64,000 bases of DNA from Hydrogenophaga sp. NFH-34 (GTDB lineage Bacteria; Pseudomonadota; Gammaproteobacteria; Burkholderiales; Burkholderiaceae_C): assembly GCF_021401345.1 (NCBI RefSeq), contig NZ_JACBGE010000016.1, positions 62,001-126,000 of the forward strand, written 5' to 3'. The translations under genes and the position numbers were made by a program. Within the stretch, counting starts at the first letter, position 1. Every line of letters starts with the position of its first letter. Below are positions 1-64,000 of this stretch, piece by piece. The notes beneath the pieces were generated by a model. The model saw nothing but the letters and a program-made list of their open reading frames with translations. It made no database searches and was not told where the DNA came from.

Positions 1-1675
1 GCACCCCTGCCGCCTTGGCGTGCTTGACCGCTTCCTTGGTCTGCGGCATCACACCGTCATCGGCGGCGCAGACCAGAATCACGATGTCGGTCGCCTGCGC
101 ACCGCGAGCCCGCATGGCCGTGAAGGCCTCGTGACCCGGGGTGTCGAGGAAAGTGACCATGCCCCGCGGCGTGTCGACGTGGTAGGCGCCGATGTGCTGC
201 GTGATGCCGCCAGCTTCGCCCGCCGCCACCTTGGCGCGGCGGATGTAGTCCAGCAGCGAGGTCTTGCCGTGGTCGACGTGGCCCATGACGGTGACAACCG
301 GCGCGCGCGGCGCCTGATCGGCATCGTGGTGCGCCATTTCCTCTTCGGTGAAAGCCTCCGGATCGTCCAGCGCCGCCTGCACCGCCTTGTGGCCCAGTTC
401 TTCGACCACGATCATGGCCGTGTCCTGGTCCAGCGGCTGGTTGATGGTGACCATCTGGCCCAGCTTCATCAGGTGCTTGATCACCTCGGACGACTTCAGC
501 GCCATCTTGTGCGCCAGCTCGGCCACGGTGATGGTTTCGGGCACGTGGATTTCCAGCTGCTTGAACTCGGTCGGTGCTGCGAAGGACGACTGGTCGCGGC
601 TGTCGCGATCACCCTTGCGCCCGCCGCGCGGACCCGAGCGCCAGTTGCCCCGGCCCGACGAGGTGTCGCCCCGGGTCTTGATTTCCTTCTTCTTGGCAGC
701 GTCGTCTTTCCAGGTCGAAGACAGGTTCTCCGACTTGACTTCCTTCTTGCCACCTGCACCGGCGGCCGCGCCAGCGGTCGCACCGGCCGGCTTGGCCGCG
801 CCCGGCGTACCGGCGGGCTTGTGCAGCGTGCCCTTGATGCCGGCCTTGGCTTCGGGCGGCGGCTCCGGCTTCTTGGCCACCAGCGTGCGTGCCGGTGCAG
901 CCATCATCGCGCGGATGTTGGCCGCTTCGGCCTCGGCCTTGCGGCGGCGCTCCAGCAGTTCGGCGGCGCGCTGCTCTTCCAGGCGCTTCGCTTCGGCGGC
1001 TTGGTCTGCCTGGGCCTTGGCGGCCTGGGCACGGGCTTCTTCCTGCGCCTTCTGGCGGGCTTGGGCCTCGGCCTGATCCGATTCGGAAGCGGGCGCGGCC
1101 TTGCTGGCAACCTGTTCGGCGGCCTGGGCCTGGCGGGCCTTTTCCTGGGCCGCAGCCTCTGCTTCTGCAGCCTGGCGGGCCAGTTCGGCCTGACGGGCTT
1201 CTTCCGCTTCGCGCTCCTGGCGTTTGCGCGCCAGCTCTTCTTCCTGACGGCGCAGCAGTTCGGCCTGGCGGCTGGCTTCCTCTTCCCGGCGTGCCAGTTC
1301 GGCCTCGTCGATCACGGGTGCCGCTGGCGCTACCGCCACGGGCGCGGATGCCTCAGCCGGTGCGGACGGCTCGTCGTCGCGCTTGATGAAGGTGCGCTTC
1401 TTGCGAACCTCGACCTGGATCGTGCGAGCGCGCCCGGTGGCATCGGCCTGCTTGATTTCGGTCGTGGACTTCTTGACCAGCGTGATCTTCTTGCGCTCGC
1501 CCCCGGCCGTGCCATGCGCGGCCTTGAGGTGTTGCAGCAAAGATTGCTTGTCGGCTTCAGTGACGGTGTCGCCGCCCGAGCCCTTGGTCACGCCTGCCGC
1601 AGCCAGTTGTTCCAGCAGCAGGTTGGTGGGGCGATTCAGTTCGGCAGCGAGTTCAGCGACGGTGGTACTTGTCAT
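1..1675 (-). CDS. infB: Translation initiation factor IF-2 (N-terminal part, runs off the window)
   Basis: IF-2 is the GTPase that brings fMet-tRNA to the 30S subunit and promotes subunit joining. The frame opens with ATG at 1673-1675 ([20 protein letters not shown], the IF2_N fold) and continues for 558 codons to the window edge. A long Ala/Glu/Arg/Gln-rich linker (about residues 120-300) leads to a second IF2_N-like module ([20 protein letters not shown]) and then the G domain, with G1 GHVDHGKT near residue 465, GITQHIGAY and the G3 motif DTPGHEAF. The C-terminal domains lie outside the window. It is the third gene of rimP-nusA-infB, 31 bp after the nusA stop. No frameshift is seen. Confidence 0.96.
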
Positions 1676-1706
1676 AGGTGGGGTTCTCCGCTCGTTCCTC
1701 CTGGGT

Positions 1707-3206
1707 TCAGTGCGATGCCGGCGTTTCGTCGCCGCTGAACCAGTGCGCGCGGGCCTTCATGATCAGGGCCGTGGCTTCTTCGGGGGTTTGACCGGTGATG
1801 TCAGTCAATTCGTCGGTGGCCAGGTCGGCCAGTTCGTCGCGCGTGTGCACGCCACCGTCCGCCAGTTTGGCGATCAGCTCGGGCGTGATCCCATCGAGGT
1901 CTCGCAGGTTCTGCGACACCTCTTCCACGCTTTCTTCCTTGGCGATTTCCATCGTCAGGAGCACATCCTTGGCGCGGGCGCGCAGCTCGTTGACCGTGTC
2001 TTCGTCGAAGGATTCGATTTCCAGCATTTCCTGCAGCGGCACATAGGCCACCTCTTCGAGGCTGGTGAAACCTTCCTCGATCAGGATGTCGGCGATTTCC
2101 TGGTCCACGTCCAGCTTGGCCATGAACACCTTGCGGATGCCGTCGGCTTCCTCGGCCTGCTTCTGGGCCGATTCGTCGGCGGTCATGATGTTGATGCGCC
2201 AGCCGGTCAGCTCCGACGCCAGGCGCACGTTCTGACCACCGCGGCCGATGGCGATGGCGAGGTTTTCCTCGTCCACCACCACATCCATGGCGTGCTTCTC
2301 TTCATCGACCACGATCGACTGCACGTTGGCCGGCGCCAGCGCACCAATCACAAACTGGGCCGGATCGTCAGACCACAGCACGATGTCCACGCGTTCGCCA
2401 GCCAGTTCGTTGGTGACGGCGTTGACGCGCGAACCCCGCACACCGACGCAGGTGCCGATGGGGTCGATGCGCTTGTCGTTCGAGAGCACCGCGATCTTGG
2501 CGCGCGAGCCGGCGTCACGGGCACAGGCTTTCATTTCGAGCAGGCCCTGCTCGATCTCGGGCACTTCCTGGCGGAACAGCTCGATCATGAAGGCCGGCGC
2601 GGAGCGCGACAGCAGGATGGGCGCGCCGCGCAGCGTCAGGTCCACCTCCATGATCATGGCGCGCACGCGGTCGCCGGTGCGGAAGTTTTCCTTCGGAATC
2701 ATTTCCGAGCGCTTCAAGCGCCCTTCCACGCGGCCGCTTTCGACGATCAGGTCGCCCTTGTCCAGGCGCTTGACCGTGCCCACGAAGATCTTGTCGCCAC
2801 GGCTCATGAAGTCGTTGAGCAGCATTTCGCGCTCGGCGTCGCGGATCTTCTGCAGGATCACCTGCTTGGCGGCCATGGCGCCAATGCGGCCGATCGGCAC
2901 GCTTTCGACCGGTTTTTCGATGTAGTCGCCCACCTCGATGTCGGCGATGTCGTCGCGTGCATCGGACAGCAGCTCTTCGGCATCAGGGTTCTGCAGGCCC
3001 GCCTCGTCGGGCACCACCAGCCAGCGACGGAAGGTTTCGTAGGCGCCGGAATCCGGGTCCATGGCCACGCGGATGTCCACTTCGCCCTTGTACAGCTTCT
3101 TGGTGGCCGAGGCCAGCGCCTGCTCCACGGCGCCCAGCACCACGTCGCGCTCGACGTTCTTTTCGCGCGAGATGGCATCGATCAGCATCAACATTTCGCG
3201 ATTCAT
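1707..3206 (-). CDS. nusA: Transcription termination/antitermination protein NusA
   Basis: NusA binds RNA polymerase and nascent RNA and modulates pausing, termination and antitermination. The 499-aa product starts [18 protein letters not shown] and has the usual order: N-terminal polymerase-binding domain (about 1-130), S1 domain (about 135-205), two KH domains ([14 protein letters not shown] and [18 protein letters not shown]), then two acidic helical repeats ending near [16 protein letters not shown]. The length matches the family. It sits between rimP and infB, the standard gene order, so it is read as part of that operon. Start ATG at 3204-3206. Confidence 0.98.
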
Positions 3207-3302
3207 TTCACTCGCCCACCTTTCCAGTTTTCTTTTTCCAGGTACGTCAAATCGGGTATCGGAGGTTCTGGCCCAGCCAACCCTCCCGGGTCCACTCGGG
3301 GC

Positions 3303-3881
3303 TCAGGCGCCTGCGACGCCCCGCCCCTTGAAGCTCACCAGCGGCGCCAGACGCGCCTGCTGCAATTCGTCCAGACGGAAGGTCAGCGCCTGCAACGGGG
3401 CCTGCACCCGCTTCTTGCTCACGCGCTGACCCGGCTTGACCGGCGGCTCATCGCTCCAGACGATGCGCCACTGGCCCTCTTCGTCGGCCCGCTCGAGCGT
3501 GCCGCGGAATTTTTTGCGGTTGGCCGCCACCTCGGTACCGGTGGCGCCGATCGGCGCCTTCAGGGTGATGTCGATCACCTGGCCGGTGAAGCGCAGAAAG
3601 TCGTTCTGGTGTCGCAGCGGGCGGTCGATGCCTGGTGAGCCGACTTCCAGTCGCCGGTAATCCACGTTTTCCACTTCCAGCAGATACTGCAACTGCCGGG
3701 TCACGGTCTCGCAATCCTCCACCGTCACAAACTGCTCCACGCTGGCGGCCTGCTCCTCGGCCGGCGGTTCCCAGGGCAGGTCGATGGTCACCCGCAGCAA
3801 GCCACCGGCAGAACGCTCGAGGTCCACCAGATCGAAGCCGAGTCCGGCCACGGTTTGCGCAACGGTTTCTTGCCAGGCCAT
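3303..3881 (-). CDS. rimP: Ribosome maturation factor RimP
   Basis: RimP assists 30S subunit maturation. The chosen start, ATG at 3879-3881, gives 192 aa beginning MAWQETVAQTVAGLGFDLVD. An open frame extends 51 codons upstream, but that part crosses the terminator at 3968-3998 and has no family resemblance. Family features are VEDCETVTRQLQYLLEVE, the signature VGSPGIDRPL, and a C-terminal Sm-like barrel (about 105-190). It is the first gene of rimP-nusA-infB, 96 bp before nusA. Confidence 0.94.
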   Translation of the reverse strand: MAWQETVAQTVAGLGFDLVDLERSAGGLLRVTIDLPWEPPAEEQAASVEQFVTVEDCETVTRQLQYLLEVENVDYRRLEVGSPGIDRPLRHQNDFLRFTGQVIDITLKAPIGATGTEVAANRKKFRGTLERADEEGQWRIVWSDEPPVKPGQRVSKKRVQAPLQALTFRLDELQQARLAPLVSFKGRGVAGA

Positions 3882-3967
3882 CGGTTCGTGAAGCGCCTTG
3901 AATGTGGTTGAGAATGCAACAAGGCCGCCCGAAACGGGCGCCCTAAAAAGGTGAAAAACGCGCGACC

Positions 3968-3998
3968 AAAAAAAATGGGCCGGTAGTAACCCGCCCAT
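3968..3998 (-). terminator. Intrinsic terminator upstream of rimP
   Basis: Read on the minus strand this is a 6-bp stem (ATGGGC/GCCCAT) with a 12-nt loop followed by eight T residues. It lies between the DUF2788 gene (stop at 4059) and rimP. It would therefore end transcription of the DUF2189-DUF2788 unit before the rimP operon, whose promoter must lie in about 3882-3967. Confidence 0.75.
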
Positions 3999-4058
3999 TT
4001 GGTCGTGAAGCTCGTATTGTAACCTGTTCGGCAACGCGCTGGCAAGCCAATTGCTTTA

Positions 4059-4280
4059 TCAGATACCCAGGATCCACTGAATCACGTTTTTGGCGATGAA
4101 GCCCAGCATGCCCAGCGACAACACCAGAAACAGAATGAAGGTGCCGAACTTGCCCGCCTTGGCCTCCAGCGCCAGGTTCAACACGATGAACAGCATGTAG
4201 AGAATGAAGGCACCGACACCAAAAGTCAGGCCGAACTGGGCAATCTGCCCCTCTGTGTAGCCAAAAATCGTGTTTTCCAT
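4059..4280 (-). CDS. DUF2788 small inner-membrane protein
   Basis: A 73-aa protein, MENTIFGYTEGQIAQFGLTF at its start. It has two hydrophobic membrane segments (about 16-38 and 47-70) separated by a short charged loop (EAKAGKFG). It resembles the DUF2788 family of short proteins found across betaproteobacteria; function unknown. ATG at 4278-4280 lies 20 bp downstream of the DUF2189 gene, so the two are probably co-transcribed. A terminator follows at 3968-3998. Confidence 0.85.
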   Translation of the reverse strand: MENTIFGYTEGQIAQFGLTFGVGAFILYMLFIVLNLALEAKAGKFGTFILFLVLSLGMLGFIAKNVIQWILGI

Positions 4281-4300
4281 GGGTTCGGGATGGCGGCAGC

Positions 4301-5107
4301 TCAGGCGGGCGCCGACTGGGTGACATGGCCGCTGGCCGGGCGGCGTGTGAGATCGCAGTAGGCGTGCCAGCTGGCGTGCGCAATCACGGGCACCAGCACA
4401 ACCAGGCCCAGCAGGGCCGTGACCATGCCCAGGCCGATCAGGATGGCAATCATCACCGCCCACAACACCATGGGCACGGGATGGTCGGCCACCGTGCGCC
4501 AGCTCTCGGCCACGGCCATGCTGACCGGCACACTGGTGTCCACCAGCATCGGAATGGCCACCACACTGGAGGCGAACACCGGCGCGGCCAGCAAGGCGCC
4601 CAGCAGCAGCCAGACTTCGAACAGGCCCAGTTCGCGCGCCAGCACCACATGGCGCAGGAAATCGACCGGCTGCCGGATGGGTTCGGCCGACCAGAGCGTG
4701 ATCAGGCCGGCCGAGGTGAGCACCCAGCCCGTGCCGGCCAGCCCGAGCAACAGCCCGAACCGCACCAGGCGACCGTCGCCCGAGCGCCACAGCCCGGCCA
4801 CCTCGCCCAGCCCGGCTCGCCGGCCCGCACCAGCAGCCCGGCTCACGTGGTAAAGCCCGGTGGCCAGAATCGGTGCCACGATGAGAAAGCCCGAGAACGC
4901 GCCCGCCAGGAGCCAGAAGCGGTCATGGACCGCCCAGAGCAACAGCCAGCCAAAAGCCGCCAGCAGCGCGCCGTGCACGAGGCCGGGCAAGGGGTTGCGG
5001 CGAAAGTCGGCCCAACCCAGCGCCAGCCAGCGCCAGGGCGAGTGCAGGCCCACAGGAATGGGGCCGGGTGTTTGGGACGAAAGGGCGGAAGCGGAAGTCA
5101 TGGCCAT
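4301..5107 (-). CDS. DUF2189 family multi-pass membrane protein
   Basis: A 268-aa protein with about six hydrophobic segments (for example LVHGALLAAFGWLLLWAV and LIGLGMVTALLGLVVLVPVI). An Arg/Gly-rich loop (AAGAGRRAGLGEVAGL) follows the second pair. The C-terminal HASWHAYCDL is typical of DUF2189, a family of unknown function. Start is ATG at 5105-5107 (MAMTSAS); ATG at 5099-5101 is equally possible. The open frame extends upstream but without convincing protein. No substrate can be assigned. Confidence 0.82.
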   Translation of the reverse strand: MAMTSASALSSQTPGPIPVGLHSPWRWLALGWADFRRNPLPGLVHGALLAAFGWLLLWAVHDRFWLLAGAFSGFLIVAPILATGLYHVSRAAGAGRRAGLGEVAGLWRSGDGRLVRFGLLLGLAGTGWVLTSAGLITLWSAEPIRQPVDFLRHVVLARELGLFEVWLLLGALLAAPVFASSVVAIPMLVDTSVPVSMAVAESWRTVADHPVPMVLWAVMIAILIGLGMVTALLGLVVLVPVIAHASWHAYCDLTRRPASGHVTQSAPA

Positions 5108-5208
5108 CGGTAGCAGGCGAAAAAGCCGCATGCCGGCACGGAACCCGGGTTTATAGACGGTGTGCCAGCATGGGGGATTGACGAAAATCAACCCGAAAAA
5201 TAACCGAA

Positions 5209-6825
5209 TCAGGCGGCAGCCTGTACCAGTGTTTGCGTGTAGGGGTGCTGTGGCGCGCGCAGCAAGGCCCTGCACTCACCCCGCTCCACCACCTGGCCGT
5301 CCTTCATGACCACCACCTCGTGCGCCATGGCCCGGATCACGTCGATGTCGTGGGTGATGAGCAGGTAGCTCAGGCCGCGTTCGCGCTGCAGGCGCTGCAG
5401 CAAGGCCAGTACCTGGCGCTGCACGGTCACGTCCAGCGCGCTGGTGGGCTCGTCCAGCACCAGCAGCGAGGGCTGCACCACCAGTGCCCGCGCGATGGCC
5501 AGGCGCTGACGCTGCCCGCCCGAAAACTCGTGGGGATAGCGCTGCAACCAGTCGGCGCCCCCATCGGCGGTCGGTGCGAGACCCACATCGGCCAGGGCGG
5601 CCAGCACGCGTTCGCGGCGCTGGCCAGCATCCAGCCCCGGTTCGTGGATGCCCAGGCCCTCCCCCACGATCTGCTCCACGGTCATGCGCGGCGAGAGCGA
5701 AGAAAACGGATCCTGGAAAACCACCTGCACCTGCCGGCGCAACGCACGCAACTGCCCGGCCCGGGCGGCTGCCTGCCAGTCCTGCCCGACAACCTGCAGT
5801 TGACCCTCGCAAGCCTGCAGGCCCAGCGTGGCCAGCGCCAGGGTGGATTTTCCGGAGCCGGACTCACCCACCACGCCCAGCGTGCGCCCCGGCGGGACGG
5901 CCAGATCGACCCCTTTCACGGCGGTGAAACGCCCGGCGCGGAACCAGCCCGCCAGGCCGGGCTGCGGCACGGGGTAATGCACGGTCAGGCCTTGCGCCTG
6001 CAGCACCGGCCGGGCATCGGCTGGCACCGGGTCTTCGCAGACGTTGCGCACCGGTCGGCTGTCCAGCAATTGCCGGGTGTAGGCGTGTTGCGGCCTGGCA
6101 AACACCTCGGCCACCGCGCCCTGCTCCACCAGATGCCCCTTTTCCATCACCGCCACGCGATCCGCGAAGCGGCGCACCAGGTTGAGATCGTGCGTGATGA
6201 GCAGCACGGCCATACCGTGCTGGCGTTGCAGATCGGACAGCAAATCCAGGATCTGGCCGCGCAAGGACACGTCCAGCGCCGTGGTGGGCTCGTCGGCCAG
6301 CAGCAGCCGGGGCTGGCTGGCCAGTGCCATGGCGATCACGGCGCGCTGGCGCTGGCCGCCGCTGAGCTGGTGCGGGAAGGCGCGGGCCCGCCGCGCCGGC
6401 TCTGGAATGCCGGTGGACGCCAGCAACTCCACCGTGGCCGCAGTTGCCTGGGCACCCGTGAGACCACGCTTGAGTTGCAGCACTTCAGCAATCTGGTCGC
6501 CCACCGCATACAGCGGGTTGAGGGCGGTCATGGGCTCCTGGAACACCACGGCGATGTCGCCGCCACGCACGCCACGCAGCGCGCGCTCGTTCAGCGTCAG
6601 CAGGTCGCGACCGTCCAGCAGCGCCTGCCCCTGCACGGTCGCGCCCTGCACCAGCCGCAACAGGCTCAGGGCGCTGACCGTCTTGCCGGAACCGGATTCA
6701 CCGACCAGCGCGAGCTTTTCCCCCGCATACAGGTCGAAACCGATGCCGTGCACCACCGGACGGCCCCGAAAGGCCACGCGCAGATCGCGCACCTGGAGCA
6801 AAGGGGAAACGGCTGTCTCTGTCAT
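5209..6825 (-). CDS. yejF: Double ATPase of the YejABEF peptide ABC importer
   Basis: This subunit powers uptake of oligopeptide-type substrates across the inner membrane. At 538 aa it carries two complete ABC ATPase domains in tandem. Each has a Walker A (GESGSGKTVSALSLL, GESGSGKSTLALATLG), a signature (LSGGQRQRAVIAMAL, FSGGQRQRLAIARAL), Walker B (LLLADEPTTALDV, LLVLDEPTSALDV) and a switch His (LLITHDL/I). Start ATG at 6823-6825 gives MTETAVSPLLQVRDL, 4 bp after the yejE stop; upstream in-frame codons overlap yejE and are discounted. Last gene of yejABEF. Confidence 0.95.
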   Translation of the reverse strand: MTETAVSPLLQVRDLRVAFRGRPVVHGIGFDLYAGEKLALVGESGSGKTVSALSLLRLVQGATVQGQALLDGRDLLTLNERALRGVRGGDIAVVFQEPMTALNPLYAVGDQIAEVLQLKRGLTGAQATAATVELLASTGIPEPARRARAFPHQLSGGQRQRAVIAMALASQPRLLLADEPTTALDVSLRGQILDLLSDLQRQHGMAVLLITHDLNLVRRFADRVAVMEKGHLVEQGAVAEVFARPQHAYTRQLLDSRPVRNVCEDPVPADARPVLQAQGLTVHYPVPQPGLAGWFRAGRFTAVKGVDLAVPPGRTLGVVGESGSGKSTLALATLGLQACEGQLQVVGQDWQAAARAGQLRALRRQVQVVFQDPFSSLSPRMTVEQIVGEGLGIHEPGLDAGQRRERVLAALADVGLAPTADGGADWLQRYPHEFSGGQRQRLAIARALVVQPSLLVLDEPTSALDVTVQRQVLALLQRLQRERGLSYLLITHDIDVIRAMAHEVVVMKDGQVVERGECRALLRAPQHPYTQTLVQAAA

Positions 6826-6829
6826 TTGG

Positions 6830-7861
6830 TCAGTCCTGCTTGCGCGGGTCGAGCGCATCGCGCAGCGCATCGCCCATGAAGGTCAGCAGCAGCAGCGTGA
6901 GCACCAGCACGCCGAAGGTGGACAGCGAGATCCACCAGGCGTCGATGTTGTTCTTGCCCTGGCTCAGCAACTCGCCCAGCGAGGGCGTGCCCGGTGGCAC
7001 CCCCAGCCCGAGGAAATCCAGCGAGGTGAGCGCCAGAATGGCCGCGCTCATGCGGAACGGCAGGAAGGTGACCACCGGCGTCAGGCTGTTGGGCAGCACG
7101 TGGCGCCAGATGATCTGCCCGTTGCTCAGCCCCATGGCCCTCGCGGCGCGCACGTAATCGAGCTGCCGGTTGCGCAGGAATTCGGCCCGCACGTAGTCGG
7201 ACAGGCCCATCCAGCCGAACAGGCTGAGCAGCACCAGCAACAGGCCCACGCTGGGCGCGAACACGGCCGAGAAGATGATCAGCAGGTACAGCTCGGGCAT
7301 GGAGCCCCAGATTTCGATGAAGCGCTGGAACGCCAAATCGGTCTTGCCGCCGAAAAAACCCTGGATGGCGCCCGTCACGATGCCCAGCACGGTGCCGATG
7401 GCGGTGAGCGCCAGCGCGAACAGCACGCTGACGCGAAAGCCGTAGATCAGTTGCGCCAGCAGGTCGCGCCCGCGGTCGTCGGTGCCGAACCAGTTGTCGG
7501 CAGTTGGCGCCGACGGATTCGGTCCCTTGGCGAAGTAGTTCAGGGTGTTCGGCCCGTAGGGGTTGGGCGCGTAGACCGCCCAGTTGCCGTCTTTGGCCAG
7601 TTGCGCACGGATGAACGGGTCCAGGTAGTCGGTGGGCGTGTCGAAGTCGCCACCGAACACGGTTTCGGGGTAATCCTGGACCAGCGGCACGTAGAGCTGG
7701 CCTTCGTAGCGCACCAGCAGCGGGCGGTCGTTCGAGATCAGCTCGGCCATCAGGCTGAGCATCACGAGCGCACAGAACAGCAGCAAGCTCCCATACCCCA
7801 GGCGGTTGCGGCGAAAGCGCTGCCAGGCCCGGCGCGAAGGTGAAAGGGATGTGGTCGTCAT
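6830..7861 (-). CDS. yejE: YejE-type ABC transporter permease
   Basis: Inner-membrane permease of the Yej peptide importer, 343 aa. An N-terminal anchor (about 20-42) is followed by a long periplasmic segment typical of YejE (DYPETVFGGDFDTPTDYLDP), then a permease domain with the EAA-like loop DYVRAARAMGLSNGQIIWRH and the motif LDFLGLGVPPGTPSLGELL. It lies 13 bp after the yejB stop and 4 bp before yejF, so translation is probably coupled. Confidence 0.95.
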   Translation of the reverse strand: MTTTSLSPSRRAWQRFRRNRLGYGSLLLFCALVMLSLMAELISNDRPLLVRYEGQLYVPLVQDYPETVFGGDFDTPTDYLDPFIRAQLAKDGNWAVYAPNPYGPNTLNYFAKGPNPSAPTADNWFGTDDRGRDLLAQLIYGFRVSVLFALALTAIGTVLGIVTGAIQGFFGGKTDLAFQRFIEIWGSMPELYLLIIFSAVFAPSVGLLLVLLSLFGWMGLSDYVRAEFLRNRQLDYVRAARAMGLSNGQIIWRHVLPNSLTPVVTFLPFRMSAAILALTSLDFLGLGVPPGTPSLGELLSQGKNNIDAWWISLSTFGVLVLTLLLLTFMGDALRDALDPRKQD

Positions 7862-7874
7862 GGCCCGTCGTCGC

Positions 7875-8897
7875 TCAATCGAATTTGACCCGGGGATCGA
7901 CCCAGACGTAGCACAGGTCGGACACCAGCTTGGTCACCAGCCCGATCAGCGTGAACAGGAACAGCGTGCCCAGCACCACCGGGTAATCGCGCCGGATCAC
8001 ACTTTCGTAGCTCAGCAGGCCGAGGCCATCGAGCGAAAACAGCGTTTCGATCAGCAGCGAGCCGGTGAAGAACGCCCCCACGAAGGCAGCAGGAAAACCG
8101 GTGACGATGGGGATCAGCGCGTTGCGCATGACGTGCTTCCACAGCACGCTGCGCTCGCTCAGGCCCTTGGCGCGCGCGGTCATCACGTACTGCTTGCGGA
8201 TTTCTTCCAGAAAGGCATTCTTGGTCAGCATGGCCGTGACGGCGAAACTGCCCAGCACCATGGCGGTGATCGGCAGCGTGATATGCCAGAGGTAGTCCAC
8301 GACGCGGGCGCCCCAGCTCAGTTCGTCCCAGTTGGCCGAGGTCAGGCCGCGCAGCGGAAACCATTGCAACTGCCCGCCGAAGATCACCAGCAGCGCCACC
8401 CCCAGCACAAAGCCCGGGATGGCGTAGCCCACCAGCACCAGCAGCGTGGTCACCAGATCGAAGCGCGAACCGGCGCGCACCGCCTTGGCCACCCCCAGCG
8501 GTACGGCCACGCCGTAGCTGATGAGAAAGGTCCAAAGCCCGAGGCTGATGGACACCGGCAGCTTTTCGGCAATGAGCTCACTCACCGACTTGTTGTGCAT
8601 GAAGCTGGTGCCCAGATCGAAGCGCGCAAAACGGCCCAGCATCTCCCAGAAGCGCTGGGTGGCGGGCTTGTCGAAGCCATACAAAGCCTTGATCTCGTCG
8701 AGCCGCTTCGGGTCGACGCCTTGCCCGCCCCGGTAGCTGAAGGCCCCGCTGTCGCCGCCAGCGCCTGCACGGGCTTCGGCCAGGTACTGCTCCACCGGCC
8801 CGCCGGGCACAAACTGGATCACCACGAAAGTCAGCAGCAACACCCCGAACAGCGTCGGGATCATCAACAACAGGCGTTTGAGAATGTAGACCCACAT
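7875..8897 (-). CDS. yejB: YejB-type ABC transporter permease
   Basis: Partner permease of YejE, 340 aa. It opens MWVYILKRLLLMIPTLFGVL, the usual N-terminal anchor of DppB/YejB proteins. A periplasmic region is followed by the permease domain, with EAA-loop-like QYVMTARAKGLSERSVLWKH and the C-terminal DLCYVWVDPRVKFD. ATG at 8895-8897 was preferred over a TTG two codons upstream. The gene is separated from yejA by 153 bp that include a GC-rich dispersed repeat (8975-9020). Confidence 0.95.
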   Translation of the reverse strand: MWVYILKRLLLMIPTLFGVLLLTFVVIQFVPGGPVEQYLAEARAGAGGDSGAFSYRGGQGVDPKRLDEIKALYGFDKPATQRFWEMLGRFARFDLGTSFMHNKSVSELIAEKLPVSISLGLWTFLISYGVAVPLGVAKAVRAGSRFDLVTTLLVLVGYAIPGFVLGVALLVIFGGQLQWFPLRGLTSANWDELSWGARVVDYLWHITLPITAMVLGSFAVTAMLTKNAFLEEIRKQYVMTARAKGLSERSVLWKHVMRNALIPIVTGFPAAFVGAFFTGSLLIETLFSLDGLGLLSYESVIRRDYPVVLGTLFLFTLIGLVTKLVSDLCYVWVDPRVKFD

Positions 8898-8974
8898 GGT
8901 CAATTTGTAACCGATCTCAGAGGCCGAAGCGGGGTGATCCGGCGCGAATGGAAGCCGTCCAGAACGCCGCGGAA

Positions 8975-9020
8975 CCGGCTTTGCCGGGCCGCCAACGTGG
9001 CCCCTTGAGGGGCGGAGCGG
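8975..9020. repeat. GC-rich dispersed repeat, copy 1 (between yejA and yejB)
   Basis: A roughly 46-bp GC-rich block with the self-complementary core CCCCTTGAGGGG and an arm GCGGAACCGGCTTTGCCGGG. It is nearly the reverse complement of the intergenic block at 30706-30758 (shared CGGCCCGG.AAGCCGGTTCCGCGG and CCCCTCAAGGGGC, given here in two parts). The palindromic nature and intergenic placement are like REP elements. In an operon it could form RNA structure separating yejA from yejBEF. Confidence 0.7.
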
Positions 9021-9050
9021 CTGCGCGCAGCGAGCAAGCGATGCGGGTGG

Positions 9051-10895
9051 TCACCGTGACCACCAGGTGTCGATGGCCCAGTCCTCGCCCGTGGCGTAGG
9101 GCGGCATCTGCGCCGGATGCGCGAGCCGCCAGGCGTTGTAGACCATGCGGTGGGTGCTGGCCGACCACTGCGGGATCAGCACGTGGCTGTGCGAGATCAC
9201 GCGGTCCAGTGCTCGGCAAGCGGCCAGAAAATCGGGCTGGGTCGAGACGCTGCCCAGGCGGGCGATCAGCGCGTCCACGGCGGGGCTGTTGACGCCAGCG
9301 AAGTTGCCCGAATCGTCGGTCCTGGCGGCCTGGCTGCCAAACAGGTCGGCGTATTCCGCGCCGGGGTTGTGCGTGCCACCGTAGGCGATGGAGATGATGT
9401 CAAAGTCGAATTTCCGCAGACGCTCCTGGTACAGCGCGAAATCCACGGGCCGAAAGCGCAGGCGAATCCCCAGCTTTTCCAGGTTGCGGATCCACGGGGT
9501 GACCACGCGGGCACCGGTCTCGGCGCTGTCCAGATACTCCAGCACCATCGGCTGGCCCTGGGCGTCGCGCAGCGCGCCGTCGCGGTACTGCCAGCCTGCC
9601 GACTTCAGCAGGGCCTGCGCCTGGCGCAGGTTGTCGCGCAAGGAGCGGTCTCCATCGGTGCGGGGGGCCTGGTAGGCTGGCCCGAAAACCGCTGGGGGCA
9701 ACCGGGCCTTCCACGGTGTCAGCAGCGCCAGCTGGTCGGCGTCCGGCGCGCCCTGCGCCGCACAGGCGGTGTTGCCGAACAGGCCCTGCACGCGCTGGTA
9801 GGCGCCGTAGAACATCTGGCGGTTCATCCACTCGTAGTCCATCGCCAGGCCCAGCGCCTCGCGCACGCGGATGTCGTCCAGCGGCTGGCGCCGCGTGTTG
9901 AGCACATAACTCTGGAAGCCCGTGGGCAGGCTGTGGCGAAATTCGGCCTTGACCAGTTCACCGGTGTCGAAGCGCTTGCCGTTGACGCGCCGGGCCCAGT
10001 CACCGGCTGAAAAAAAACGCATCAGGTCGAACTCGCCGGCCTTGAGCGCTTCCAGGCGCGCCGTGTTGTCCTTGTAGATCTTGACGGTGATGCGGTCGAA
10101 GTTGGCGGTGCCGCGGCGCACCGGCAGATCGCGCGCCCAGTAGTCGGGATCGCGCACATAGGTGATGTCCTTGCCGAAACGCACCGGGCCGATTTTGTAG
10201 GGGCCGCTGCCGATCGGCGTGTCCATCACCACCTGGTCGAACGGCTTGCCGGCGCCCCAGGCACGGCTGAACACCGGCAGGCCGCCCACGATGAGCGGCA
10301 GCTCGCGGTTGGGCAGGCGGAAGCGGTAGCGCACGGTGCGATCGCCCAGCACGTCCATGCCGGCCACATCGGCCAGCAGCGTCTTGTAGGCGGGCGAGGT
10401 GTGCGGGCCCATCAGCGTGTCGTAGCTGTGCTTCACGTCGGCGGCCAGCACCGCCCGGCCATCGTGGAAACGCGCCTCCGGCCGCAGGCGGAAGGTGGCC
10501 GACAGGCGATCGGGCGCCACCACCACGTCTTCGGCCAGCAGGCCATAGCCCGAGCCGGTTTCGTCGAGCGATCCGGTCAGCAGCGTGTCGAACATCAGCG
10601 ACGACAGATAGGCCGGCGCCGTCCCACGCAGCGTGAACGGGTTGTATTTGTCGAAGGTCGACACCCGCAGATTGCTCACCAGCCGCAGTTCACCGCCTTT
10701 GGGGGCGTCGGGATTGACGTAATCGAAATGCGCAAAGCCCGGCGGGTATTTGGGCTGCCCCCAGAGCGCATAGGCAGACGCCGCCAGTGCCGGGACTGCG
10801 CCACAGGTGACCCCCGCGGCGATCACCACGCCGGCCAACGCCCGGAGACGGGCTGCCAGGCGGGCCAAGGGTCGCTTCAGACACAAAAATCGCAT
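9051..10895 (-). CDS. yejA: Periplasmic peptide-binding protein of the Yej transporter
   Basis: Solute-binding protein (SBP_bac_5) that captures oligopeptide-type ligands for YejBEF. The 614-aa product begins [20 protein letters not shown] with a signal peptide cleaved near [10 protein letters not shown]. Family features are [29 protein letters not shown], the lobe motif [18 protein letters not shown] and [23 protein letters not shown] at 10893-10895; the frame stays open upstream only because it is antisense to fabI. First gene of the operon, divergent from fabI across 39 bp. Confidence 0.94.
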
Positions 10896-10934
10896 GCGAC
10901 AATTCTGGCCGAAATCACCAGAGGAACCTCCGCA

Positions 10935-11732
10935 ATGGGCTTTCTTCAAGGAAAAAGACTGCTGATCACGGGCGTGCTGTCCAACCGCTCCATCGCCTAC
11001 GGCATCGCCAAGGCCTGCCATGCGCAAGGGGCCGAGCTGGCTTTCAGCTACGTGGGGGAACGCTTCCGCGACCGCATCACCGAGTTCGCGGCCGAATGCG
11101 ATTCGTCGCTGGTTTTCGAGTGCGACGTGTCGGACGATGCGCAGATAGAACGGCTGTTCAGCGAACTCGGTCAGGTCTGGCCGCGGTTCGACGGGTTTGT
11201 GCACAGCATCGGCTTTGCCCCGCGCGAAGCCATCGCGGGCGATTTTCTCGAGGGCCTCTCGCGCGAAGCCTTCCAGGTAGCGCACAGCATCAGCGCCTAC
11301 AGCTTCCCGGCGATGGCCAAGGCGGCCCTGCCCTACCTGAATGAACGCGCATCGCTGCTCACACTCAGTTACCTGGGCGCCATGCGGGCCATTCCGTACT
11401 ACAACACCATGGGCCTGGCCAAAGCCAGCCTTGAAGCGTCGGTGCGCTACCTGGCGGAGTCGCTCGGGCCACGGGGCATGCGTGTCAACGGCATCAGCGC
11501 CGGCCCGATCAAGACCCTGGCCGCCAGCGGCATCAAGGACTTCGGCAAGTTGCTGGCGGTGGTCGCTGCCGCCTCGCCAATCCGGCGCAATGTGACCATC
11601 GAAGAAGTGGGCAACGTGGCGGCGTTTCTGCTGTCGGACCTGGCCTCGGGCGTGACGGCCGAAATCACCTACGTGGACGGCGGCTTCAGCCAGACCGGCG
11701 GCATGAGCCGCGACAGCGAAGGCGTGCTCTGA
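10935..11732 (+). CDS. fabI: Enoyl-[acyl-carrier-protein] reductase (NADH)
   Basis: FabI performs the last reduction of each fatty-acid elongation cycle in the cytoplasm. The 265-aa product starts [20 protein letters not shown] with the NAD-binding [13 protein letters not shown] typical of FabI. Its catalytic Y-x6-K reads YNTMGLAK after [11 protein letters not shown], and [12 protein letters not shown] covers the flexible substrate loop. An AGAGGA Shine-Dalgarno sequence lies about 10 bp before ATG at 10935. It is divergent from yejA, and the two promoters must overlap the start of each other's gene. Confidence 0.96.
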
Positions 11733-11751
11733 GCACGGTGCGCAGGGTCCG

Positions 11752-12651
11752 ATGATCCGCCGCCGTGCTCTGGTCCTGTTGCTGGCCTGCCTGGCCAGCC
11801 TGACGCTCTCGCCCCCTGGTCACGCCCAGGCCACCGACGGCACTGCCCCCACCCGGCCGGCCCTCATGCTGGCCAACGTCTACCACCCGGGCATCGACGT
11901 CAGCGCCTACTGGGTCAGCGAAAAATACGACGGCGTGCGCGGGTACTGGAACGGCCGCCAGCTCATCACCCGTGGCGGCGAGGCGATCCAGGCACCCGCC
12001 TGGTTCACCGCTGGCTGGCCCACCGAGGCGATGGATGGCGAACTCTGGGCTGGGCGCGGACAGTTCGAGTGGGCGCTGTCGACTGTGCGGCGGCAGACGC
12101 CCGACGATACCGCCTGGCGCCGCATCCGATTCATGGTGTTCGACCTGCCCGACCACCCCGGCGTGTTCGACGAGCGCCTGGCGCACAGCCAGACCCTGAT
12201 CGCCCGCGTCGGGCAGCCCTGGCTGGAAGCCGTGCCGCAGACCCGCGTGCACAGCCACGCCGACCTGATGGCCCGGCTCGACCGGGCCGTGCTCGAAGGG
12301 GCCGAGGGCCTGATGCTGCACCGGGGCGATGCGCCCTACCGAGGCTTGCGCAGCGACGACCTGCTCAAACTGAAAACGCACGACGACGCCGAAGCGCAGG
12401 TGCTGGAACACCTGCCCGGCCAGGGCAAATACACCGGGCAGATGGGCGCCCTGCTGGTGCGCACGCCGGACGGACGCCGCTTTCGCCTCGGCAGCGGCTT
12501 CACCGATACCCAGCGCCGCGAGCCGCCGGCCATCGGCACCTGGGTGACTTACCGCTTTCGCGGGCTGCACGGCAGCGGCCTGCCGCGTTTTGCCAGCTTT
12601 GTCCGCGAGCGGCCCGACTACCAGCCTGAAGCCGCCGAAACGGCCCGTTGA
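11752..12651 (+). CDS. ligE: Exported minimal ATP-dependent DNA ligase (LigE type)
   Basis: Seals nicks in DNA using ATP; LigE enzymes are short ligases with a signal peptide, thought to act in the periplasm, possibly on incoming DNA. The 299-aa product has a hydrophobic signal (residues about 4-24, ending GHAQA). Motif I is SEKYDGVRGYW (Lys as adenylation site), motif III-like RFMVFDLPDH, motif IV EGLMLHR and motif V DLLKLKTHDDAEAQV, then an OB fold (LGSGFTDTQRREPP). There is no extra DNA-binding domain. It follows fabI by 19 bp, perhaps in the same transcript. Confidence 0.9.
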   Translation: MIRRRALVLLLACLASLTLSPPGHAQATDGTAPTRPALMLANVYHPGIDVSAYWVSEKYDGVRGYWNGRQLITRGGEAIQAPAWFTAGWPTEAMDGELWAGRGQFEWALSTVRRQTPDDTAWRRIRFMVFDLPDHPGVFDERLAHSQTLIARVGQPWLEAVPQTRVHSHADLMARLDRAVLEGAEGLMLHRGDAPYRGLRSDDLLKLKTHDDAEAQVLEHLPGQGKYTGQMGALLVRTPDGRRFRLGSGFTDTQRREPPAIGTWVTYRFRGLHGSGLPRFASFVRERPDYQPEAAETAR

Positions 12652-12673
12652 ACCGCCGAAGGCGCCCGCCCGG

Positions 12674-12895
12674 TCAGGCGTTCGCGCTGACCTGCTTGAG
12701 GTGCTGGTAAATCTGGTCCTTGATGGCCAGCTTTTCCTTCTTGAGCCGCTCGATCTCCAACTGGGTGCCCGGCTCGATGTGGGCTTCCTTGTTCTTGATC
12801 TCCTGATCCAGCGCGTTGTGCTTGTCGAACAGGCGGGTGAAGTGGTGATCGTGCCCCTTGATCTGGGTGATCAGGTCGCGGTATTCAGGGAACAT
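12674..12895 (-). CDS. DUF465 (YdcH-like) small coiled-coil protein
   Basis: A 73-aa, highly charged helical protein (MFPEYRDLITQIKGHDHHFT; then DKHNALDQEIKNKEAHIEPG; then IERLKKEKLAIKDQIYQHL). This pattern, with FxxLFDKHNxLDxEI and LKKxKLxIKDxI, is that of the YdcH/DUF465 family, whose role is unknown. It lies convergent with ligE and 40 bp downstream of the decarboxylase gene, so it may be read from that promoter. Confidence 0.88.
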   Translation of the reverse strand: MFPEYRDLITQIKGHDHHFTRLFDKHNALDQEIKNKEAHIEPGTQLEIERLKKEKLAIKDQIYQHLKQVSANA

Positions 12896-12935
12896 CCGGT
12901 CTCCTTGTCGGTGATTGAATCCGTACGGGAGCAGG

Positions 12936-15218
12936 TTACCCCTTTTTCACACAGTCGGCAAAGTAACGAATGGTGCCGTCGGCCGCAACTTCCTGCACCA
13001 GGCCGTGGATGTCGGTCTCGAAACCCGGACATTCGCGCGCGAACTCGCGGTTGAACTTGAGGTAGTCGACGATCTTCTTGTTGAACACCTCGCCCGGAAT
13101 CAGCAGCGGAATGCCCGGCGGGTACGGCGTGACCAGACTCGTGGTGATCCGGCCTTCCAGTTCGTCGATCGCCACACGCTCGGTGGTGCGGTGGGCGATG
13201 TGGGCAAACGCGTCGCTGGGCTTCATGGCCGGCGTCAGGTCGCTCAGGTACATGTCGGTGGTCAGACGGGCCACGTCGTACTTGGCGTAGAGCTGGTGCA
13301 CGTGCTGGCACAGATCGCGCAGGCCCATACGCTCGTAGCGCGGGTGCTTGGCGCAGAACTCCGGCATGATGCGCCACATCGGCTGGTTCTTGGCGTAGTC
13401 GTCCTTGAACTGCTGCAGCGCCGTCAGCAGCGTGTTCCAACGGCCCTTGGTGATGCCGATGGTGAACATGATGAAGAAGCTGTACAGGCCCGTCTTCTCC
13501 ACCACCACACCGTGTTCGGCCAGGAACTTGGTCACGATGCTGGCGGGGATACCGGTGGCCGCGAAGTCGCCCTTGAGGTTCAGGCCCGGCGTGACGATGG
13601 TGGCCTTGATCGGGTCCAGCATGTTGAAACCCGGCGCCATGTCGCCAAAGCCGTGCCAGTCCTCCTCGGTGGCGGTGTCGTCCTTGCCGCGGTTGAGCAC
13701 CCAGTCGGTGGCCTGCCCCACCCCCTCTTCGGCAAGTTCATCGGGGCCCCAGACCTGGAACCACCATTCACCGGTGCCGAATTCGGCTTCCACCTTGCGC
13801 ATGGCGCGGCGGAAATCCAGCGCCTCGGCAATGCTTTCTTCCACCAGCGCCGTGCCGCCGGGCGGCTCCATCATGGCGGCGGCCACGTCGCAGCTGGCGA
13901 TGATGCTGTACTGTGGGCTGGTGCTGGTGTGCATCAGGTAGGACTCGTTGAACAGGTGCCGGTCCAGTTTGGTGTTCTGCGAGTCCTGCACCAGCACATG
14001 GCTGGCCTGGCTGATGCCGGCCAGCAGCTTGTGGATCGATTGGGTGGCGTACACCACCGACTGCTGCGGCCGCGCGCGCTTCTTGCCCATGGCGTGGTAG
14101 GTGCCATAGAACGGGTGGAACGCCGCGTGCGGCAGCCACGCCTCGTCGAAGTGCAGGTTCTCCACGTAACCGTCGAGCATGTGCTTGATGGTTTCGGTGT
14201 TGTAGAGCACGCCGTCGTAGGTGGACTGTGTCAGCGTCAGGATGCGCGGCTTGACCTTCTCGGCGTCAACACCGGCCAGCAGCGGGTTCGCGCGGATCTT
14301 GGCCTGGATCGCCTCGATCTCGAATTCGCTCTGCGGGATCGGGCCGATGATGCCGTAGTGGTTGCGCGTGGGCTTGAGAAACACCGGCACCGCGCCCGTC
14401 ATGATGATGCTGTGCAAGATGGACTTGTGGCAGTTGCGGTCCACCACCACCACATCGCCTGGCGCCACCGTGTGGTGCCAGACCATCTTGTTGCTGGTGC
14501 TGGTGCCGTTGGTCACGAAATAGCAGTGGTCGGCATTGAAGATGCGCGCCGCGTTGCGTTCGCTGGCGCCGATGGCGCCGTTGTGGTCGAGCAGTTGGCC
14601 CAGTTCCTCCACCGCGTTGCAGACGTCGGCGCGCAGCATGTTCTCGCCGAAGAACTGGTGAAACATCTGGCCCACCGGGCTCTTGAGGAAGGCCACACCG
14701 CCCGAATGGCCCGGGCAGTGCCAGGAGTAGGAGCCGTCTTCCGCGTAGTCGAGCAGCGCCTTGAAAAACGGCGGCTGGATGCCTTCGAGGTAGCTCTTGG
14801 CTTCCCGAATGATGTGGCGCGCCACGAACTCCGGCGTGTCCTCGAACATGTGGATGAAGCCGTGCAGCTCGCGCAGGATGTCGTTGGGCAGGTGGCGGCT
14901 GGTCTTGGTTTCGCCGTAGATGTAGATCGGCACCTCGGCGTTCTTGCGCCGCACTTCTTCGATGAAGGTGCGCAGGTTCAGCACCGCCGGGTCCAGGTCC
15001 GGCCCCTGGCTGAACTCCTCATCGTCGATCGACAGGATGAACGCGCTGGCGCGGCTCTGCTGCTGGGCAAACTGGCTCAGGTCGCCGTAGCTGGTCACGC
15101 CGACCACTTCAAAACCTTCCGATTCGATGGCCTGCGCCAACGCACGGATGCCGAGGCCGGAGGTGTTCTCCGAGCGGAAGTCCTCATCGATGATGACGAT
15201 GGGAAAGCGGAATTTCAT
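12936..15218 (-). CDS. Arginine/lysine/ornithine decarboxylase (fold-type I, PLP)
   Basis: A pyridoxal-phosphate decarboxylase of basic amino acids, related to AdiA/LdcC/SpeF; which amino acid it uses is not clear from sequence. The 760-aa product has an N-terminal wing domain (MKFRFPIVIIDEDFRSENTS), a PLP domain with DGSYSWHCPGHSGGVAFLKS, FVTNGTSTSNKMVWH, LHFDEAWLPHAAFHP and the Schiff-base Lys in TQSIHKLLAGISQASH, and a C-terminal domain (TPYPPGIPLLIPGEVF). Start ATG at 15216-15218; in-frame codons upstream lie in the divergent intergenic region. It could supply polyamine precursors or consume protons. Confidence 0.92.
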   Translation of the reverse strand: MKFRFPIVIIDEDFRSENTSGLGIRALAQAIESEGFEVVGVTSYGDLSQFAQQQSRASAFILSIDDEEFSQGPDLDPAVLNLRTFIEEVRRKNAEVPIYIYGETKTSRHLPNDILRELHGFIHMFEDTPEFVARHIIREAKSYLEGIQPPFFKALLDYAEDGSYSWHCPGHSGGVAFLKSPVGQMFHQFFGENMLRADVCNAVEELGQLLDHNGAIGASERNAARIFNADHCYFVTNGTSTSNKMVWHHTVAPGDVVVVDRNCHKSILHSIIMTGAVPVFLKPTRNHYGIIGPIPQSEFEIEAIQAKIRANPLLAGVDAEKVKPRILTLTQSTYDGVLYNTETIKHMLDGYVENLHFDEAWLPHAAFHPFYGTYHAMGKKRARPQQSVVYATQSIHKLLAGISQASHVLVQDSQNTKLDRHLFNESYLMHTSTSPQYSIIASCDVAAAMMEPPGGTALVEESIAEALDFRRAMRKVEAEFGTGEWWFQVWGPDELAEEGVGQATDWVLNRGKDDTATEEDWHGFGDMAPGFNMLDPIKATIVTPGLNLKGDFAATGIPASIVTKFLAEHGVVVEKTGLYSFFIMFTIGITKGRWNTLLTALQQFKDDYAKNQPMWRIMPEFCAKHPRYERMGLRDLCQHVHQLYAKYDVARLTTDMYLSDLTPAMKPSDAFAHIAHRTTERVAIDELEGRITTSLVTPYPPGIPLLIPGEVFNKKIVDYLKFNREFARECPGFETDIHGLVQEVAADGTIRYFADCVKKG

Positions 15219-15399
15219 GGCGTTCTCCGAACTGGCACTGTCGCCGCGCGCAAAATTGGGATCCAAGGAAGCCGCGAAGTGTACGGAAAACCCGTGACAC
15301 GGCGCAGGAACCGGCAGCGATCCGTTGCAGAATGTCGTCAGACTGGGCACCGGGCCCGCAGCCGTGCCTTCACAACATCATTCAAACAGGAGAGGAACC

Positions 15400-15825
15400 A
15401 TGGCCGACTCAACACTCTGGTGGCTGCTGGCGGGCGGGCTGGTGGTGCTGGAACTGCTCACCGGCACCTTTTACCTGCTCATGCTCGCCATCGGTGCCGC
15501 GGCGGGCGCCGTCGCCGCCCACCTCGGTGCGGGCCAGACCAGCCAGGTCGTGGTCGCTGCCATCGTCGGTCTGGCCGCGGTGCTCGGTGGGTACTTCGCT
15601 CGCAAGCGCCGCCCGGGCGATCCGTCGCCGCGCAGCCTGCGCAGCGTCAACCTCGATGTGGGCGAAATCGTGCACATCGAACAATGGCACCCGGACGGCA
15701 CGGCCAGCGTCAAATACCGGGGAGCCCAGTGGGGCGTGATGCTGCGCCCCGGCCAGGCTCCCGTGCCCGGCAACTACCGCGTGGCCGAACTTGTGGGCAA
15801 CCGCCTGCTGGTCGACAAGGCCTGA
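15400..15825 (+). CDS. NfeD family membrane protein
   Basis: A 141-aa protein with two or three membrane segments (about 5-25, 27-45 and 49-65) and a C-terminal soluble OB-fold-like domain (SLRSVNLDVGEIVHIEQW to LVGNRLLVDKA). NfeD proteins are encoded next to, and act with, stomatin-type proteins, as here (24 bp to the next gene). GAGAGG precedes ATG at 15400. Probably a membrane-quality or raft-associated pair; the exact role is unknown. Confidence 0.9.
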   Translation: MADSTLWWLLAGGLVVLELLTGTFYLLMLAIGAAAGAVAAHLGAGQTSQVVVAAIVGLAAVLGGYFARKRRPGDPSPRSLRSVNLDVGEIVHIEQWHPDGTASVKYRGAQWGVMLRPGQAPVPGNYRVAELVGNRLLVDKA

Positions 15826-15849
15826 ACCCCGCTACCCAGAGAGGAATCC

Positions 15850-16767
15850 ATGGAAATCGCCATCCTGCTGCTCGTCGCAGCCGCCATCTTCATCACCCGC
15901 GCCGTCAAGGTCGTTCCGCAGCAGACGGCCTGGGTCGTCGAGCGCCTGGGCAAGTACCAAGCCACCCTGGCACCGGGCCTGAACATCCTGGTGCCCTTCA
16001 TCGACAGGGTGGCCTACAAGCACAGTCTCAAGGAAATCCCGCTGGACGTGCCCAGCCAGGTCTGCATCACACGCGACAACACCCAGTTGCAGGTGGACGG
16101 CATCCTGTACTTCCAGGTGACCGACCCCATGCGGGCCAGCTACGGCTCGTCCAACTACATCATGGCCGTGACCCAGCTGGCGCAGACCTCGCTGCGCTCG
16201 GTCATCGGCAAGCTGGAACTCGACAAGACCTTCGAAGAGCGCGACATGATCAACGCCAGCGTGGTGTCGGCCATCGACGAGGCCGCGCTCAACTGGGGCG
16301 TGAAAGTGCTGCGCTATGAGATCAAGGACCTCACCCCGCCGGCCGAAATCCTGCGCGCCATGCAGGCCCAGATCACTGCCGAACGCGAAAAGCGCGCCCT
16401 GATCGCCGCCTCCGAAGGCAAGCGCCAGGAACAGATCAACCTGGCCGAAGGCGCGCGTGCGGCCTTCATCGCCAAGTCGGAGGGCGAAAAACAGGCCCAG
16501 ATCAACAACGCGCAGGGTGAGGCCGCTGCCATCACCTCCGTGGCCGACGCCACGGCCGGCGCGATCGAACGCATCGCCGCCGCCATCCGGCAACCTGGCG
16601 GCGAACAGGCGGTGCAGCTGAAAGTGGCCGAGCGTGCCGTGGACGCCTACGGCAAAGTGGCTGCCGACGCAACCACCACCCTCATCGTGCCCGGCAACAT
16701 GACCGAGGTTTCCGCCCTCATTGCGTCGGCCATGAAGATGGTCACCACCGGCAAAGCCGGCGCCTGA
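15850..16767 (+). CDS. qmcA: SPFH/Band-7 stomatin-like protein (QmcA/paraslipin type)
   Basis: An inner-membrane scaffold of the SPFH superfamily, 305 aa. The N-terminal anchor (about 2-18) is followed by the SPFH core (VVPQQTAWVVERLGKY, ITRDNTQLQVDGILYFQVTD, TSLRSVIGKLELDKTFEERD). The flotillin-like Ala/Glu-rich coiled coil (AQITAEREKRALIAASEGKR) includes repeats of SEGE/AEGA. AGAGAGG precedes ATG at 15850. The NfeD-stomatin pairing is a conserved two-gene unit. The symbol follows the closest E. coli relative and is an inference. Confidence 0.9.
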   Translation: MEIAILLLVAAAIFITRAVKVVPQQTAWVVERLGKYQATLAPGLNILVPFIDRVAYKHSLKEIPLDVPSQVCITRDNTQLQVDGILYFQVTDPMRASYGSSNYIMAVTQLAQTSLRSVIGKLELDKTFEERDMINASVVSAIDEAALNWGVKVLRYEIKDLTPPAEILRAMQAQITAEREKRALIAASEGKRQEQINLAEGARAAFIAKSEGEKQAQINNAQGEAAAITSVADATAGAIERIAAAIRQPGGEQAVQLKVAERAVDAYGKVAADATTTLIVPGNMTEVSALIASAMKMVTTGKAGA

Positions 16768-16810
16768 TCCCGGAAACAGCCCGCAAGCCTGCTACAATCG
16801 CAGGCTTCGC

Positions 16811-16900
<90 letters not shown>

Positions 16901-16947
16901 CAGATCTGTCCAAGGACTTCCATCAAAGTCCACGAGACACACCAAAG

Positions 16948-16980
16948 AGCCCGTTTTCCCCTAGGAAGCGGGCTTTTTTT
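16948..16980 (+). terminator. Intrinsic terminator after tRNA-Ser
   Basis: Stem AGCCCGTTTTCC/GGAAGCGGGCT (with a wobble and a small asymmetry) closed by a short CCTA loop and followed by seven T residues. It lies 48 bp after the tRNA and would end its transcript. Confidence 0.85.
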
Positions 16981-17072
16981 CTTTCCAGGATCATCCACGT
17001 TGGTTCATTGACAGCCTGTCATGCTCGGGGGTATTTTTTGGGGGGGTACTGAGTCGGGGACCTGGGGGTATC

Positions 17073-17432
17073 GTGCTCCCACGCCCCGGAAAGTCCGCCG
17101 TACCGCTGGTTGAAACGGCCATTCGACAAACCAAACCCGGCCCCAAGCCCACCAAACTCCGTGATGGAGCGGGCCTGTGTCTGTTGGTCAACCCCATTGG
17201 GTCCAAGCTGTGGCGGTGGAAGCACCGTTATCTGGGCAAAGAAAAGCTGATGCCTTTAGGGCAGTGCCTCAACGTTACGCTGGCACAGGCCCGCCAGTCA
17301 CGAGACGACGCTCACCAGCTCCCAACTGTGTGATCCAGGGCACCGATCCCATGGAACAGAGGAGGCGGACAAAGTGACCGCACAGGCTGCAGCCAATGGC
17401 TCTTTCGAGGCCGTCGCTCGCCAGCGGAGGGT
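17073..17432 (+). pseudogene. Decayed P4-family tyrosine integrase (N-terminal fragment, at least two frameshifts)
   Basis: Translation from about 17091 gives the N-terminal arm-binding domain (DUF4102) of P4-type integrases: ETAIRQTKPGPKPTKLRDGA, then LCLLVNPIGSKLWRWKHRYL, GKEKLMPLGQCLNVTLAQAR. That frame stops at 17333. The conserved continuation GTDPMEQRRRTK is in another frame up to 17377, and VTAQAAANGSFEAVARQ is in a third, which shows two frameshifts. The catalytic C-terminal domain (RHRY) is absent. Upstream, 17028-17072, G-rich blocks (GGGGGTATTTTTTGGGG and CTGGGGGTATCG) resemble the start region of such integrases. The element integrated at tRNA-Ser and was then lost. Not functional. 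Confidence 0.85.
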
Positions 17433-17521
17433 GCACTGGGAATCTATCTGCCCGGGGGCACCGCCCGTCATGTGACAGGCGGTGTCATTGGCATCCGGGA
17501 ATCCGCCCCGCCAATACAGGA

Positions 17522-18280
17522 TCAGTTCGGTGTCCAGGTGGCGCCGTAGGAGTTGCTGCCGTTGGCGCTCTTGTACTGAAGCTTGAATGCCTTGTCGCCA
17601 GCAGCCCTCGGCAGCAGCTTGTAGCAATGAACTTCACTGTCGATGTGACAGAAATCTCCATCAATCTCCTGCCACGTGCCTTGACGGAGCTTGTCACCCC
17701 GTTCGAAAAATTTGCCGTTGGCTTCCAGGAGGTAGGTGACCGGAGCCCACTTGAGTTCGGCATCGAAGTCCACGGTGTAGACACCGGGCGGAATGACTTT
17801 GCCCGTGCGAACCGGCTCCTTCTTGACCAGCGTGACCGACGCCTGCCCGGGCTTGTTCTGCGTCTGTCCGGCTTTGTCCTTCATGCTGAACCAGTACTCG
17901 TACTTGACCTTATCAAGATCCAGCCACTCAAAACGAATCTGCTTGCCACCGGGCAGTTCGCAATTGATGTTCGCATTGCCCTTGCCGCCGGACCGGGTGA
18001 TGTTGTTGCACGCCACCTTCTGTGCCTCAGAGCCGCCACGCCCTTCATTGGCATGGATGTACGTGAAGCCGTCGGCCGTGCGCAGCAGTTCGACTTCGCT
18101 ACCTTTGTTCTGTGTGATGGGCGTACCCTTGACAAACTCACCCGAGGGGATCCCCACAAAGGAAGTTCCGATGGGCAAAGCTTTGACATCATCCGGGGAC
18201 ACGGTGGCCGCGAAAACGCCTGCGGGCAGGCAAAGACCGAGGCTAAGGCCGAGGGTGGCGAAGGGGTGCCGATTATTCAT
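17522..18280 (-). CDS. Exported hypothetical protein in the tRNA-Ser islet
   Basis: 252 aa; I do not recognise the family. A clear signal peptide begins at ATG 18278-18280 (MNNRHPFATLGLSLGLCLPA, cleavage near GVFAA). The mature part is polar, with short beta-rich stretches and three Cys pairs possible (ACNNITR, INCELPGG, DFCHIDSEVHCYKLLP). The base composition is visibly less GC-rich than the neighbours, and it follows the integrase remnant. It is likely cargo of the former element. No membrane anchor or catalytic motif is seen, and no partner gene is adjacent. Confidence 0.7.
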   Translation of the reverse strand: MNNRHPFATLGLSLGLCLPAGVFAATVSPDDVKALPIGTSFVGIPSGEFVKGTPITQNKGSEVELLRTADGFTYIHANEGRGGSEAQKVACNNITRSGGKGNANINCELPGGKQIRFEWLDLDKVKYEYWFSMKDKAGQTQNKPGQASVTLVKKEPVRTGKVIPPGVYTVDFDAELKWAPVTYLLEANGKFFERGDKLRQGTWQEIDGDFCHIDSEVHCYKLLPRAAGDKAFKLQYKSANGSNSYGATWTPN

Positions 18281-18560
18281 AGGGTAGGAGTCTCCGAAGG
18301 AGCTGCGTTGACGAATTGGATAGCCTCTCGGGTCCGTCAATAGCAATGTGTTTGTGAACAGACTAGAGAGCATTGAGTCTAGCAGCGGAAAGGAAAATCA
18401 ACCGTTGTCGACGACACCATCGTGCCGGTCGAAACAGCACCCGATAGGGTTTAAGAATCAAACCGACCCTGTCCACAAAGTGGGTCAACTCCAACTCCAA
18501 CTCCATTTGGCCAGTAGCGCCACCGCTGTGTATCGCAGCTTTCTCGCATTTCGCGCCCCT
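18281..18560. other. Intergenic stretch, probably right end of the islet
   Basis: 280 bp with relatively AT-rich composition upstream of the exported hypothetical gene. It must hold that gene's promoter. It contains a short tandem CAACTCCAACTCCAACTCC (18485-18503). Possible frames here lack any protein-like composition. I found no direct repeat of the tRNA-Ser 3' end that would mark attR. Confidence 0.5.
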
Positions 18561-19211
18561 TCAAGATGCGGGTTCCGCAAAATCCGCCAGCTCACACCCC
18601 CGCCCCAGCAGCACCGCGCGCACGTTGAGCGCGCTCAGGGCGGCGGCGTCGGCCGGTGCTTCGATCGGGTACAGGCACTTGTGGTCGATGCGCACATAGA
18701 CCAACCGGTAGTGCCGTGCCAGCGAGAGCCACAGTGCGCGCGCTGCGGGTGACTGGCGGGCGCCCGTGATGGCCGAACGCCCGCTGTCGAGCCACCAGCG
18801 GTAGACGGCGCTGGCAATGCCCTGGCGCCGCCACGCCGGCATGACCTTGGTGTGCGGCGCGCGCAAGTGCGGGTCGGCACGGCGGTGGATTTCCACCAGA
18901 CGGCTGAAGGTGACGTAAGCCACGACCTGGCGGGTCAGACGGTCGATCACGTAGAGAAAGTGCTCGCCATCGGCGGTGCGCGCCTGCACTTCCAGCCCAC
19001 GCCCCGGCAGGTGCAGGCTGGCCAGGGGTTCGGGCGGCGGTTGCAGCCGCGACCAGCGCCCGTTCAGCCGCTGCAGTTCCTGTTGCAGCTCAAGCTCCGG
19101 CAGCAACACGTCCACCCGCAACTCGGTGATCAGTTCGCACCAGCGAGTCCCCCAATTGAGTGGGGGATGTCGCTCGAATGCGCCCCACAGGGAAAGCGCG
19201 GCCGTGCTCAT
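18561..19211 (-). CDS. GNAT-like N-acyltransferase, fourth gene of the Rnk/Usp/beta-helix operon
   Basis: 216 aa. The central part resembles a GNAT fold: HFLYVIDRLTRQVVAYVTFS as strands and a motif-A-like VMPAWRRQGIASAVYRWWLD (R/Q-x-x-G-x-A CoA loop). The N-terminal third (LWGAFERHPPLNWGTRWCEL) has no recognised domain. ATG at 19209-19211 overlaps the TGA of the beta-helix gene (ATGA), so translation is coupled. Its substrate is unknown. The long upstream frame is only the out-of-frame shadow of the preceding gene. Confidence 0.72.
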   Translation of the reverse strand: MSTAALSLWGAFERHPPLNWGTRWCELITELRVDVLLPELELQQELQRLNGRWSRLQPPPEPLASLHLPGRGLEVQARTADGEHFLYVIDRLTRQVVAYVTFSRLVEIHRRADPHLRAPHTKVMPAWRRQGIASAVYRWWLDSGRSAITGARQSPAARALWLSLARHYRLVYVRIDHKCLYPIEAPADAAALSALNVRAVLLGRGCELADFAEPAS

Positions 19212-20125
19212 GGCCACTCCGGGGCGTGTGCGGGCGCCTGCGCTCTGTCGGCAAGGTCGGCCTGCGGGTCGATCCAGCACCCGCTCATGAGCTGGTGCGG
19301 GCATTCCGGCGTTTCCACGCGGGCGCTGTGGGTCCAGCTTTCGCGGGGTACCACCAGCCCGGCGTACACGCCATAGCCCTCGCCCACGACGATGCCGTCG
19401 CCCGCTGCCAGGCTTTCGCCCACACGGATGGCGCCCCCGGCCTGCAGGGCACCTCGGGCGCGGATGCCCCACCCTGCGTCCAGATGACCGGCGCAGCGGA
19501 TGTCGCTGTCGCCCAGCAGCCCCTGGGCCACGCGCACGCTGCCGTGTGCCTGCAAGAGGCCCTTGACGTGCAGCGAAGCATCGGCCCGAACGTCGGCGCC
19601 GGCCAGCAGATCGTCGCCCACGCGCGCTTCGCCGGCGATGGCGAGCGGGCCTCCGCATTGCAGGTGCCAGGCGCAACGCAGCGTGCCTTCGCAAGACAAT
19701 GCACCGCCCACTTCCAGAGCCGCCTGGGTGCGGATGTCGCCACCGGTTTGCAAACGCCCCTGGCAGCGGATGGCACCCCCGGCCTTGAGGTCTTCGCCCG
19801 CGATGAGGTCACCACCGACCCGGATGCCACCGGCCACCACGATGGAGCGGCCCGCGCGCAGCACGCCGTCCACCTCGACGGAGCCGTCCACCTGCACCGT
19901 GCCGGCAAACACCAGGGCATCGGCCGACAGCGAACGCAGCCGCAGCACCGCATCGGTGGGCCCGAACTGGTCCAGCAGCCAGAGGGCGTCGCCCACACGC
20001 CCGTCGCGCACCAGCGCGTCGAGCAGGGGCTGGTAATCCCCGCCTTCGGCATGGGTGCGCAACAGCCAGCGAAACCCCGAAGCGCAGGGTTGTTTGGCCT
20101 TGATGAAATCGCGAGTCAGCTCCAT
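19208..20125 (-). CDS. Bactofilin-like right-handed beta-helix protein
   Basis: 305 aa. After an N-terminal helical part (MELTRDFIKAKQPCASGFRW; residues 1-70), about 180 residues are built of short Gly/Ala/Val-rich turns, such as GSVEVDGVLRAGRSIVVAGG, IRVGGDLIAGEDLKAGGAIR, VGDDLLAGADVRADASLHVK. The 6-to-7-residue periodicity is that of the polymer-forming DUF583/bactofilin fold but longer than a typical bactofilin. The tail is unstructured and acidic. It overlaps the Usp gene by 10 bp and the GNAT gene by 4 bp. It may form a scaffold; unproven. Confidence 0.75.
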   Translation of the reverse strand: MELTRDFIKAKQPCASGFRWLLRTHAEGGDYQPLLDALVRDGRVGDALWLLDQFGPTDAVLRLRSLSADALVFAGTVQVDGSVEVDGVLRAGRSIVVAGGIRVGGDLIAGEDLKAGGAIRCQGRLQTGGDIRTQAALEVGGALSCEGTLRCAWHLQCGGPLAIAGEARVGDDLLAGADVRADASLHVKGLLQAHGSVRVAQGLLGDSDIRCAGHLDAGWGIRARGALQAGGAIRVGESLAAGDGIVVGEGYGVYAGLVVPRESWTHSARVETPECPHQLMSGCWIDPQADLADRAQAPAHAPEWP

Positions 20126-21063
20126 GACGGCTCCTTGTTCAGGGTCGGCCAGAACCGGGTGAGCCAGGGTCTGCGCCACCAGGGCGCTTCTGCGCGCAAC
20201 GCCAGCGGCACCACCAGCACGTCGCAGGTGCAATCCGCCAGCAGCGCCCACCCCAACCAGCGGTTCGGCGCGAACGGGCGCCGCGACGGAGGCCGGCGGC
20301 CGAGCACCAGCAACTGCGATGCTTCGATCTCCACCGCCCTGCGGATCTGCACCTCGGCCTGGCCGAACGGCAGCGCGTAGCGCACACCGCGCGCAGGTTG
20401 CCCATCGGGATACGCCGCCTTTTCCAAGGCCATGACGTTCTCGACGCGCAGGCGGTTCACGTGGAAGTCGCCCAGCGCCGGGTGCTCGCGTTCGGTGCGG
20501 AGGCTCCCATGCGGGTAGGTGACCGCGTGCAGGATCGTGACCGGCGCTTGCGGCACCCACTGTTCCGTACAAGCCACCAGGTGTCGGGCGCCCGCATCGG
20601 GTGCGGTCGCGACCAGCACACGCGACACGGTTCGTGTTGGCACCGGGCCCACCAGCCAAAGCGGCACCGTGCTGCGCAGCAAAGCCTGCTTCAGCCACCG
20701 CAGGCGCCAATGCGACCAGTCGCGCAGCAGCCAGTACCGCGCGAGAAAGACCAGGTCATACCCCTGCGTGGCCGCCGCGAAAGAAGCTGCGTCACGGATC
20801 ACGCCTTCGGCCACGGTCACCGCCTGCCCGCACAGGCGCCCCAGCCGGCGCGCACGCTGTTGAAGCCGCGCCTGCAGGTCCATCGACCGCGCGGGCCGCT
20901 GCCATAGGCACAGCGCCACCGTCAGCGTGGCGCCACGCCGCTGCGCCTGGGCCGCCGCCTGTTCAAGCACGGCTTCGGCCTCCAGCGACAGGTCCGTCAG
21001 AACCAGCACACGGCGTGGCAATGCCCCATCGGCCCCCGCGGGGCCGTTGTTCGGAAAGTCCAT
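20116..21063 (-). CDS. Tandem universal stress protein (UspA-like)
   Basis: 315 aa with two Usp-type alpha/beta domains. The first is RRVLVLTDLSLEAEAVLEQA with YDLVFLARYWLL; the second runs from SRVLVATAPDAGARHLVACT to ASQLLVLGRRPPSRRPFAPN and CDVLVVPLAL. The canonical nucleotide loop (G-x2-G-x9-G-S/T) is not clear in either domain, so nucleotide binding is uncertain. Start ATG at 21061-21063 (MDFPNNGPAGADGALPRRV), 16 bp after the Rnk-like gene. Probably cytoplasmic. Confidence 0.82.
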   Translation of the reverse strand: MDFPNNGPAGADGALPRRVLVLTDLSLEAEAVLEQAAAQAQRRGATLTVALCLWQRPARSMDLQARLQQRARRLGRLCGQAVTVAEGVIRDAASFAAATQGYDLVFLARYWLLRDWSHWRLRWLKQALLRSTVPLWLVGPVPTRTVSRVLVATAPDAGARHLVACTEQWVPQAPVTILHAVTYPHGSLRTEREHPALGDFHVNRLRVENVMALEKAAYPDGQPARGVRYALPFGQAEVQIRRAVEIEASQLLVLGRRPPSRRPFAPNRWLGWALLADCTCDVLVVPLALRAEAPWWRRPWLTRFWPTLNKEPSWS

Positions 21064-21079
21064 GCGATGCCCTCCGCGC

Positions 21080-21469
21080 TCAGAGGGCGTAATCGCCGGT
21101 GGCTTCGGGCTGGAACAGGATGGAGCGAACCCACACCGTCCGCGCATCCCCGCCCGGCGTCAGCCAGTGCGCAGCTTGGCCAACCCGCAGCCCGAGCAGG
21201 CTGCTGCCGAAAGGCGAGCACACCGAAATAAAACCGCGCGGCGGTTCAGCGTCATCGGGGTAACACAGGGTGAACTTCTGGAGCTGGCCTTGCGGCCCGT
21301 CGGCCACAAGGATCTGGCTGTACATGGTCACCACATCGGCCGGGATCGACGGGGGTTCGACCACCTGGGCGTCGGCCAGCAGGTCGGCCAGACCGTCGGA
21401 AGCGAGCTGGGACAGACGGATGTGGTCAGAGCGCGTGAGCAGGCGCTCCACAATTTTGGAGGTGGACAT
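21080..21469 (-). CDS. Rnk/GreA-type regulator of nucleoside diphosphate kinase or transcription
   Basis: 129 aa. The C-terminal half is a GreA/GreB C-terminal (FKBP-like) domain: QKFTLCYPDDAEPPRGFISV, SPFGSSLLGLRVGQAAHWLT. The short N-terminal helix (MSTSKIVERLLTRSDHIRLS) lacks the long Gre coiled coil, as in Rnk. Such proteins bind RNA polymerase near the secondary channel. It is the first gene of a minus-strand operon with a Usp, a beta-helix protein and a GNAT-like protein, suggesting a stress role. Start ATG at 21467-21469. Confidence 0.82.
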   Translation of the reverse strand: MSTSKIVERLLTRSDHIRLSQLASDGLADLLADAQVVEPPSIPADVVTMYSQILVADGPQGQLQKFTLCYPDDAEPPRGFISVCSPFGSSLLGLRVGQAAHWLTPGGDARTVWVRSILFQPEATGDYAL

Positions 21470-21757
21470 GGCAAATTCCCAAAAGCGCCAGCGGCGGCAA
21501 AGCCGCACGGCATCGCGCGGGTTCTGGCCCGGCGATAGAGAGTTGCGCTTGAAGGAGAAGTGCTATCGCCGGGCTTGGGAATCTGCGGCCGGCTGGCGCA
21601 GTCCGCCGCTGACCACGGTGCGAGCGCGCAGCACGAAACCCGCCGCCAGGAGGGCGGCTTCGGTGCGGGCAACCAGTGTGTGTGCGACGAAGGCCATGCG
21701 CCGACTCTAGGGGCTTTGCCGCAGCGTGTCAAACGTGCGGCCGCGGATGCTGAGGCA
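21470..21757. other. Intergenic stretch with a possible 44-aa minus-strand ORF
   Basis: 288 bp between the Rnk-like operon and dsbB. It should contain the promoter of the Rnk-like gene. A minus-strand frame from ATG 21695-21697 to TAG at 21563 encodes MAFVAHTLVARTEAALLAAG plus 24 residues; it is amphipathic but has no match I recognise and may be chance. Confidence 0.35.
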
Positions 21758-22303
21758 TCAGGCGCGCTGCCGGCCGCGCAACAGCAGGCCGATCGACACC
21801 AGCACGATGGTGCTGAAGCACAGGAAGGACCAGTTGGCGATGGTCAGCCCGAGAAAGGTCCAGTCGATGGCTGCGCAGTCGCCGCTGCCCCGGAAGATCA
21901 TGGGGATGGCACGGCGCAGCGGGAACGATTCGATCATGCCGTAGAAGTCGCGGCCGCAGGCCATGATCTCCGGCGGGTTCCATTGCAGGAAGCTCTGGCG
22001 CGCGGCCACAAACGCCCCGAAGGCCGCCAGCACGCCCACGCCCACCACCCCGACGGAGCGCCCCAGGCGACCGGCAAAGGCCGAAGCGATGGCCGCAACG
22101 ATGGCCACCAGAATCAGGGCATAGCGCTGCACGATACACATGGGGCAAGGCTCCAGCCCCACCACATGCTGCAGATACATGCCGAAAGCCAGCAGACCCA
22201 CACAGCCCACAGCCACGAGCGCCAGCAAACGGCGGGGATGCCGGTCGAACCAATAAGCGACCGAAAAAAGGGATGCCGAAGGGGCTGCAATCGTGTCGCT
22301 CAA
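21758..22303 (-). CDS. dsbB: Disulfide bond formation protein B
   Basis: DsbB reoxidises periplasmic DsbA and passes electrons to quinones. 181 aa with four membrane segments (about 21-38, 50-67, 75-95 and 148-170). The first redox pair is in LEPCPMCIVQRYAL (C-x2-C) and the second in MACGRDF...GDCAAIDWTFLGLT. The best start is TTG at 22301-22303, preceded by AGGAG at a good distance; there is no ATG before the first membrane segment. It lies downstream of fpr on the same strand. A second, BdbC-like DsbB is encoded at 35128-35544. Confidence 0.9.
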   Translation of the reverse strand: MSDTIAAPSASLFSVAYWFDRHPRRLLALVAVGCVGLLAFGMYLQHVVGLEPCPMCIVQRYALILVAIVAAIASAFAGRLGRSVGVVGVGVLAAFGAFVAARQSFLQWNPPEIMACGRDFYGMIESFPLRRAIPMIFRGSGDCAAIDWTFLGLTIANWSFLCFSTIVLVSIGLLLRGRQRA

Positions 22304-22448
22304 GGCGAACTCCTGAAAATGAAACAAGGCGCCCCGGTGGACCCGGCAAGCGCCCTGGAGTTCCTGCGCTGCTGGCGGAAACAAGGAACGGATGGAGGCT
22401 GCACCGGCAGCCGTCACCAGCGCTCCCGGATGCGTGGGCCGGCTGGCC

Positions 22449-23225
22449 TCAGCTGTCGGCGAACGCGCGCTCGATCACGAACTGCCCCGGGCGCGTGGTG
22501 TTGCCTTCGGCAAAACCGCGCTTCTCGCACAGGGCCTTGAGGTCGCGCAGCATTTCCGGGCTGCCGCAGATCATGACGCGGTCTTCGGCCGGGTTCAGTT
22601 CGGGCAGGCCGGTGTCCTTGGCGATCTGGCCGCTTTCGATGATGTTGGGGATGCGGCCCTGGTGCACGAAGGGTTCGCGTGTGACCGTGGGGTAGTAGAT
22701 CAATTGCTGCGACACGATCTCGCCCAGGAATTCGTGCTGCTTGAGCTGGGTTTCCAGCATGTCGCGGTAGGCCAGCTCCTTGACCTCGCGCACGCCGTGC
22801 ACCAGCACGACCTGCTCGAACTTTTCGTAGGTCTCGGGATCGCGCACGATCGACAGGAAGGGCGCCAGACCGGTGCCCGTGGCCAGCAAGTACAGGCGCT
22901 TGGCCGGCAGCAGGTAGTCGATCAGCAGCGTGCCGGTGGGCTTCTTGCCGACGATGATGGTGTCGCCCACCTGAATGTGTTGCAGGCGGCTGGTCAGCGG
23001 GCCATCGGGCACCTTGATGCTCAGGAACTCCAGGTGCTCTTCGTAATTGGCGCTGGCGATGGAATAGGCACGCAGCAGCGGCTTGCCGTTCTCGCCCTTG
23101 AGGCCAATCATGGTGAAGTGGCCATTGGAAAAACGCAGCGCGGTGTCGCGCGTGGTGGTGAAGCTGAACAGGCGGTCGGTCCAGTGGTGAACGCTGAGGA
23201 CGCGCTCTTCCAGGAATGCACTCAT
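22449..23225 (-). CDS. fpr: Ferredoxin/flavodoxin-NADP+ reductase
   Basis: FAD enzyme exchanging electrons between NADPH and ferredoxin or flavodoxin. 258 aa: the FAD domain has [20 protein letters not shown] (RxYS motif) and the NADP domain [20 protein letters not shown] (G-T-G-xx-P), with [20 protein letters not shown] near the end. ATG at 23223-23225 gives [20 protein letters not shown]; upstream codons are not protein-like. It is divergent from yggX across 343 bp. Confidence 0.93.
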
Positions 23226-23568
23226 GGTCTTGCGAGGGTTCGGGGCCGCCAAAGGGAACGGCCGGGGTGGACAGAAACAGCCCGGGTGGCAAAAGATGGG
23301 GCTGCCAGGCCGCGAGAAAAGCAAAAAGTCAATCGGGGATTGTATGAAACCCGGTACCCCACCCGGTTTTGCGCCAGGTCAGAAACCGTGCGGGCAACAA
23401 CCCCGCACATCGGCTCATCAACCGTTCGGCGCTAAAGTGGAGGGCTTGGCCGCCCGGCCACCGGCCCCTGACCTGCAGGGGCGGCCGATATTGCCGTATT
23501 CCCGACAAAACCAGAACGAATATTTATTCATTTCGTTCATACGGTTTCACATCTTTGGAGAACCCCAC
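23226..23568. promoter_or_regulatory. Divergent fpr/yggX intergenic region with an inverted repeat
   Basis: 343 bp with no gene. The part nearest yggX is AT-rich. It holds a dyad GAACGAA (23514-23520) and TTCGTTC (23532-23538), perfect 7-bp arms 11 bp apart, nested inside CCGTAT (23494-23499) and ATACGG (23539-23544). Symmetry and position, 30 bp before the yggX start, suggest a regulator site. I cannot name the regulator; an oxidative-stress or cysteine-type LysR protein would be plausible. Confidence 0.45.
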
Positions 23569-23847
23569 ATGGCCCGCACCATTCAATGCATCAAGCTCGG
23601 CAAGGAAGCCGAAGGCCTGGACTTTCCGCCCTACCCGGGCGAGCTGGGCAAGCGCATCTATGAAAACGTGAGCAAGGAAGCCTGGGCCGGCTGGCTCAAG
23701 CACCAGACCATGCTGCTCAACGAGAACCGGCTGAATCTGGCCGACGCCCGTGCCCGCCAATACCTGGCGCGCCAGATGGAAAAGCATTTCTTCGGCGAAG
23801 GCGCCGACGCCGCTGCGGGCTTCGTGCCGCCGCCGGCCAACGGCTGA
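23569..23847 (+). CDS. yggX: Fe(2+)-trafficking protein YggX
   Basis: Small cytosolic protein that protects Fe-S clusters and helps iron handling under oxidative stress. 92 aa, starting [20 protein letters not shown] with the conserved Cys7, then [20 protein letters not shown] and [20 protein letters not shown], all typical of YggX. TTTGGAGAA precedes ATG at 23569. The facing fpr gene also serves redox defence. Confidence 0.95.
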
Positions 23848-23860
23848 AGCCTTCGACACC

Positions 23861-25048
23861 GTGTCTGCCCCGCCAGAGGCCCCGTCGCATGCGCTGATTG
23901 TCGGCGCCGGGCTGGCCGGCGCCGCCACCGCGCTGGCGCTGGTGCAGCGGGGCTGGTCTGTCACCCTGCTCGATGCCGAAAATGGCCCGGCGCAACGGGC
24001 ATCGGCCCTGCCCGTGGGCATGCTCAGCCCACACGTGACCCGCGCCCCCACCCCCATGTCGCGCCTGTCGGCGTTGGGCGTGGACGACATGCGGGCCGAA
24101 CTGGCGCGCAGCCTTCGCCCCGGCGCCGGCTGGCAACCGTGCGAGGTGGACAACCTGGGCCACGACCCGGGCCGCTGGCCGGCGGCCATGGTGCGTCCCG
24201 CCGCGCTGGTACAGGCCTGGCTGGACGAAGCCGCCGCCACGGGCCGGCTGTCGCTGCGCTGCGGCTTTGCCGTGGCCCGACTCCGGCACACCGAAGCCGG
24301 CTGGCAAGCGCTGGCACGAGACGGCCAGACGCTGGTCAGCGCCCCGGTCGCGGTGGCCGCCGCCGCCTGGGGCAGCCTGGCGCTGCTCGAAGCCACCGAT
24401 CCCGCCCTGGCCGGTGCCCCCCTGCCCCTGCGCCCGGTGCAGGGGCAAATGAGCCTGGGGCCACTGGAAGGCCCGCCGCTGGCCGAACGCCCCCAGCGCG
24501 ACAACGGTGTGTTCGTGCCGCGTTATCAGGACAGCGGCCTGCCCCCGGCCTGGCCTGAGACGGTGTGGGCCATGGGCTCCACCTACGAGCGCGGCATGGA
24601 AACCCGCACGCTCAGCGAGCAGGCCCATCGGCGCAATGCGGAAAGCCTGGATGCCCTGTGCCGCCCGGCGGCCACACAACTGCGCCAGGCCCTGGACGAA
24701 GGCCGCCTGCTGGGCTGGGCCGACGTGCGCTGCGCTTCGCTGGACCGCGTGCCCCTGATCGGCGCCGTGCCCGACGTGCCAGCGCTGCGCCGGCTGATGG
24801 CGGAGGCCGGCCACCGGCGCGGCCGCCTCACCGTGGACCAAGTGCCGCGCTTGCCTGGCCTCTATGTGTTTGCGGCGCTGGGCTCTCGCGGACTCACGCT
24901 GTCGCACTGGGGCGCACAGGACCTGGCTCGCCAGATCAGCGGGGAACCCGATCCGCTGCCGCCCGATCTGCGCCGAGCCATCGACCCGGCCCGTTTTGCG
25001 TGGAAAACCGAGCGCCGCCAGCCCGTCGCCCTCACCGCCGAAGCCTGA
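23861..25048 (+). CDS. mnmC: FAD-dependent cmnm5s2U34 oxidoreductase, stand-alone MnmC(o) domain
   Basis: Removes the carboxymethyl group from cmnm5(s2)U at the tRNA wobble position, the oxidase half of MnmC. 395 aa: Rossmann FAD loop LIVGAGLAGAATALALVQRG, then QRASALPVGMLSPHVTRAPT (the PxGxLSPH feature of MnmC), RPVQGQM, and VFAALGSRGLTLSHWGAQDL near the C terminus. No methyltransferase domain is fused, unlike E. coli. GTG at 23861 fits best; an ATG at 23750 would overlap yggX by about 100 bp. Confidence 0.85.
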   Translation: MSAPPEAPSHALIVGAGLAGAATALALVQRGWSVTLLDAENGPAQRASALPVGMLSPHVTRAPTPMSRLSALGVDDMRAELARSLRPGAGWQPCEVDNLGHDPGRWPAAMVRPAALVQAWLDEAAATGRLSLRCGFAVARLRHTEAGWQALARDGQTLVSAPVAVAAAAWGSLALLEATDPALAGAPLPLRPVQGQMSLGPLEGPPLAERPQRDNGVFVPRYQDSGLPPAWPETVWAMGSTYERGMETRTLSEQAHRRNAESLDALCRPAATQLRQALDEGRLLGWADVRCASLDRVPLIGAVPDVPALRRLMAEAGHRRGRLTVDQVPRLPGLYVFAALGSRGLTLSHWGAQDLARQISGEPDPLPPDLRRAIDPARFAWKTERRQPVALTAEA

Positions 25049-25079
25049 ACAGCCGCTTCTTCTGCCGTCCCTGAGGCGG

Positions 25080-25868
25080 CTACAGCCTGCCCAGCCACTC
25101 GCCGAGTTCGGCGACCGGCATCGGCTTGGGCAACAGGGCATGGATGCCCACGCGCCGCGTGTCGCGCCGGACACGCCGCCGCCGCCACCAGCCGGCCAGC
25201 GGTCCGGCATGCTGGCTCAACCCCACATTGAGCGCGTGCGGATGGCGCCGGGCAAACCACTGCGCCAGCGACCAGCCATCGAAGTGGGGTTCGTCCAGAT
25301 CAAACACCCCGCACACGTAGGCGTGGCGCCCCATCAGGTCCAGCGCCGCCTCCGTGCTGCCGGCCTCGTCCACCTCGGTGATGTCGCGCAGCGCGAGGCG
25401 CTGGTGCAGCAGCGCGCTTTCGGTCGGCGCCAACCCCACCAGCAAAGCGCGGCGCCGGGTGGGTTCGGGCACGTCCAGGGGCATTGGCGCCGAAACGTCA
25501 AGGTCCAGCCCACCGAGGCCGGCCTGGCGCGCCGCGTAGACGGCATCGAGGTCGTCGAGCAGTTCCGCCCAGCGGATCGGCCGATCCAGCACGCGCCAGG
25601 CCTGCTCGGGCGCACCCGGGCCAACCCAGATCAGGCGCGGCCCCGCGGGCAAGGCGCGCGCCTGCGCCATCACCGCCTCGGCGCACGCTCCGTCGATCAG
25701 CAGCACATCCGCTTGAGTGGTCGGGGCCGGCACGCCGGGGGCGGTCAGCGGCTCCCAGGGCGCGTAAGCCACCGCCCCGTCGCGGGAGAGCCGGAACAGG
25801 GTATTGAGCGCGTGGCGTTCCACATCGGAAAAACCGATCACGCTGACAAAGATGCACGCCGGAGGCAT
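25080..25868 (-). CDS. Protein with two receiver-like (pseudo-REC) domains
   Basis: 262 aa. The C-terminal half (RRALLVGLAPTESALLHQRL to GIHALLPKPMPVAELGEWLG) follows the CheY fold. The Lys-Pro of the active site (LLPKPM) is present and the phospho-acceptor position falls in VFDLDEPHFDG, but the acidic pair at the start is missing (LLVGLAPTE). The N-terminal half (CIFVSVIGFSDVERHALNTL) looks like a more diverged copy. There is no output domain. A degenerate response-regulator-like protein; role unknown. ATG at 25866-25868 chosen; 25875-25877 is also possible. Confidence 0.6.
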   Translation of the reverse strand: MPPACIFVSVIGFSDVERHALNTLFRLSRDGAVAYAPWEPLTAPGVPAPTTQADVLLIDGACAEAVMAQARALPAGPRLIWVGPGAPEQAWRVLDRPIRWAELLDDLDAVYAARQAGLGGLDLDVSAPMPLDVPEPTRRRALLVGLAPTESALLHQRLALRDITEVDEAGSTEAALDLMGRHAYVCGVFDLDEPHFDGWSLAQWFARRHPHALNVGLSQHAGPLAGWWRRRRVRRDTRRVGIHALLPKPMPVAELGEWLGRL

Positions 25869-25952
25869 GGCGCGCATGTTACGGCGACGGCGATGTCCAC
25901 GGCATCGACCAGACAACCAGGCCTGCCTTCAGCGGTAGTCCACGCCCTTATT

Positions 25953-25990
25953 ACCAAAAACACATATTCGAATGACCAAAAAATAGTTTG
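25953..25990 (+). promoter_or_regulatory. Candidate control region of the cysteine-biosynthesis operon
   Basis: An AT-rich block in an otherwise GC-rich stretch. It holds two ACCAAAAA direct repeats (25953 and 25975, 22 bp apart, about two helical turns) flanking the palindrome ATTCGAAT (25966-25973), followed by TTTGTCATATAAGC. It lies 32-69 bp before the TauE start and heads the sulfate-assimilation genes. A CysB-type LysR site would be expected here; that identity is inference. Confidence 0.5.
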
Positions 25991-26021
25991 TCATATAAGC
26001 CTGCCTCACTACAGTGCCGGC

Positions 26022-26813
26022 ATGCCCGAATTCGCCCTCATCCTTGCCGGTTTCGCCGTTGGCCTCATCGTGGGCCTGACGGGGGTGGGCGGTGGCTCGC
26101 TGATGACCCCGATCCTGATCTTCTTCTTCGGGGTCAAGCCCTATCTCGCGGTCGGCACCGACCTGCTGTTCGCCGCCGTCACCAAAGCCGGCGGCACGGT
26201 GAACCTGGCCCGGCAGCGCCTGGTGCCCTGGCGTGTGGTCGGGCAGCTGTGCGCAGGCAGCCTGCCTGCGGCGCTGCTCACGCTGTTCGCGCTGCACCGT
26301 GTCGGCCCCGCCAATCCGGGCGTGCAGTCGGTGATGACCGCCACCCTGGGTATTGCGCTGCTGCTGACCGCCGCCGCCATGCTCTACAAAGCTTTCCGGG
26401 GTAAGCAGGTGCCACGCACCCTGGCGGCCGGTGAAGAGGCTTTGGCCTTCAAAGCCCGCCACTGGAGCCTGCCAGTGCTGTTCGGCGCCGTGATCGGCAC
26501 GCTGGTCACGCTGACGTCGGTGGGCGCCGGTGCCATCGGTGTCTCGGTCCTCCTGCTGCTGTATCCGCTGCTGCCCCTGCCCCGCATCGTGGCCGCCGAC
26601 ATCGCCTACGCGGTGCCGCTGACCCTGGTGGCCGGCCTGGGCCACGCGAGCCTCGGTTCGGTGGACTGGCCGCTGCTGGCGCAACTGCTCGCCGGTTCGC
26701 TGCCCGGCATCTGGCTGGGCACGCGCCTGATCCGCCACACCCCCGAACGCCTGGTGCGCGCCGTGCTGTCGGCACTGCTGGCCTATGCCGGCTTCAAGCT
26801 GATGGCGCTCTGA
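26022..26813 (+). CDS. TauE/SafE family sulfur-compound permease
   Basis: A 263-aa membrane protein with about eight segments. The family's repeated motif is visible twice: GLTGVGGGSLMTPILIFFFG and LTSVGAGAIGVSVLLLLYPL. TauE/SafE proteins move sulfur oxyanions or organosulfonates. As first gene ahead of cysI with 49 bp between them, it may import sulfate or export sulfite for this pathway; direction and substrate are inferred from context only. Confidence 0.88.
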   Translation: MPEFALILAGFAVGLIVGLTGVGGGSLMTPILIFFFGVKPYLAVGTDLLFAAVTKAGGTVNLARQRLVPWRVVGQLCAGSLPAALLTLFALHRVGPANPGVQSVMTATLGIALLLTAAAMLYKAFRGKQVPRTLAAGEEALAFKARHWSLPVLFGAVIGTLVTLTSVGAGAIGVSVLLLLYPLLPLPRIVAADIAYAVPLTLVAGLGHASLGSVDWPLLAQLLAGSLPGIWLGTRLIRHTPERLVRAVLSALLAYAGFKLMAL

Positions 26814-26862
26814 TCCGCACCGCTTCTTTTCTCCGTCACAACGACCCACGACCCGCCCCGCG

Positions 26863-28644
26863 ATGTACCAGTACACCGATTTCGACCGACAGTTCGTCCG
26901 CCAGCGTGCGGCCCAGTTCCGCGACCAGTTGGAGCGCTTCCAGGCTGGAACCCTGGGCGGCGACGAGTTCAAGCCGCTGCGGCTGCAGAACGGCTGGTAC
27001 ATCCAGCGCTTCGCGCCCATGCTGCGCGTGGCCGTGCCCTATGGCGAAGTCAACAGCGCACAGCTGCGTGTGCTGGCGCGTATCGCCCGCGAGTACGACC
27101 ACAAGGAAGACAACGACATTTCCCAGGCCAACGCTGCCCTGTCGGACGTGCCCTCCCTGCCCGACCGCTGCGCCCACTTCACCACGCGCCAGAACGTCCA
27201 GTACAACTGGATTCCGCTGGACCGCGCGGCCGACGTGATGGACCTGCTGGCCACCGTGAACATGCACGGCATCCAGACCAGCGGCAACTGCATCCGCAAC
27301 ATCACCACCGATGCCTACGCCGGCATCGCCCCCGACGAAGTGGCCGACCCGCGCCCCTTCGCCGAAATCCTGCGCCAGTGGAGCACGCTGCACCCTGAAT
27401 TCGCCTTCCTGCCGCGCAAGTTCAAGGTCGCCATCACCGGCGCCACCGAAGACCGTGCCGCCACGCCCTGGCACGACGTCGGCCTGCGCCTGGTGCGCAA
27501 CGTGGACGGCGAACTGGGCTTTCAGGTGCGCGTGGGCGGCGGCATGGGCCGCACCCCCATCGTCGGCACCGTGATCCGCGAATTCCTGCCCTGGGCGCAG
27601 ATCCTCAACTACCTCGAAGCCGTGGTGCGCGTCTACAACCGCTTCGGCCGCCGCGACAACGCTTACAAGGCGCGCATCAAGATCCTGGTCAAGGCCGAAG
27701 GCCAGACCTTCATAGACGCGGTGGAGGCCGAGTTCGTCGACATCCTCGACAAGGACGGCGCCCCCCACACCATCACCGAAGCCGAACTGGCGCGGGTGAC
27801 CGGCTTCTTCGCCGAACCGCAGGCCCTGACCTGCGACCGCAAGAGCGCCGACGAGAAGATCGCGCACATCCTGCGCGTCGCAGCCGAGGACGATCTGGAA
27901 TTCGGCCGCTGGCTGCAACGCAACGTGCGGGGCCACCGCAACCCGGACCTGCGCGCCGTCACGCTGTCCTTCAAGCGCGTCGGCCAGGCCGCGGGCGACG
28001 CGTCGGCCGACCAGCTCGACCGGGCCGCCGAACTGGCCGACCGCTTCTCGGCCGGCGAAGCCCGCATCACCCACGAACAGAACCTGGTGCTGCCCTGGGT
28101 GCGCTGCGACCAGTTGCCCGAGCTGTGGCGCGAAGCACGGCGCCTGGGCCTGGCACGGCCCAACATCGGCTTGCTGACCGACCTGATCGCCTGCCCGGGC
28201 GGTGACTTCTGCGATCTGGCCAACGCCCGCTCTCTGCCGATCGCGCAGGCCATCCTCAGCCGCTACCAAGACCTGGACGAGCTGCACGACCTGGGCGAGA
28301 TCGACCTGCACATCAGCGGCTGCATCAACTCCTGCGGCCACCACCACAGCGGCCACATCGGCGTGCTGGGTGTCGACAAGGATGGCCAGGAGTGGTACCA
28401 GGTCACGCTCGGTGGCTCCGACGGCACGCGGCTGTCCGGCGCGGCCACGCCCGGCAAGGTCATCGGCCCCTCGTTCGCGGCCGACGAAATGCCCGACGTG
28501 ATCGAAGCCCTGCTCGACACCTACCGCGCGCAACGCCAGGACGGCGAAACCTTCACCGCCACGGTGCGGCGTACCGGCCTCGACGCGTTCAAGGCCGCCG
28601 CCAATGCCGTGCGCACCCACACCGCGCGCGCCGCCACCGCCTGA
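26863..28644 (+). CDS. cysI: Assimilatory sulfite reductase hemoprotein (CysI-like)
   Basis: Siroheme and [4Fe-4S] enzyme reducing sulfite to sulfide. 593 aa with two nitrite/sulfite reductase half-repeats: TTRQNVQYNWIPLDRAADVM, TSGNCIRNITTD, and the cluster ligands in IACPGGDFCDLANA and HISGCINSCGHHHSGHIGVL. No cysJ flavoprotein is nearby, so reduction may be by ferredoxin; fdxA and a ferredoxin reductase lie 4 kb downstream. A DUF934 gene follows after 22 bp. Confidence 0.94.
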   Translation: MYQYTDFDRQFVRQRAAQFRDQLERFQAGTLGGDEFKPLRLQNGWYIQRFAPMLRVAVPYGEVNSAQLRVLARIAREYDHKEDNDISQANAALSDVPSLPDRCAHFTTRQNVQYNWIPLDRAADVMDLLATVNMHGIQTSGNCIRNITTDAYAGIAPDEVADPRPFAEILRQWSTLHPEFAFLPRKFKVAITGATEDRAATPWHDVGLRLVRNVDGELGFQVRVGGGMGRTPIVGTVIREFLPWAQILNYLEAVVRVYNRFGRRDNAYKARIKILVKAEGQTFIDAVEAEFVDILDKDGAPHTITEAELARVTGFFAEPQALTCDRKSADEKIAHILRVAAEDDLEFGRWLQRNVRGHRNPDLRAVTLSFKRVGQAAGDASADQLDRAAELADRFSAGEARITHEQNLVLPWVRCDQLPELWREARRLGLARPNIGLLTDLIACPGGDFCDLANARSLPIAQAILSRYQDLDELHDLGEIDLHISGCINSCGHHHSGHIGVLGVDKDGQEWYQVTLGGSDGTRLSGAATPGKVIGPSFAADEMPDVIEALLDTYRAQRQDGETFTATVRRTGLDAFKAAANAVRTHTARAATA

Positions 28645-28666
28645 GCCAGACCGACCGAAGACCCCC

Positions 28667-29065
28667 ATGAGCGCCCCACAAGCCCCCCTCCAGCTGTTCC
28701 AGGCCGACCAGTTCGTGCCACCTGAAGACGCCAGCCGCCGCCTGGTGCTGGCCAACGACGCCGACCCGCGCGAAGCGCGCCTCGACGGCATCGACGTGGT
28801 GGAACTGCAGTTCCCCAAGTTCGCCGACGGGCGCGCCTTCAGCCAGGCCTTTCTGCTGCGCCGCCGGCTGGGTTTTGCCGGCCAGATCCGCGCCACGGGC
28901 GACGTGCTGATCGACCAGCTAGTGCAGATGCAGCGCAGCGGCTTCACCCAGGCTGTGCTGCGCGCCGACCAGAGTGCCGAGCACGGCCGCCGCCTGCTGG
29001 CGCACTACGCCGGTTTCTACCAGGGCGACGCGGTCGACACCCGCCCGCACTTCGCCAACGCCTGA
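28667..29065 (+). CDS. DUF934 family protein of the sulfite reductase operon
   Basis: 132 aa. The core (VVELQFPKFADGRAFSQAFL, LRRRLGFAGQIRATGDVLID and GFTQAVLRADQS) is that of DUF934, which occurs almost always next to cysI in proteobacteria lacking CysJ. It has been proposed to help the reductase or its electron supply; mechanism unknown. ATG at 28667 is 22 bp after cysI and 14 bp before cysH. Confidence 0.9.
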   Translation: MSAPQAPLQLFQADQFVPPEDASRRLVLANDADPREARLDGIDVVELQFPKFADGRAFSQAFLLRRRLGFAGQIRATGDVLIDQLVQMQRSGFTQAVLRADQSAEHGRRLLAHYAGFYQGDAVDTRPHFANA

Positions 29066-29079
29066 ACGGACCCCGCAGC

Positions 29080-29703
29080 ATGAGCGCCATCGACCTCGCC
29101 ACCGTCAACGCCAACCTCGGCCGCAACGCCCCCGGACTGGTGGCCTGGGCCCTCGGCCTGGGCCAGCCGGCCATCGTCACCACCAACTTCCGCCCCTTCG
29201 AGGCGGTGATCCTGCACATGGTGAGCCAGGTGCGCCCCGACGTGCCCGTGGTGTGGATGGACAACGGCTACAACACCGAAGCGACCTACCAGTTCGCCGA
29301 CGCCGTCACGCGCCAGCTCGGCCTGAACCTCAAGATCTACCTGCCGCGCCGCTCGCGCGCCCACCGCGAGGCCGTGGACGGCCCGACCCCGGCGCTCGAC
29401 GATCCACGCCACGCTGCCTTCACCGAAGAAGTGAAGCTGGAGCCCTTTGCCCGCGCCCTGCGCGAGACGGCGCCCAAGGTCTGGTTCACCGCCCTGCGCG
29501 CCACCGACACCGCCGTGCGCGCCCAGATGGACCCCGTGAGCATCAATCCCGACGGCCTCATCAAAGTGGCGCCGCTGCTGCACTGGTCGTCCAAAGACCT
29601 GCACGAATACTGCGTGAAGCACGGCCTGCCCAACAACTTCGATTACGTGGACCCGACCAAGGGCGAGGACAACCGCGAATGCGGCTTGCACCTGGCCCAC
29701 TGA
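29080..29703 (+). CDS. cysH: Phosphoadenosine phosphosulfate reductase family protein (CysH-like)
   Basis: Reduces activated sulfate (PAPS or APS) to sulfite using thioredoxin. 207 aa, short for the family (about 235-250). The usual PP-loop SFGAED is replaced by TTNFRPFEAVILHM. The substrate-binding region WFTALRATDTAVRAQMD and the C-terminal catalytic Cys (DNRECGLHLAH) are present. No CC...CxxC cluster motif is present, which argues against a cluster-type APS reductase. Position between cysI and cysD supports the call. Confidence 0.87.
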   Translation: MSAIDLATVNANLGRNAPGLVAWALGLGQPAIVTTNFRPFEAVILHMVSQVRPDVPVVWMDNGYNTEATYQFADAVTRQLGLNLKIYLPRRSRAHREAVDGPTPALDDPRHAAFTEEVKLEPFARALRETAPKVWFTALRATDTAVRAQMDPVSINPDGLIKVAPLLHWSSKDLHEYCVKHGLPNNFDYVDPTKGEDNRECGLHLAH

Positions 29704-29723
29704 CCCGAACGACGGACCCCGCC

Positions 29724-30668
29724 ATGAACGCCCGAACCGACACCGCCGTGCTGCAAACCGCCGAACACCACCTGAGCAACACCCACCTGGACGCCCTGGA
29801 AGAAGAAACCATCTTCATCCTGCGCGAGGTGGCTGGCGCCTTCGAACGCCCCGCCCTGCTGTTTTCGGGCGGCAAGGACTCGCTGGTCATGCTCAAGTGC
29901 GCCGAAAAGGCCTTTGGTGCCGGCCGCATTCCCTACCCGCTGCTGATGATCGACACCGGGCACAACTTCCCCGAAGTGACCGATTTCCGCGACCAGCGCG
30001 CCAAGGAACTGGGCGCCGAACTCATCGTGCGCAGCGTGGAAGACTCCATGAAGCGCGGCACGGTGCGCCTGTCGCACCCCGGCGAAAGCCGCAATGTGCA
30101 CCAGTCGGTCACGCTGCTCGAAGCGATTGAAGAATTCCGCTTCGACGCGCTCATCGGCGGCGCCCGCCGCGACGAAGAGAAGGCCCGAGCGAAAGAGCGC
30201 ATCTTCAGCCACCGCGACAGCTTTGGCCAATGGCAGCCCAAGGCCCAGCGCCCGGAGCTGTGGACCTTGTTCAACACCCGGCTGCAACCGGGCGAACACT
30301 TCCGCGTGTTCCCCATCAGCAACTGGACCGAGCTGGACGTGTGGCAGTACATCGCGCGTGAAAACATCGGTCTGCCCAGCATTTACTACACGCACAAGCG
30401 TCCCGTGGTGGACCGCCGTGGTCTGCTCATGCCCGTGACCGAACTCACGCCGCCGCGCGAGGGCGAAACCGTGGAAGTGCGTGACGTGCGCTTCCGCACC
30501 GTGGGCGACATCACCTGCACGGCCCCCGTGGCCAGCCTGGCCGCCACACCGGACGACATCGTCATCGAAACCCTGGCCGCCGAAGTCAGCGAACGCGGCG
30601 CCACCCGCATGGACGACAAGACCTCCGACGCCTCGATGGAAAAGCGCAAGAAGGACGGGTATTTCTAG
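29724..30668 (+). CDS. cysD: Sulfate adenylyltransferase subunit 2
   Basis: With CysN, makes adenosine phosphosulfate from ATP and sulfate. 314 aa with the PP-loop LLFSGGKDSLVMLKCAEKAF, then HPGESRNVHQSVTLLEAIEE, IGGARRDEEKARAKERIFSH, and the C-terminal tail DASMEKRKKDGYF, all standard for CysD. ATG at 29724, 20 bp after cysH. A 125-bp gap containing a GC-rich repeat separates it from cysN. Confidence 0.97.
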   Translation: MNARTDTAVLQTAEHHLSNTHLDALEEETIFILREVAGAFERPALLFSGGKDSLVMLKCAEKAFGAGRIPYPLLMIDTGHNFPEVTDFRDQRAKELGAELIVRSVEDSMKRGTVRLSHPGESRNVHQSVTLLEAIEEFRFDALIGGARRDEEKARAKERIFSHRDSFGQWQPKAQRPELWTLFNTRLQPGEHFRVFPISNWTELDVWQYIARENIGLPSIYYTHKRPVVDRRGLLMPVTELTPPREGETVEVRDVRFRTVGDITCTAPVASLAATPDDIVIETLAAEVSERGATRMDDKTSDASMEKRKKDGYF

Positions 30669-30705
30669 CCCACCCCCATCGCTGACTCACTGCGTGTAGC
30701 CAGCT

Positions 30706-30758
30706 CAGCCCCTCAAGGGGCGGCGCTGGCGGCCCGGCGAAGCCGGTTCCGCGGCGCC
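30706..30758. repeat. GC-rich dispersed repeat, copy 2 (between cysD and cysN)
   Basis: Contains CCCCTCAAGGGGCGGCGCTG followed by GCGGCCCGGCGAAGCCGGTT. It is close to the reverse complement of the block at 8975-9020. It sits in the 125-bp cysD-cysN gap, within an operon, like copy 1. Confidence 0.72.
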
Positions 30759-30793
30759 CTCGCTTTTAAGACACTGCTTTCGAACATAGCCTC

Positions 30794-32185
30794 ATGAACA
30801 CCGCTGTTTCTGAATCCACCTCCGTCGACACCCGCGCCGCCTTGCGTCTCATCACCTGCGGCTCGGTCGATGATGGCAAGAGCACCCTGATCGGGCGCCT
30901 GCTGGTCGACAGCAAGGCCGTGCTGCAGGACCACCTGGCCGGCGTGCAGCGCCAGGGCGAGACAGATCTGGCCCTGCTGACCGACGGCCTCTCGGCCGAG
31001 CGCGAGCAGGGCATCACCATCGACGTGGCCTACCGCTACTTCAGCACCGAAACGCGCAAATTCATCATCGGCGACGCGCCGGGCCACGAGCAGTACACCC
31101 GCAACATGGTCACCGCCGCCAGCAGCGCCGATGCGGCCGTGGTGCTGGTCGACGCGACCAAGCTGCCCTGGCAGGACGCCGGCCTGGCGCTGCTGCCGCA
31201 GACCCGCCGCCACAGCCTGCTGCTCAAGCTGCTGCGTGTGCCCTCGGTGGTGTTCGCCATCAACAAGCTCGACGCCGTGGCCGACAGCGCCCTGGCCTAC
31301 CGCCACATCGCCGACGCGCTGGCCACCTTCGCCCGCGACGCCGGCATCGCTGTGGCCGCCACCGTGCCGGTCTCGGCGCTCAAGGGCTGGAACGTGGTCG
31401 ACGCGGCGGCCGACGCCGGCTGGTGCGGCTACCAGGGGCCGACGCTGCTCGACATCCTGGAGCACCTGCCCGTCACCCGGCCCGACACCGGCCTCCCGTT
31501 CAGCTTCCCGGTGCAGTGGGTGGAAAAGCCCGGCGCCCCCACGCTCGGCGCTGGCGCGTCCTCGCTGCCCCCCGAGGGGGCTGCGCAGCCTTGGGGCGGC
31601 CCGGCGGCAGCGCCCAGCAGCTCGTCCGACACGAGCCAGGGCCGACGCACCTTCTGGGGCCGTGTGGCCACCGGCGCCGCCCAGCCCGGCCAGGCGGTGC
31701 GCGTGCTGCCCAGCAACCAGACCGCGGTGATCGCCCAGGTGCTCGACCATGTGCGCCAGCCGGGCGATGTGGCGGCCAGCCACAGCGCCGGCATCGTGCT
31801 CGACCGCGAAGTCGACGTCTCGCGCGGCGACTGGCTGCTGGCGGACGCCTCCGGCGACGGCAGTCTGCCCGAAGCCAGCCGGCAGTTGCGCGCCACCGTC
31901 GCCTGGCTGGACGACGAGCCCCTGGTGCCGGGCCGCGTGTACTGGGCGCTGCACGGCCACCGCTGGGTCAAGGCCAAGGTGCAGCGCATCGTGCACAAGC
32001 TGGACATCCACACCCTGGCAGAGCAGGACGCCACACAGCTGGAGCCCAACGCCATCGGCCACATCGAGCTGGCGCTGCAGGAGTCCCTGGTGACCCTGCC
32101 CTACAACCAGTCGCGCGCCCTGGGCGCTCTGGTGCTGGTCGACACCGCCAGCCACAAGACCGCCGGCGCCCTGATGGTGCTCTGA
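30794..32185 (+). CDS. cysN: Sulfate adenylyltransferase subunit 1 (GTPase)
   Basis: GTPase partner of CysD. 463 aa with G1 CGSVDDGKSTLIGRLL, G2 region EREQGITIDVAYRYF, G3 DAPGHEQYTRNM and G4 FAINKLDA, then EF-Tu-like barrels ending SHKTAGALMVL. No APS kinase domain is fused. Between the G domain and barrel 2 (about residues 249-280) lies a Ser/Pro/Gly-rich segment, GASSLPPEGAAQPWGGPAAA, encoded by the GC-rich repeat type also found at 57644-57663. It looks like an in-frame repeat insertion in a surface linker. Confidence 0.95.
   Translation: MNTAVSESTSVDTRAALRLITCGSVDDGKSTLIGRLLVDSKAVLQDHLAGVQRQGETDLALLTDGLSAEREQGITIDVAYRYFSTETRKFIIGDAPGHEQYTRNMVTAASSADAAVVLVDATKLPWQDAGLALLPQTRRHSLLLKLLRVPSVVFAINKLDAVADSALAYRHIADALATFARDAGIAVAATVPVSALKGWNVVDAAADAGWCGYQGPTLLDILEHLPVTRPDTGLPFSFPVQWVEKPGAPTLGAGASSLPPEGAAQPWGGPAAAPSSSSDTSQGRRTFWGRVATGAAQPGQAVRVLPSNQTAVIAQVLDHVRQPGDVAASHSAGIVLDREVDVSRGDWLLADASGDGSLPEASRQLRATVAWLDDEPLVPGRVYWALHGHRWVKAKVQRIVHKLDIHTLAEQDATQLEPNAIGHIELALQESLVTLPYNQSRALGALVLVDTASHKTAGALMVL
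31562..31615. repeat. Repeat element embedded in frame in cysN
   Basis: Begins with TCGCTGCCCCCCGAGGGGGC, 20 bases identical to 57644-57663, and continues with a palindromic GCTGCGCAGC and GGCGGCCCGGCGGCAGC, similar to the intergenic repeats. In cysN it is read as (S)LPPEGA, the same frame as in the second gene. It is probably tolerated because it falls in a loop. Confidence 0.7.
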
Positions 32186-32292
32186 GCCCCGCTCCCGCTT
32201 AACTTGGATCAAGACAAGGCCTTTGCAGAAGGCCTACCCTCGCTCCGGCCTAAAATCCACGGTTTCCCCGAAATCAGCACGTCCCCAGCACC

Positions 32293-32622
32293 ATGACCCA
32301 CGTTGTCACCGAAGCCTGCATCCGCTGCAAATACACCGACTGTGTCGATGTCTGCCCGGTGGATTGCTTCCGCGAAGGCCCGAACTTCCTGACGATCGAC
32401 CCCGACGAATGCATCGACTGCGCCGTCTGCATCCCGGAATGCCCGGTCAGCGCCATCTACGCCGAGGAAGATCTGCCCAAGGATCAGGTGCACATGACCG
32501 AGCTCAACGCCGAGCTGGCCAAACTGCCCAACTGGAAGAGCATCACCAAGCGCAAAGACCCGCTGCCCGACCACGAGGCGTGGAAGGACCGCACCGGCAA
32601 GCTCTCCGAGCTGATCCGCTGA
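32293..32622 (+). CDS. fdxA: Seven-iron ferredoxin FdxA
   Basis: A [3Fe-4S][4Fe-4S] electron carrier, 109 aa. It opens [20 protein letters not shown], and cluster ligands follow in [13 protein letters not shown] and [20 protein letters not shown], with the long C-terminal helix of this type ([20 protein letters not shown]). It is followed after 16 bp by a ferredoxin reductase gene, its likely redox partner. Together they could feed the CysI reductase upstream (inference). Confidence 0.96.
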
Positions 32623-32638
32623 GCGCACTGCCGCGCCG

Positions 32639-33706
32639 ATGAACGCCGCGGGCGCCGCCGCAACCGACCTGATCGAGACCGATGCCGTCATCATCGGCGC
32701 CGGCCCGGTGGGCCTGTTCCAGGCTTTCCAGCTCGGCCTGCTCGAAATCGCCTGCCACATCGTCGACGCCCTGCCCCAGCCCGGCGGCCAGCCCGTCGCG
32801 CTGTACCCGGACAAACCCATCTACGACATCCCGGCCGTGCCGGTATGTACCGGTGGGTCACTGACCGAGGGGCTGCTGCAGCAGCTCAAGCCTTTCACCC
32901 CCCGCTTTCATCTGGGCCAGACGGTCCGCCAGGTCGAACCGCAGGCCGATGGTCGCTGGCTCGTCGCCACGAACAGAGGCACCCGCTTCGTGACCCGCAC
33001 GGTGTTCATCGCTGCGGGGGTGGGCGCGTTCGAGCCGCGACCGCTCAAAGTTGACGGCATGGACCGCTTTGAGGGCACGCAACTGCTCTACCACCCGGCC
33101 ACGCTGCCGGTGGTGACCGGTCAGCACGTGCTGGTCGCCGGGGACAGCGACGAGGCCCTGGCGGCCGCCTTGACCCTGAGCACCGGCGGCCAGGCCGCCA
33201 GCGTGTCGCTCATGCACCGGCGCGACGTCTTCCAGGCCGAACCCGAGCGCGTGCAGGCCATGCGCGACGCCTGTCAGGCGGGCCGCCTGCGCCTGGTCAT
33301 CGGCCAGCCGACAGGCATCGGCACCGAGGGCGACCGGCTCACGACCCTGCAGGTGCTGGAGCCCGACAGCTCACAGACCCCACTGCCGGTCGACCGCATC
33401 CTCGCCTTCCTGGGTCTGTCGCCGCGCCTGGGGCCGATCGCCGAGTGGGGCCTGGCACTGGAACGCAAACAGGTCGTCGTGGACACGGCCACCTTGGCGA
33501 CCAGCGCGCCCGGCATTTTTGCCGTGGGCGACGTCGTCACCTACCCGGGCAAGAAAAAGCTCATCGTCTCCGGCTTCCACGAATGCGTCATGGCCGCATA
33601 CGGAGCCGTGCCCCTGGTGTTCCCGGGCAAGCCGGTGCATCTTGAATACACCACCTCCAGCTCCCGCCTGCACCAGTTGCTGGGCGTCGCCGCGCGCGGG
33701 GCCTGA
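32639..33706 (+). CDS. Ferredoxin-NADP reductase, thioredoxin-reductase-like (type 2)
   Basis: FAD flavoenzyme of 355 aa. FAD loop AVIIGAGPVGLFQAFQLGLL, QPGGQPVALYPDKPIYDIPA, NADP loop HVLVAGDSDEALAAALTL and APGIFAVGDVVTYPGKKKLI. It lacks the CxxC of thioredoxin reductase and has the extended C-terminal tail (HLEYTTSSSRLHQLLGV) of the type-2 FNRs. ATG at 32639. Co-transcribed with fdxA. It is the second ferredoxin reductase in the window (see fpr). Confidence 0.92.
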   Translation: MNAAGAAATDLIETDAVIIGAGPVGLFQAFQLGLLEIACHIVDALPQPGGQPVALYPDKPIYDIPAVPVCTGGSLTEGLLQQLKPFTPRFHLGQTVRQVEPQADGRWLVATNRGTRFVTRTVFIAAGVGAFEPRPLKVDGMDRFEGTQLLYHPATLPVVTGQHVLVAGDSDEALAAALTLSTGGQAASVSLMHRRDVFQAEPERVQAMRDACQAGRLRLVIGQPTGIGTEGDRLTTLQVLEPDSSQTPLPVDRILAFLGLSPRLGPIAEWGLALERKQVVVDTATLATSAPGIFAVGDVVTYPGKKKLIVSGFHECVMAAYGAVPLVFPGKPVHLEYTTSSSRLHQLLGVAARGA

Positions 33707-33722
33707 ATCCGGCCGACCAGCC

Positions 33723-34235
33723 TCAGTCGCCAGTCGATGGCGTTGCTGGCACCTGCTGATAGCGCGACGCCGTGGCGAGCACAGCCGCAGTCATCCGGGA
33801 AACACAGACCAGGCGCCCTGCTTCGTCATGGATGTGCACTTCCCAGATCTGGCTGGTGCGACCGATGTGCAAGGGCCTCGCGGTGCCGTAGACCCAGCCG
33901 CGCTGAGCCGCACGCACGTGGTTGGCATTGATCTCCTGCCCCACACAATGAAAGCGCTGCGGGTCCACGGTGCAGGCCGCTCCCCAGGACGCCAAGGTTT
34001 CAGCCAGCACCACAGACATGCCACCATGCAACACCCCGGCCGGCTGCCGGGTACGATCATCCACCGGCAGGCGCCCTTTGAGGTAGTCGGGACCAACCTC
34101 CACCACTTCGACACCCACATGCTCATTCGCGGTGCCCCGGCCCCGCGCATTGAGCGCGACCGGATCGGGTGGGGTGAACCAGATGGAAGCCGGTGCTGGT
34201 GCCGGCGTGGAAGAAGGGGCTGAAGTCGATGTCAT
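33723..34235 (-). CDS. PaaI-family hotdog-fold thioesterase
   Basis: 170 aa. Hydrolyses acyl- or aryl-CoA thioesters. The hotdog core has YLKGRLPVDDRTRQPAGVLH, GGMSVVLAETLASWGAACTV (HGG with catalytic Glu) and EINANHVRAAQRGWVYGTAR; this resembles the YdiI/MenI group. The substrate is not evident. ATG at 34233-34235; a Pro/Ala/Ser-rich N terminus precedes the fold. It is convergent with the ferredoxin reductase gene. Confidence 0.88.
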   Translation of the reverse strand: MTSTSAPSSTPAPAPASIWFTPPDPVALNARGRGTANEHVGVEVVEVGPDYLKGRLPVDDRTRQPAGVLHGGMSVVLAETLASWGAACTVDPQRFHCVGQEINANHVRAAQRGWVYGTARPLHIGRTSQIWEVHIHDEAGRLVCVSRMTAAVLATASRYQQVPATPSTGD

Positions 34236-34294
34236 ATCGGGACAAGATAACAACAGAGCGGGCGCCCCTCCAGCCATACCGCGACACCAGCAAG

Positions 34295-34330
34295 AAAAAA
34301 GCCCTCGGCTTTCTCAAACCAAGGGCTTTT
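34295..34330 (-). terminator. Terminator downstream of tRNA-Asn
   Basis: Stem AAAAGCCC(T)GG / CC(A)GGGCTTTT with an 8-10-nt loop, near-symmetrical with A and T runs on both sides. It lies 24 bp after the tRNA-Asn 3' end on the minus strand, so it ends that transcript. Confidence 0.82.
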
Positions 34331-34354
34331 CAATTTTGCTTGTCAGCAATGTTC

Positions 34355-34430
34355 TGGCTCCCCGACCTGGACTCGAACCAGGGACCTGCGGATTAACAGT
34401 CCGTCGCTCTACCGACTGAGCTATCAGGGA
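34355..34430 (-). tRNA. tRNA-Asn(GTT)
   Basis: 76 nt on the minus strand with encoded CCA. Acceptor TCCCTGA pairs with TCGGGGA, including a wobble. D arm TAGCTCAGTCGGTAGAGC, anticodon arm GGACTGTTAATCC (anticodon GTT, codon AAC) and T arm CCTGGTTCGAGTCCAGG. Its 5' end is 11 bp from the stop of the DsbA-like gene, so it may share that transcript or have its own promoter inside it. Confidence 0.97.
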
Positions 34431-34441
34431 ACAGACCACGA

Positions 34442-35131
34442 TTATAGCGACATTTTTTTGCCTTTTTCAAGCCCAGTCCGATTCTTTGCAACTTCTTCCG
34501 CCACGAGCGCCTTCAAGGGGTCAGCACCGAAGGTCGGCAACGGATGTCCGTTCACAAAAAAGGTGGGCGTCTTGTTGACACCCAGCGCGGTGAGGTCGGC
34601 GATGTCCTGCTGCAGGATGGCGGTCACCGCCTCACTGCCTGCATCGGCCCGCACCCGCGCCATGTCCAGCAGACCGGTCTGGGCAGCGGCTTCAAACGCC
34701 AGCTCCACATTGGGCTGCCCATGATCGGCCCACAGGGGCTGCGCGGCCAGCACCGCCTCCAAGACCGGCCAGTACCGGCCCTGTCGTTTCGCGGCTTCGA
34801 GCAGGCGCACCACCTGATCCGAACCCTGATGCAAAGGGGCGTAGCGAATCACCAGGCGCACGTCATCGGGATAGCGTTGCAGGAGCTCTTTGACCAGTGG
34901 ATAAAACGCGCGGCAGGTTTCGCAGGCCGGGTCGAAAAATTCCACGATGGTCACCGGTGCGTTCTGCGGCCCGAGCACAGGTGCATGCATGCGCACCAGC
35001 CGCTCCGTCTCCTGAGCCACCTTGTCGGCCTGGGCCTGTTGTGTCTGGCGCTGATAGACCTGGGTGCCAAGCGCGAAGGCCAGCAGCACCAGAGCCACCA
35101 GGCCCAGCACAATGAGTTTGCGAGTGTTCAT
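34442..35131 (-). CDS. DsbA/BdbD-like thioredoxin-fold protein, membrane-anchored
   Basis: 229 aa. N-terminal anchor MNTRKLIVLGLVALVLLAFA is followed by a periplasmic thioredoxin fold. Active site CETC is in VTIVEFFDPACETCRAFYPL, and the cis-Pro loop is NKTPTFFVNGHPLPTFG; the helical insert lies between. This is the oxidase/thiol-exchange family that works with BdbC/DsbB. ATG at 35129-35131 overlaps the stop of the DsbB-like gene (ATGA). Last protein gene of an operon with lspA under a metal-type MerR regulator. Confidence 0.88.
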   Translation of the reverse strand: MNTRKLIVLGLVALVLLAFALGTQVYQRQTQQAQADKVAQETERLVRMHAPVLGPQNAPVTIVEFFDPACETCRAFYPLVKELLQRYPDDVRLVIRYAPLHQGSDQVVRLLEAAKRQGRYWPVLEAVLAAQPLWADHGQPNVELAFEAAAQTGLLDMARVRADAGSEAVTAILQQDIADLTALGVNKTPTFFVNGHPLPTFGADPLKALVAEEVAKNRTGLEKGKKMSL

Positions 35132-35544
35132 GGTGAGGTCTTTTTCAGATAGAGGGCCAGCGAGCCCAGAATGACGAGGAAAGCGGCCAGAGACAGCCAG
35201 GGGATGGGAACCCCTCCGAGAATCAGAAGGCGCTGGTCGGCACAGGAGGCACCGGCACCACACGGTACCCAGGCTTTGGGCACGATGCCGGCGAGCAGCA
35301 GGGTGTGATAGATCGCCGCGAGCGTGCCCCCTGCTGCAAGCGGCAGGGCATAGACGGCACCGCGGCGATCACCGACGTAGCAGGCCATGGGCAATACGAT
35401 GGCCAGGGGAAACATGAAGATGCGCTGGTACCAGCACAACGAACACGGGGTCATGCCCATGACCTCCCCCAGAAACAGGGCGCCCGCCGTGGCGCATACC
35501 GCCATCGCGCACGCTGCCAGCAACCACAGCCAGGGTGCCTTCAT
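35128..35544 (-). CDS. DsbB/BdbC-like disulfide oxidoreductase
   Basis: 138 aa, four membrane segments. First Cys pair in MTPCSLCWYQRIFMFPLAIV, typical of BdbC, second pair in VPCGAGASCADQRLLILGGV. It is shorter than the DsbB at 21758-22303 and pairs with the adjacent DsbA-like protein by ATGA overlap. Its start also overlaps the lspA stop (ATGA), so three genes are translationally chained. Likely reoxidises its neighbour. Confidence 0.9.
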   Translation of the reverse strand: MKAPWLWLLAACAMAVCATAGALFLGEVMGMTPCSLCWYQRIFMFPLAIVLPMACYVGDRRGAVYALPLAAGGTLAAIYHTLLLAGIVPKAWVPCGAGASCADQRLLILGGVPIPWLSLAAFLVILGSLALYLKKTSP

Positions 35545-36092
35545 GAGCGGTCTCCGGAAACGGGTGACACGGGTGCGTGGTCACGCACCCGTGTCGCCGG
35601 GCGCCATGCCAAGATCACCCAGACCATGGCCGCGCAGACGATGAACACATCGGCCAGGTTGAATGCCGGCCAATGCCAGCCTTGGACATGAAAGTCGAGG
35701 AAGTCGACCACTGCGCCGGTCTGCACCCGGTCCACCAGGTTGCCAAGGCCACCAGCAACGACCAGCGCCCCGAGCTTGCGCTCCATCGGTGAAGTGGATG
35801 CCGCCAGACTCACCAGGGTGACCGGCACGATCACTGCCACGCTCACCACGATCAGGAACAGCCGCTGCCAGCCGCCCGCATCGGCGAGAAACGAAAACGC
35901 AGCCCCCTCATTCAAGGTGTGCACGAGATTGAAAAAGGGCGTGACTTCGACCACACCGTAAAGCGGGATCCAGTCTGCAAAAAACGCCTTGCTGATCTGG
36001 TCCAGTCCCGCCAGCGCGGCGACCACCAGACACCAACGGGCGCGCGATGGCCGCCGCCACCAAGCCAAAAGAGCCATTGAAAACCCTGCCAT
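35541..36092 (-). CDS. lspA: Lipoprotein signal peptidase (signal peptidase II), PbrC-like context
   Basis: Aspartic protease removing lipoprotein signal peptides in the inner membrane. 183 aa with the start at 36090-36092 (a second ATG at 36077 is possible). Conserved blocks: LDQISKAFFADWIPLYGVVE, NLVHTLNEGAAFSFLADAGG and the two catalytic Asp motifs GGLGNLVDRV and AFNLADVFI. Beside a PbrR-like regulator it resembles the PbrC gene of lead-resistance operons rather than the housekeeping lspA next to ileS. The 3' end carries a 30-nt palindrome (35566-35595). Confidence 0.9.
   Translation of the reverse strand: MAGFSMALLAWWRRPSRARWCLVVAALAGLDQISKAFFADWIPLYGVVEVTPFFNLVHTLNEGAAFSFLADAGGWQRLFLIVVSVAVIVPVTLVSLAASTSPMERKLGALVVAGGLGNLVDRVQTGAVVDFLDFHVQGWHWPAFNLADVFIVCAAMVWVILAWRPATRVRDHAPVSPVSGDRS
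35566..35595. repeat. Perfect palindrome in the 3' end of lspA
   Basis: Arms GACACGGGTGCGTG and CACGCACCCGTGTC, 14 bp each, separated by two bases. It codes for the C-terminal residues of LspA and lies 22 bp before the lspA stop and downstream start. In mRNA it would form a strong hairpin just ahead of the ATGA junction. No T run follows. Confidence 0.8.
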
Positions 36093-36108
36093 CCATCGGT
36101 TCGTTTCA

Positions 36109-36127
36109 GCAACCCAGGAAGGGTTGC
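36109..36127. promoter_or_regulatory. Short hairpin between the Cys-rich gene and lspA
   Basis: GCAACCC-AGGAA-GGGTTGC, 7-bp perfect arms with a 5-nt loop, in the 108-bp gap upstream of the lspA start. It has no following T run, so it is not a classic terminator; it might be an RNA processing or pausing site. Confidence 0.45.
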
Positions 36128-36200
36128 ACCGTGTGCGGGCACCCGCGTGCACACCGCACCACTTTTGCAGCGACACCACGCCGCAGCCGTGGCTCTCTGC

Positions 36201-36566
36201 TCAGATGGTCAGCAACCAGTCGGGCCTCTCGGGCCGCCTGGCGGGTGCGCCAGACAAGCAGATGCCCTCGAACATGGGCACCCGATGGCGAGCGTCGGGG
36301 ACGCCGAGTCTGAACGGCTCGGCCCACAGGCTTTGGCAGCAATGCGCGTGACAGCCTGTTTCGCAAGCCTGCGCGGCCGTATCGGACGGGAGACTGGCAA
36401 CCAAGTGCACGACCGCGTCGGCATCGAGCACTGTCGAATGCTCAAGCGTGGTCGACTGGGGCTCCAGCGCGCCAAGCCCGGCGCCCAGCACCCAGGCCAG
36501 CCAGCAGCCGGCGAGCAGGAGCGCGCAGCAACGGGCAAGGAAGGGCAAGGGACGCAACAGCAGCAC
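36201..36566 (-). CDS. Cys/His-rich exported peptide divergent from the PbrR-like regulator
   Basis: 121 aa; family not recognised. An N-terminal hydrophobic segment (LARCCALLLAGCWLAWVLGA) looks like a signal peptide or anchor. The mature part has a metal-site-like cluster ACETGCHAHCCQS. Starts with GTG at 36566; no ATG is available in frame. A MerR-type promoter lies 25-55 bp upstream. A periplasmic metal-binding role, like CzcI-type leaders of metal operons, is possible but is only inference. Confidence 0.55.
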   Translation of the reverse strand: MLLLRPLPFLARCCALLLAGCWLAWVLGAGLGALEPQSTTLEHSTVLDADAVVHLVASLPSDTAAQACETGCHAHCCQSLWAEPFRLGVPDARHRVPMFEGICLSGAPARRPERPDWLLTI

Positions 36567-36590
36567 CGCAAAATGATCAAGAAGGCGCCC

Positions 36591-36621
36591 ATTGGAAACC
36601 TTGGAGCGGCTACAGTGTCAA
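36591..36621 (-). promoter_or_regulatory. MerR-type promoter/operator with 19-bp spacer
   Basis: On the minus strand: -35 TTGACA (36616-36621), a 19-bp spacer and -10 TCCAAT (36591-36596). The spacer holds an imperfect dyad ACACTGTAG-CCG-CTCCAAGGT (36598-36618), close in layout to CadR/PbrR boxes. The overlong spacer is the hallmark of promoters activated by MerR-family proteins through DNA distortion. It drives the Cys-rich peptide and perhaps lspA and the Dsb pair; the regulator gene starts 19 bp away on the other strand. Confidence 0.72.
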
Positions 36622-36639
36622 ACCTGTCGAGGTACTGAC

Positions 36640-37080
36640 ATGCAGATCAAACAACTGGCCGCCGCCACGGGCGTGGACGTGGAGACCATCCGCTACTACG
36701 AAAAGCAGGGCTTGCTGCCGGCACCCGCGCGGCGCGACAACGGCTACCGCGAATACGAAGCGCACCACCTGGAGCGGCTGTCGTTCGTGCGCCATTGCCG
36801 GGCTCTCGACATGCCGTTGGCCGAGATTGCCCGCCTGCTGGGCTTTGTGGACGACCCCGGGAGCCACTGCGACGGTGTCGACGACCTCATCGGGGAACAA
36901 CTGGCCCGCGTGCGCGCCCGGCTCCAGAGCATGCACGCCCTGGAAAAGCAGTTGCTGAGGCTGCAGTCCCGCTGCGATGGCCGCCATCCCGATGGCAATT
37001 GCGGCATTCTGGACGAACTGGTGGCTGCCGCGCACGGCGAAGCCTGTGCCTGCCATGGCTCAGCCCCACTCTCAACCTGA
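36640..37080 (+). CDS. MerR-family Pb(II)/Cd(II)-type regulator (PbrR/CadR-like)
   Basis: 146 aa. The winged-helix N terminus reads MQIKQLAAATGVDVETIRYY, followed by EKQGLLPAPARRDNGYREYE and a dimer helix. Cys77 (GSHCDG), Cys112 (SRCDG) and Cys121 (GNCGIL) match the metal ligands known for CadR/PbrR. A short Cys/His tail (HGEACACHG) follows. No CadA/PbrA ATPase gene is adjacent, which is unusual. It probably controls the divergent operon through the site at 36591-36621. Confidence 0.88.
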   Translation: MQIKQLAAATGVDVETIRYYEKQGLLPAPARRDNGYREYEAHHLERLSFVRHCRALDMPLAEIARLLGFVDDPGSHCDGVDDLIGEQLARVRARLQSMHALEKQLLRLQSRCDGRHPDGNCGILDELVAAAHGEACACHGSAPLST

Positions 37081-37082
37081 GC

Positions 37083-37457
37083 ATGCGCCCTCCTGCCTCC
37101 TGGTTTCATCCCCGTACGCCCCTGTGGCAACTGGCCTTCTGGCTGGCGACGGGCACCGTGTTCGCGTTGTCCGTCACCCCGGTTGACCAGCTGCCGCCTC
37201 AATGGTTCGACTGGTGGGACAAAGCCCAACACGCACTGGGCTTTGCCATCCTCAGCGTTCTGGGCCTGCTGGCCTACCCTTCCCGAGCCTCCCGCCTGAC
37301 GGTGGGACTGCTGGCGTTCGGTGTGCTGATCGAATGCGCTCAGGCGGCCACGGGCTGGCGCCATGGCGACGTTCTGGACTGGATCGCCGACGCCGTCGGG
37401 GTTGTCGCGGTGATGGGTGCCTACCGATACGGGCCACGCCCTGCCTTGCCTGCATGA
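37083..37457 (+). CDS. VanZ-like membrane protein
   Basis: 124 aa with about four membrane segments (LWQLAFWLATGTVFALSVTP; KAQHALGFAILSVLGLLAYP; LTVGLLAFGVLIECAQAATG; WIADAVGVVAVMGAY). The DKAQHALGF, E(C)AQ and DxxDWxAD features are those of the VanZ family; function in Gram-negatives unknown. ATG at 37083, two bases after the PbrR-like gene; its stop overlaps the aat start (ATGA). Confidence 0.85.
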   Translation: MRPPASWFHPRTPLWQLAFWLATGTVFALSVTPVDQLPPQWFDWWDKAQHALGFAILSVLGLLAYPSRASRLTVGLLAFGVLIECAQAATGWRHGDVLDWIADAVGVVAVMGAYRYGPRPALPA

Positions 37458-38224
37458 CCCGGCTGCAGGACATTCATCCACTGCCCTGGCTGGAACCGGG
37501 CGAGGCCTTTCCACCGGTGGAAGAAGCCTGGGGCCCTGCAGAGCCGGCCCCCGGTCTGCTGGCTGCCGGCGGTGTGCTGGACGTACCGACCCTGGTGGGC
37601 GCGTATTCGCGGGGCATCTTCCCCTGGTACAGCGCCGGTCAGCCCATCCTCTGGTGGAGTACCGACCCGCGCATGGTGCTGGATCCGGCGCGGTTTCGCC
37701 TGCACCGCTCCCTGCGCAAAACGCTCAGCAGCCTGTTGCGCGACGCGCGACTGGACATCCGCTTCGATCACGATTTCGAACGGGTCATCCGCAGTTGCGC
37801 ACACACGCCCCGCCGTGGGCAGGACGGCACCTGGATTCTTCCGGCCATGGTCCAGGCCTACAGCGAGCTGCACCAGGCAGGCTCGGCCCACAGCGTGGAA
37901 GCCTGGATCGACGGTGATCTGGCGGGCGGACTCTATTGCATCAACCTGGGCGCCATGGTGTACGGCGAATCCATGTTCAGCCGGCGCAACGACGCGTCAA
38001 AGCTGGCCCTGGCCGCTCTGGTGGCTTTCGCACGCCACCACCATCTGCCCCTCATCGACTGCCAGCAGGAAACCCCGCATCTCGCCTCCATGGGGGCGGC
38101 CACCATGCCGCGCGCCGAATTCTGCCGCCACCTGCGTCAGGCACTGCAACATCCGTCCCCCGCCTGGCGGTTCGACCCCGTATACTGGAATCACCTTTTT
38201 ACCGACACCGACCCGCAGGCGTGA
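37454..38224 (+). CDS. aat: Leucyl/phenylalanyl-tRNA-protein transferase
   Basis: Adds Leu or Phe to the N terminus of proteins with basic N-termini, marking them for ClpAP through ClpS (N-end rule). 256 aa: [57 protein letters not shown] and [20 protein letters not shown] are the family blocks. ATG at 37454 overlaps the VanZ stop, and its TGA overlaps the GTG of bpt. Confidence 0.97.
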
Positions 38225-38955
38225 CGCACCCCAAGGAACTTCCGCTCCAGGCGCTGCAGTTCTATGCGACGGCGCCCTACCCCTGCAGCTATCTGCCCGG
38301 CCACCAGGCCCGCTCGCAGGTGGCGACCCCCAGTCACCTCATTCACAACGACGCCTACTCGGACCTGGTGAGCCATGGCTTCCGCCGCAGCGGCATGTTC
38401 ACCTACCGGCCCTATTGCGACGGCTGCCATGCCTGTGTGCCGCTGCGCATCCCTGTGGCCCGTTTTGAACCCAACCGGACCCAGCGGCGTTGCCTGCGAC
38501 AGCATGCCGCCTTGCAGACCCGGGTGCTCAAGTTGTGTTTCGTCCCCGAACACTACCAGCTCTACCTGCGCTACCAGAACAGCCGCCATGCCGGCGGTGG
38601 CATGGACCACGACAGCATCGATCAGTACACCCAGTTCCTGCTGCAAAGCCGGGTGAATTCGCGGCTGGTGGAGTTCTACGAGCCGGGCCCCGCCGGCGAG
38701 CCTCCCCGGCTCAAGATGGTGTCCATCGTCGATGTGCTCAACCAGGGCATTTCGGCCGTCTACACCTTCTACGAGCCCGATGACAAAGCCAGCTACGGCA
38801 CCTACAGCGTGCTCTGGCAGATCGAACAGGCCCGCTCGCTCAAACTGCCCCACGTCTACCTGGGCTACTGGATCGGACAAAGCGACAAGATGCGCTACAA
38901 GGAGCGCTTTCAACCCCATGAGCTGCTGATCGACGGCCACTGGGTTCAAGGGTGA
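38221..38955 (+). CDS. bpt: Aspartate/glutamate leucyltransferase
   Basis: Transfers Leu to N-terminal Asp or Glu, completing the N-end rule system. 244 aa from GTG 38221, overlapping aat by 4 bp. Family blocks: [60 protein letters not shown] and [20 protein letters not shown]. It belongs to the Bpt/ATE1 group; bacterial members use Leu-tRNA. The tight aat-bpt coupling suggests equal expression. Confidence 0.95.
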
Positions 38956-39051
38956 AACCCATACACCGTTTCCGCCAGCCACGCCCTCGCGACAGGAAAC
39001 GGCATTTCATTAGGTAAAATAGAGCAAACGCCTGTTCAGGCCTGCTCTGTC

Positions 39052-39852
39052 ATGACCAAACGATCCGATACCCTGCCTTCCACGCCCACCGTCCAGGTCA
39101 TCGAACGCATGTTCCACCTGCTGGAAGTGCTGGCCTCGCGCGAAGAGCCTGTGTCGCTCAAGGAAATCAGCGAAAAGACGGGTCTGCACCCCTCCACTGC
39201 CCATCGCATCCTCAACGATCTCACCATCGGCCGTTTCGTCGACAGGCCTGAAGCAGGCAGCTACCGCCTGGGAATGCGTCTGCTCGAATTGGGCAACCTC
39301 GTGAAGGCCCGGCTGAATGTCCGCGACGCGGCGCTGCTCCCGATGCGCGAACTGCACCGTCAGATCCAGCAGCCGGTGAACCTCAGTGTGCGCCAGGGCG
39401 ACGAAATCGTTTATGTGGAGCGGGCCTACAGCGAACGTTCAGGCATGCAGGTGGTGCGCGCCATCGGCGGCCGTGCGCCCCTGCACCTGACCTCCACCGG
39501 CAAGCTGTTCCTGGCGGCCGAAGAGTCCACGCGCGTTCGGGCCTATGCCACGCGCACCGGCCTCGCGGGCAACACCCGCAACAGCATCACCCAGTTGCCG
39601 CTGCTGGAACGCGAGTTGCAACAGTGCCGGCAGGCGGGTCTGGCCCGCGACAACGAGGAGCTGGAGCTGGGCGTGCGCTGCATGGCGGCAGGCATCTACG
39701 ACGATCAGAACAAGCTGGTCGCCGGACTGTCGATCTCGGCACCGGCCGACCGCATCGATGAAGGCTGGGTGCCCAAATTGCGAGCCACCGCCCATGAAAT
39801 TTCTGCCGCGCTGGGCTGCCCGGTGGACCTGCCTCAGCACAGCCTGCGGTGA
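39052..39852 (+). CDS. IclR-family transcriptional regulator
   Basis: 266 aa. Helix-turn-helix at about 15-75 (TVQVIERMFHLLEVLASREE, KTGLHPSTAHRILNDLTI) and the IclR effector domain (NLVKARLNVRDAALLPMREL, QVVRAIGGRAPLHLTSTGKL, MAAGIYDDQNKLVAGLSISA). The target is not evident because no catabolic gene is adjacent. An AT-rich promoter-like stretch with TAAAAT lies at 39011-39020. It converges with pbpG. Confidence 0.92.
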   Translation: MTKRSDTLPSTPTVQVIERMFHLLEVLASREEPVSLKEISEKTGLHPSTAHRILNDLTIGRFVDRPEAGSYRLGMRLLELGNLVKARLNVRDAALLPMRELHRQIQQPVNLSVRQGDEIVYVERAYSERSGMQVVRAIGGRAPLHLTSTGKLFLAAEESTRVRAYATRTGLAGNTRNSITQLPLLERELQQCRQAGLARDNEELELGVRCMAAGIYDDQNKLVAGLSISAPADRIDEGWVPKLRATAHEISAALGCPVDLPQHSLR

Positions 39853-39876
39853 TCGCCCACGGTCTTGCCCCATGAG

Positions 39877-39923
39877 CCGACCATAAAAAATAGCCTCCTG
39901 CGGAGGCTATTTTTTATGGTCGG
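39877..39923. terminator. 47-nt perfect palindrome: bidirectional terminator
   Basis: Arms of 22 bp (CCGACCATAAAAAATAGCCT plus CC) with a 3-nt loop TGC, perfectly complementary. An A6 run in one arm gives a T6 run in the other, so it works as an intrinsic terminator on both strands. It lies between convergent genes (IclR regulator and pbpG), 24 and 27 bp from their stops. Confidence 0.93.
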
Positions 39924-39950
39924 CGGCGGGTCATGCCGTATCACACCACC

Positions 39951-41096
39951 TCACCCCTGCGGCCGGACAGCATGCAGTTGCAGGTTGCCCTGAGCCTCCA
40001 CCCAGCGGCGCACGCGCTCGGCGTCCTGCACCCTGGCCAGCGTGCCCGCAGCATCGAGAAACACCATGATGAGCTGACGCCCGGCAATCTTGGCCTGCAT
40101 GACCAGGCAGCGTCCTGCCTCGGAGATGTAGCCCGTCTTCTGCAAGCCGATATCCCATTCAGGGCTGCGGATCAGGCGGTTGGAATTGTTGTACTGCAGC
40201 GTGCGACTGCCCAGATCGACCAGATGGCTTGGCGACGTGGACAAATCGCGCAGCAGGGGCCGTTGATAGGCCACGGACACGAGAATCGCCAGATCGCGGG
40301 CACTGGACTGGTTCTGGCTGAGCAGCCCGGTGGGTTCGACGTAACGGGTGTCGAACATACCCAATTCCCGTGCCTTGGCATTCATCTGCCGCACAAACTG
40401 CTGCAGCCCGCCCGGATAGGTCCGCCCCAGAGCATGCGCTGCCCGGTTTTCGCTGGACATCAGGGCAAGGTGCAGCAACTCGCCGCGCGTGAGCGTGGAA
40501 CCCACCGTCAGCCGCGAACTGCTGCCCTTGTAGACATCCACATCTTCCGACGTGATCGTGACCTGCTCATCCATCGGCAGGTTGGCCTCGGCAATCACCA
40601 GGCCTGTCATCAGCTTGGTCAGCGACGCAATCGGCAACACCGCCGCATCGTTCTTGCTGAACAGCACTTCGTTGGTGTCCTGATCGATCACCAGGGCCAC
40701 GCTGGAATTGAGGTCCAGCGGATCGTCACTGCCCCGCAGGCCCAAACGCTGCCCCACCGACGACCGGGGTTCGGCCGCGACGCGTACCATGCTCGAAGCT
40801 GCCACTGCCGTCGTCACGGCCTGCTTGCGGCCATTTTTGGCCAGCGTGACTTTTTTGCGCGAAGACCTGGATGCGACACGGTCGTCACGTGATCGCTTTT
40901 TCGCGACCGCAGTCTTGCCTTTGGACGACTTGGCTACAGCGGTGCTTTTCCGGGTGTCTTTCTTCTTGGCAGTGGCGACCGGCTTCTTCGCTTTGGTTGC
41001 CGCCTCACCCACCACCGGCGCTGAAAGCGCCAACGCGAGCATCAGGCCCGCGCCGATTCCCAAGACCCGACGAATCCGTGCGATGCGAAAAAACAT
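39951..41096 (-). CDS. pbpG: D-alanyl-D-alanine endopeptidase (PBP7-like)
   Basis: Periplasmic serine peptidase cutting peptidoglycan cross-links. 381 aa: signal peptide (VLGIGAGLMLALALSAPVVG, cleavage near GEAA), then a long Lys/Ala/Ser-rich basic linker (about 30-105), then the S11 domain. Catalytic motifs: SLTK in PIASLTKLMTGLVIAE, SEN in LMSSENRAAHALGR, KTG in GLQKTGYISEAGRC. The extended basic linker is longer than in E. coli and could bind the wall. ATG at 41094-41096. Confidence 0.93.
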   Translation of the reverse strand: MFFRIARIRRVLGIGAGLMLALALSAPVVGEAATKAKKPVATAKKKDTRKSTAVAKSSKGKTAVAKKRSRDDRVASRSSRKKVTLAKNGRKQAVTTAVAASSMVRVAAEPRSSVGQRLGLRGSDDPLDLNSSVALVIDQDTNEVLFSKNDAAVLPIASLTKLMTGLVIAEANLPMDEQVTITSEDVDVYKGSSSRLTVGSTLTRGELLHLALMSSENRAAHALGRTYPGGLQQFVRQMNAKARELGMFDTRYVEPTGLLSQNQSSARDLAILVSVAYQRPLLRDLSTSPSHLVDLGSRTLQYNNSNRLIRSPEWDIGLQKTGYISEAGRCLVMQAKIAGRQLIMVFLDAAGTLARVQDAERVRRWVEAQGNLQLHAVRPQG

Positions 41097-41272
41097 ACCC
41101 CACTCCAACCAACCAAAAATGCGCTGAAGCGGAGTATAGACACACCGGAAAAAATCAGCAATATCAAAAACTTGTATGGATTTCTTCATTAGCCACCGGA
41201 ACAAGTGCTACTTTTGGTTTCGAAGCGCGTCCTGGCGATGGAAATCGTTGCAAGTTCTTGATTTAAAAGGCC

Positions 41273-42814
41273 CTACCCTTGCGCGGCGACGCGCTCGGCT
41301 TTGCTCTGCAGCTTGTTGAGCGCGCTCAGGTAAGCCTTGGCGGACGCCACCACGATGTCCGGGTCGGCCCCCACGCCGTTGACCACCCGACCGCTGTGCT
41401 GCAGGCGCACGGTCACCTCGCCCTGGCTTTCAGTCGAGCCACTGGTGATGGCATTGACCGAATACAGCACCAACTCGGCCCCACTCTGGACATGGCTTTC
41501 GATCGCCTTGAGCGATGCATCGACGGGTCCGTTGCCATCCGCTTCGCCACGCAGTTCCTGCCCCCCATCGGTGAAGACCACGACCGCATGCGGTCGCTCG
41601 CCGGTTTCGCTGTGTTGGGCCAGCGAAACCAGGCCGTACTGCTCCCGCTCAGCGGTGACGCTCTCGTCGCTGCACAAAGCCAGGATGTCCTCGTCGAAGA
41701 TCTCTGCCTTGCGGTCGGCCAGTTCCTTGAACTTGGCGAACGCGGTGTTGATCTCGCTTTCCGACTCCATCTCGATGCCCAGATCCTGCAGGCGCTGCTT
41801 GAAGGCATTGCGGCCGCTGAGCTTGCCCAGCACGATCTTGTTGGCGCTCCAGCCCACGTCCTCGGCGCGCATGATCTCGTAGGTGTCACGTGCCTTGAGC
41901 ACGCCGTCCTGGTGGATGCCCGAAGCGTGCGCGAAGGCGTTCGCGCCGACCACAGCCTTGTTCGGCTGCACCACGAAGCCCGTTGTCTGGCTGACCATGC
42001 GGCTGGCGGGCACGATCTGCGACGTGTCAATGCCCACGTCGAGGTTGAAGTAGTCTCGGCGGGTCTTGATGGCCATCACCACCTCTTCCAGCGAGCAGTT
42101 GCCGGCGCGTTCGCCCAGGCCGTTGATGGTGCATTCCACCTGGCGTGCGCCGCCAATCTTCACGCCGGCCAGCGAATTGGCCACCGCCATGCCCAGGTCG
42201 TTGTGGCAATGCACCGACCAGATGGCCTTGTCGGAATTGGGAATGCGCTCGCGCAGCGTCTGGATGAAGTTGCCGTACAACTCGGGAATCGCATAACCCA
42301 CGGTGTCCGGAATGTTCAGTGTGGTCGCGCCTTCGTTGATCACGGCTTCGAGCACGCGGCAGAGGAAGTCCACATCGCTGCGATAGCCGTCTTCCGGACT
42401 GAACTCGATGTCGTCCACGAGGTTGCGGGCAAAACGCACCGACTGCTTGGCCTGCTCGAACACCTGGTCGGGCGTCATGCGCAGCTTCTTCTCCATGTGC
42501 AACGGGCTGGTCGCAATGAAGGTGTGGATGCGCGCACGCTGGGCGCCCTTGAGCGCCTCGGCAGCCCGCGCGATGTCGCGGTCATTGGCCCGCGCCAGCG
42601 AGCACACGGTCGAATCCTTGATGGTGTTGGCAATCGCCTGCACGCAGTCGAAGTCACCGTTCGAGCTGGCCGCAAAGCCGGCCTCGATCACATCCACCTT
42701 CAGCCGTTCGAGCTGGCGGGCGATGCGCAGCTTCTCGTCCTTGGTCATGGACGCGCCGGGCGACTGCTCGCCATCGCGCAAGGTGGTGTCGAAAATGATC
42801 AGCTTGTCGGTCAT
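41273..42814 (-). CDS. leuA: 2-Isopropylmalate synthase, type I
   Basis: First committed step of leucine synthesis: acetyl-CoA plus 2-ketoisovalerate. 513 aa. TIM barrel starts [20 protein letters not shown]; metal-binding HxH in [39 protein letters not shown]; regulatory C-terminal domain from about 390. It lies 20 bp after a type II synthase gene, so both isozymes are in one transcript behind a leucine attenuator. Such tandem pairs are unusual; the two may differ in feedback sensitivity. Confidence 0.95.
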
Positions 42815-42834
42815 CGGGTCTCTCCTTATGGGTA

Positions 42835-44544
42835 TCAGGCCGCCACGGCGACCGGCTCGGGTTGGGATTGTGCCTGCTCCGGTGAACGGTCCGCCACACG
42901 CGCCAGGCCGGAAACCACCGCGGCCAGCGCCGCGGCCGTGGTGTCGGCGTCGACACCGACGCCAAACAGCGTGCGGGAGTCGTCCACCCGCATCTCGACA
43001 TACGCCACCGAACGGGCATCGGCGCCAGCGCCCATGGCGTGCTGGTGGTAATCGACCACGCGAATGGCATGGCCACAGACCTCGCCCAGGGCGCGGCTGA
43101 ATGCATCGATCGGCCCGGTCCCTCGCCCGCGAATGGCGTGCGCTTCACCGCGCCAGCGCAGCTCGCCGTGCAGCACCGTCACGGCGTCACTGCCACTGCC
43201 CTGCACTTCCTGCACCCGATGCTGGAGGCCGTCTTCCGTGTCAAGGCGGTATTCGTCGCGGAATATTTGCCAGAGATCGGTCGCGCTGAGCTCCTTGCCC
43301 TGCACGTCCATCACCCGCTGCACGATCTGGCTGAACTCGATCTGCAGGCGCCGTGGCAAAGCCAACCCGTATTCGCTTTCGAGCAGGTAGGCCATGCCAC
43401 CCTTGCCCGACTGGCTGTTCACCCGGATCACAGCTTCGTAGCTGCGACCCAAATCCTTCGGATCGATGGGCAGGTACGGGATCTCCCAGATGTCGCCGGC
43501 CTCGTGAGCGGCGAACGCCTTCCGGATGGCATCCTGGTGGGAGCCTGAGAAGGAGGTGTAGACCAGATCACCCACGTAAGGATGGCGCGGGTGCACAGGG
43601 AGCTGGTTGCAGTGTTCAACCGTGGCACGGATCTCGTCGATGTTCGAGAAATCCAACCCTGGCGAAACACCTTGCGTATAGAGATTCAGCGCGACGTTGA
43701 CGATGTCGAGGTTGCCGGTGCGCTCACCGTTGCCGAAGAGGCAACCTTCCACGCGGTGCGCGCCAGCCATGAGCGACAGTTCGGCCGCGGCCGTGCCGGT
43801 GCCACGGTCGTTGTGCGGGTGCACCGAGAGCACCACGCCCGGCCGCTGACCGAAACGCCGGCTCATCCATTCAATCTGGTCAGCGAACACATTGGGGGTG
43901 GCGTTCTCCACCGTGGTCGGCAGATTGAGGATGATGGTGCGTCCCTCGCCCCAGGCGGCGATCGCGGTTTCGCAAGCCTGGGCCGACACCTCCAGCTCCG
44001 CCAGGCTGAAAGTCTCGGGCGAGTACTGCAGCGTCCATTCGGTCTGCGGCGCGGCGTCGGTCAGGCGCCGCACCTGGGTCACGCTGCGCGCCACCAGTTC
44101 CATCACCTGTGGCACCGTCATCCCGAAAACCACCTCGCGCCAGGCCGGTGCCACCGCGTTGTACACGTGCACGATGGCGCGCGGTGCCCCGCGCAGAGCT
44201 TCGATGGTGCGCGCGATCAGCTCCTCGCGAGCGGGCGTCATGACCTGGATCGTCACGTCATCGGGAATGCGCTTCTCGTCGATCAGCTTGCGCAGGAAGT
44301 CGTATTCGATCTGCGAAGCGGCCGGAAACCCGACCTCGATCTGTTTGAAGCCGATGGACAGAAGCAGCTCGAACATGCGCAGCTTGCGCGCCGCGTCCAT
44401 CGGCTCCACCAGCGCCTGGTTGCCGTCACGCAGATCGGTGGACAACCAGATCGGCGCCTCGGTCAGCACGGCATCCGGCCAGGTGCGGTCCTGGAGACCG
44501 ATGGGGGCGAAGGGACGGTATTTGGTGGCAGGCTGCTTGAGCAT
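42835..44544 (-). CDS. leuA: 2-Isopropylmalate synthase, type II
   Basis: 569 aa of the long LeuA2 form. [20 protein letters not shown], then [18 protein letters not shown], metal site [37 protein letters not shown], and the LeuA dimer/regulatory domain ([40 protein letters not shown]). ATG at 44542-44544. Preceded by the LeuL leader and terminator (44592-44711), so expression should respond to Leu-tRNA. The open frame upstream includes the leader region in another frame and is not coding. Confidence 0.94.
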
Positions 44545-44591
44545 GGTGCGGGTCTTCCAAGGTGGAGGGAAAGCGACCAGCAACCTGCATA

Positions 44592-44631
44592 CAAAAAAGA
44601 AAACGGCCCGTTGCTGGAGGCATACGGGCCG
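44592..44631 (-). terminator. Leucine attenuator terminator
   Basis: Stem CGGCCCGT/ACGGGCCG (8 bp, perfect) with a 12-nt loop, then TTTTCTTTTTTGT on the minus strand. It stands between the leader peptide and leuA. Segment ACGGGC inside the leader codons (44669-44674) equals the 3' arm, so it can instead pair with the 5' arm as an antiterminator. Confidence 0.88.
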
Positions 44632-44657
44632 ATCGGGTAGAGAAAAACTGACGCGCG

Positions 44658-44711
44658 CTACCTTACCTGCCCGTGGGACAACAGTAGTAGAGCTAGCGAC
44701 AGGTTTTGCAT
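44658..44711 (-). CDS. leuL: Leucine leader peptide LeuL (17 aa)
   Basis: MQNLSLALLLLSHGQVR, six Leu in 17 residues, with three rare CTA codons (and CTG, TTG) in a run. Stalling at these codons when Leu-tRNA is scarce would free the ACGGGC segment in codons 13-15 to block the terminator. An extended -10 (TGCTACATT, 44719-44727) ends only 7 nt before ATG 44709-44711. No Shine-Dalgarno sequence is seen, so the leader mRNA may be nearly leaderless. Confidence 0.85.
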   Translation of the reverse strand: MQNLSLALLLLSHGQVR

Positions 44712-44749
44712 GGCGATCAATGTAGCACAGATTGCGCGCGATGGTGCAC

Positions 44750-45562
44750 TCAGTCGTGCAGCCCACGCTCGTCCGGTTCGTCGGTCGAGGTGCTGATGAC
44801 GCTGGTGGGCCGGCCCTTGGCCTTGCGCCAGCCATAGACGGCGTAACCGGAAAGGCCATAAAAGATGAACAGGCCAAACAGCACGGTGGGCGGATGGATG
44901 TTGATCACCGCAATGCCCAGGGCCACCAGCACGATGGCGGCAAACGGCACGCTCTTTTTGATGCTCAGGTCCTTGAAGCTGTAGAACGGCACGTTGGTCA
45001 CCATGGTCAGGCCCGCAAACAGCGTCAGGCAGAACATGATCCAGGTGACTTCGTTGGCCGGCACCTCGGTATCGGTCATCAGCCAGATGAAACCGGCCAC
45101 CAACGCTGCAGCAGCTGGCGATGGCAGCCCCTGAAACCAGCGTTTGTCCACGACACCGGTGTTGACGTTGAAACGCGCCAGCCGCAAAGCCGCGCAGGCG
45201 CAGTAGACAAAGGCAGCGATCCAGCCCCAGCGACCCAGGTCGCGCAGGGTCCACTCGTAGGCGATGAGGGCGGGCGCAGCGCCGAAAGACACCATGTCAG
45301 CCAGCGAATCCATCTGTTCGCCAAAGGCGCTCTGCGTGTGCGTCATGCGCGCCACACGGCCGTCAAGGCTGTCGAGTACCATGGCCACAAAGATGCCCGT
45401 GGTCGCGAGATCGTAGCGCCCGTTCATGGCCATGACCACCGCATAGAAGCCGCCGAACAGCGCTGCCAGCGTGATCATGTTGGGCAGCATGTAGATGCCC
45501 TTTTTGGGTCGACGGGGAGCGTCGACCGCAGAGTCGTGTTGAGGATCGGTTCCGTCGTGCAT
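44750..45562 (-). CDS. pssA: CDP-diacylglycerol-serine O-phosphatidyltransferase
   Basis: Makes phosphatidylserine, the precursor of phosphatidylethanolamine. 270 aa, membrane protein. The CDP-alcohol phosphotransferase motif is complete: DSLDGRVARMTHTQSAFGEQ followed by MDSLADM (D-x2-DG-x2-AR-x8-G-x3-D-x3-D). N terminus acidic (MHDGTDPQHDSAVDAPRRPK). ATG at 45560-45562, 124 bp after ilvC and 38 bp before the leucine leader. Its place within the BCAA cluster is common in betaproteobacteria. Confidence 0.95.
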   Translation of the reverse strand: MHDGTDPQHDSAVDAPRRPKKGIYMLPNMITLAALFGGFYAVVMAMNGRYDLATTGIFVAMVLDSLDGRVARMTHTQSAFGEQMDSLADMVSFGAAPALIAYEWTLRDLGRWGWIAAFVYCACAALRLARFNVNTGVVDKRWFQGLPSPAAAALVAGFIWLMTDTEVPANEVTWIMFCLTLFAGLTMVTNVPFYSFKDLSIKKSVPFAAIVLVALGIAVINIHPPTVLFGLFIFYGLSGYAVYGWRKAKGRPTSVISTSTDEPDERGLHD

Positions 45563-45686
45563 GAAGTTCTCGCCGCCTGCGTGACAGACATGGGCCCGCA
45601 CGCGCAGCTCGCCAGTGTAAGCCACCGGACAGGCCCGAAAATGGCCAAGGCCACCGAAGTGGCCTTGGCTCAGGGTATCGCCGGGA

Positions 45687-47340
<1,654 letters not shown>

Positions 47341-47456
47341 GTGCGATTCCTCTTTTCTGCGCCCTCCCCCGTGGCCGGTAAGCCGCGGGCTTGGCGACAA
47401 ATAGATTCGTCTGAAGGGAACTGCCGGCACCGATCACGGTACCGGCGGCGGGGACA

Positions 47457-49229
47457 TTACAGGTCTTCGGCGCCCAGCAGCATCTCGGTGATGCCTTTGC
47501 CGGCCTGGACCATCGGGAACACGTTCTCGGTGGGGTCGGTGCGGAAGTCCATGAACACGGTGCGGTCCTTGAGTTTGCGGGCCTCGCGCAGCGCACCCTC
47601 CACGTCCTGGGGCCGCTCGATCAGCATGCCGACGTGGCCATAGGCCTCGGCCAGCTTCACGAAATTGGGCAGCGCATCCATGTAGCTGTGGCTGTAGCGG
47701 CCGGAGTACTCGATCTCCTGCCACTGGCGCACCATGCCCAGGTAGCGGTTGTTCAGCGACAGGATCTTGATCGGCGTGTTGTACTGCAGGCAGGTCGACA
47801 GCTCCTGGATGCACATCTGCACCGAGCCTTCACCCGTGACGCAGTAGACCTCGCTCTCGGGCTTGGCCAGCTTGATGCCCATGGCGTAGGGAATACCGAC
47901 CCCCATGGTGCCCAGACCACCGGAATTGATCCAGCGACGCGGCTGGTTGAAGCGGTAGTACTGTGCGGCCCACATCTGGTGCTGGCCGACATCGGAGGTG
48001 ATGTAGGCATCGGCGTCCTGGGTCATGTTCCACAGCGTCTCGATGACGAACTGCGGCTTGATGACTTCGGTGTTGCCCCGGTCGTACTTGAGGCAGTCGC
48101 GCGAGCGCCAGCCTTCAATGGACTCCCACCAGGCCGACAAGGCCTTCTCGTCGGGCTTGTGGCTGCTCTCGCGCACCATGCTGATCAGTTCCGTCAGCAC
48201 GTCCTTGACGTCACCCACGATGGGCACGTCCACCTTCACGCGCTTGGAGATGCTCGACGGGTCGATGTCGATGTGGATGATCTTGCGGTCCACCGAAGCG
48301 AAGTGCTTGGGGTTGCCGATCACGCGGTCGTCGAATCGGGCCCCCACGGCCAGCAACACATCGCAGTTCTGCATCGCGTTGTTGGCTTCCAGCGTGCCGT
48401 GCATGCCCAACATGCCCAGGAACTTGCGGTCGGTGGCCGGATAGGCGCCCAGGCCCATCAGCGTGTTGGTGACCGGATAGCCCAGCATGTCCACCAGCGT
48501 GCGCAACTCGTTGACCGCGTTGCCCAGCAGCACGCCGCCACCGGTGTAAATGTAGGGACGCTTGGCCGACAGCAACAGTTGCAGCGCCTTGCGGATCTGG
48601 CCGCCATGGCCTTTGCGCACCGGGTTGTAGGAGCGCATCTCCACCGACTCGGGATAGCCTGTGTAAGCGGTCTTGTTGAAGGACACGTCCTTCGGAATGT
48701 CCACCACCACCGGGCCGGGGCGGCCGCTGCGGGCAATGTGGAAGGCCTTCTTCATCACCTCGGCCATCTGACGCACATCCTTGACCAGGAAGTTGTGCTT
48801 GACGATAGGCCGCGTGATGCCGACGGTGTCGCACTCCTGGAAAGCGTCCAGGCCAATGGCCGCCGTGGGCACCTGGCCGGCGATGATCACCATCGGAATG
48901 GAGTCCATGTAGGCGGTAGCGATGCCGGTCACGGCATTCGTCAGGCCCGGGCCCGAAGTCACCAGGGCCACACCGACATCGCCCGTGGCGCGGGCATAAC
49001 CGTCGGCGGCGTGCACGGCTGCCTGTTCATGGCGCACCAGCACATGCTGCATGGTGTCCTGCTTGTACAGGGCGTCGTAAATGTGAAGCACCGCGCCGCC
49101 CGGATAACCCCAGATGTACTGGACGTTTTCGGCTTGCAGGGTCTTGACGAGGATTTCGGCACCGCGCAGTTCCTGGGCGGGCGCACCGGCTGCGGCTGCA
49201 GAAGCCAGCTCGGCCTTGGAGATTTCCAT
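47457..49229 (-). CDS. ilvB: Acetolactate synthase large (catalytic) subunit
   Basis: Thiamine-diphosphate enzyme condensing pyruvate units, the first step of BCAA synthesis. 590 aa: GAEILVKTLQAENVQYIWGY, PGGAVLHIYDALYK with catalytic Glu in RHEQAAVHAADGYARATGDV, FAD region, ThDP motif GEGSVQMCIQELSTCLQYNT (GDG variant is GEG here) and NNRYLGMVRQWQE. ATG at 49227-49229. The 49230-49484 upstream stretch has no leader peptide rich in branched-chain residues. Confidence 0.97.
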   Translation of the reverse strand: MEISKAELASAAAAGAPAQELRGAEILVKTLQAENVQYIWGYPGGAVLHIYDALYKQDTMQHVLVRHEQAAVHAADGYARATGDVGVALVTSGPGLTNAVTGIATAYMDSIPMVIIAGQVPTAAIGLDAFQECDTVGITRPIVKHNFLVKDVRQMAEVMKKAFHIARSGRPGPVVVDIPKDVSFNKTAYTGYPESVEMRSYNPVRKGHGGQIRKALQLLLSAKRPYIYTGGGVLLGNAVNELRTLVDMLGYPVTNTLMGLGAYPATDRKFLGMLGMHGTLEANNAMQNCDVLLAVGARFDDRVIGNPKHFASVDRKIIHIDIDPSSISKRVKVDVPIVGDVKDVLTELISMVRESSHKPDEKALSAWWESIEGWRSRDCLKYDRGNTEVIKPQFVIETLWNMTQDADAYITSDVGQHQMWAAQYYRFNQPRRWINSGGLGTMGVGIPYAMGIKLAKPESEVYCVTGEGSVQMCIQELSTCLQYNTPIKILSLNNRYLGMVRQWQEIEYSGRYSHSYMDALPNFVKLAEAYGHVGMLIERPQDVEGALREARKLKDRTVFMDFRTDPTENVFPMVQAGKGITEMLLGAEDL

Positions 49230-49484
49230 GATCAACCTTTCGAGAATTTCTCTGACGAAAAACCTTGGGTGCCCCTTCACCCACTCTTGTGAAGCGGTGT
49301 CGGGACTTGAGGCCAAAGGACATGAGCGGACACATACCCCGCCGGACCTTGACCCGTTTGCTCTTTTTTATGTGCAACGCGCATTATCTCATCAGTGCCA
49401 GCCCATGAAGCATCACCGATCACCAGGCCGTCGCCGGAACGCCACGGCACGGTGCGACAATGCCGGGTTTCGCCACCCCGAACC

Positions 49485-50030
49485 ATGACAGAGCCCGTCT
49501 CATCCACCCAGCCGGACCTCACCGCCCCGCCCCTCATGCGGCGCATGGCATGCTGGATGTACGAAGGCACGCTGATGTTTGGCGTTGTGTTCATCGCGGG
49601 TTACCTGTTCTCCGCGCTGACCCAGACTCGCCACGCGCTGGACAATCGGCACATGCAGCAGGCTTTCCTGTTCGTCGTGTTCGGGATCTATTTCGTCTGG
49701 TTCTGGTCCCGCGGGCAGACGCTGGCGATGAAAACCTGGCACATCCGGCTCGTCGACCACCGCGGGCGCCCCGTCTCCCAGGCGCGTGCGCTGGTGCGCT
49801 ACGCGCTGGCATGGCTGTGGTTTCTGCCGCCGCTGGCGGTCGGAGGACTTTGGTCGCTGTCCGGCGGTGAGCTGACGGTCGTCATGCTGGGCTGGATCAC
49901 CATCTGGGCCCTGCTCTCGCGCTTCCACAGGGAAAGGCAGTTTGTCCACGATGCACTCGCCGGCACCCGCCTGATCCATCACAAGCCCCCTGAACCCGCG
50001 GGCGCCCGGCGACGCTGGTGGACGCCCTGA
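49485..50030 (+). CDS. RDD family membrane protein
   Basis: 181 aa, three or four membrane segments (GTLMFGVVFIAGYLFSALTQ, FLFVVFGIYFVWFWSRGQTL, ALAWLWFLPPLAVGGLWSLS). The RDD hallmark is degenerate (LMRRMACWMYEGTLMFG), but RGQTLAMKTWHIRLVDHRGR and FVHDALAGTRLI are typical. Function unknown. ATG at 49485, 28 bp before dgkA. Confidence 0.87.
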   Translation: MTEPVSSTQPDLTAPPLMRRMACWMYEGTLMFGVVFIAGYLFSALTQTRHALDNRHMQQAFLFVVFGIYFVWFWSRGQTLAMKTWHIRLVDHRGRPVSQARALVRYALAWLWFLPPLAVGGLWSLSGGELTVVMLGWITIWALLSRFHRERQFVHDALAGTRLIHHKPPEPAGARRRWWTP

Positions 50031-50058
50031 TGACCATGGCTCCAGGCCTGAACCACCC

Positions 50059-50445
50059 GTGAACGACACTCCCGTCAACCCCCAGAAACAGCGCCGCGGC
50101 TTCAGCCGCCTGCGCCACGCCTTCGGTTACTCCCTGGCCGGCCTGCAAGCTGGCTGGCAGGAAACCGCTTTCCGCCAGGAGGCGCTCGCCGCCCTGGCCC
50201 TGGTGCCTGCGGCCTTCTGGCTTGGCACCACCTGGGTGGAGGTCGCGCTGCTGGCCGGCTCCGTGGTGATGGTGATGGTGGTGGAACTGCTGAACACCGG
50301 CGTGGAAAGCGCCATTGACCGCATCGGCCCCGAATGGCACGACCTGTCCAAACGCGCCAAAGACATGGGCAGCGCGGCGGTGCTGCTGAGCCTCCTGGTC
50401 TGCGGCGGCATCTGGGCGGCCGCCCTCTGGCACTGTTTTCTCTGA
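50059..50445 (+). CDS. dgkA: Diacylglycerol kinase
   Basis: Inner-membrane enzyme phosphorylating diacylglycerol released by osmoregulated glucan synthesis. 128 aa, three membrane segments. Conserved RHAFGYSLAGLQAGWQETAF, RQEALAALALVPAAFWLG, VVELLNTGVESAIDRIGPEW (active-site Glu, NTxxE) and HDLSKRAKDMGSAAVLLS. GTG start at 50059. 20 bp before the LOG-type gene. Confidence 0.96.
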   Translation: MNDTPVNPQKQRRGFSRLRHAFGYSLAGLQAGWQETAFRQEALAALALVPAAFWLGTTWVEVALLAGSVVMVMVVELLNTGVESAIDRIGPEWHDLSKRAKDMGSAAVLLSLLVCGGIWAAALWHCFL

Positions 50446-50465
50446 TCTGACACTCCCTGCACGCC

Positions 50466-51059
50466 ATGACAGCCACCGCACCCGCTTTTTCCCTCTGCGT
50501 CTACTGCGGCTCGCGCCCCGGCGCACAGCCCGCCTATGCCGAAACCGCCCGTGCCGTGGGTCGCTGGATCGGCGAACACGGCGGACAACTGGTCTACGGC
50601 GGTGGACGCAACGGCCTCATGGGCGAGGTGGCCCGCGCCACACTGGAAGCCGGCGGCCGGGTGGTGGGCATCATCCCGCAGGCCCTGGTCGACAAGGAAA
50701 TGGCCAACCACGACTGCACCGAACTGCATGTGGTCGAGACAATGCACGAGCGCAAGCGCCTGATGGCCGAACACGCCAATGCCTTCCTGGCGCTGCCTGG
50801 GGGCATCGGCACGTTCGAGGAATTTTTTGAGGTCTGGACCTGGCGCCAACTGGGCTACCACGACAAGCCCATCGGCCTGCTCAACCAGGGCGGCTACTAC
50901 GACGGCCTGGTGAACTTCATGCAGACCGGCGTCGACCAGCAGTTCATGGGTCCGTGGCAGATGGAGCTGGTGCGCATCGACGCGGACTGGCAGCGTCTGC
51001 TGCCGGAACTGGTGCAGGCCGGGGGCGTGACGCCCGCCGACCGGCTGGAACAGATCTGA
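50466..51059 (+). CDS. LOG-family nucleotide 5'-monophosphate phosphoribohydrolase
   Basis: 197 aa of the TIGR00730 group (often mislabelled lysine decarboxylase). FSLCVYCGSRPGAQPAYAET, QLVYGGGRNGLMGEVARATL, MHERKRLMAEHANAFLALPG and the PGGxGTxxE motif GGIGTFEEFFEVWTWRQLGY. It releases free base from AMP-type nucleotides or cytokinin precursors; physiological role in bacteria is not settled. ATG at 50466. Confidence 0.92.
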   Translation: MTATAPAFSLCVYCGSRPGAQPAYAETARAVGRWIGEHGGQLVYGGGRNGLMGEVARATLEAGGRVVGIIPQALVDKEMANHDCTELHVVETMHERKRLMAEHANAFLALPGGIGTFEEFFEVWTWRQLGYHDKPIGLLNQGGYYDGLVNFMQTGVDQQFMGPWQMELVRIDADWQRLLPELVQAGGVTPADRLEQI

Positions 51060-51065
51060 GGCCGC

Positions 51066-51455
<390 letters not shown>

Positions 51456-51481
51456 TCACGCTCGCCCCGCATGGCGCGCGT

Positions 51482-52099
51482 TCAGTCGTGGGGAACGGCC
51501 CGAAAAGCGGGCATGGCCTCCAGCGCGTCGGCCAAGGCCTGCGTGCGGGGGTACATCGCCGGATCCAGCGCACCTGGCAGCAGTTGCCGGGTGAAGCGCC
51601 AGGCCACCGCCAGGCTCAGAGCAGCCTGCCCCACGTCCGCCGCTGCCCCATGTGGCAACGGTGCTTCGGCCAGCGCCTGTTCCAGGCTGCGCCAGGCCGC
51701 CGCCAGTTGCCCCTGCACGCGTTCGAGCCACGGAACGTGCAAGCGTTCGGGTGGCCGCAGGTCGCGTTCATACACCCATTGCACCGCTTTCTCGCAAGCC
51801 ACCAGCGCCAGCCCCACGAGGCGGCGTTCGCGCAAGCGGGCGGCGGCCTCGGTGGGCAACAGTTCGCGCCCGGCGCGCTCCTCCAGGTACGCGATGATCA
51901 GCGTCGAATCCAGCAACACCTGACCGTCTTCACACACCAGGGCCGGCACTTTGGTGACGGGGTTGATGCGCGACATGGCCTCGGCGTCGCGAAAGACCGA
52001 CAAGGGCCGGTGCTGGTAGGGCAGTTCCAGCAATTGCAGGGCCACCGCCACGCGGCGGACGTAAGGGGAATCGAGCATGCCGACAAGCTGCAGGGACAT
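51482..52099 (-). CDS. Glutathione S-transferase family protein
   Basis: 205 aa. Thioredoxin-fold N domain (MSLQLVGMLDSPYVRRVAVA with the DSPYVRR active-site loop; INPVTKVPALVCEDGQVLLD with cis-Pro; DSTLIIAYLEE) followed by the helical C domain. Ser in the SPY loop suggests a beta/zeta-like class. ATG at 52097-52099. Divergent from the Lrp-type gene. Substrate unknown. Confidence 0.9.
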   Translation of the reverse strand: MSLQLVGMLDSPYVRRVAVALQLLELPYQHRPLSVFRDAEAMSRINPVTKVPALVCEDGQVLLDSTLIIAYLEERAGRELLPTEAAARLRERRLVGLALVACEKAVQWVYERDLRPPERLHVPWLERVQGQLAAAWRSLEQALAEAPLPHGAAADVGQAALSLAVAWRFTRQLLPGALDPAMYPRTQALADALEAMPAFRAVPHD

Positions 52100-52184
52100 G
52101 GTGGGGTTTCCTGAGGAAGATGAGCGGCGGCCGCACCGTGCGGGACCGCATAACCTACGATAGGCCTTCCCCGTCCCTACGCCC

Positions 52185-52700
52185 ATGGCGACTCATCGGA
52201 AAATGGCCCGCTCGGGCGATGATCCATCGGCACCGAACGCCCCTCTCCAGCCCATGGAACTTGACCGCAAAGACCTTCTGATCCTGCGCGCCCTTCAGCA
52301 GGACGCCCGCCAGAGCCTGGCTGCCATCGGCAAACAGGTCGGCCTCTCGCAGCCCGCGATGAGCGAGCGCGTGCGCAAGCTGGAGGATGCCGGCGTCATC
52401 GAAGGCTACAGCGCCCGCGTCAACCTGCGCGCCATCGGCATCGGGCTGATCGCCATCATCCGCATCCAGACCGATCACCGCGGCATCCGCCCCTATATTG
52501 CGCTCTTCGAGCGCATGCCCGAGGTGCTGCAGGCCGACCGCGTGACGGGCGAAGACTGTTTCGTCGTGCGCTGCGCGATCGCGGCCCCGGGCGATCTGGA
52601 GCGTGTGGTCGATGCGCTGGCCGTCCACGGCGCCGTCACCACCTCACTGGTGCTCTCCGGCCCCGTTCACAAGCACGTGACCGTTCCGGCCCCGCGCTGA
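52185..52700 (+). CDS. Lrp/AsnC-family transcriptional regulator
   Basis: 171 aa (or 148 aa from an ATG at 52254, MELDRKDLLILRALQQDARQ, closer to family length). HTH SLAAIGKQVGLSQPAMSERV and the RAM effector domain (IGIGLIAIIRIQTDHRGIRP, VTGEDCFVVRCAIAAPGDLE). It may regulate the divergent GST gene or itself. Effector unknown. Confidence 0.92.
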   Translation: MATHRKMARSGDDPSAPNAPLQPMELDRKDLLILRALQQDARQSLAAIGKQVGLSQPAMSERVRKLEDAGVIEGYSARVNLRAIGIGLIAIIRIQTDHRGIRPYIALFERMPEVLQADRVTGEDCFVVRCAIAAPGDLERVVDALAVHGAVTTSLVLSGPVHKHVTVPAPR

Positions 52701-52720
52701 CGCGGTCCGCGCAGGCAAGC

Positions 52721-53356
52721 TCAGATTTCGTCGATGGGCGTGTGGTGGGAGGTCGCCTCCGCCGGCGTCTCCATGGCAAAGCGGTCGCGCGTGCGGGTAT
52801 AGAAGCTGGCACCAAACCGGCCCACGGGGAAGTAGTCCTGCAGGCGCACGCGCCAGGTCTCGGTGTCGACGAGGCCTTCGCGAGCATGCAGGTGCACCAC
52901 CCGGCCGATGAAGATGTGCCGGCTCTGATTTTCGAGGGTTTCGTGCAGCACACACTCGAAAGCCACCGGGGCCTCGGTGATGCGCGGTGGACGCACCTGC
53001 GCGCTGCGGCAGGCGTGCAGGCCGACCAGGTCCAGCTCGCTCTGCGAACGCGGCAGCGTGGCACCGCACCGGTGCATGGCTTCGGCAATGGGTTCGTCCG
53101 CGATGTGCACGACGAACTCTCGTTCGGCCCGGATGTTGGCGGCCGTGTCCTTGAGCGCGTCGCCGGCCAGGCGGTTGATGCTGAGCATCAGAAGGGGTGG
53201 ATCTTCTCCCAGCATGTTGAACATGCTGAACGGGGCGGCGTTGACCACGCCGCCTGGGCTGAGCGTGGTCACCAGCGCGATCGGCCGCGGCACGATCAGG
53301 CTGGCCATCAGCTTGTAGCGCTGGTAGGCCGTGAGCTGGCTGAAGTCGATGTCCAC
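52721..53356 (-). CDS. Flavin reductase-like (FMN-binding split barrel) protein
   Basis: 211 aa. MDIDFSQLTAYQRYKLMASL, IVPRPIALVTTLSPGGVVNA, APFSMFNMLGEDPPLLMLSI and FECVLHETLENQSRHIFIGR are typical of the DIM6/NTAB flavin reductase family, which includes FMN:NADH reductases and chlorogenate-type esterases. No monooxygenase partner is adjacent. It is 33 bp downstream of nadE on the same strand, so probably co-transcribed. Confidence 0.88.
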   Translation of the reverse strand: MDIDFSQLTAYQRYKLMASLIVPRPIALVTTLSPGGVVNAAPFSMFNMLGEDPPLLMLSINRLAGDALKDTAANIRAEREFVVHIADEPIAEAMHRCGATLPRSQSELDLVGLHACRSAQVRPPRITEAPVAFECVLHETLENQSRHIFIGRVVHLHAREGLVDTETWRVRLQDYFPVGRFGASFYTRTRDRFAMETPAEATSHHTPIDEI

Positions 53357-53389
53357 GCGTCTACACCGGTTGAAGGGCCATGGGGCCGT

Positions 53390-55075
53390 TCAGCTGCGGT
53401 ACTTGCTGGTGATGGGGTAGCGCCAGTCCTTGCCGAAGCTGCGGTGCGTGACGCGGATGCCCACGGGCGCCTGGCGGCGCTTGTATTCGTTGATGCGGAT
53501 CAGCCGCACCACCTTGTCGACATCGGCTTGCGCGTATCCCTCGGCCACGATGCTGGCCGGGCTGGCGTCGTTTTCCATGTAGCGCTCAATGATGGCGTCG
53601 AGCACGGCGTATTCGGGCAGACTGTCCTGGTCGGTCTGGTCCGGGCGCAGCTCGGCGCTGGGTGGCCGGGTGATGATGCGATCGGGGATCGGATCGGCAC
53701 CGGTGCCGAAGGGGTCGTGCGCATTGCGCCAGCGCGCCAGCTTGAACACCTGGGTCTTGACCACGTCCTTGATGACGGCAAAACCGCCGGCCATGTCGCC
53801 GTAGAGCGTGCAGTAGCCGGTGGCCATCTCGCTCTTGTTGCCCGTGGTCAGCACGATGGCGCCGAACTTGTTGGACAGCGCCATCAGCAAGGTACCGCGA
53901 ATGCGCGCCTGGATGTTTTCTTCCGTCGTGTCTTCCGCGCGGCCTTCGAACAATGGCCCGAGCGAGGTCTTGAAGGCTTCGAACTCGGGCGCGATGGAGA
54001 CCTCGTCATACCGCACGCCCAGGCGGGCCGCCATGTCGCGCGCGTCGATCCAGGAGATGTCGGCCGTGTACGGCGAGGGCATCATCACCGCGCGCACCTT
54101 GTCCTTGCCCAGCGCGTCGACCGCGATGGCCAGCACCAGGGCCGAATCGATACCGCCCGACAGCCCCAGGATCGCCCCCGGGAACCCGTTCTTGCCGATG
54201 TAGTCGCGCACGCCCAGCACGAGCGCGTGCCAGAGATCGGCTTCCGGGCTGTGGGCACGGTCGGTGTCGGCCACGATGGCCCAGCCTGAACCCTGCCGTG
54301 TGAAGGCAGCGTCAAACAAAGTCTCTTCAAAGCTGATGGCGCGGCCGGCCAGCGCACCATCGGCCGCCAGCACGAAACTGCGGCCTTCGAACACGATCTC
54401 GTCCTGCCCACCCACCAGGTGCGCATAGATCAGCGGCAGACCGGTGGCCTGGGCGCGCTGGCGCATGGTGGCTTCGCGTTCGCCGCCCTTGCCGGCGTGG
54501 AAGGGCGAGGCGTTGATCACGGCCAGGATGTCGGCGCCTGCCGCCTTCGCATCGGCAGCGGGCGTGTCGAACCAGGCGTCCTCGCAGATCAGCAGGCCCA
54601 CCCGCACCGGCTGCCCATCGTCGCCGGACACGGCAAACACGCAGGGCTCGTTGCCCGGCAGGAAGTAGCGCCGTTCGTCGAACACCTGGTAGTTCGGCAG
54701 CTCGCGTTTGGCGTAACGCGCCACCACCTGCCCGGCGCACAGCACCGTGGCGGCGTTGTGCAGACCGGCGACCGAGACGCTGCGCTCGCGCTTGCCCGGG
54801 GCCACGCGGCTCGGGTGCCCCACCACGATGTGCAGCCCCGCCAGGTCGGCGGTGCCCTCGGCCACCGTCTGCAGCGCGGCATCGCAGGCGTCGATGAACG
54901 CCGGGCGCAGAAACAGGTCTTCGGCCGCATAGCCGCACAGCGCCAGTTCGGGCGTGAGCAGCAGGCGCACGCCGTCGGCGTGGGCCTGGCGGGCGGCATC
55001 GATGATGCGGCGGGCGTTGCCCGGCAGGTCGCCCACCACGAAGTTGAGCTGGGCAATACGGACGGCGAGCGACAT
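53390..55075 (-). CDS. nadE: Glutamine-dependent NAD+ synthase
   Basis: Amidates nicotinate adenine dinucleotide to NAD+. 561 aa: nitrilase-type glutaminase domain with Glu/Lys/Cys triad (LLLTPELALCGYAAEDLFLR, YAKRELPNYQVFDERRYF, LLICEDAWFDT), then the synthetase domain with PP-loop AILGLSGGIDSALVLAIAVD and TTGNKSEMATGYCTLYGDMA. ATG at 55073-55075 gives MSLAVRIAQLNFVVGDLPGN. The frame is open far upstream only as antisense of the SLC13 gene. Confidence 0.96.
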   Translation of the reverse strand: MSLAVRIAQLNFVVGDLPGNARRIIDAARQAHADGVRLLLTPELALCGYAAEDLFLRPAFIDACDAALQTVAEGTADLAGLHIVVGHPSRVAPGKRERSVSVAGLHNAATVLCAGQVVARYAKRELPNYQVFDERRYFLPGNEPCVFAVSGDDGQPVRVGLLICEDAWFDTPAADAKAAGADILAVINASPFHAGKGGEREATMRQRAQATGLPLIYAHLVGGQDEIVFEGRSFVLAADGALAGRAISFEETLFDAAFTRQGSGWAIVADTDRAHSPEADLWHALVLGVRDYIGKNGFPGAILGLSGGIDSALVLAIAVDALGKDKVRAVMMPSPYTADISWIDARDMAARLGVRYDEVSIAPEFEAFKTSLGPLFEGRAEDTTEENIQARIRGTLLMALSNKFGAIVLTTGNKSEMATGYCTLYGDMAGGFAVIKDVVKTQVFKLARWRNAHDPFGTGADPIPDRIITRPPSAELRPDQTDQDSLPEYAVLDAIIERYMENDASPASIVAEGYAQADVDKVVRLIRINEYKRRQAPVGIRVTHRSFGKDWRYPITSKYRS

Positions 55076-55219
55076 CTCTGGGGACCTGGGGAAAAGAACG
55101 GAGGAGGCGAAAAACGATGGCCGATTATCGGCGAGCCCTCCCCGGCCGGCACTGCCCGCACAATCGACCCTGGCCCGTCCGTTGACTTCCCCGGCAGCCT
55201 GCTGCCCGCCCCATCCTGC

Positions 55220-57052
55220 ATGAACGCCGAAACCCTCTGGGTCTTTGCCCTGCTGGCCACCTGCGTGGCCTGCTTCATCGCCAACCGGCCCCGCATGGAC
55301 ATGGTCGCCCTCAGCGCCCTGGTCGCGCTGGTGCTCGGCGGCACGCTCGAGGTAGGCGAAGCGCTGGCCGGCTTCAGCGACCCCAACGTGATCCTGATCG
55401 CGGCCTTTTTCGTCATCGGCGAAGGCCTGGTGCGCACGGGCGTGGCGTTCCGGGTCGGGGACTGGCTGATCCGGCGCTCGGGCCCGAGCGAAACCCGCCT
55501 GCTGGTGCTGCTGATGCTCTCGGTGGCGCTGCTGGGCTCGGTGATGAGCTCCACCGGCGTGGTGGCCCTGTTCATCCCGGTGGTGATCAGCGTGGCCGGT
55601 CGCATCGGCGCTGCGCCCGGCCGGCTGATGATGCCGCTGGCCTTTGCCGCGCTCATCAGCGGCATGTTGACCCTGGTGGGCACGCCGCCCAATCTGGTGG
55701 TCAACAGCGAACTCTCGCGCGCCGGCCACGCGGAGTTCGGCTTTTTCGACTTCACCCCGGCCGGCCTTGTGGTGCTGGTGCTGGGACTGGGGTACATGCT
55801 GCTGGCGCGGCGCTGGCTGGCCCGGCGCACGCCCGCCGAACCGGCCCACCAGCGCCGCCGCCGCCGCGTGCGCGAACTGATCCACGACTACGAACTGCGC
55901 GACCGTGCGCGCCGGCTGCGGGTGACTGCCGACTCGCCCGTGATCGGCCACACCCTGGGTGAGTTGCAGCTGCGTGCCCGCTATGGCGCCAATGTGATCG
56001 CCATCGAACGCGAACGCCCGCTCGGGCCGGTGATGCTCACCACCTCGGCCAACCGCGACATCCTGGCCGGAGACACCCTGCTGGTGGACTTCACCCACGA
56101 ACACGCCGACCTGCCCCGTTTCCTGGAAGACACCCGTCTGCAGGACCGCTCGATCAAGAGCGACTACCTCACCGACCTGTCGCGCGAGATCGGCCTGGCC
56201 GAGGTCACGGTGCCGCCGGGCTCGGCACTGATCGGCAAAACCATCCTGCAACTGCGCATGCGCTCGCAGCGCGGCCTGAACGTGATCGGCCTGCGGCGCA
56301 ACGGCGAATCGCTCGCCGACCGCCTGCTGCAGGAAAAGCTGCGCCTGGGCGACACCCTGCTCGTGGCCGGCACCTGGAAAGGGATTCGCCTGCTGCACAC
56401 CCAGGCGCACGACTTCCTGGTGCTGACCCTGCCGGCCGAACTCGACGAAGCCGCCCCCGCGGCCAACCGCGCGCCGCTGGCGCTGCTGGCCCTGGGCGTC
56501 ACGGTCGGGCTGATGATCTCGGGCCTCGTGCCCAACGTGATGGCCGCGCTGGTCGGCTGCCTGCTCATGGGCGCCTTCGGCTGCCTGACGGCCGACAGCG
56601 CCTACCGCAGCCTGCACTGGCAGAGCCTGATCCTCATCGTCGGCATGCTGCCGTTCGCCATCGCGCTGCAAAAAACCGGCGGCATCGACGCCGTGGTCTC
56701 GGCCCTGCTGGGGCTGACCGGCCACGGCGCCCCCCGCACCGTGATGGCGCTGCTGTTCGTGCTCACGGCGCTGGTGGGGCTGTTCATCTCCAACACCGCC
56801 ACCGCCGTGCTCATGGCGCCGGTGGCCCTGGGCCTGGCCCAACAGCTCGGCGTCGCGCCGCACGCGTTCGCCATGACCGTGGCGCTGGCGGCATCGGCCG
56901 CGTTCATGACCCCGGTGTCCTCGCCGGTGAACACCCTGGTCATCGGCCCGGGGCACTACCGCTTCATGGACTTCGTGCGCATCGGCGTGCCATTCACCCT
57001 GCTGGTGCTGGGGGTCTGCGTGCTGGTGCTGCCCGTGCTGTTTCCTTTCTAG
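55220..57052 (+). CDS. SLC13/DASS-type permease with central RCK_C domains
   Basis: 610 aa. Two membrane halves flank a soluble middle. The first half has SDPNVILIAAFFVIGEGLVR and LTLVGTPPNLVVNSELSRAG (SNT-like motif); the middle (about 215-415) holds two TrkA_C/RCK_C domains (TADSPVIGHTLGELQLRARY, VPPGSALIGKTILQLRMRSQ); the second half has LFISNTATAVLMAPVALGLA and TPVSSPVNTLVIGPGHYRF. Such proteins carry dicarboxylates or sulfate; the substrate here is unknown. ATG at 55220. Confidence 0.9.
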   Translation: MNAETLWVFALLATCVACFIANRPRMDMVALSALVALVLGGTLEVGEALAGFSDPNVILIAAFFVIGEGLVRTGVAFRVGDWLIRRSGPSETRLLVLLMLSVALLGSVMSSTGVVALFIPVVISVAGRIGAAPGRLMMPLAFAALISGMLTLVGTPPNLVVNSELSRAGHAEFGFFDFTPAGLVVLVLGLGYMLLARRWLARRTPAEPAHQRRRRRVRELIHDYELRDRARRLRVTADSPVIGHTLGELQLRARYGANVIAIERERPLGPVMLTTSANRDILAGDTLLVDFTHEHADLPRFLEDTRLQDRSIKSDYLTDLSREIGLAEVTVPPGSALIGKTILQLRMRSQRGLNVIGLRRNGESLADRLLQEKLRLGDTLLVAGTWKGIRLLHTQAHDFLVLTLPAELDEAAPAANRAPLALLALGVTVGLMISGLVPNVMAALVGCLLMGAFGCLTADSAYRSLHWQSLILIVGMLPFAIALQKTGGIDAVVSALLGLTGHGAPRTVMALLFVLTALVGLFISNTATAVLMAPVALGLAQQLGVAPHAFAMTVALAASAAFMTPVSSPVNTLVIGPGHYRFMDFVRIGVPFTLLVLGVCVLVLPVLFPF

Positions 57053-57067
57053 TCAGGATGCGTGGCC

Positions 57068-58423
57068 ATGCCACCCGACAACGCCTACACCCCTCCCTAC
57101 GACCTGCGCGTGTTCGACCACCCCGGCGCGCTGGACGCCACCGCCTGGGACGCCCTGCTCGCGCAGCAGCCCGACCCGAGCCCGTTCCTGCGGCACGCCT
57201 ACCTCGCAGCCCTGCACGACAGCGGCAGCGCCGTCCCTGCCCGGGGCTGGACGCCCGCCTTCGTGACGCTGTGGCAAGGCAATGTGCTGCACGCGGCCTG
57301 CCCGCTCTACCTCAAGAGCCACTCCTATGGCGAATACGTGTTCGACTGGGCCTGGGCCAACGCCTACGAACAGCATGGTCTGCGCTACTACCCCAAAGCG
57401 CTGGTCGCGGTGCCGTTCACGCCGGTGCCCGGCGCCCGGCTGCTGGCACGCGACGAGACCGCCCGCGCCGCGCTGGTGCAGGCACTCGTCGCGTACGCCG
57501 AACAGGAAAAGCTCTCGTCGCTGCACTTGCTGTTCCTGTCGCCAACGGACGCCACTGCGTGCGAGGCCGCCGGACTGATGCTGAGGCACAACGTGCAATT
57601 CCACTGGAAGAACAGGGCCCCCACGCTCCACCGCGAGTGCGGGTCGCTGCCCCCCGAGGGGGCCGATCCTACTGGGGGCGTCATGGCGCCGGATCGTCAG
57701 GCCCCGTCGTCTGTCATTCCCGCGAACACGGGAATCCAGCCGATGGGAGCGCCTCCGGAAAACCGTCTTGATACCCCGGTGGCGAACCAGGGGCCCCGCT
57801 ACGCCCATTTCGAACACTTCCTGACCCACCTGCAGCAGGACAAGCGCAAAAAGATCCGTCAGGAACGCCGCAAGGTGGCCGACGCCAGGGTGCGCTTCCG
57901 CCATGCGCAGGGCCCGGCGATCAGCGAAGCGGACTGGGACTTCTTCTACCGCTGCTACGAGCGCACCTACCTCGAGCACGGCAACCCGCCCTACCTCAGC
58001 CGCGACTTTTTTGCGCGCATGGCGCGCGCCATGCCCGACAACTGGCTGCTGTTCACCGCCGAGCGCGAAGGCCGGCCCATCGCCACCAGCCTGATCGGCA
58101 TCGACCCCGCGCAGCGCGTGGCCTACGGCCGCTATTGGGGAGCGCTGGAGCGGGTCGACTGCCTGCACTTCGAGGCCTGCTACTACCAGCCCCTGGCCTG
58201 GTGCATTGAGTACGGCTACCTGCGCTTCGAAGGTGGCGCCCAGGGCGAACACAAGATGGCCCGCGCGCTGTTGCCTGTGTCCACCACCAGTGCCCACTGG
58301 CTCGCGCACCCGGCCTTTGCCGACGCGGTCGACCGTTTCCTGGAACGCGAGCGGGCCGGCGTGGCCGAATACCTCGACCATCTGCAGACCCGGCAACCCC
58401 TGCGCCCCGCGACAGGACCGTGA
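57068..58423 (+). CDS. DUF482 GNAT-superfamily protein with repeat-derived insertion
   Basis: 451 aa. DUF482 (peptidoglycan-related acyltransferase-like) blocks: SPFLRHAYLAALHDSGSAVP, YLKSHSYGEYVFDWAWANAY, DKRKKIRQERRKVADARVRF, AYGRYWGALERVDCLHFEAC. Between VQFHWKNRAPTLHREC and RYAHFEHFLTHL, where the family is continuous, lies a segment of about 40 residues (about 190-232) with GSLPPEGADPTGG and SSVIPANTGIQP, each encoded by a known type of dispersed repeat. ATG at 57068 has AGGA 9 bp upstream. Confidence 0.87.
   Translation: MPPDNAYTPPYDLRVFDHPGALDATAWDALLAQQPDPSPFLRHAYLAALHDSGSAVPARGWTPAFVTLWQGNVLHAACPLYLKSHSYGEYVFDWAWANAYEQHGLRYYPKALVAVPFTPVPGARLLARDETARAALVQALVAYAEQEKLSSLHLLFLSPTDATACEAAGLMLRHNVQFHWKNRAPTLHRECGSLPPEGADPTGGVMAPDRQAPSSVIPANTGIQPMGAPPENRLDTPVANQGPRYAHFEHFLTHLQQDKRKKIRQERRKVADARVRFRHAQGPAISEADWDFFYRCYERTYLEHGNPPYLSRDFFARMARAMPDNWLLFTAEREGRPIATSLIGIDPAQRVAYGRYWGALERVDCLHFEACYYQPLAWCIEYGYLRFEGGAQGEHKMARALLPVSTTSAHWLAHPAFADAVDRFLERERAGVAEYLDHLQTRQPLRPATGP
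57644..57663. repeat. GC-rich repeat core embedded in the DUF482 gene
   Basis: TCGCTGCCCCCCGAGGGGGC, identical over 20 bases to 31562-31581 in cysN, and in the same reading phase (LPPEGA). Palindromic core CCCCC-GA-GGGGG. Confidence 0.8.
57713..57738. repeat. VIPAN-type palindromic repeat, copy inside a gene
   Basis: GTCATTCCCGCGAACACGGG followed by AATCCA; matches 24 of 26 bases of 60806-60831. Inverted arms ATTCCCG/CGGGAAT. Read in frame as VIPANTGIQ. This repeat type is common in intergenic regions of many betaproteobacteria. Confidence 0.85.
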
Positions 58424-58487
58424 AAATCCTCGCACCCCGCCTCCCAACGCTGCAATGATTAGTAACACTTTAGGTACACTCCCGCGC

Positions 58488-58805
58488 ATGGATGACACCG
58501 ACGCCTTTTTCACCCAGACCGTCGTGGGCCCGGCCCAGACGGTGCTGATGGGAAGGCGGCTGGGGCCCAGAGAGGCCGCGGCCCAGGGGCTGCAACTGGA
58601 CCTGACCACCGGACAGAGCACGCTCTCCCGGCTCTGGCAGGACTGGGGCGTGCTCAGCCACGAGGGTGATGCGCCCGGGCAACCTCGCCGGCGCCCCGGC
58701 ACCCTGCGCCTCCGGCTCGAACGCCATGCGCTGTGGATCGGTACCAGCGGCCTGCTCGCACTGCTCGGCGCCGCCGCAGCCTGGGGAGCCTTGCTGTGGA
58801 ACTGA
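58488..58805 (+). CDS. Small membrane-anchored protein of the bactofilin locus
   Basis: 105 aa, not recognised. A polar N-terminal region (MDDTDAFFTQTVVGPAQTVL) is followed by a basic stretch (GQPRRRPGTLRLRLERHALW) and one C-terminal membrane helix (IGTSGLLALLGAAAAWGALL). ATG at 58488 (58455 also possible). Its end overlaps the first bactofilin gene by 10 bp. It may tether the bactofilins to the membrane (inference). Confidence 0.65.
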   Translation: MDDTDAFFTQTVVGPAQTVLMGRRLGPREAAAQGLQLDLTTGQSTLSRLWQDWGVLSHEGDAPGQPRRRPGTLRLRLERHALWIGTSGLLALLGAAAAWGALLWN

Positions 58806-59263
58806 AGCACCCGCAGGACATCCTGACCATCGACCCCGTGGCCATGAATGTGGTCAACCGGGTGGCCGCCGGCAGCCGGCTCGAGGGTGAGCTGCAGTTC
58901 GACGGCGGCCTGCTGGTGCAGGGCGAGGTCGCCGGCCATGTGCATGTCAACGGCCGGCTCATCATCTGGAACGGCGGCGTGGTCCGCGGTCGGGTGCGCG
59001 TCAATGGCGACGTCTACCTCTTCGGTCGCCTGGGTGAGCCGGGTGCCTCGCCCCACGACACCAGCCTGGAGTGCCTGGGCCAGGCCTTCGTCTCCAAGAC
59101 CGGCATTTCCACCGGCACCCTCATGGCCCGGCGCCTGCAGCTTTACGAAGGCGCCGACTTGCAGGGCCCGTTCAAGACCCTCAAACTCGGGGACAACCTG
59201 CCTGTGCTGCAGGAAGTCCATGGCCGGACGCCACCGGCCGGTTCCCGACGAGAGGCTCCATGA
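58796..59263 (+). CDS. Bactofilin (paralog 1)
   Basis: 155 aa of the polymer-forming DUF583 fold. Core: NRVAAGSRLEGELQFDGGLL, VQGEVAGHVHVNGRLIIWNG, GVVRGRVRVNGDVYLFGRLG, a helical-wheel beta repeat every 6-7 residues. GTG at 58796 (VELKHPQDILTID) is the most plausible start; ATG at 58844 is an alternative. Bactofilins form non-polar filaments lining the membrane and place cell-wall or polar proteins. Stop overlaps the next start (ATGA). Confidence 0.82.
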   Translation: MELKHPQDILTIDPVAMNVVNRVAAGSRLEGELQFDGGLLVQGEVAGHVHVNGRLIIWNGGVVRGRVRVNGDVYLFGRLGEPGASPHDTSLECLGQAFVSKTGISTGTLMARRLQLYEGADLQGPFKTLKLGDNLPVLQEVHGRTPPAGSRREAP

Positions 59264-59838
59264 AAGCGCGACGCTATCTCCACCCGTCCCGACATCTTGA
59301 TGAAGAGGAAGCACCGGTCTCCATGAACTACTCCGACGACATCCCCGGCGCCCCGGTGCCCGCCGAAGACGGCAGCGCCGCCCCCGATGCCTTGCAGGTC
59401 GACGTCGGGCGTGCCATGCCGCCCGCCCAGCCGGACCAGTTGCCTGTGCTGGCGCCCACGGTCCACGCCGCCCCGGCCGAGTCCCAGGAAACCGCGCCCA
59501 GTGGCCGGTCCATGCTGGCCGAAGGCCTGCACTTCGTGGGCAATGCCCTGCTCACGGGCCCCTGCAGCATTGCCGGCGAAGTGGACGGCAACCTGACGCA
59601 AGCCCCCGGTACGAGCGTCGCCGTGATCGTGACCGAAACGGGCCGGGTCAAAGGCGACATCACGGCCCACAAAATCTCCGTGATGGGGCGCACCGAGGGT
59701 GTGCTCGACTCCGGACCCGGTGAAGTGGCCCTGCACGACACCGCCAGCGTGCACGGTCTGGTGCGCTACGGCCGGATTCAGGTCAACGGCGCCGACCTGA
59801 ATGCCACGCTGGAGCGCGTGCCGGTCGCGAGGAACTGA
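59260..59838 (+). CDS. Bactofilin (paralog 2) with disordered N terminus
   Basis: 192 aa. About 85 residues rich in Pro/Ala/Asp/Glu (GAPVPAEDGSAAPDALQVDV) precede the bactofilin core (SMLAEGLHFVGNALLTGPCS, IAGEVDGNLTQAPGTSVAVI, GRVKGDITAHKISVMGRTEG). ATG at 59260 overlaps the previous stop; ATG at 59323 is an alternative. The flexible N terminus is typical and may bind clients. Confidence 0.82.
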   Translation: MKARRYLHPSRHLDEEEAPVSMNYSDDIPGAPVPAEDGSAAPDALQVDVGRAMPPAQPDQLPVLAPTVHAAPAESQETAPSGRSMLAEGLHFVGNALLTGPCSIAGEVDGNLTQAPGTSVAVIVTETGRVKGDITAHKISVMGRTEGVLDSGPGEVALHDTASVHGLVRYGRIQVNGADLNATLERVPVARN

Positions 59839-59850
59839 CCCGTCTGACTC

Positions 59851-60351
59851 ATGCGGTGGAAGTGGCTCTCCCGCGCAACCCCCATCCCCGCCGTTGCGGC
59901 CCTCGTGCCCGACGCCGAGGTGCTGCGGCGCTCGGCATTGGCCGCCAGTTGGCGGCGCGACCGCTGGGTGGGCCGCCGACGCCTATGGTGGCGCTGGCTG
60001 CTCTGGGCGCTGCCCCGCTACGTCGCTCCCCTGGTGGCCGCGCTGCTGCTGATCGGCTGGCTGGTCTGGCTGTGGGCCGGTCGCCCGTCGCTGCCCACTG
60101 GCCAGGCGGCCTTGGCCACCACCGTTCCGTTGCGAGCAAACACGCCCCACCGGCCGCCCCGGATCTTCGTGACCGACAGGCCTGCGGACGGCGAGACCGA
60201 ACTGCCGGCGCAGGACCGGACCGCCCTGCCGCTGCGGCTGGACGGCGGCCAGACACCCGCGGTGGCGACACCGGCCAGCGTCACTGGCGAATCGCCCCCG
60301 ATCACCCCTACACTCAAACCCGAAAACTGGTTGCACAGCAAGGAGCCCTGA
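59851..60351 (+). CDS. Single-pass membrane protein of the bactofilin locus
   Basis: 166 aa, not recognised. A basic N-terminal region (AASWRRDRWVGRRRLWWRWL) leads into one membrane helix (YVAPLVAALLLIGWLVWLWA), then a Pro/Thr-rich, probably periplasmic tail (about 75-166). It sits between bactofilins 2 and 3 with 12-bp and 4-bp gaps. It could link bactofilin filaments to the cell wall; inference from position and topology. Confidence 0.65.
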   Translation: MRWKWLSRATPIPAVAALVPDAEVLRRSALAASWRRDRWVGRRRLWWRWLLWALPRYVAPLVAALLLIGWLVWLWAGRPSLPTGQAALATTVPLRANTPHRPPRIFVTDRPADGETELPAQDRTALPLRLDGGQTPAVATPASVTGESPPITPTLKPENWLHSKEP

Positions 60352-60355
60352 TTCC

Positions 60356-60757
60356 ATGAGCCAAAACCCTGCCTCCACCCGCCTCGTTCCGGCCGAGCGG
60401 CTGTCCGCCATCACCAGCCTGATCGCCGAGGGTGCCGTCTTTGACGGCAACTTCCACACCACCCGCGACCAGGGCATCAAGGTGGACGGCCAGCTCAAGG
60501 GCAACATCACCTTCGAAAACGGCGGCACGCTGCACGTGGGCGCCACGGGCGTGGTGGAGAACACCCGGCTCGAAGCCGACTACGTGTTCATCGAAGGCAA
60601 GGTGATCGGCACCGTGATCGCGCGCAAGGCGCTCGAAATCACCGGCTCGGCCACGCTCATCGGCGACGCCAGCTACGACGAACTCATCGACATGCACCCA
60701 CGCGCCCGCGTGCGCGGCAAGATCGAATACCGCGGCGACATCGACGCGGAGATCTGA
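60356..60757 (+). CDS. Bactofilin (paralog 3)
   Basis: 133 aa, the most canonical of the three. ITSLIAEGAVFDGNFHTTRD, QGIKVDGQLKGNITFENGGT, LHVGATGVVENTRLEADYVF, IEGKVIGTVIARKALEITGS, and the end DMHPRARVRGKIEYRGDIDA. ATG at 60356. Last gene of the locus, followed by a repeat and a terminator. Confidence 0.88.
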   Translation: MSQNPASTRLVPAERLSAITSLIAEGAVFDGNFHTTRDQGIKVDGQLKGNITFENGGTLHVGATGVVENTRLEADYVFIEGKVIGTVIARKALEITGSATLIGDASYDELIDMHPRARVRGKIEYRGDIDAEI

Positions 60758-60805
60758 AAAGCGCCCGGGAGGCGCCGCCGCGCTGTCTGCAGACCCCGCT
60801 TCCCC

Positions 60806-60831
60806 GTCATTCCTGCGAACGCGGGAATCCA
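60806..60831. repeat. VIPAN-type palindromic repeat, intergenic copy
   Basis: GTCATTCCTGCGAACGCGGG followed by AATCCA, in the 3' region after bactofilin 3. Same family as 57713-57738 (24 of 26 bases), here outside any gene. Confidence 0.85.
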
Positions 60832-60839
60832 CCAGGCAC

Positions 60840-60878
60840 CAAAAAGCCTGCCGGGCTCACGCCACGGCAGGCTTTTTT
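60840..60878. terminator. Bidirectional terminator between bactofilin 3 and ppa
   Basis: AAAAAGCCTGCCG (60841-60853) and CGGCAGGCTTTTT (60865-60877), 13-bp perfect arms with an 11-nt loop, A run on one side and T run on the other. It ends both the bactofilin operon and convergent ppa. Confidence 0.92.
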
Positions 60879-60897
60879 CCGGTGAGCGCGAAGCGGC

Positions 60898-61440
60898 TCA
60901 GGCCTTGTTGGCATCCTTTTCGTAGGCCGCGATGCCGTCCAGGATTTCCTGGTGGGCAGCTTCCTTGCCGTCCCAGCCCGTCACCTTGACCCACTTGCCC
61001 GGGTCCAGATCCTTGTAGTGTTCGAAGAAGTGCTCGATGGACTTCAGGCGCACCGGGTTCAGGTCTTCCAGCTTCTGCCATTGCGAGTACAGCGGCAGGA
61101 TCTTTTCGGTCGGCACGGCCAGCACTTTGCCGTCGACGCCGCCTTCGTCTTCCATCTTCAGGATGCCCAGCGCGCGGCACGGCACGACCACACCCGGGGG
61201 CAGCGGCACGGGGGTGATCACCAGCACGTCCACCGGATCGCCATCACCCGCGATGGTCTTGGGCACGTACCCGTAGTTGGTCGGGTAGTGCATGGCGGTG
61301 TTCATGAAACGGTCGACAAAAATGCAGCCGGAGGCCTTGTCGACTTCGTACTTGATCGGGTCGCCGTTCATCGAGATTTCGATGATGACGTTGAACGCTT
61401 CGGGCACCTTGCTGCCAGGGGTGACGTGATCGAGAGACAT
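60898..61440 (-). CDS. ppa: Inorganic pyrophosphatase (soluble, family I)
   Basis: Hydrolyses cytosolic PPi, pulling biosynthetic reactions forward. 180 aa: [60 protein letters not shown] and the metal site [15 protein letters not shown]; usual length. Starts at ATG 61438-61440 and is divergent from hppA over 314 bp. Confidence 0.97.
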
Positions 61441-61754
61441 GGATGATTCTGTGGGTTGGGGAAAGGGTGATCGGCAGCGGCGAGCTGTGCGAAGCGCACA
61501 GCGCAGACCGGTGTGACGCGCCGCAGCAAGGGCTGCAGACGGTCGGGATTAACCCTGATTTTACTGATTCCAGACTGACTTCCTGATCCACATCAGTTCG
61601 CACACCCGCCGATTCCCGCTACATTGCGGCGGTTGGCCAATCGCCCTGCCCCGCGCCCTGCGGGCGTTGCGGACGCGAGGAAGCAACGCAATCGGGGGCC
61701 TCCCTCACCGCGTTGCCCCCTCCCTGTCAGACGCGAAACGAGCAGGAGAAAACG
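61441..61754. other. Divergent ppa/hppA intergenic region
   Basis: 314 bp with no gene. It must hold both promoters. Visible: a short AT-richer stretch (61545-61595) and an 18-bp-spaced GC-rich part near hppA; AGGAG precedes the hppA ATG. No clear operator or riboswitch was seen. Confidence 0.5.
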
Positions 61755-63797
<2,043 letters not shown>

Positions 63798-63816
63798 CGC
63801 GACGGCTCCCTGCCCT

Positions 63817-63841
63817 GCCCGCCCGTTCCGGCGGGCTTTTT
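63817..63841 (+). terminator. Intrinsic terminator of hppA
   Basis: GCCCGCC-CGTTCC-GGCGGGC followed by TTTTT, 19 bp after the hppA stop. Confidence 0.88.
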
Positions 63842-63856
63842 CAGGGATCGTGCCAA

Positions 63857-64000
63857 TCACTGCCAGCGCCGTGCGCCGGCCACGCACAGCACCGCACCCA
63901 GCGTCGCCGCCAGCATCGAGACGTTCACCGTTTCCTGCAGCAGCAGGGCCGCCAGCGCCAGACCGAAAAACGGCTGCAGCAGTTGCAACTGCCCCACTGC
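63857..64000 (-). CDS. EamA/DMT-family transporter (C-terminal 47 residues)
   Basis: The minus-strand frame entering from the right edge reads AVGQLQLLQPFFGLALAALL, LQETVNVSMLAATLGAVLCV and AGARRWQ, then stops at 63857-63859. This is the last part of an EamA drug/metabolite transporter domain (xxQLLQPxFxLxLAxLLLxE). The rest lies outside the window; substrate unknown. Confidence 0.75.
   Translation of the reverse strand, partial: AVGQLQLLQPFFGLALAALLLQETVNVSMLAATLGAVLCVAGARRWQ

Follow-up and report, generated by a model that had tools for sequence, protein, structure and literature searches.

The DNA upstream of leuA in Hydrogenophaga sp. NFH-34 carries what we interpret as a ribosome-mediated, leucine-responsive transcription attenuator of the leuA operon, with a leader peptide that would be read from a leaderless transcript (5' UTR of 0-2 nt). 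We put the probability of this reading at about 85%. The element lies on the minus strand of the window, i.e. the whole stretch of 64,000 nucleotides that was analyzed (Table 1). The original prediction, made from the sequence alone, had described an ORF of 17 codons that include six for Leu (three CTA), an extended -10 ending 7 nt from the ATG, an 8-bp stem followed by a T run, and a copy of the 3' arm of that stem (ACGGGC) in codons 13-15. All of these are present on the minus strand, although the range given there for the element extends one base past the T run, to G44592. A helix beyond the T run, which we call H5, was not among the features named there.

Table 1. Features of the leuA leader region and neighboring genes (window coordinates)
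Feature	Position	Strand	Detail or basis
leuL leader ORF, MQNLSLALLLLSHGQVR, stop TAG	44658..44711	-	17 codons
Extended -10 TGCTACATT	44719..44727	-	hexamer TACATT at 44724-44719
Predicted transcription start, 0-2 nt before leader A(UG)	44711..44713	-	inferred from -10 position
Region 2 core ACGGGC, codons 13-15, antiterminator 5' strand	44669..44674	-	copy of terminator 3' arm
Antiterminator hairpin ACGGGC:GCCCGT + GGTAG (44662-44658, includes stop codon):CTACC (44640-44636)	44624..44674	-	folding
Intrinsic terminator, 8-bp stem CGGCCCGT/ACGGGCCG, 12-nt loop	44604..44631	-	arms 44631-44624 / 44611-44604
T-rich tract TTTTCTTTTTT after terminator	44593..44603	-	sequence
H5 5' strand CCAGCAAC (CCAGCA of terminator loop + first two nt of 3' arm, AC)	44610..44617	-	complementarity
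H5 3' strand GTTGCTGG, past T run, 32 nt 5' of leuA ATG	44577..44584	-	complementarity
leuA (regulated gene), 569 aa, 2-isopropylmalate synthase, PRK03739 / leuA_yeast type	42835..44544	-	PRK03739, 825.9 bits
Second leuA, 513 aa, leuA_bact type	41273..42814	-	704.5 bits
pssA, upstream gene	44750..45625	-	stop codon ends 38 nt before leader ATG

Leader ORF, gene order and relatives

The leader reads ATG CAA AAC CTG TCG CTA GCT CTA CTA CTG TTG TCC CAC GGG CAG GTA AGG TAG, with its Leu codons at positions 4, 6, 8, 9, 10 and 11 (CTG CTA CTA CTA CTG TTG). To judge how unusual this is, we collected all ATG ORFs of 10-40 codons on both strands of the window, counting each ATG; only leuL had three or more CTA codons (1/508). 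In 141 related leaders, 387 of 738 Leu codons were CTA (52%), against 8 of 1,525 (0.5%) in 39 long ORFs of the window. For E. coli, theory set out in part of PMC1183508 names CUA as the most suitable leucine control codon. Directly 5' of the biosynthetic gene there is thus a small leader ORF in which codons for the pathway's own amino acid follow one another, as attenuators of this class have it.

The genes 5' of the leader (ilvB, ilvH, ilvC and pssA) share the orientation of leuA, and the stop codon of pssA ends 38 nt ahead of the leader ATG. On the other side, a gap of 20 nt separates the first leuA from the second, and the pair is probably on one transcript. Two leuA types, of 569 and 513 aa and with 31% identity, are therefore found in tandem behind one attenuator at 41273-44544 on the minus strand.

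To compare this locus with its relatives, we searched 200 family genomes for LeuA, of which 194 gave some match, as well as named genomes (best 80 loci), and worked with a set of 170 loci that includes 60 further upstream stretches fetched by place. Leaders were picked on Leu and CTA content alone, blind to the promoter. A Leu-rich leader was found in 149 of these 170 leuA loci; with 21 loci lacking a candidate and 8 duplicates dropped (L001 duplicates L002), 141 distinct loci remained, a few of their leaders being doubtful (e.g., L158, L166, L167 and L169). Comamonadaceae-type leaders follow the consensus MNxISLALLLSPxGRRR or MQNLSLALLLxSHGQxx, and those of another clade have the C-terminal end LLLGxPRVR. 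Common to the relatives' leaders are the Leu run, the CTA codons, the ORF length, the stop position and ACGGGC. Conservation of the Leu run and the stems in relatives was one of the points on which the original prediction had staked itself, and both are conserved.

We also searched with a covariance model of the element, which found one copy in its own genome and matches in at least 12 of 300 genomes of the order and at least 12 of 398 of the phylum; both counts include the own genome, the two sets partly share genomes, and the strict filters used make the counts lower bounds. The phylum search included a match in G622 (E value 2.2e-4). For a weak match in another family (L183, E value 2e-4), reading of the sequence showed no leader ORF, and we discounted it as chance. 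In three genomes of another family of the order (G208, G339 and G491), the element also lies 5' of leuA, with a -10 near the ATG by reading. In one genome of the window's own genus without a match to the long leuA (G114), the element precedes the other leuA type. Among 20 picked genomes with only this second type, leader and terminator were present in 20 and the -10 was in place in 17.

Two other kinds of Leu-rich leader were seen in the same material. The first is a second leader family, roughly 24-34 aa long and as a rule carrying LSLxLVxGRGLxA close to the C-terminus, at leuA paralogue loci in Acidovorax, Paracidovorax, Cupriavidus and relatives (among L075-L100 and L152-L161, though not all loci in these ranges). 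These leaders also have an extended -10 a few nt before the ATG, and mostly either no terminator by script or none of the GGCCCG type. The other was seen at six Cupriavidus/Ralstonia loci (L063, L065, L072, L074, L076 and L078), where an ORF ending SSLLLxLPIGCRA lies 5' of leuA and no ATG-started candidate was found; this may be a third kind of Leu leader, one that starts with GTG or TTG.

Terminator, antiterminator and helix H5

An intrinsic terminator lies between the leader ORF and the structural gene, as is usual for attenuators. Our script recovered it in 110 of the 141 loci and found none in the other 31; in an alignment of 34 hand-picked sequences, 99.3% of its cells were paired. RNA folding gave z = -3.05. 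A generic promoter and terminator scan returned nothing at the element, its loop limit being 8 nt against a loop of 12 nt here, and the -35 being weak.

In the window, the antiterminator hairpin has a predicted energy of -19.8 kcal/mol versus -18.2 kcal/mol for the terminator; over 93 loci the mean order is reversed, with the antiterminator (-17.9) weaker than the terminator (-21.3). To follow the order of transcription, we folded the RNA made before the terminator 3' arm, masking the leader up to a point some 10 nt beyond a Leu codon in the middle of the run to represent a stalled ribosome. The predicted antiterminator, with the 5' arm of the terminator paired to the leader ORF, folded in 90 of 93 loci. 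The attenuation logic that had been proposed from the window alone thus recurs in its relatives: the two predicted hairpins exclude one another, and the antiterminator would be within reach of the RNA while a ribosome is held up at the Leu codons and covered once that ribosome has arrived at the stop codon. In the 34-sequence alignment, 98.5% of antiterminator cells were paired and no pair was changed on both sides. Since antiterminator and terminator cores hardly vary, covariation speaks neither for nor against the antiterminator. In a few leaders (e.g., L139 and L144), the complementarity to the terminator arm is only short by reading. Candidates for a protector (1:2) pairing were TGTCC:GGGCA (84.7% paired cells) and CTAC:GTAG (97.8%, although invariant).

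At equilibrium, the nascent leader of the window favors the terminator state (-41.4 versus -27.1 kcal/mol), and masking by a ribosome to codon 8 or 9 does not remove the terminator from the fold of the complete nascent RNA. Across relatives, the terminator was in the equilibrium fold of 88 of 88 loci, both nascent and read-through. We therefore did not take equilibrium folding as proof of a switch; only the fold in order of transcription yields the antiterminator, so the switch would have to be kinetic, as in other attenuators. If the leader is not translated, the terminator is its predicted default fold, and the ilvBHC-pssA transcript would then end there as well. The stretch at 44624-44711 on the minus strand may in this way double as the terminator of that transcript.

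H5 joins the terminator loop to RNA beyond the T run. RNAalifold, run on the 34 sequences, returned H5 and the antiterminator together, neither having been asked for. We counted H5 pairs in this alignment (A2, which covers the first clade and nearest forms only) and with a per-locus script; a larger alignment of 54 sequences (A1) misplaces H5 in the second clade, and A2 was used instead. In A2, 98.9% of H5 cells were paired, compared with 8-57% in slid registers, and 18 cells were changed on both sides versus 3.9 in shuffles (0 of 500 shuffles as high). Per locus, H5 had at least 7 bp in 86 of 92 GGCYC-type loci, with 46 sequence types; L026 was left out of this count, as the script took H5 itself as the terminator there. 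Helices of at least 7 bp formed in 3,711 of 8,372 combinations with exchanged partners and in 403 of 4,600 with shuffled partners. Ten sequences have G in place of A at alignment column 122 together with a corresponding change in the downstream strand, while the terminator tolerates a G-U pair at this place. The downstream pairing thus appears to be selected in its own right.

H5 is common among the loci compared, though not universal: a loop helix of at least 7 bp was present in 8 of the 20 picked second-type leuA loci. At four further loci (L193, L197, L199 and L204), the helix between loop and downstream RNA is shortened or absent, and the loop of the terminator (caagcatctgcttc or a similar sequence) is instead complementary to itself, as if the pairing had been lost or replaced.

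The arms of H5 form an inverted repeat in DNA, which might be bound by a transcription factor, or H5 might act as a second, back-up terminator. We consider both unlikely. A fixed operator needs neither 46 complementary sequence pairs nor double changes beyond those of shuffles, and we rejected it on the strength of the 46 types. The spacing of the arms also varies, with the 3' strand starting 8-31 nt past the terminator stem and ending 18-47 nt before leuA over 86 loci. A T-rich tail such as a back-up terminator would use (at least five T within 8 nt after H5) occurs in only 11 of 86 loci, and the mean T count there is 2.3, compared with 5.5 after the terminator itself; the second terminator was rejected for this reason.

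We prefer to read H5 as an RNA helix, which may add a further layer of control to the leuA mRNA. Its 3' strand is made only past the termination point, so that in cis it would form only on read-through and would play no part in the termination decision of the same polymerase. When the whole leader of the window was folded with ViennaRNA, which cannot represent pseudoknots, H5 states ranked below the terminator state. H5 is a possible hairpin going with the antiterminator, a possible H-type pseudoknot on the terminator, or a possible target of the terminated RNA in trans. One specific version of such a layer, which we hold only tentatively and think rather doubtful, confines it to read-through transcripts: either H5 refolds the 5' leader of leuA in cis and so sets how stable the mRNA is or how well it is translated, or the loop of the terminated leader RNA seeds pairing in trans with the same site on leuA mRNA, by which transcripts that escape attenuation are repressed.

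Promoter position and the predicted leaderless start

The spacer from TGCTACATT to the leader ATG is 7 nt long (gatcgcc). To determine whether this geometry is conserved, we looked for TGnTAnnnT ending 6-10 nt 5' of the leader ATG and found it at 101 of 141 distinct loci, versus 4 of 446 other ATGs in the same regions. Of all 1,710 ATGs in the window, 2 had the motif at that spacing. At the remaining 40 loci the motif was missing or outside the range, in part because the script took an internal or upstream ATG. The bare hexamer TAnnnT gave 117 matches at offsets 6-10, a few loci being counted twice, and a further 17 at offsets 20-22, mostly at loci where an internal ATG had been taken. Next, we profiled the upstream regions of 129 of the 141 loci, without requiring the letters TGTGC and preferring a TG-bearing hexamer if a locus had several. 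The resulting block, TGTGCTAnAnT, was the sole strongly conserved one within the 45 nt profiled; each of the TGTGC letters ahead of the hexamer was 70-92% conserved, and the -35 signal was weak.

We also searched for Shine-Dalgarno 4-mers (AGGA, GGAG, GAGG or AGGG). These were missing from -18 to -4 of the leader ATG in 137 of 141 loci and present 5' of leuA in 73 of 141. Both the missing Shine-Dalgarno sequence and the nearly leaderless transcript suggested for the window therefore find comparative support. From the conserved position of the -10 and the usual distance from -10 to start, the 5' end would fall at the AUG or 1-2 nt upstream, and leuL would probably be translated from such a leaderless transcript.

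The attenuator could instead be real and its leader translated from a longer transcript that starts in or before pssA, leaving the -10-like motif as a minor promoter or with another role. The short distance to pssA, the common direction of ilvBHC-pssA and the weak -35 are all compatible with this account. Against it stand the one strongly conserved upstream block and the spacing of TGnTAnnnT from the ATG in 101 of 141 loci, and the rarity of Shine-Dalgarno 4-mers means that the longer transcript would be without the usual ribosome site; we regard it as improbable. The suggestion that leuL is a chance ORF next to an ordinary ilvBHC-pssA terminator, which lies directly after pssA, would also end that operon and is favored by equilibrium folding, is ruled out for practical purposes by the conservation of the leader features listed above and by the presence of the element before the other leuA type.

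Under the leaderless attenuator that we favor, RNA polymerase would start at or just before the leader ATG from the extended -10 promoter, as the conserved geometry suggests, and a ribosome would initiate on the 5'-terminal AUG without a Shine-Dalgarno sequence. With ample charged tRNA-Leu, the ribosome would proceed to the stop codon and cover codons 13-17, and the 3:4 terminator given by sequence and folding could form; a ribosome at the stop codon is expected from its footprint size to cover ACGGGC. Under leucine shortage, the ribosome would stall at the rare CTA codons 6, 8 or 9 and leave ACGGGC free. This segment, together with the one that includes the stop codon, could then pair with the 5' arm side of the terminator as the long antiterminator seen in folding, and polymerase would enter the tandem leuA genes. 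In read-through RNA, the terminator loop could pair past the T run as H5, a helix that the covariation shows, as a hairpin that can coexist with the antiterminator or else as a pseudoknot formed with the terminator, and this may influence the stability or translation of leuA mRNA.

Significance and comparison with known attenuators

We searched Rfam at the leader and found that none of 4227 families matched on the leader strand at E values up to 10; the one overlapping match, DnaX, was on the other strand at 14.9 bits, below the cut-off. Searches of three loci at E values up to 1 also gave no match, and a known Rfam leader was accordingly discarded as the identity of the element. In the open-access literature, no description of this element appeared in the titles or abstract beginnings of the matches listed, and no open-access paper was found that joins leaderless, leader peptide, attenuator and Betaproteobacteria. 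A 2004 survey of proteobacterial attenuators may list leu attenuators of Betaproteobacteria. Papers on start sites in B. cenocepacia and C. metallidurans report leaderless mRNAs, and in the accessible portion of their main text we found no leuA, attenuat- or leucine.

Attenuation requires that the first ribosome be closely coupled to RNA polymerase. Were a leaderless leader conserved among Betaproteobacteria, such coupling would be possible from a 5'-terminal AUG that has no Shine-Dalgarno sequence, and Gram-negative hosts could be used to test what leaderless initiation does in attenuation. H5 raises a separate question: why conserve, with compensating changes, a helix formed in cis only past the termination decision? 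If H5 does act as a second layer, its combination with a leaderless leader that a betaproteobacterial family has conserved would amount to a two-stage attenuator, a design that we did not find described.

In the leu operon of Salmonella and E. coli, an antiterminator competes with a terminator upstream of leuA, much as predicted here. The LeuL leader of that system is also short with a Leu run, and has three CUA codons in S. typhimurium, according to part of PMC1183508, which cites the replacement of CUA by CUG by Carter et al. 1986. The window element differs from it in its predicted leaderless start, in the extra helix past the terminator, in an antiterminator strand that lies inside the leader ORF and its stop codon, and in having no Rfam family match.

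The original prediction had called a leaderless leader unusual for an attenuator. Unusual it is, although not without precedent, as Streptomyces (Leu) and Sinorhizobium (Trp) both have known attenuators of this kind. The short Leu leaders leuL1 and leuL2 of Streptomyces lividans, 5' of leuA or leuS, are reported in part of PMC8079986 to be transcribed leaderless, and are in this respect like leuL; LeuL1 lacks a typical terminator, whereas the window element has a full terminator and antiterminator. In Sinorhizobium meliloti, the small RNA rnTrpL starts at the ATG of the trpL leader (parts of PMC7298713 and PMC10117765), which makes trpL a proteobacterial attenuator with a leaderless leader. 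It differs in responding to tryptophan, in regulating trpE(G) and in belonging to Alphaproteobacteria, and its terminated RNA and peptide also act in trans, which for the window element is at most a possibility.

The LEU element of Actinobacteria, as presented in part of PMC1262725, resembles the window element in having an extra pairing of pseudoknot type near leuA. In that element, the Leu codons pair with the Shine-Dalgarno box of leuA. No such pairing was seen by reading in the window, where 44603-44545 contains no TAG and hence no complement to the CTA run; the extra helix here instead joins the terminator loop to RNA past the T run. This conserved loop-to-downstream helix, with its covariation, is what the comparison of sequences suggests to be new in the present element.
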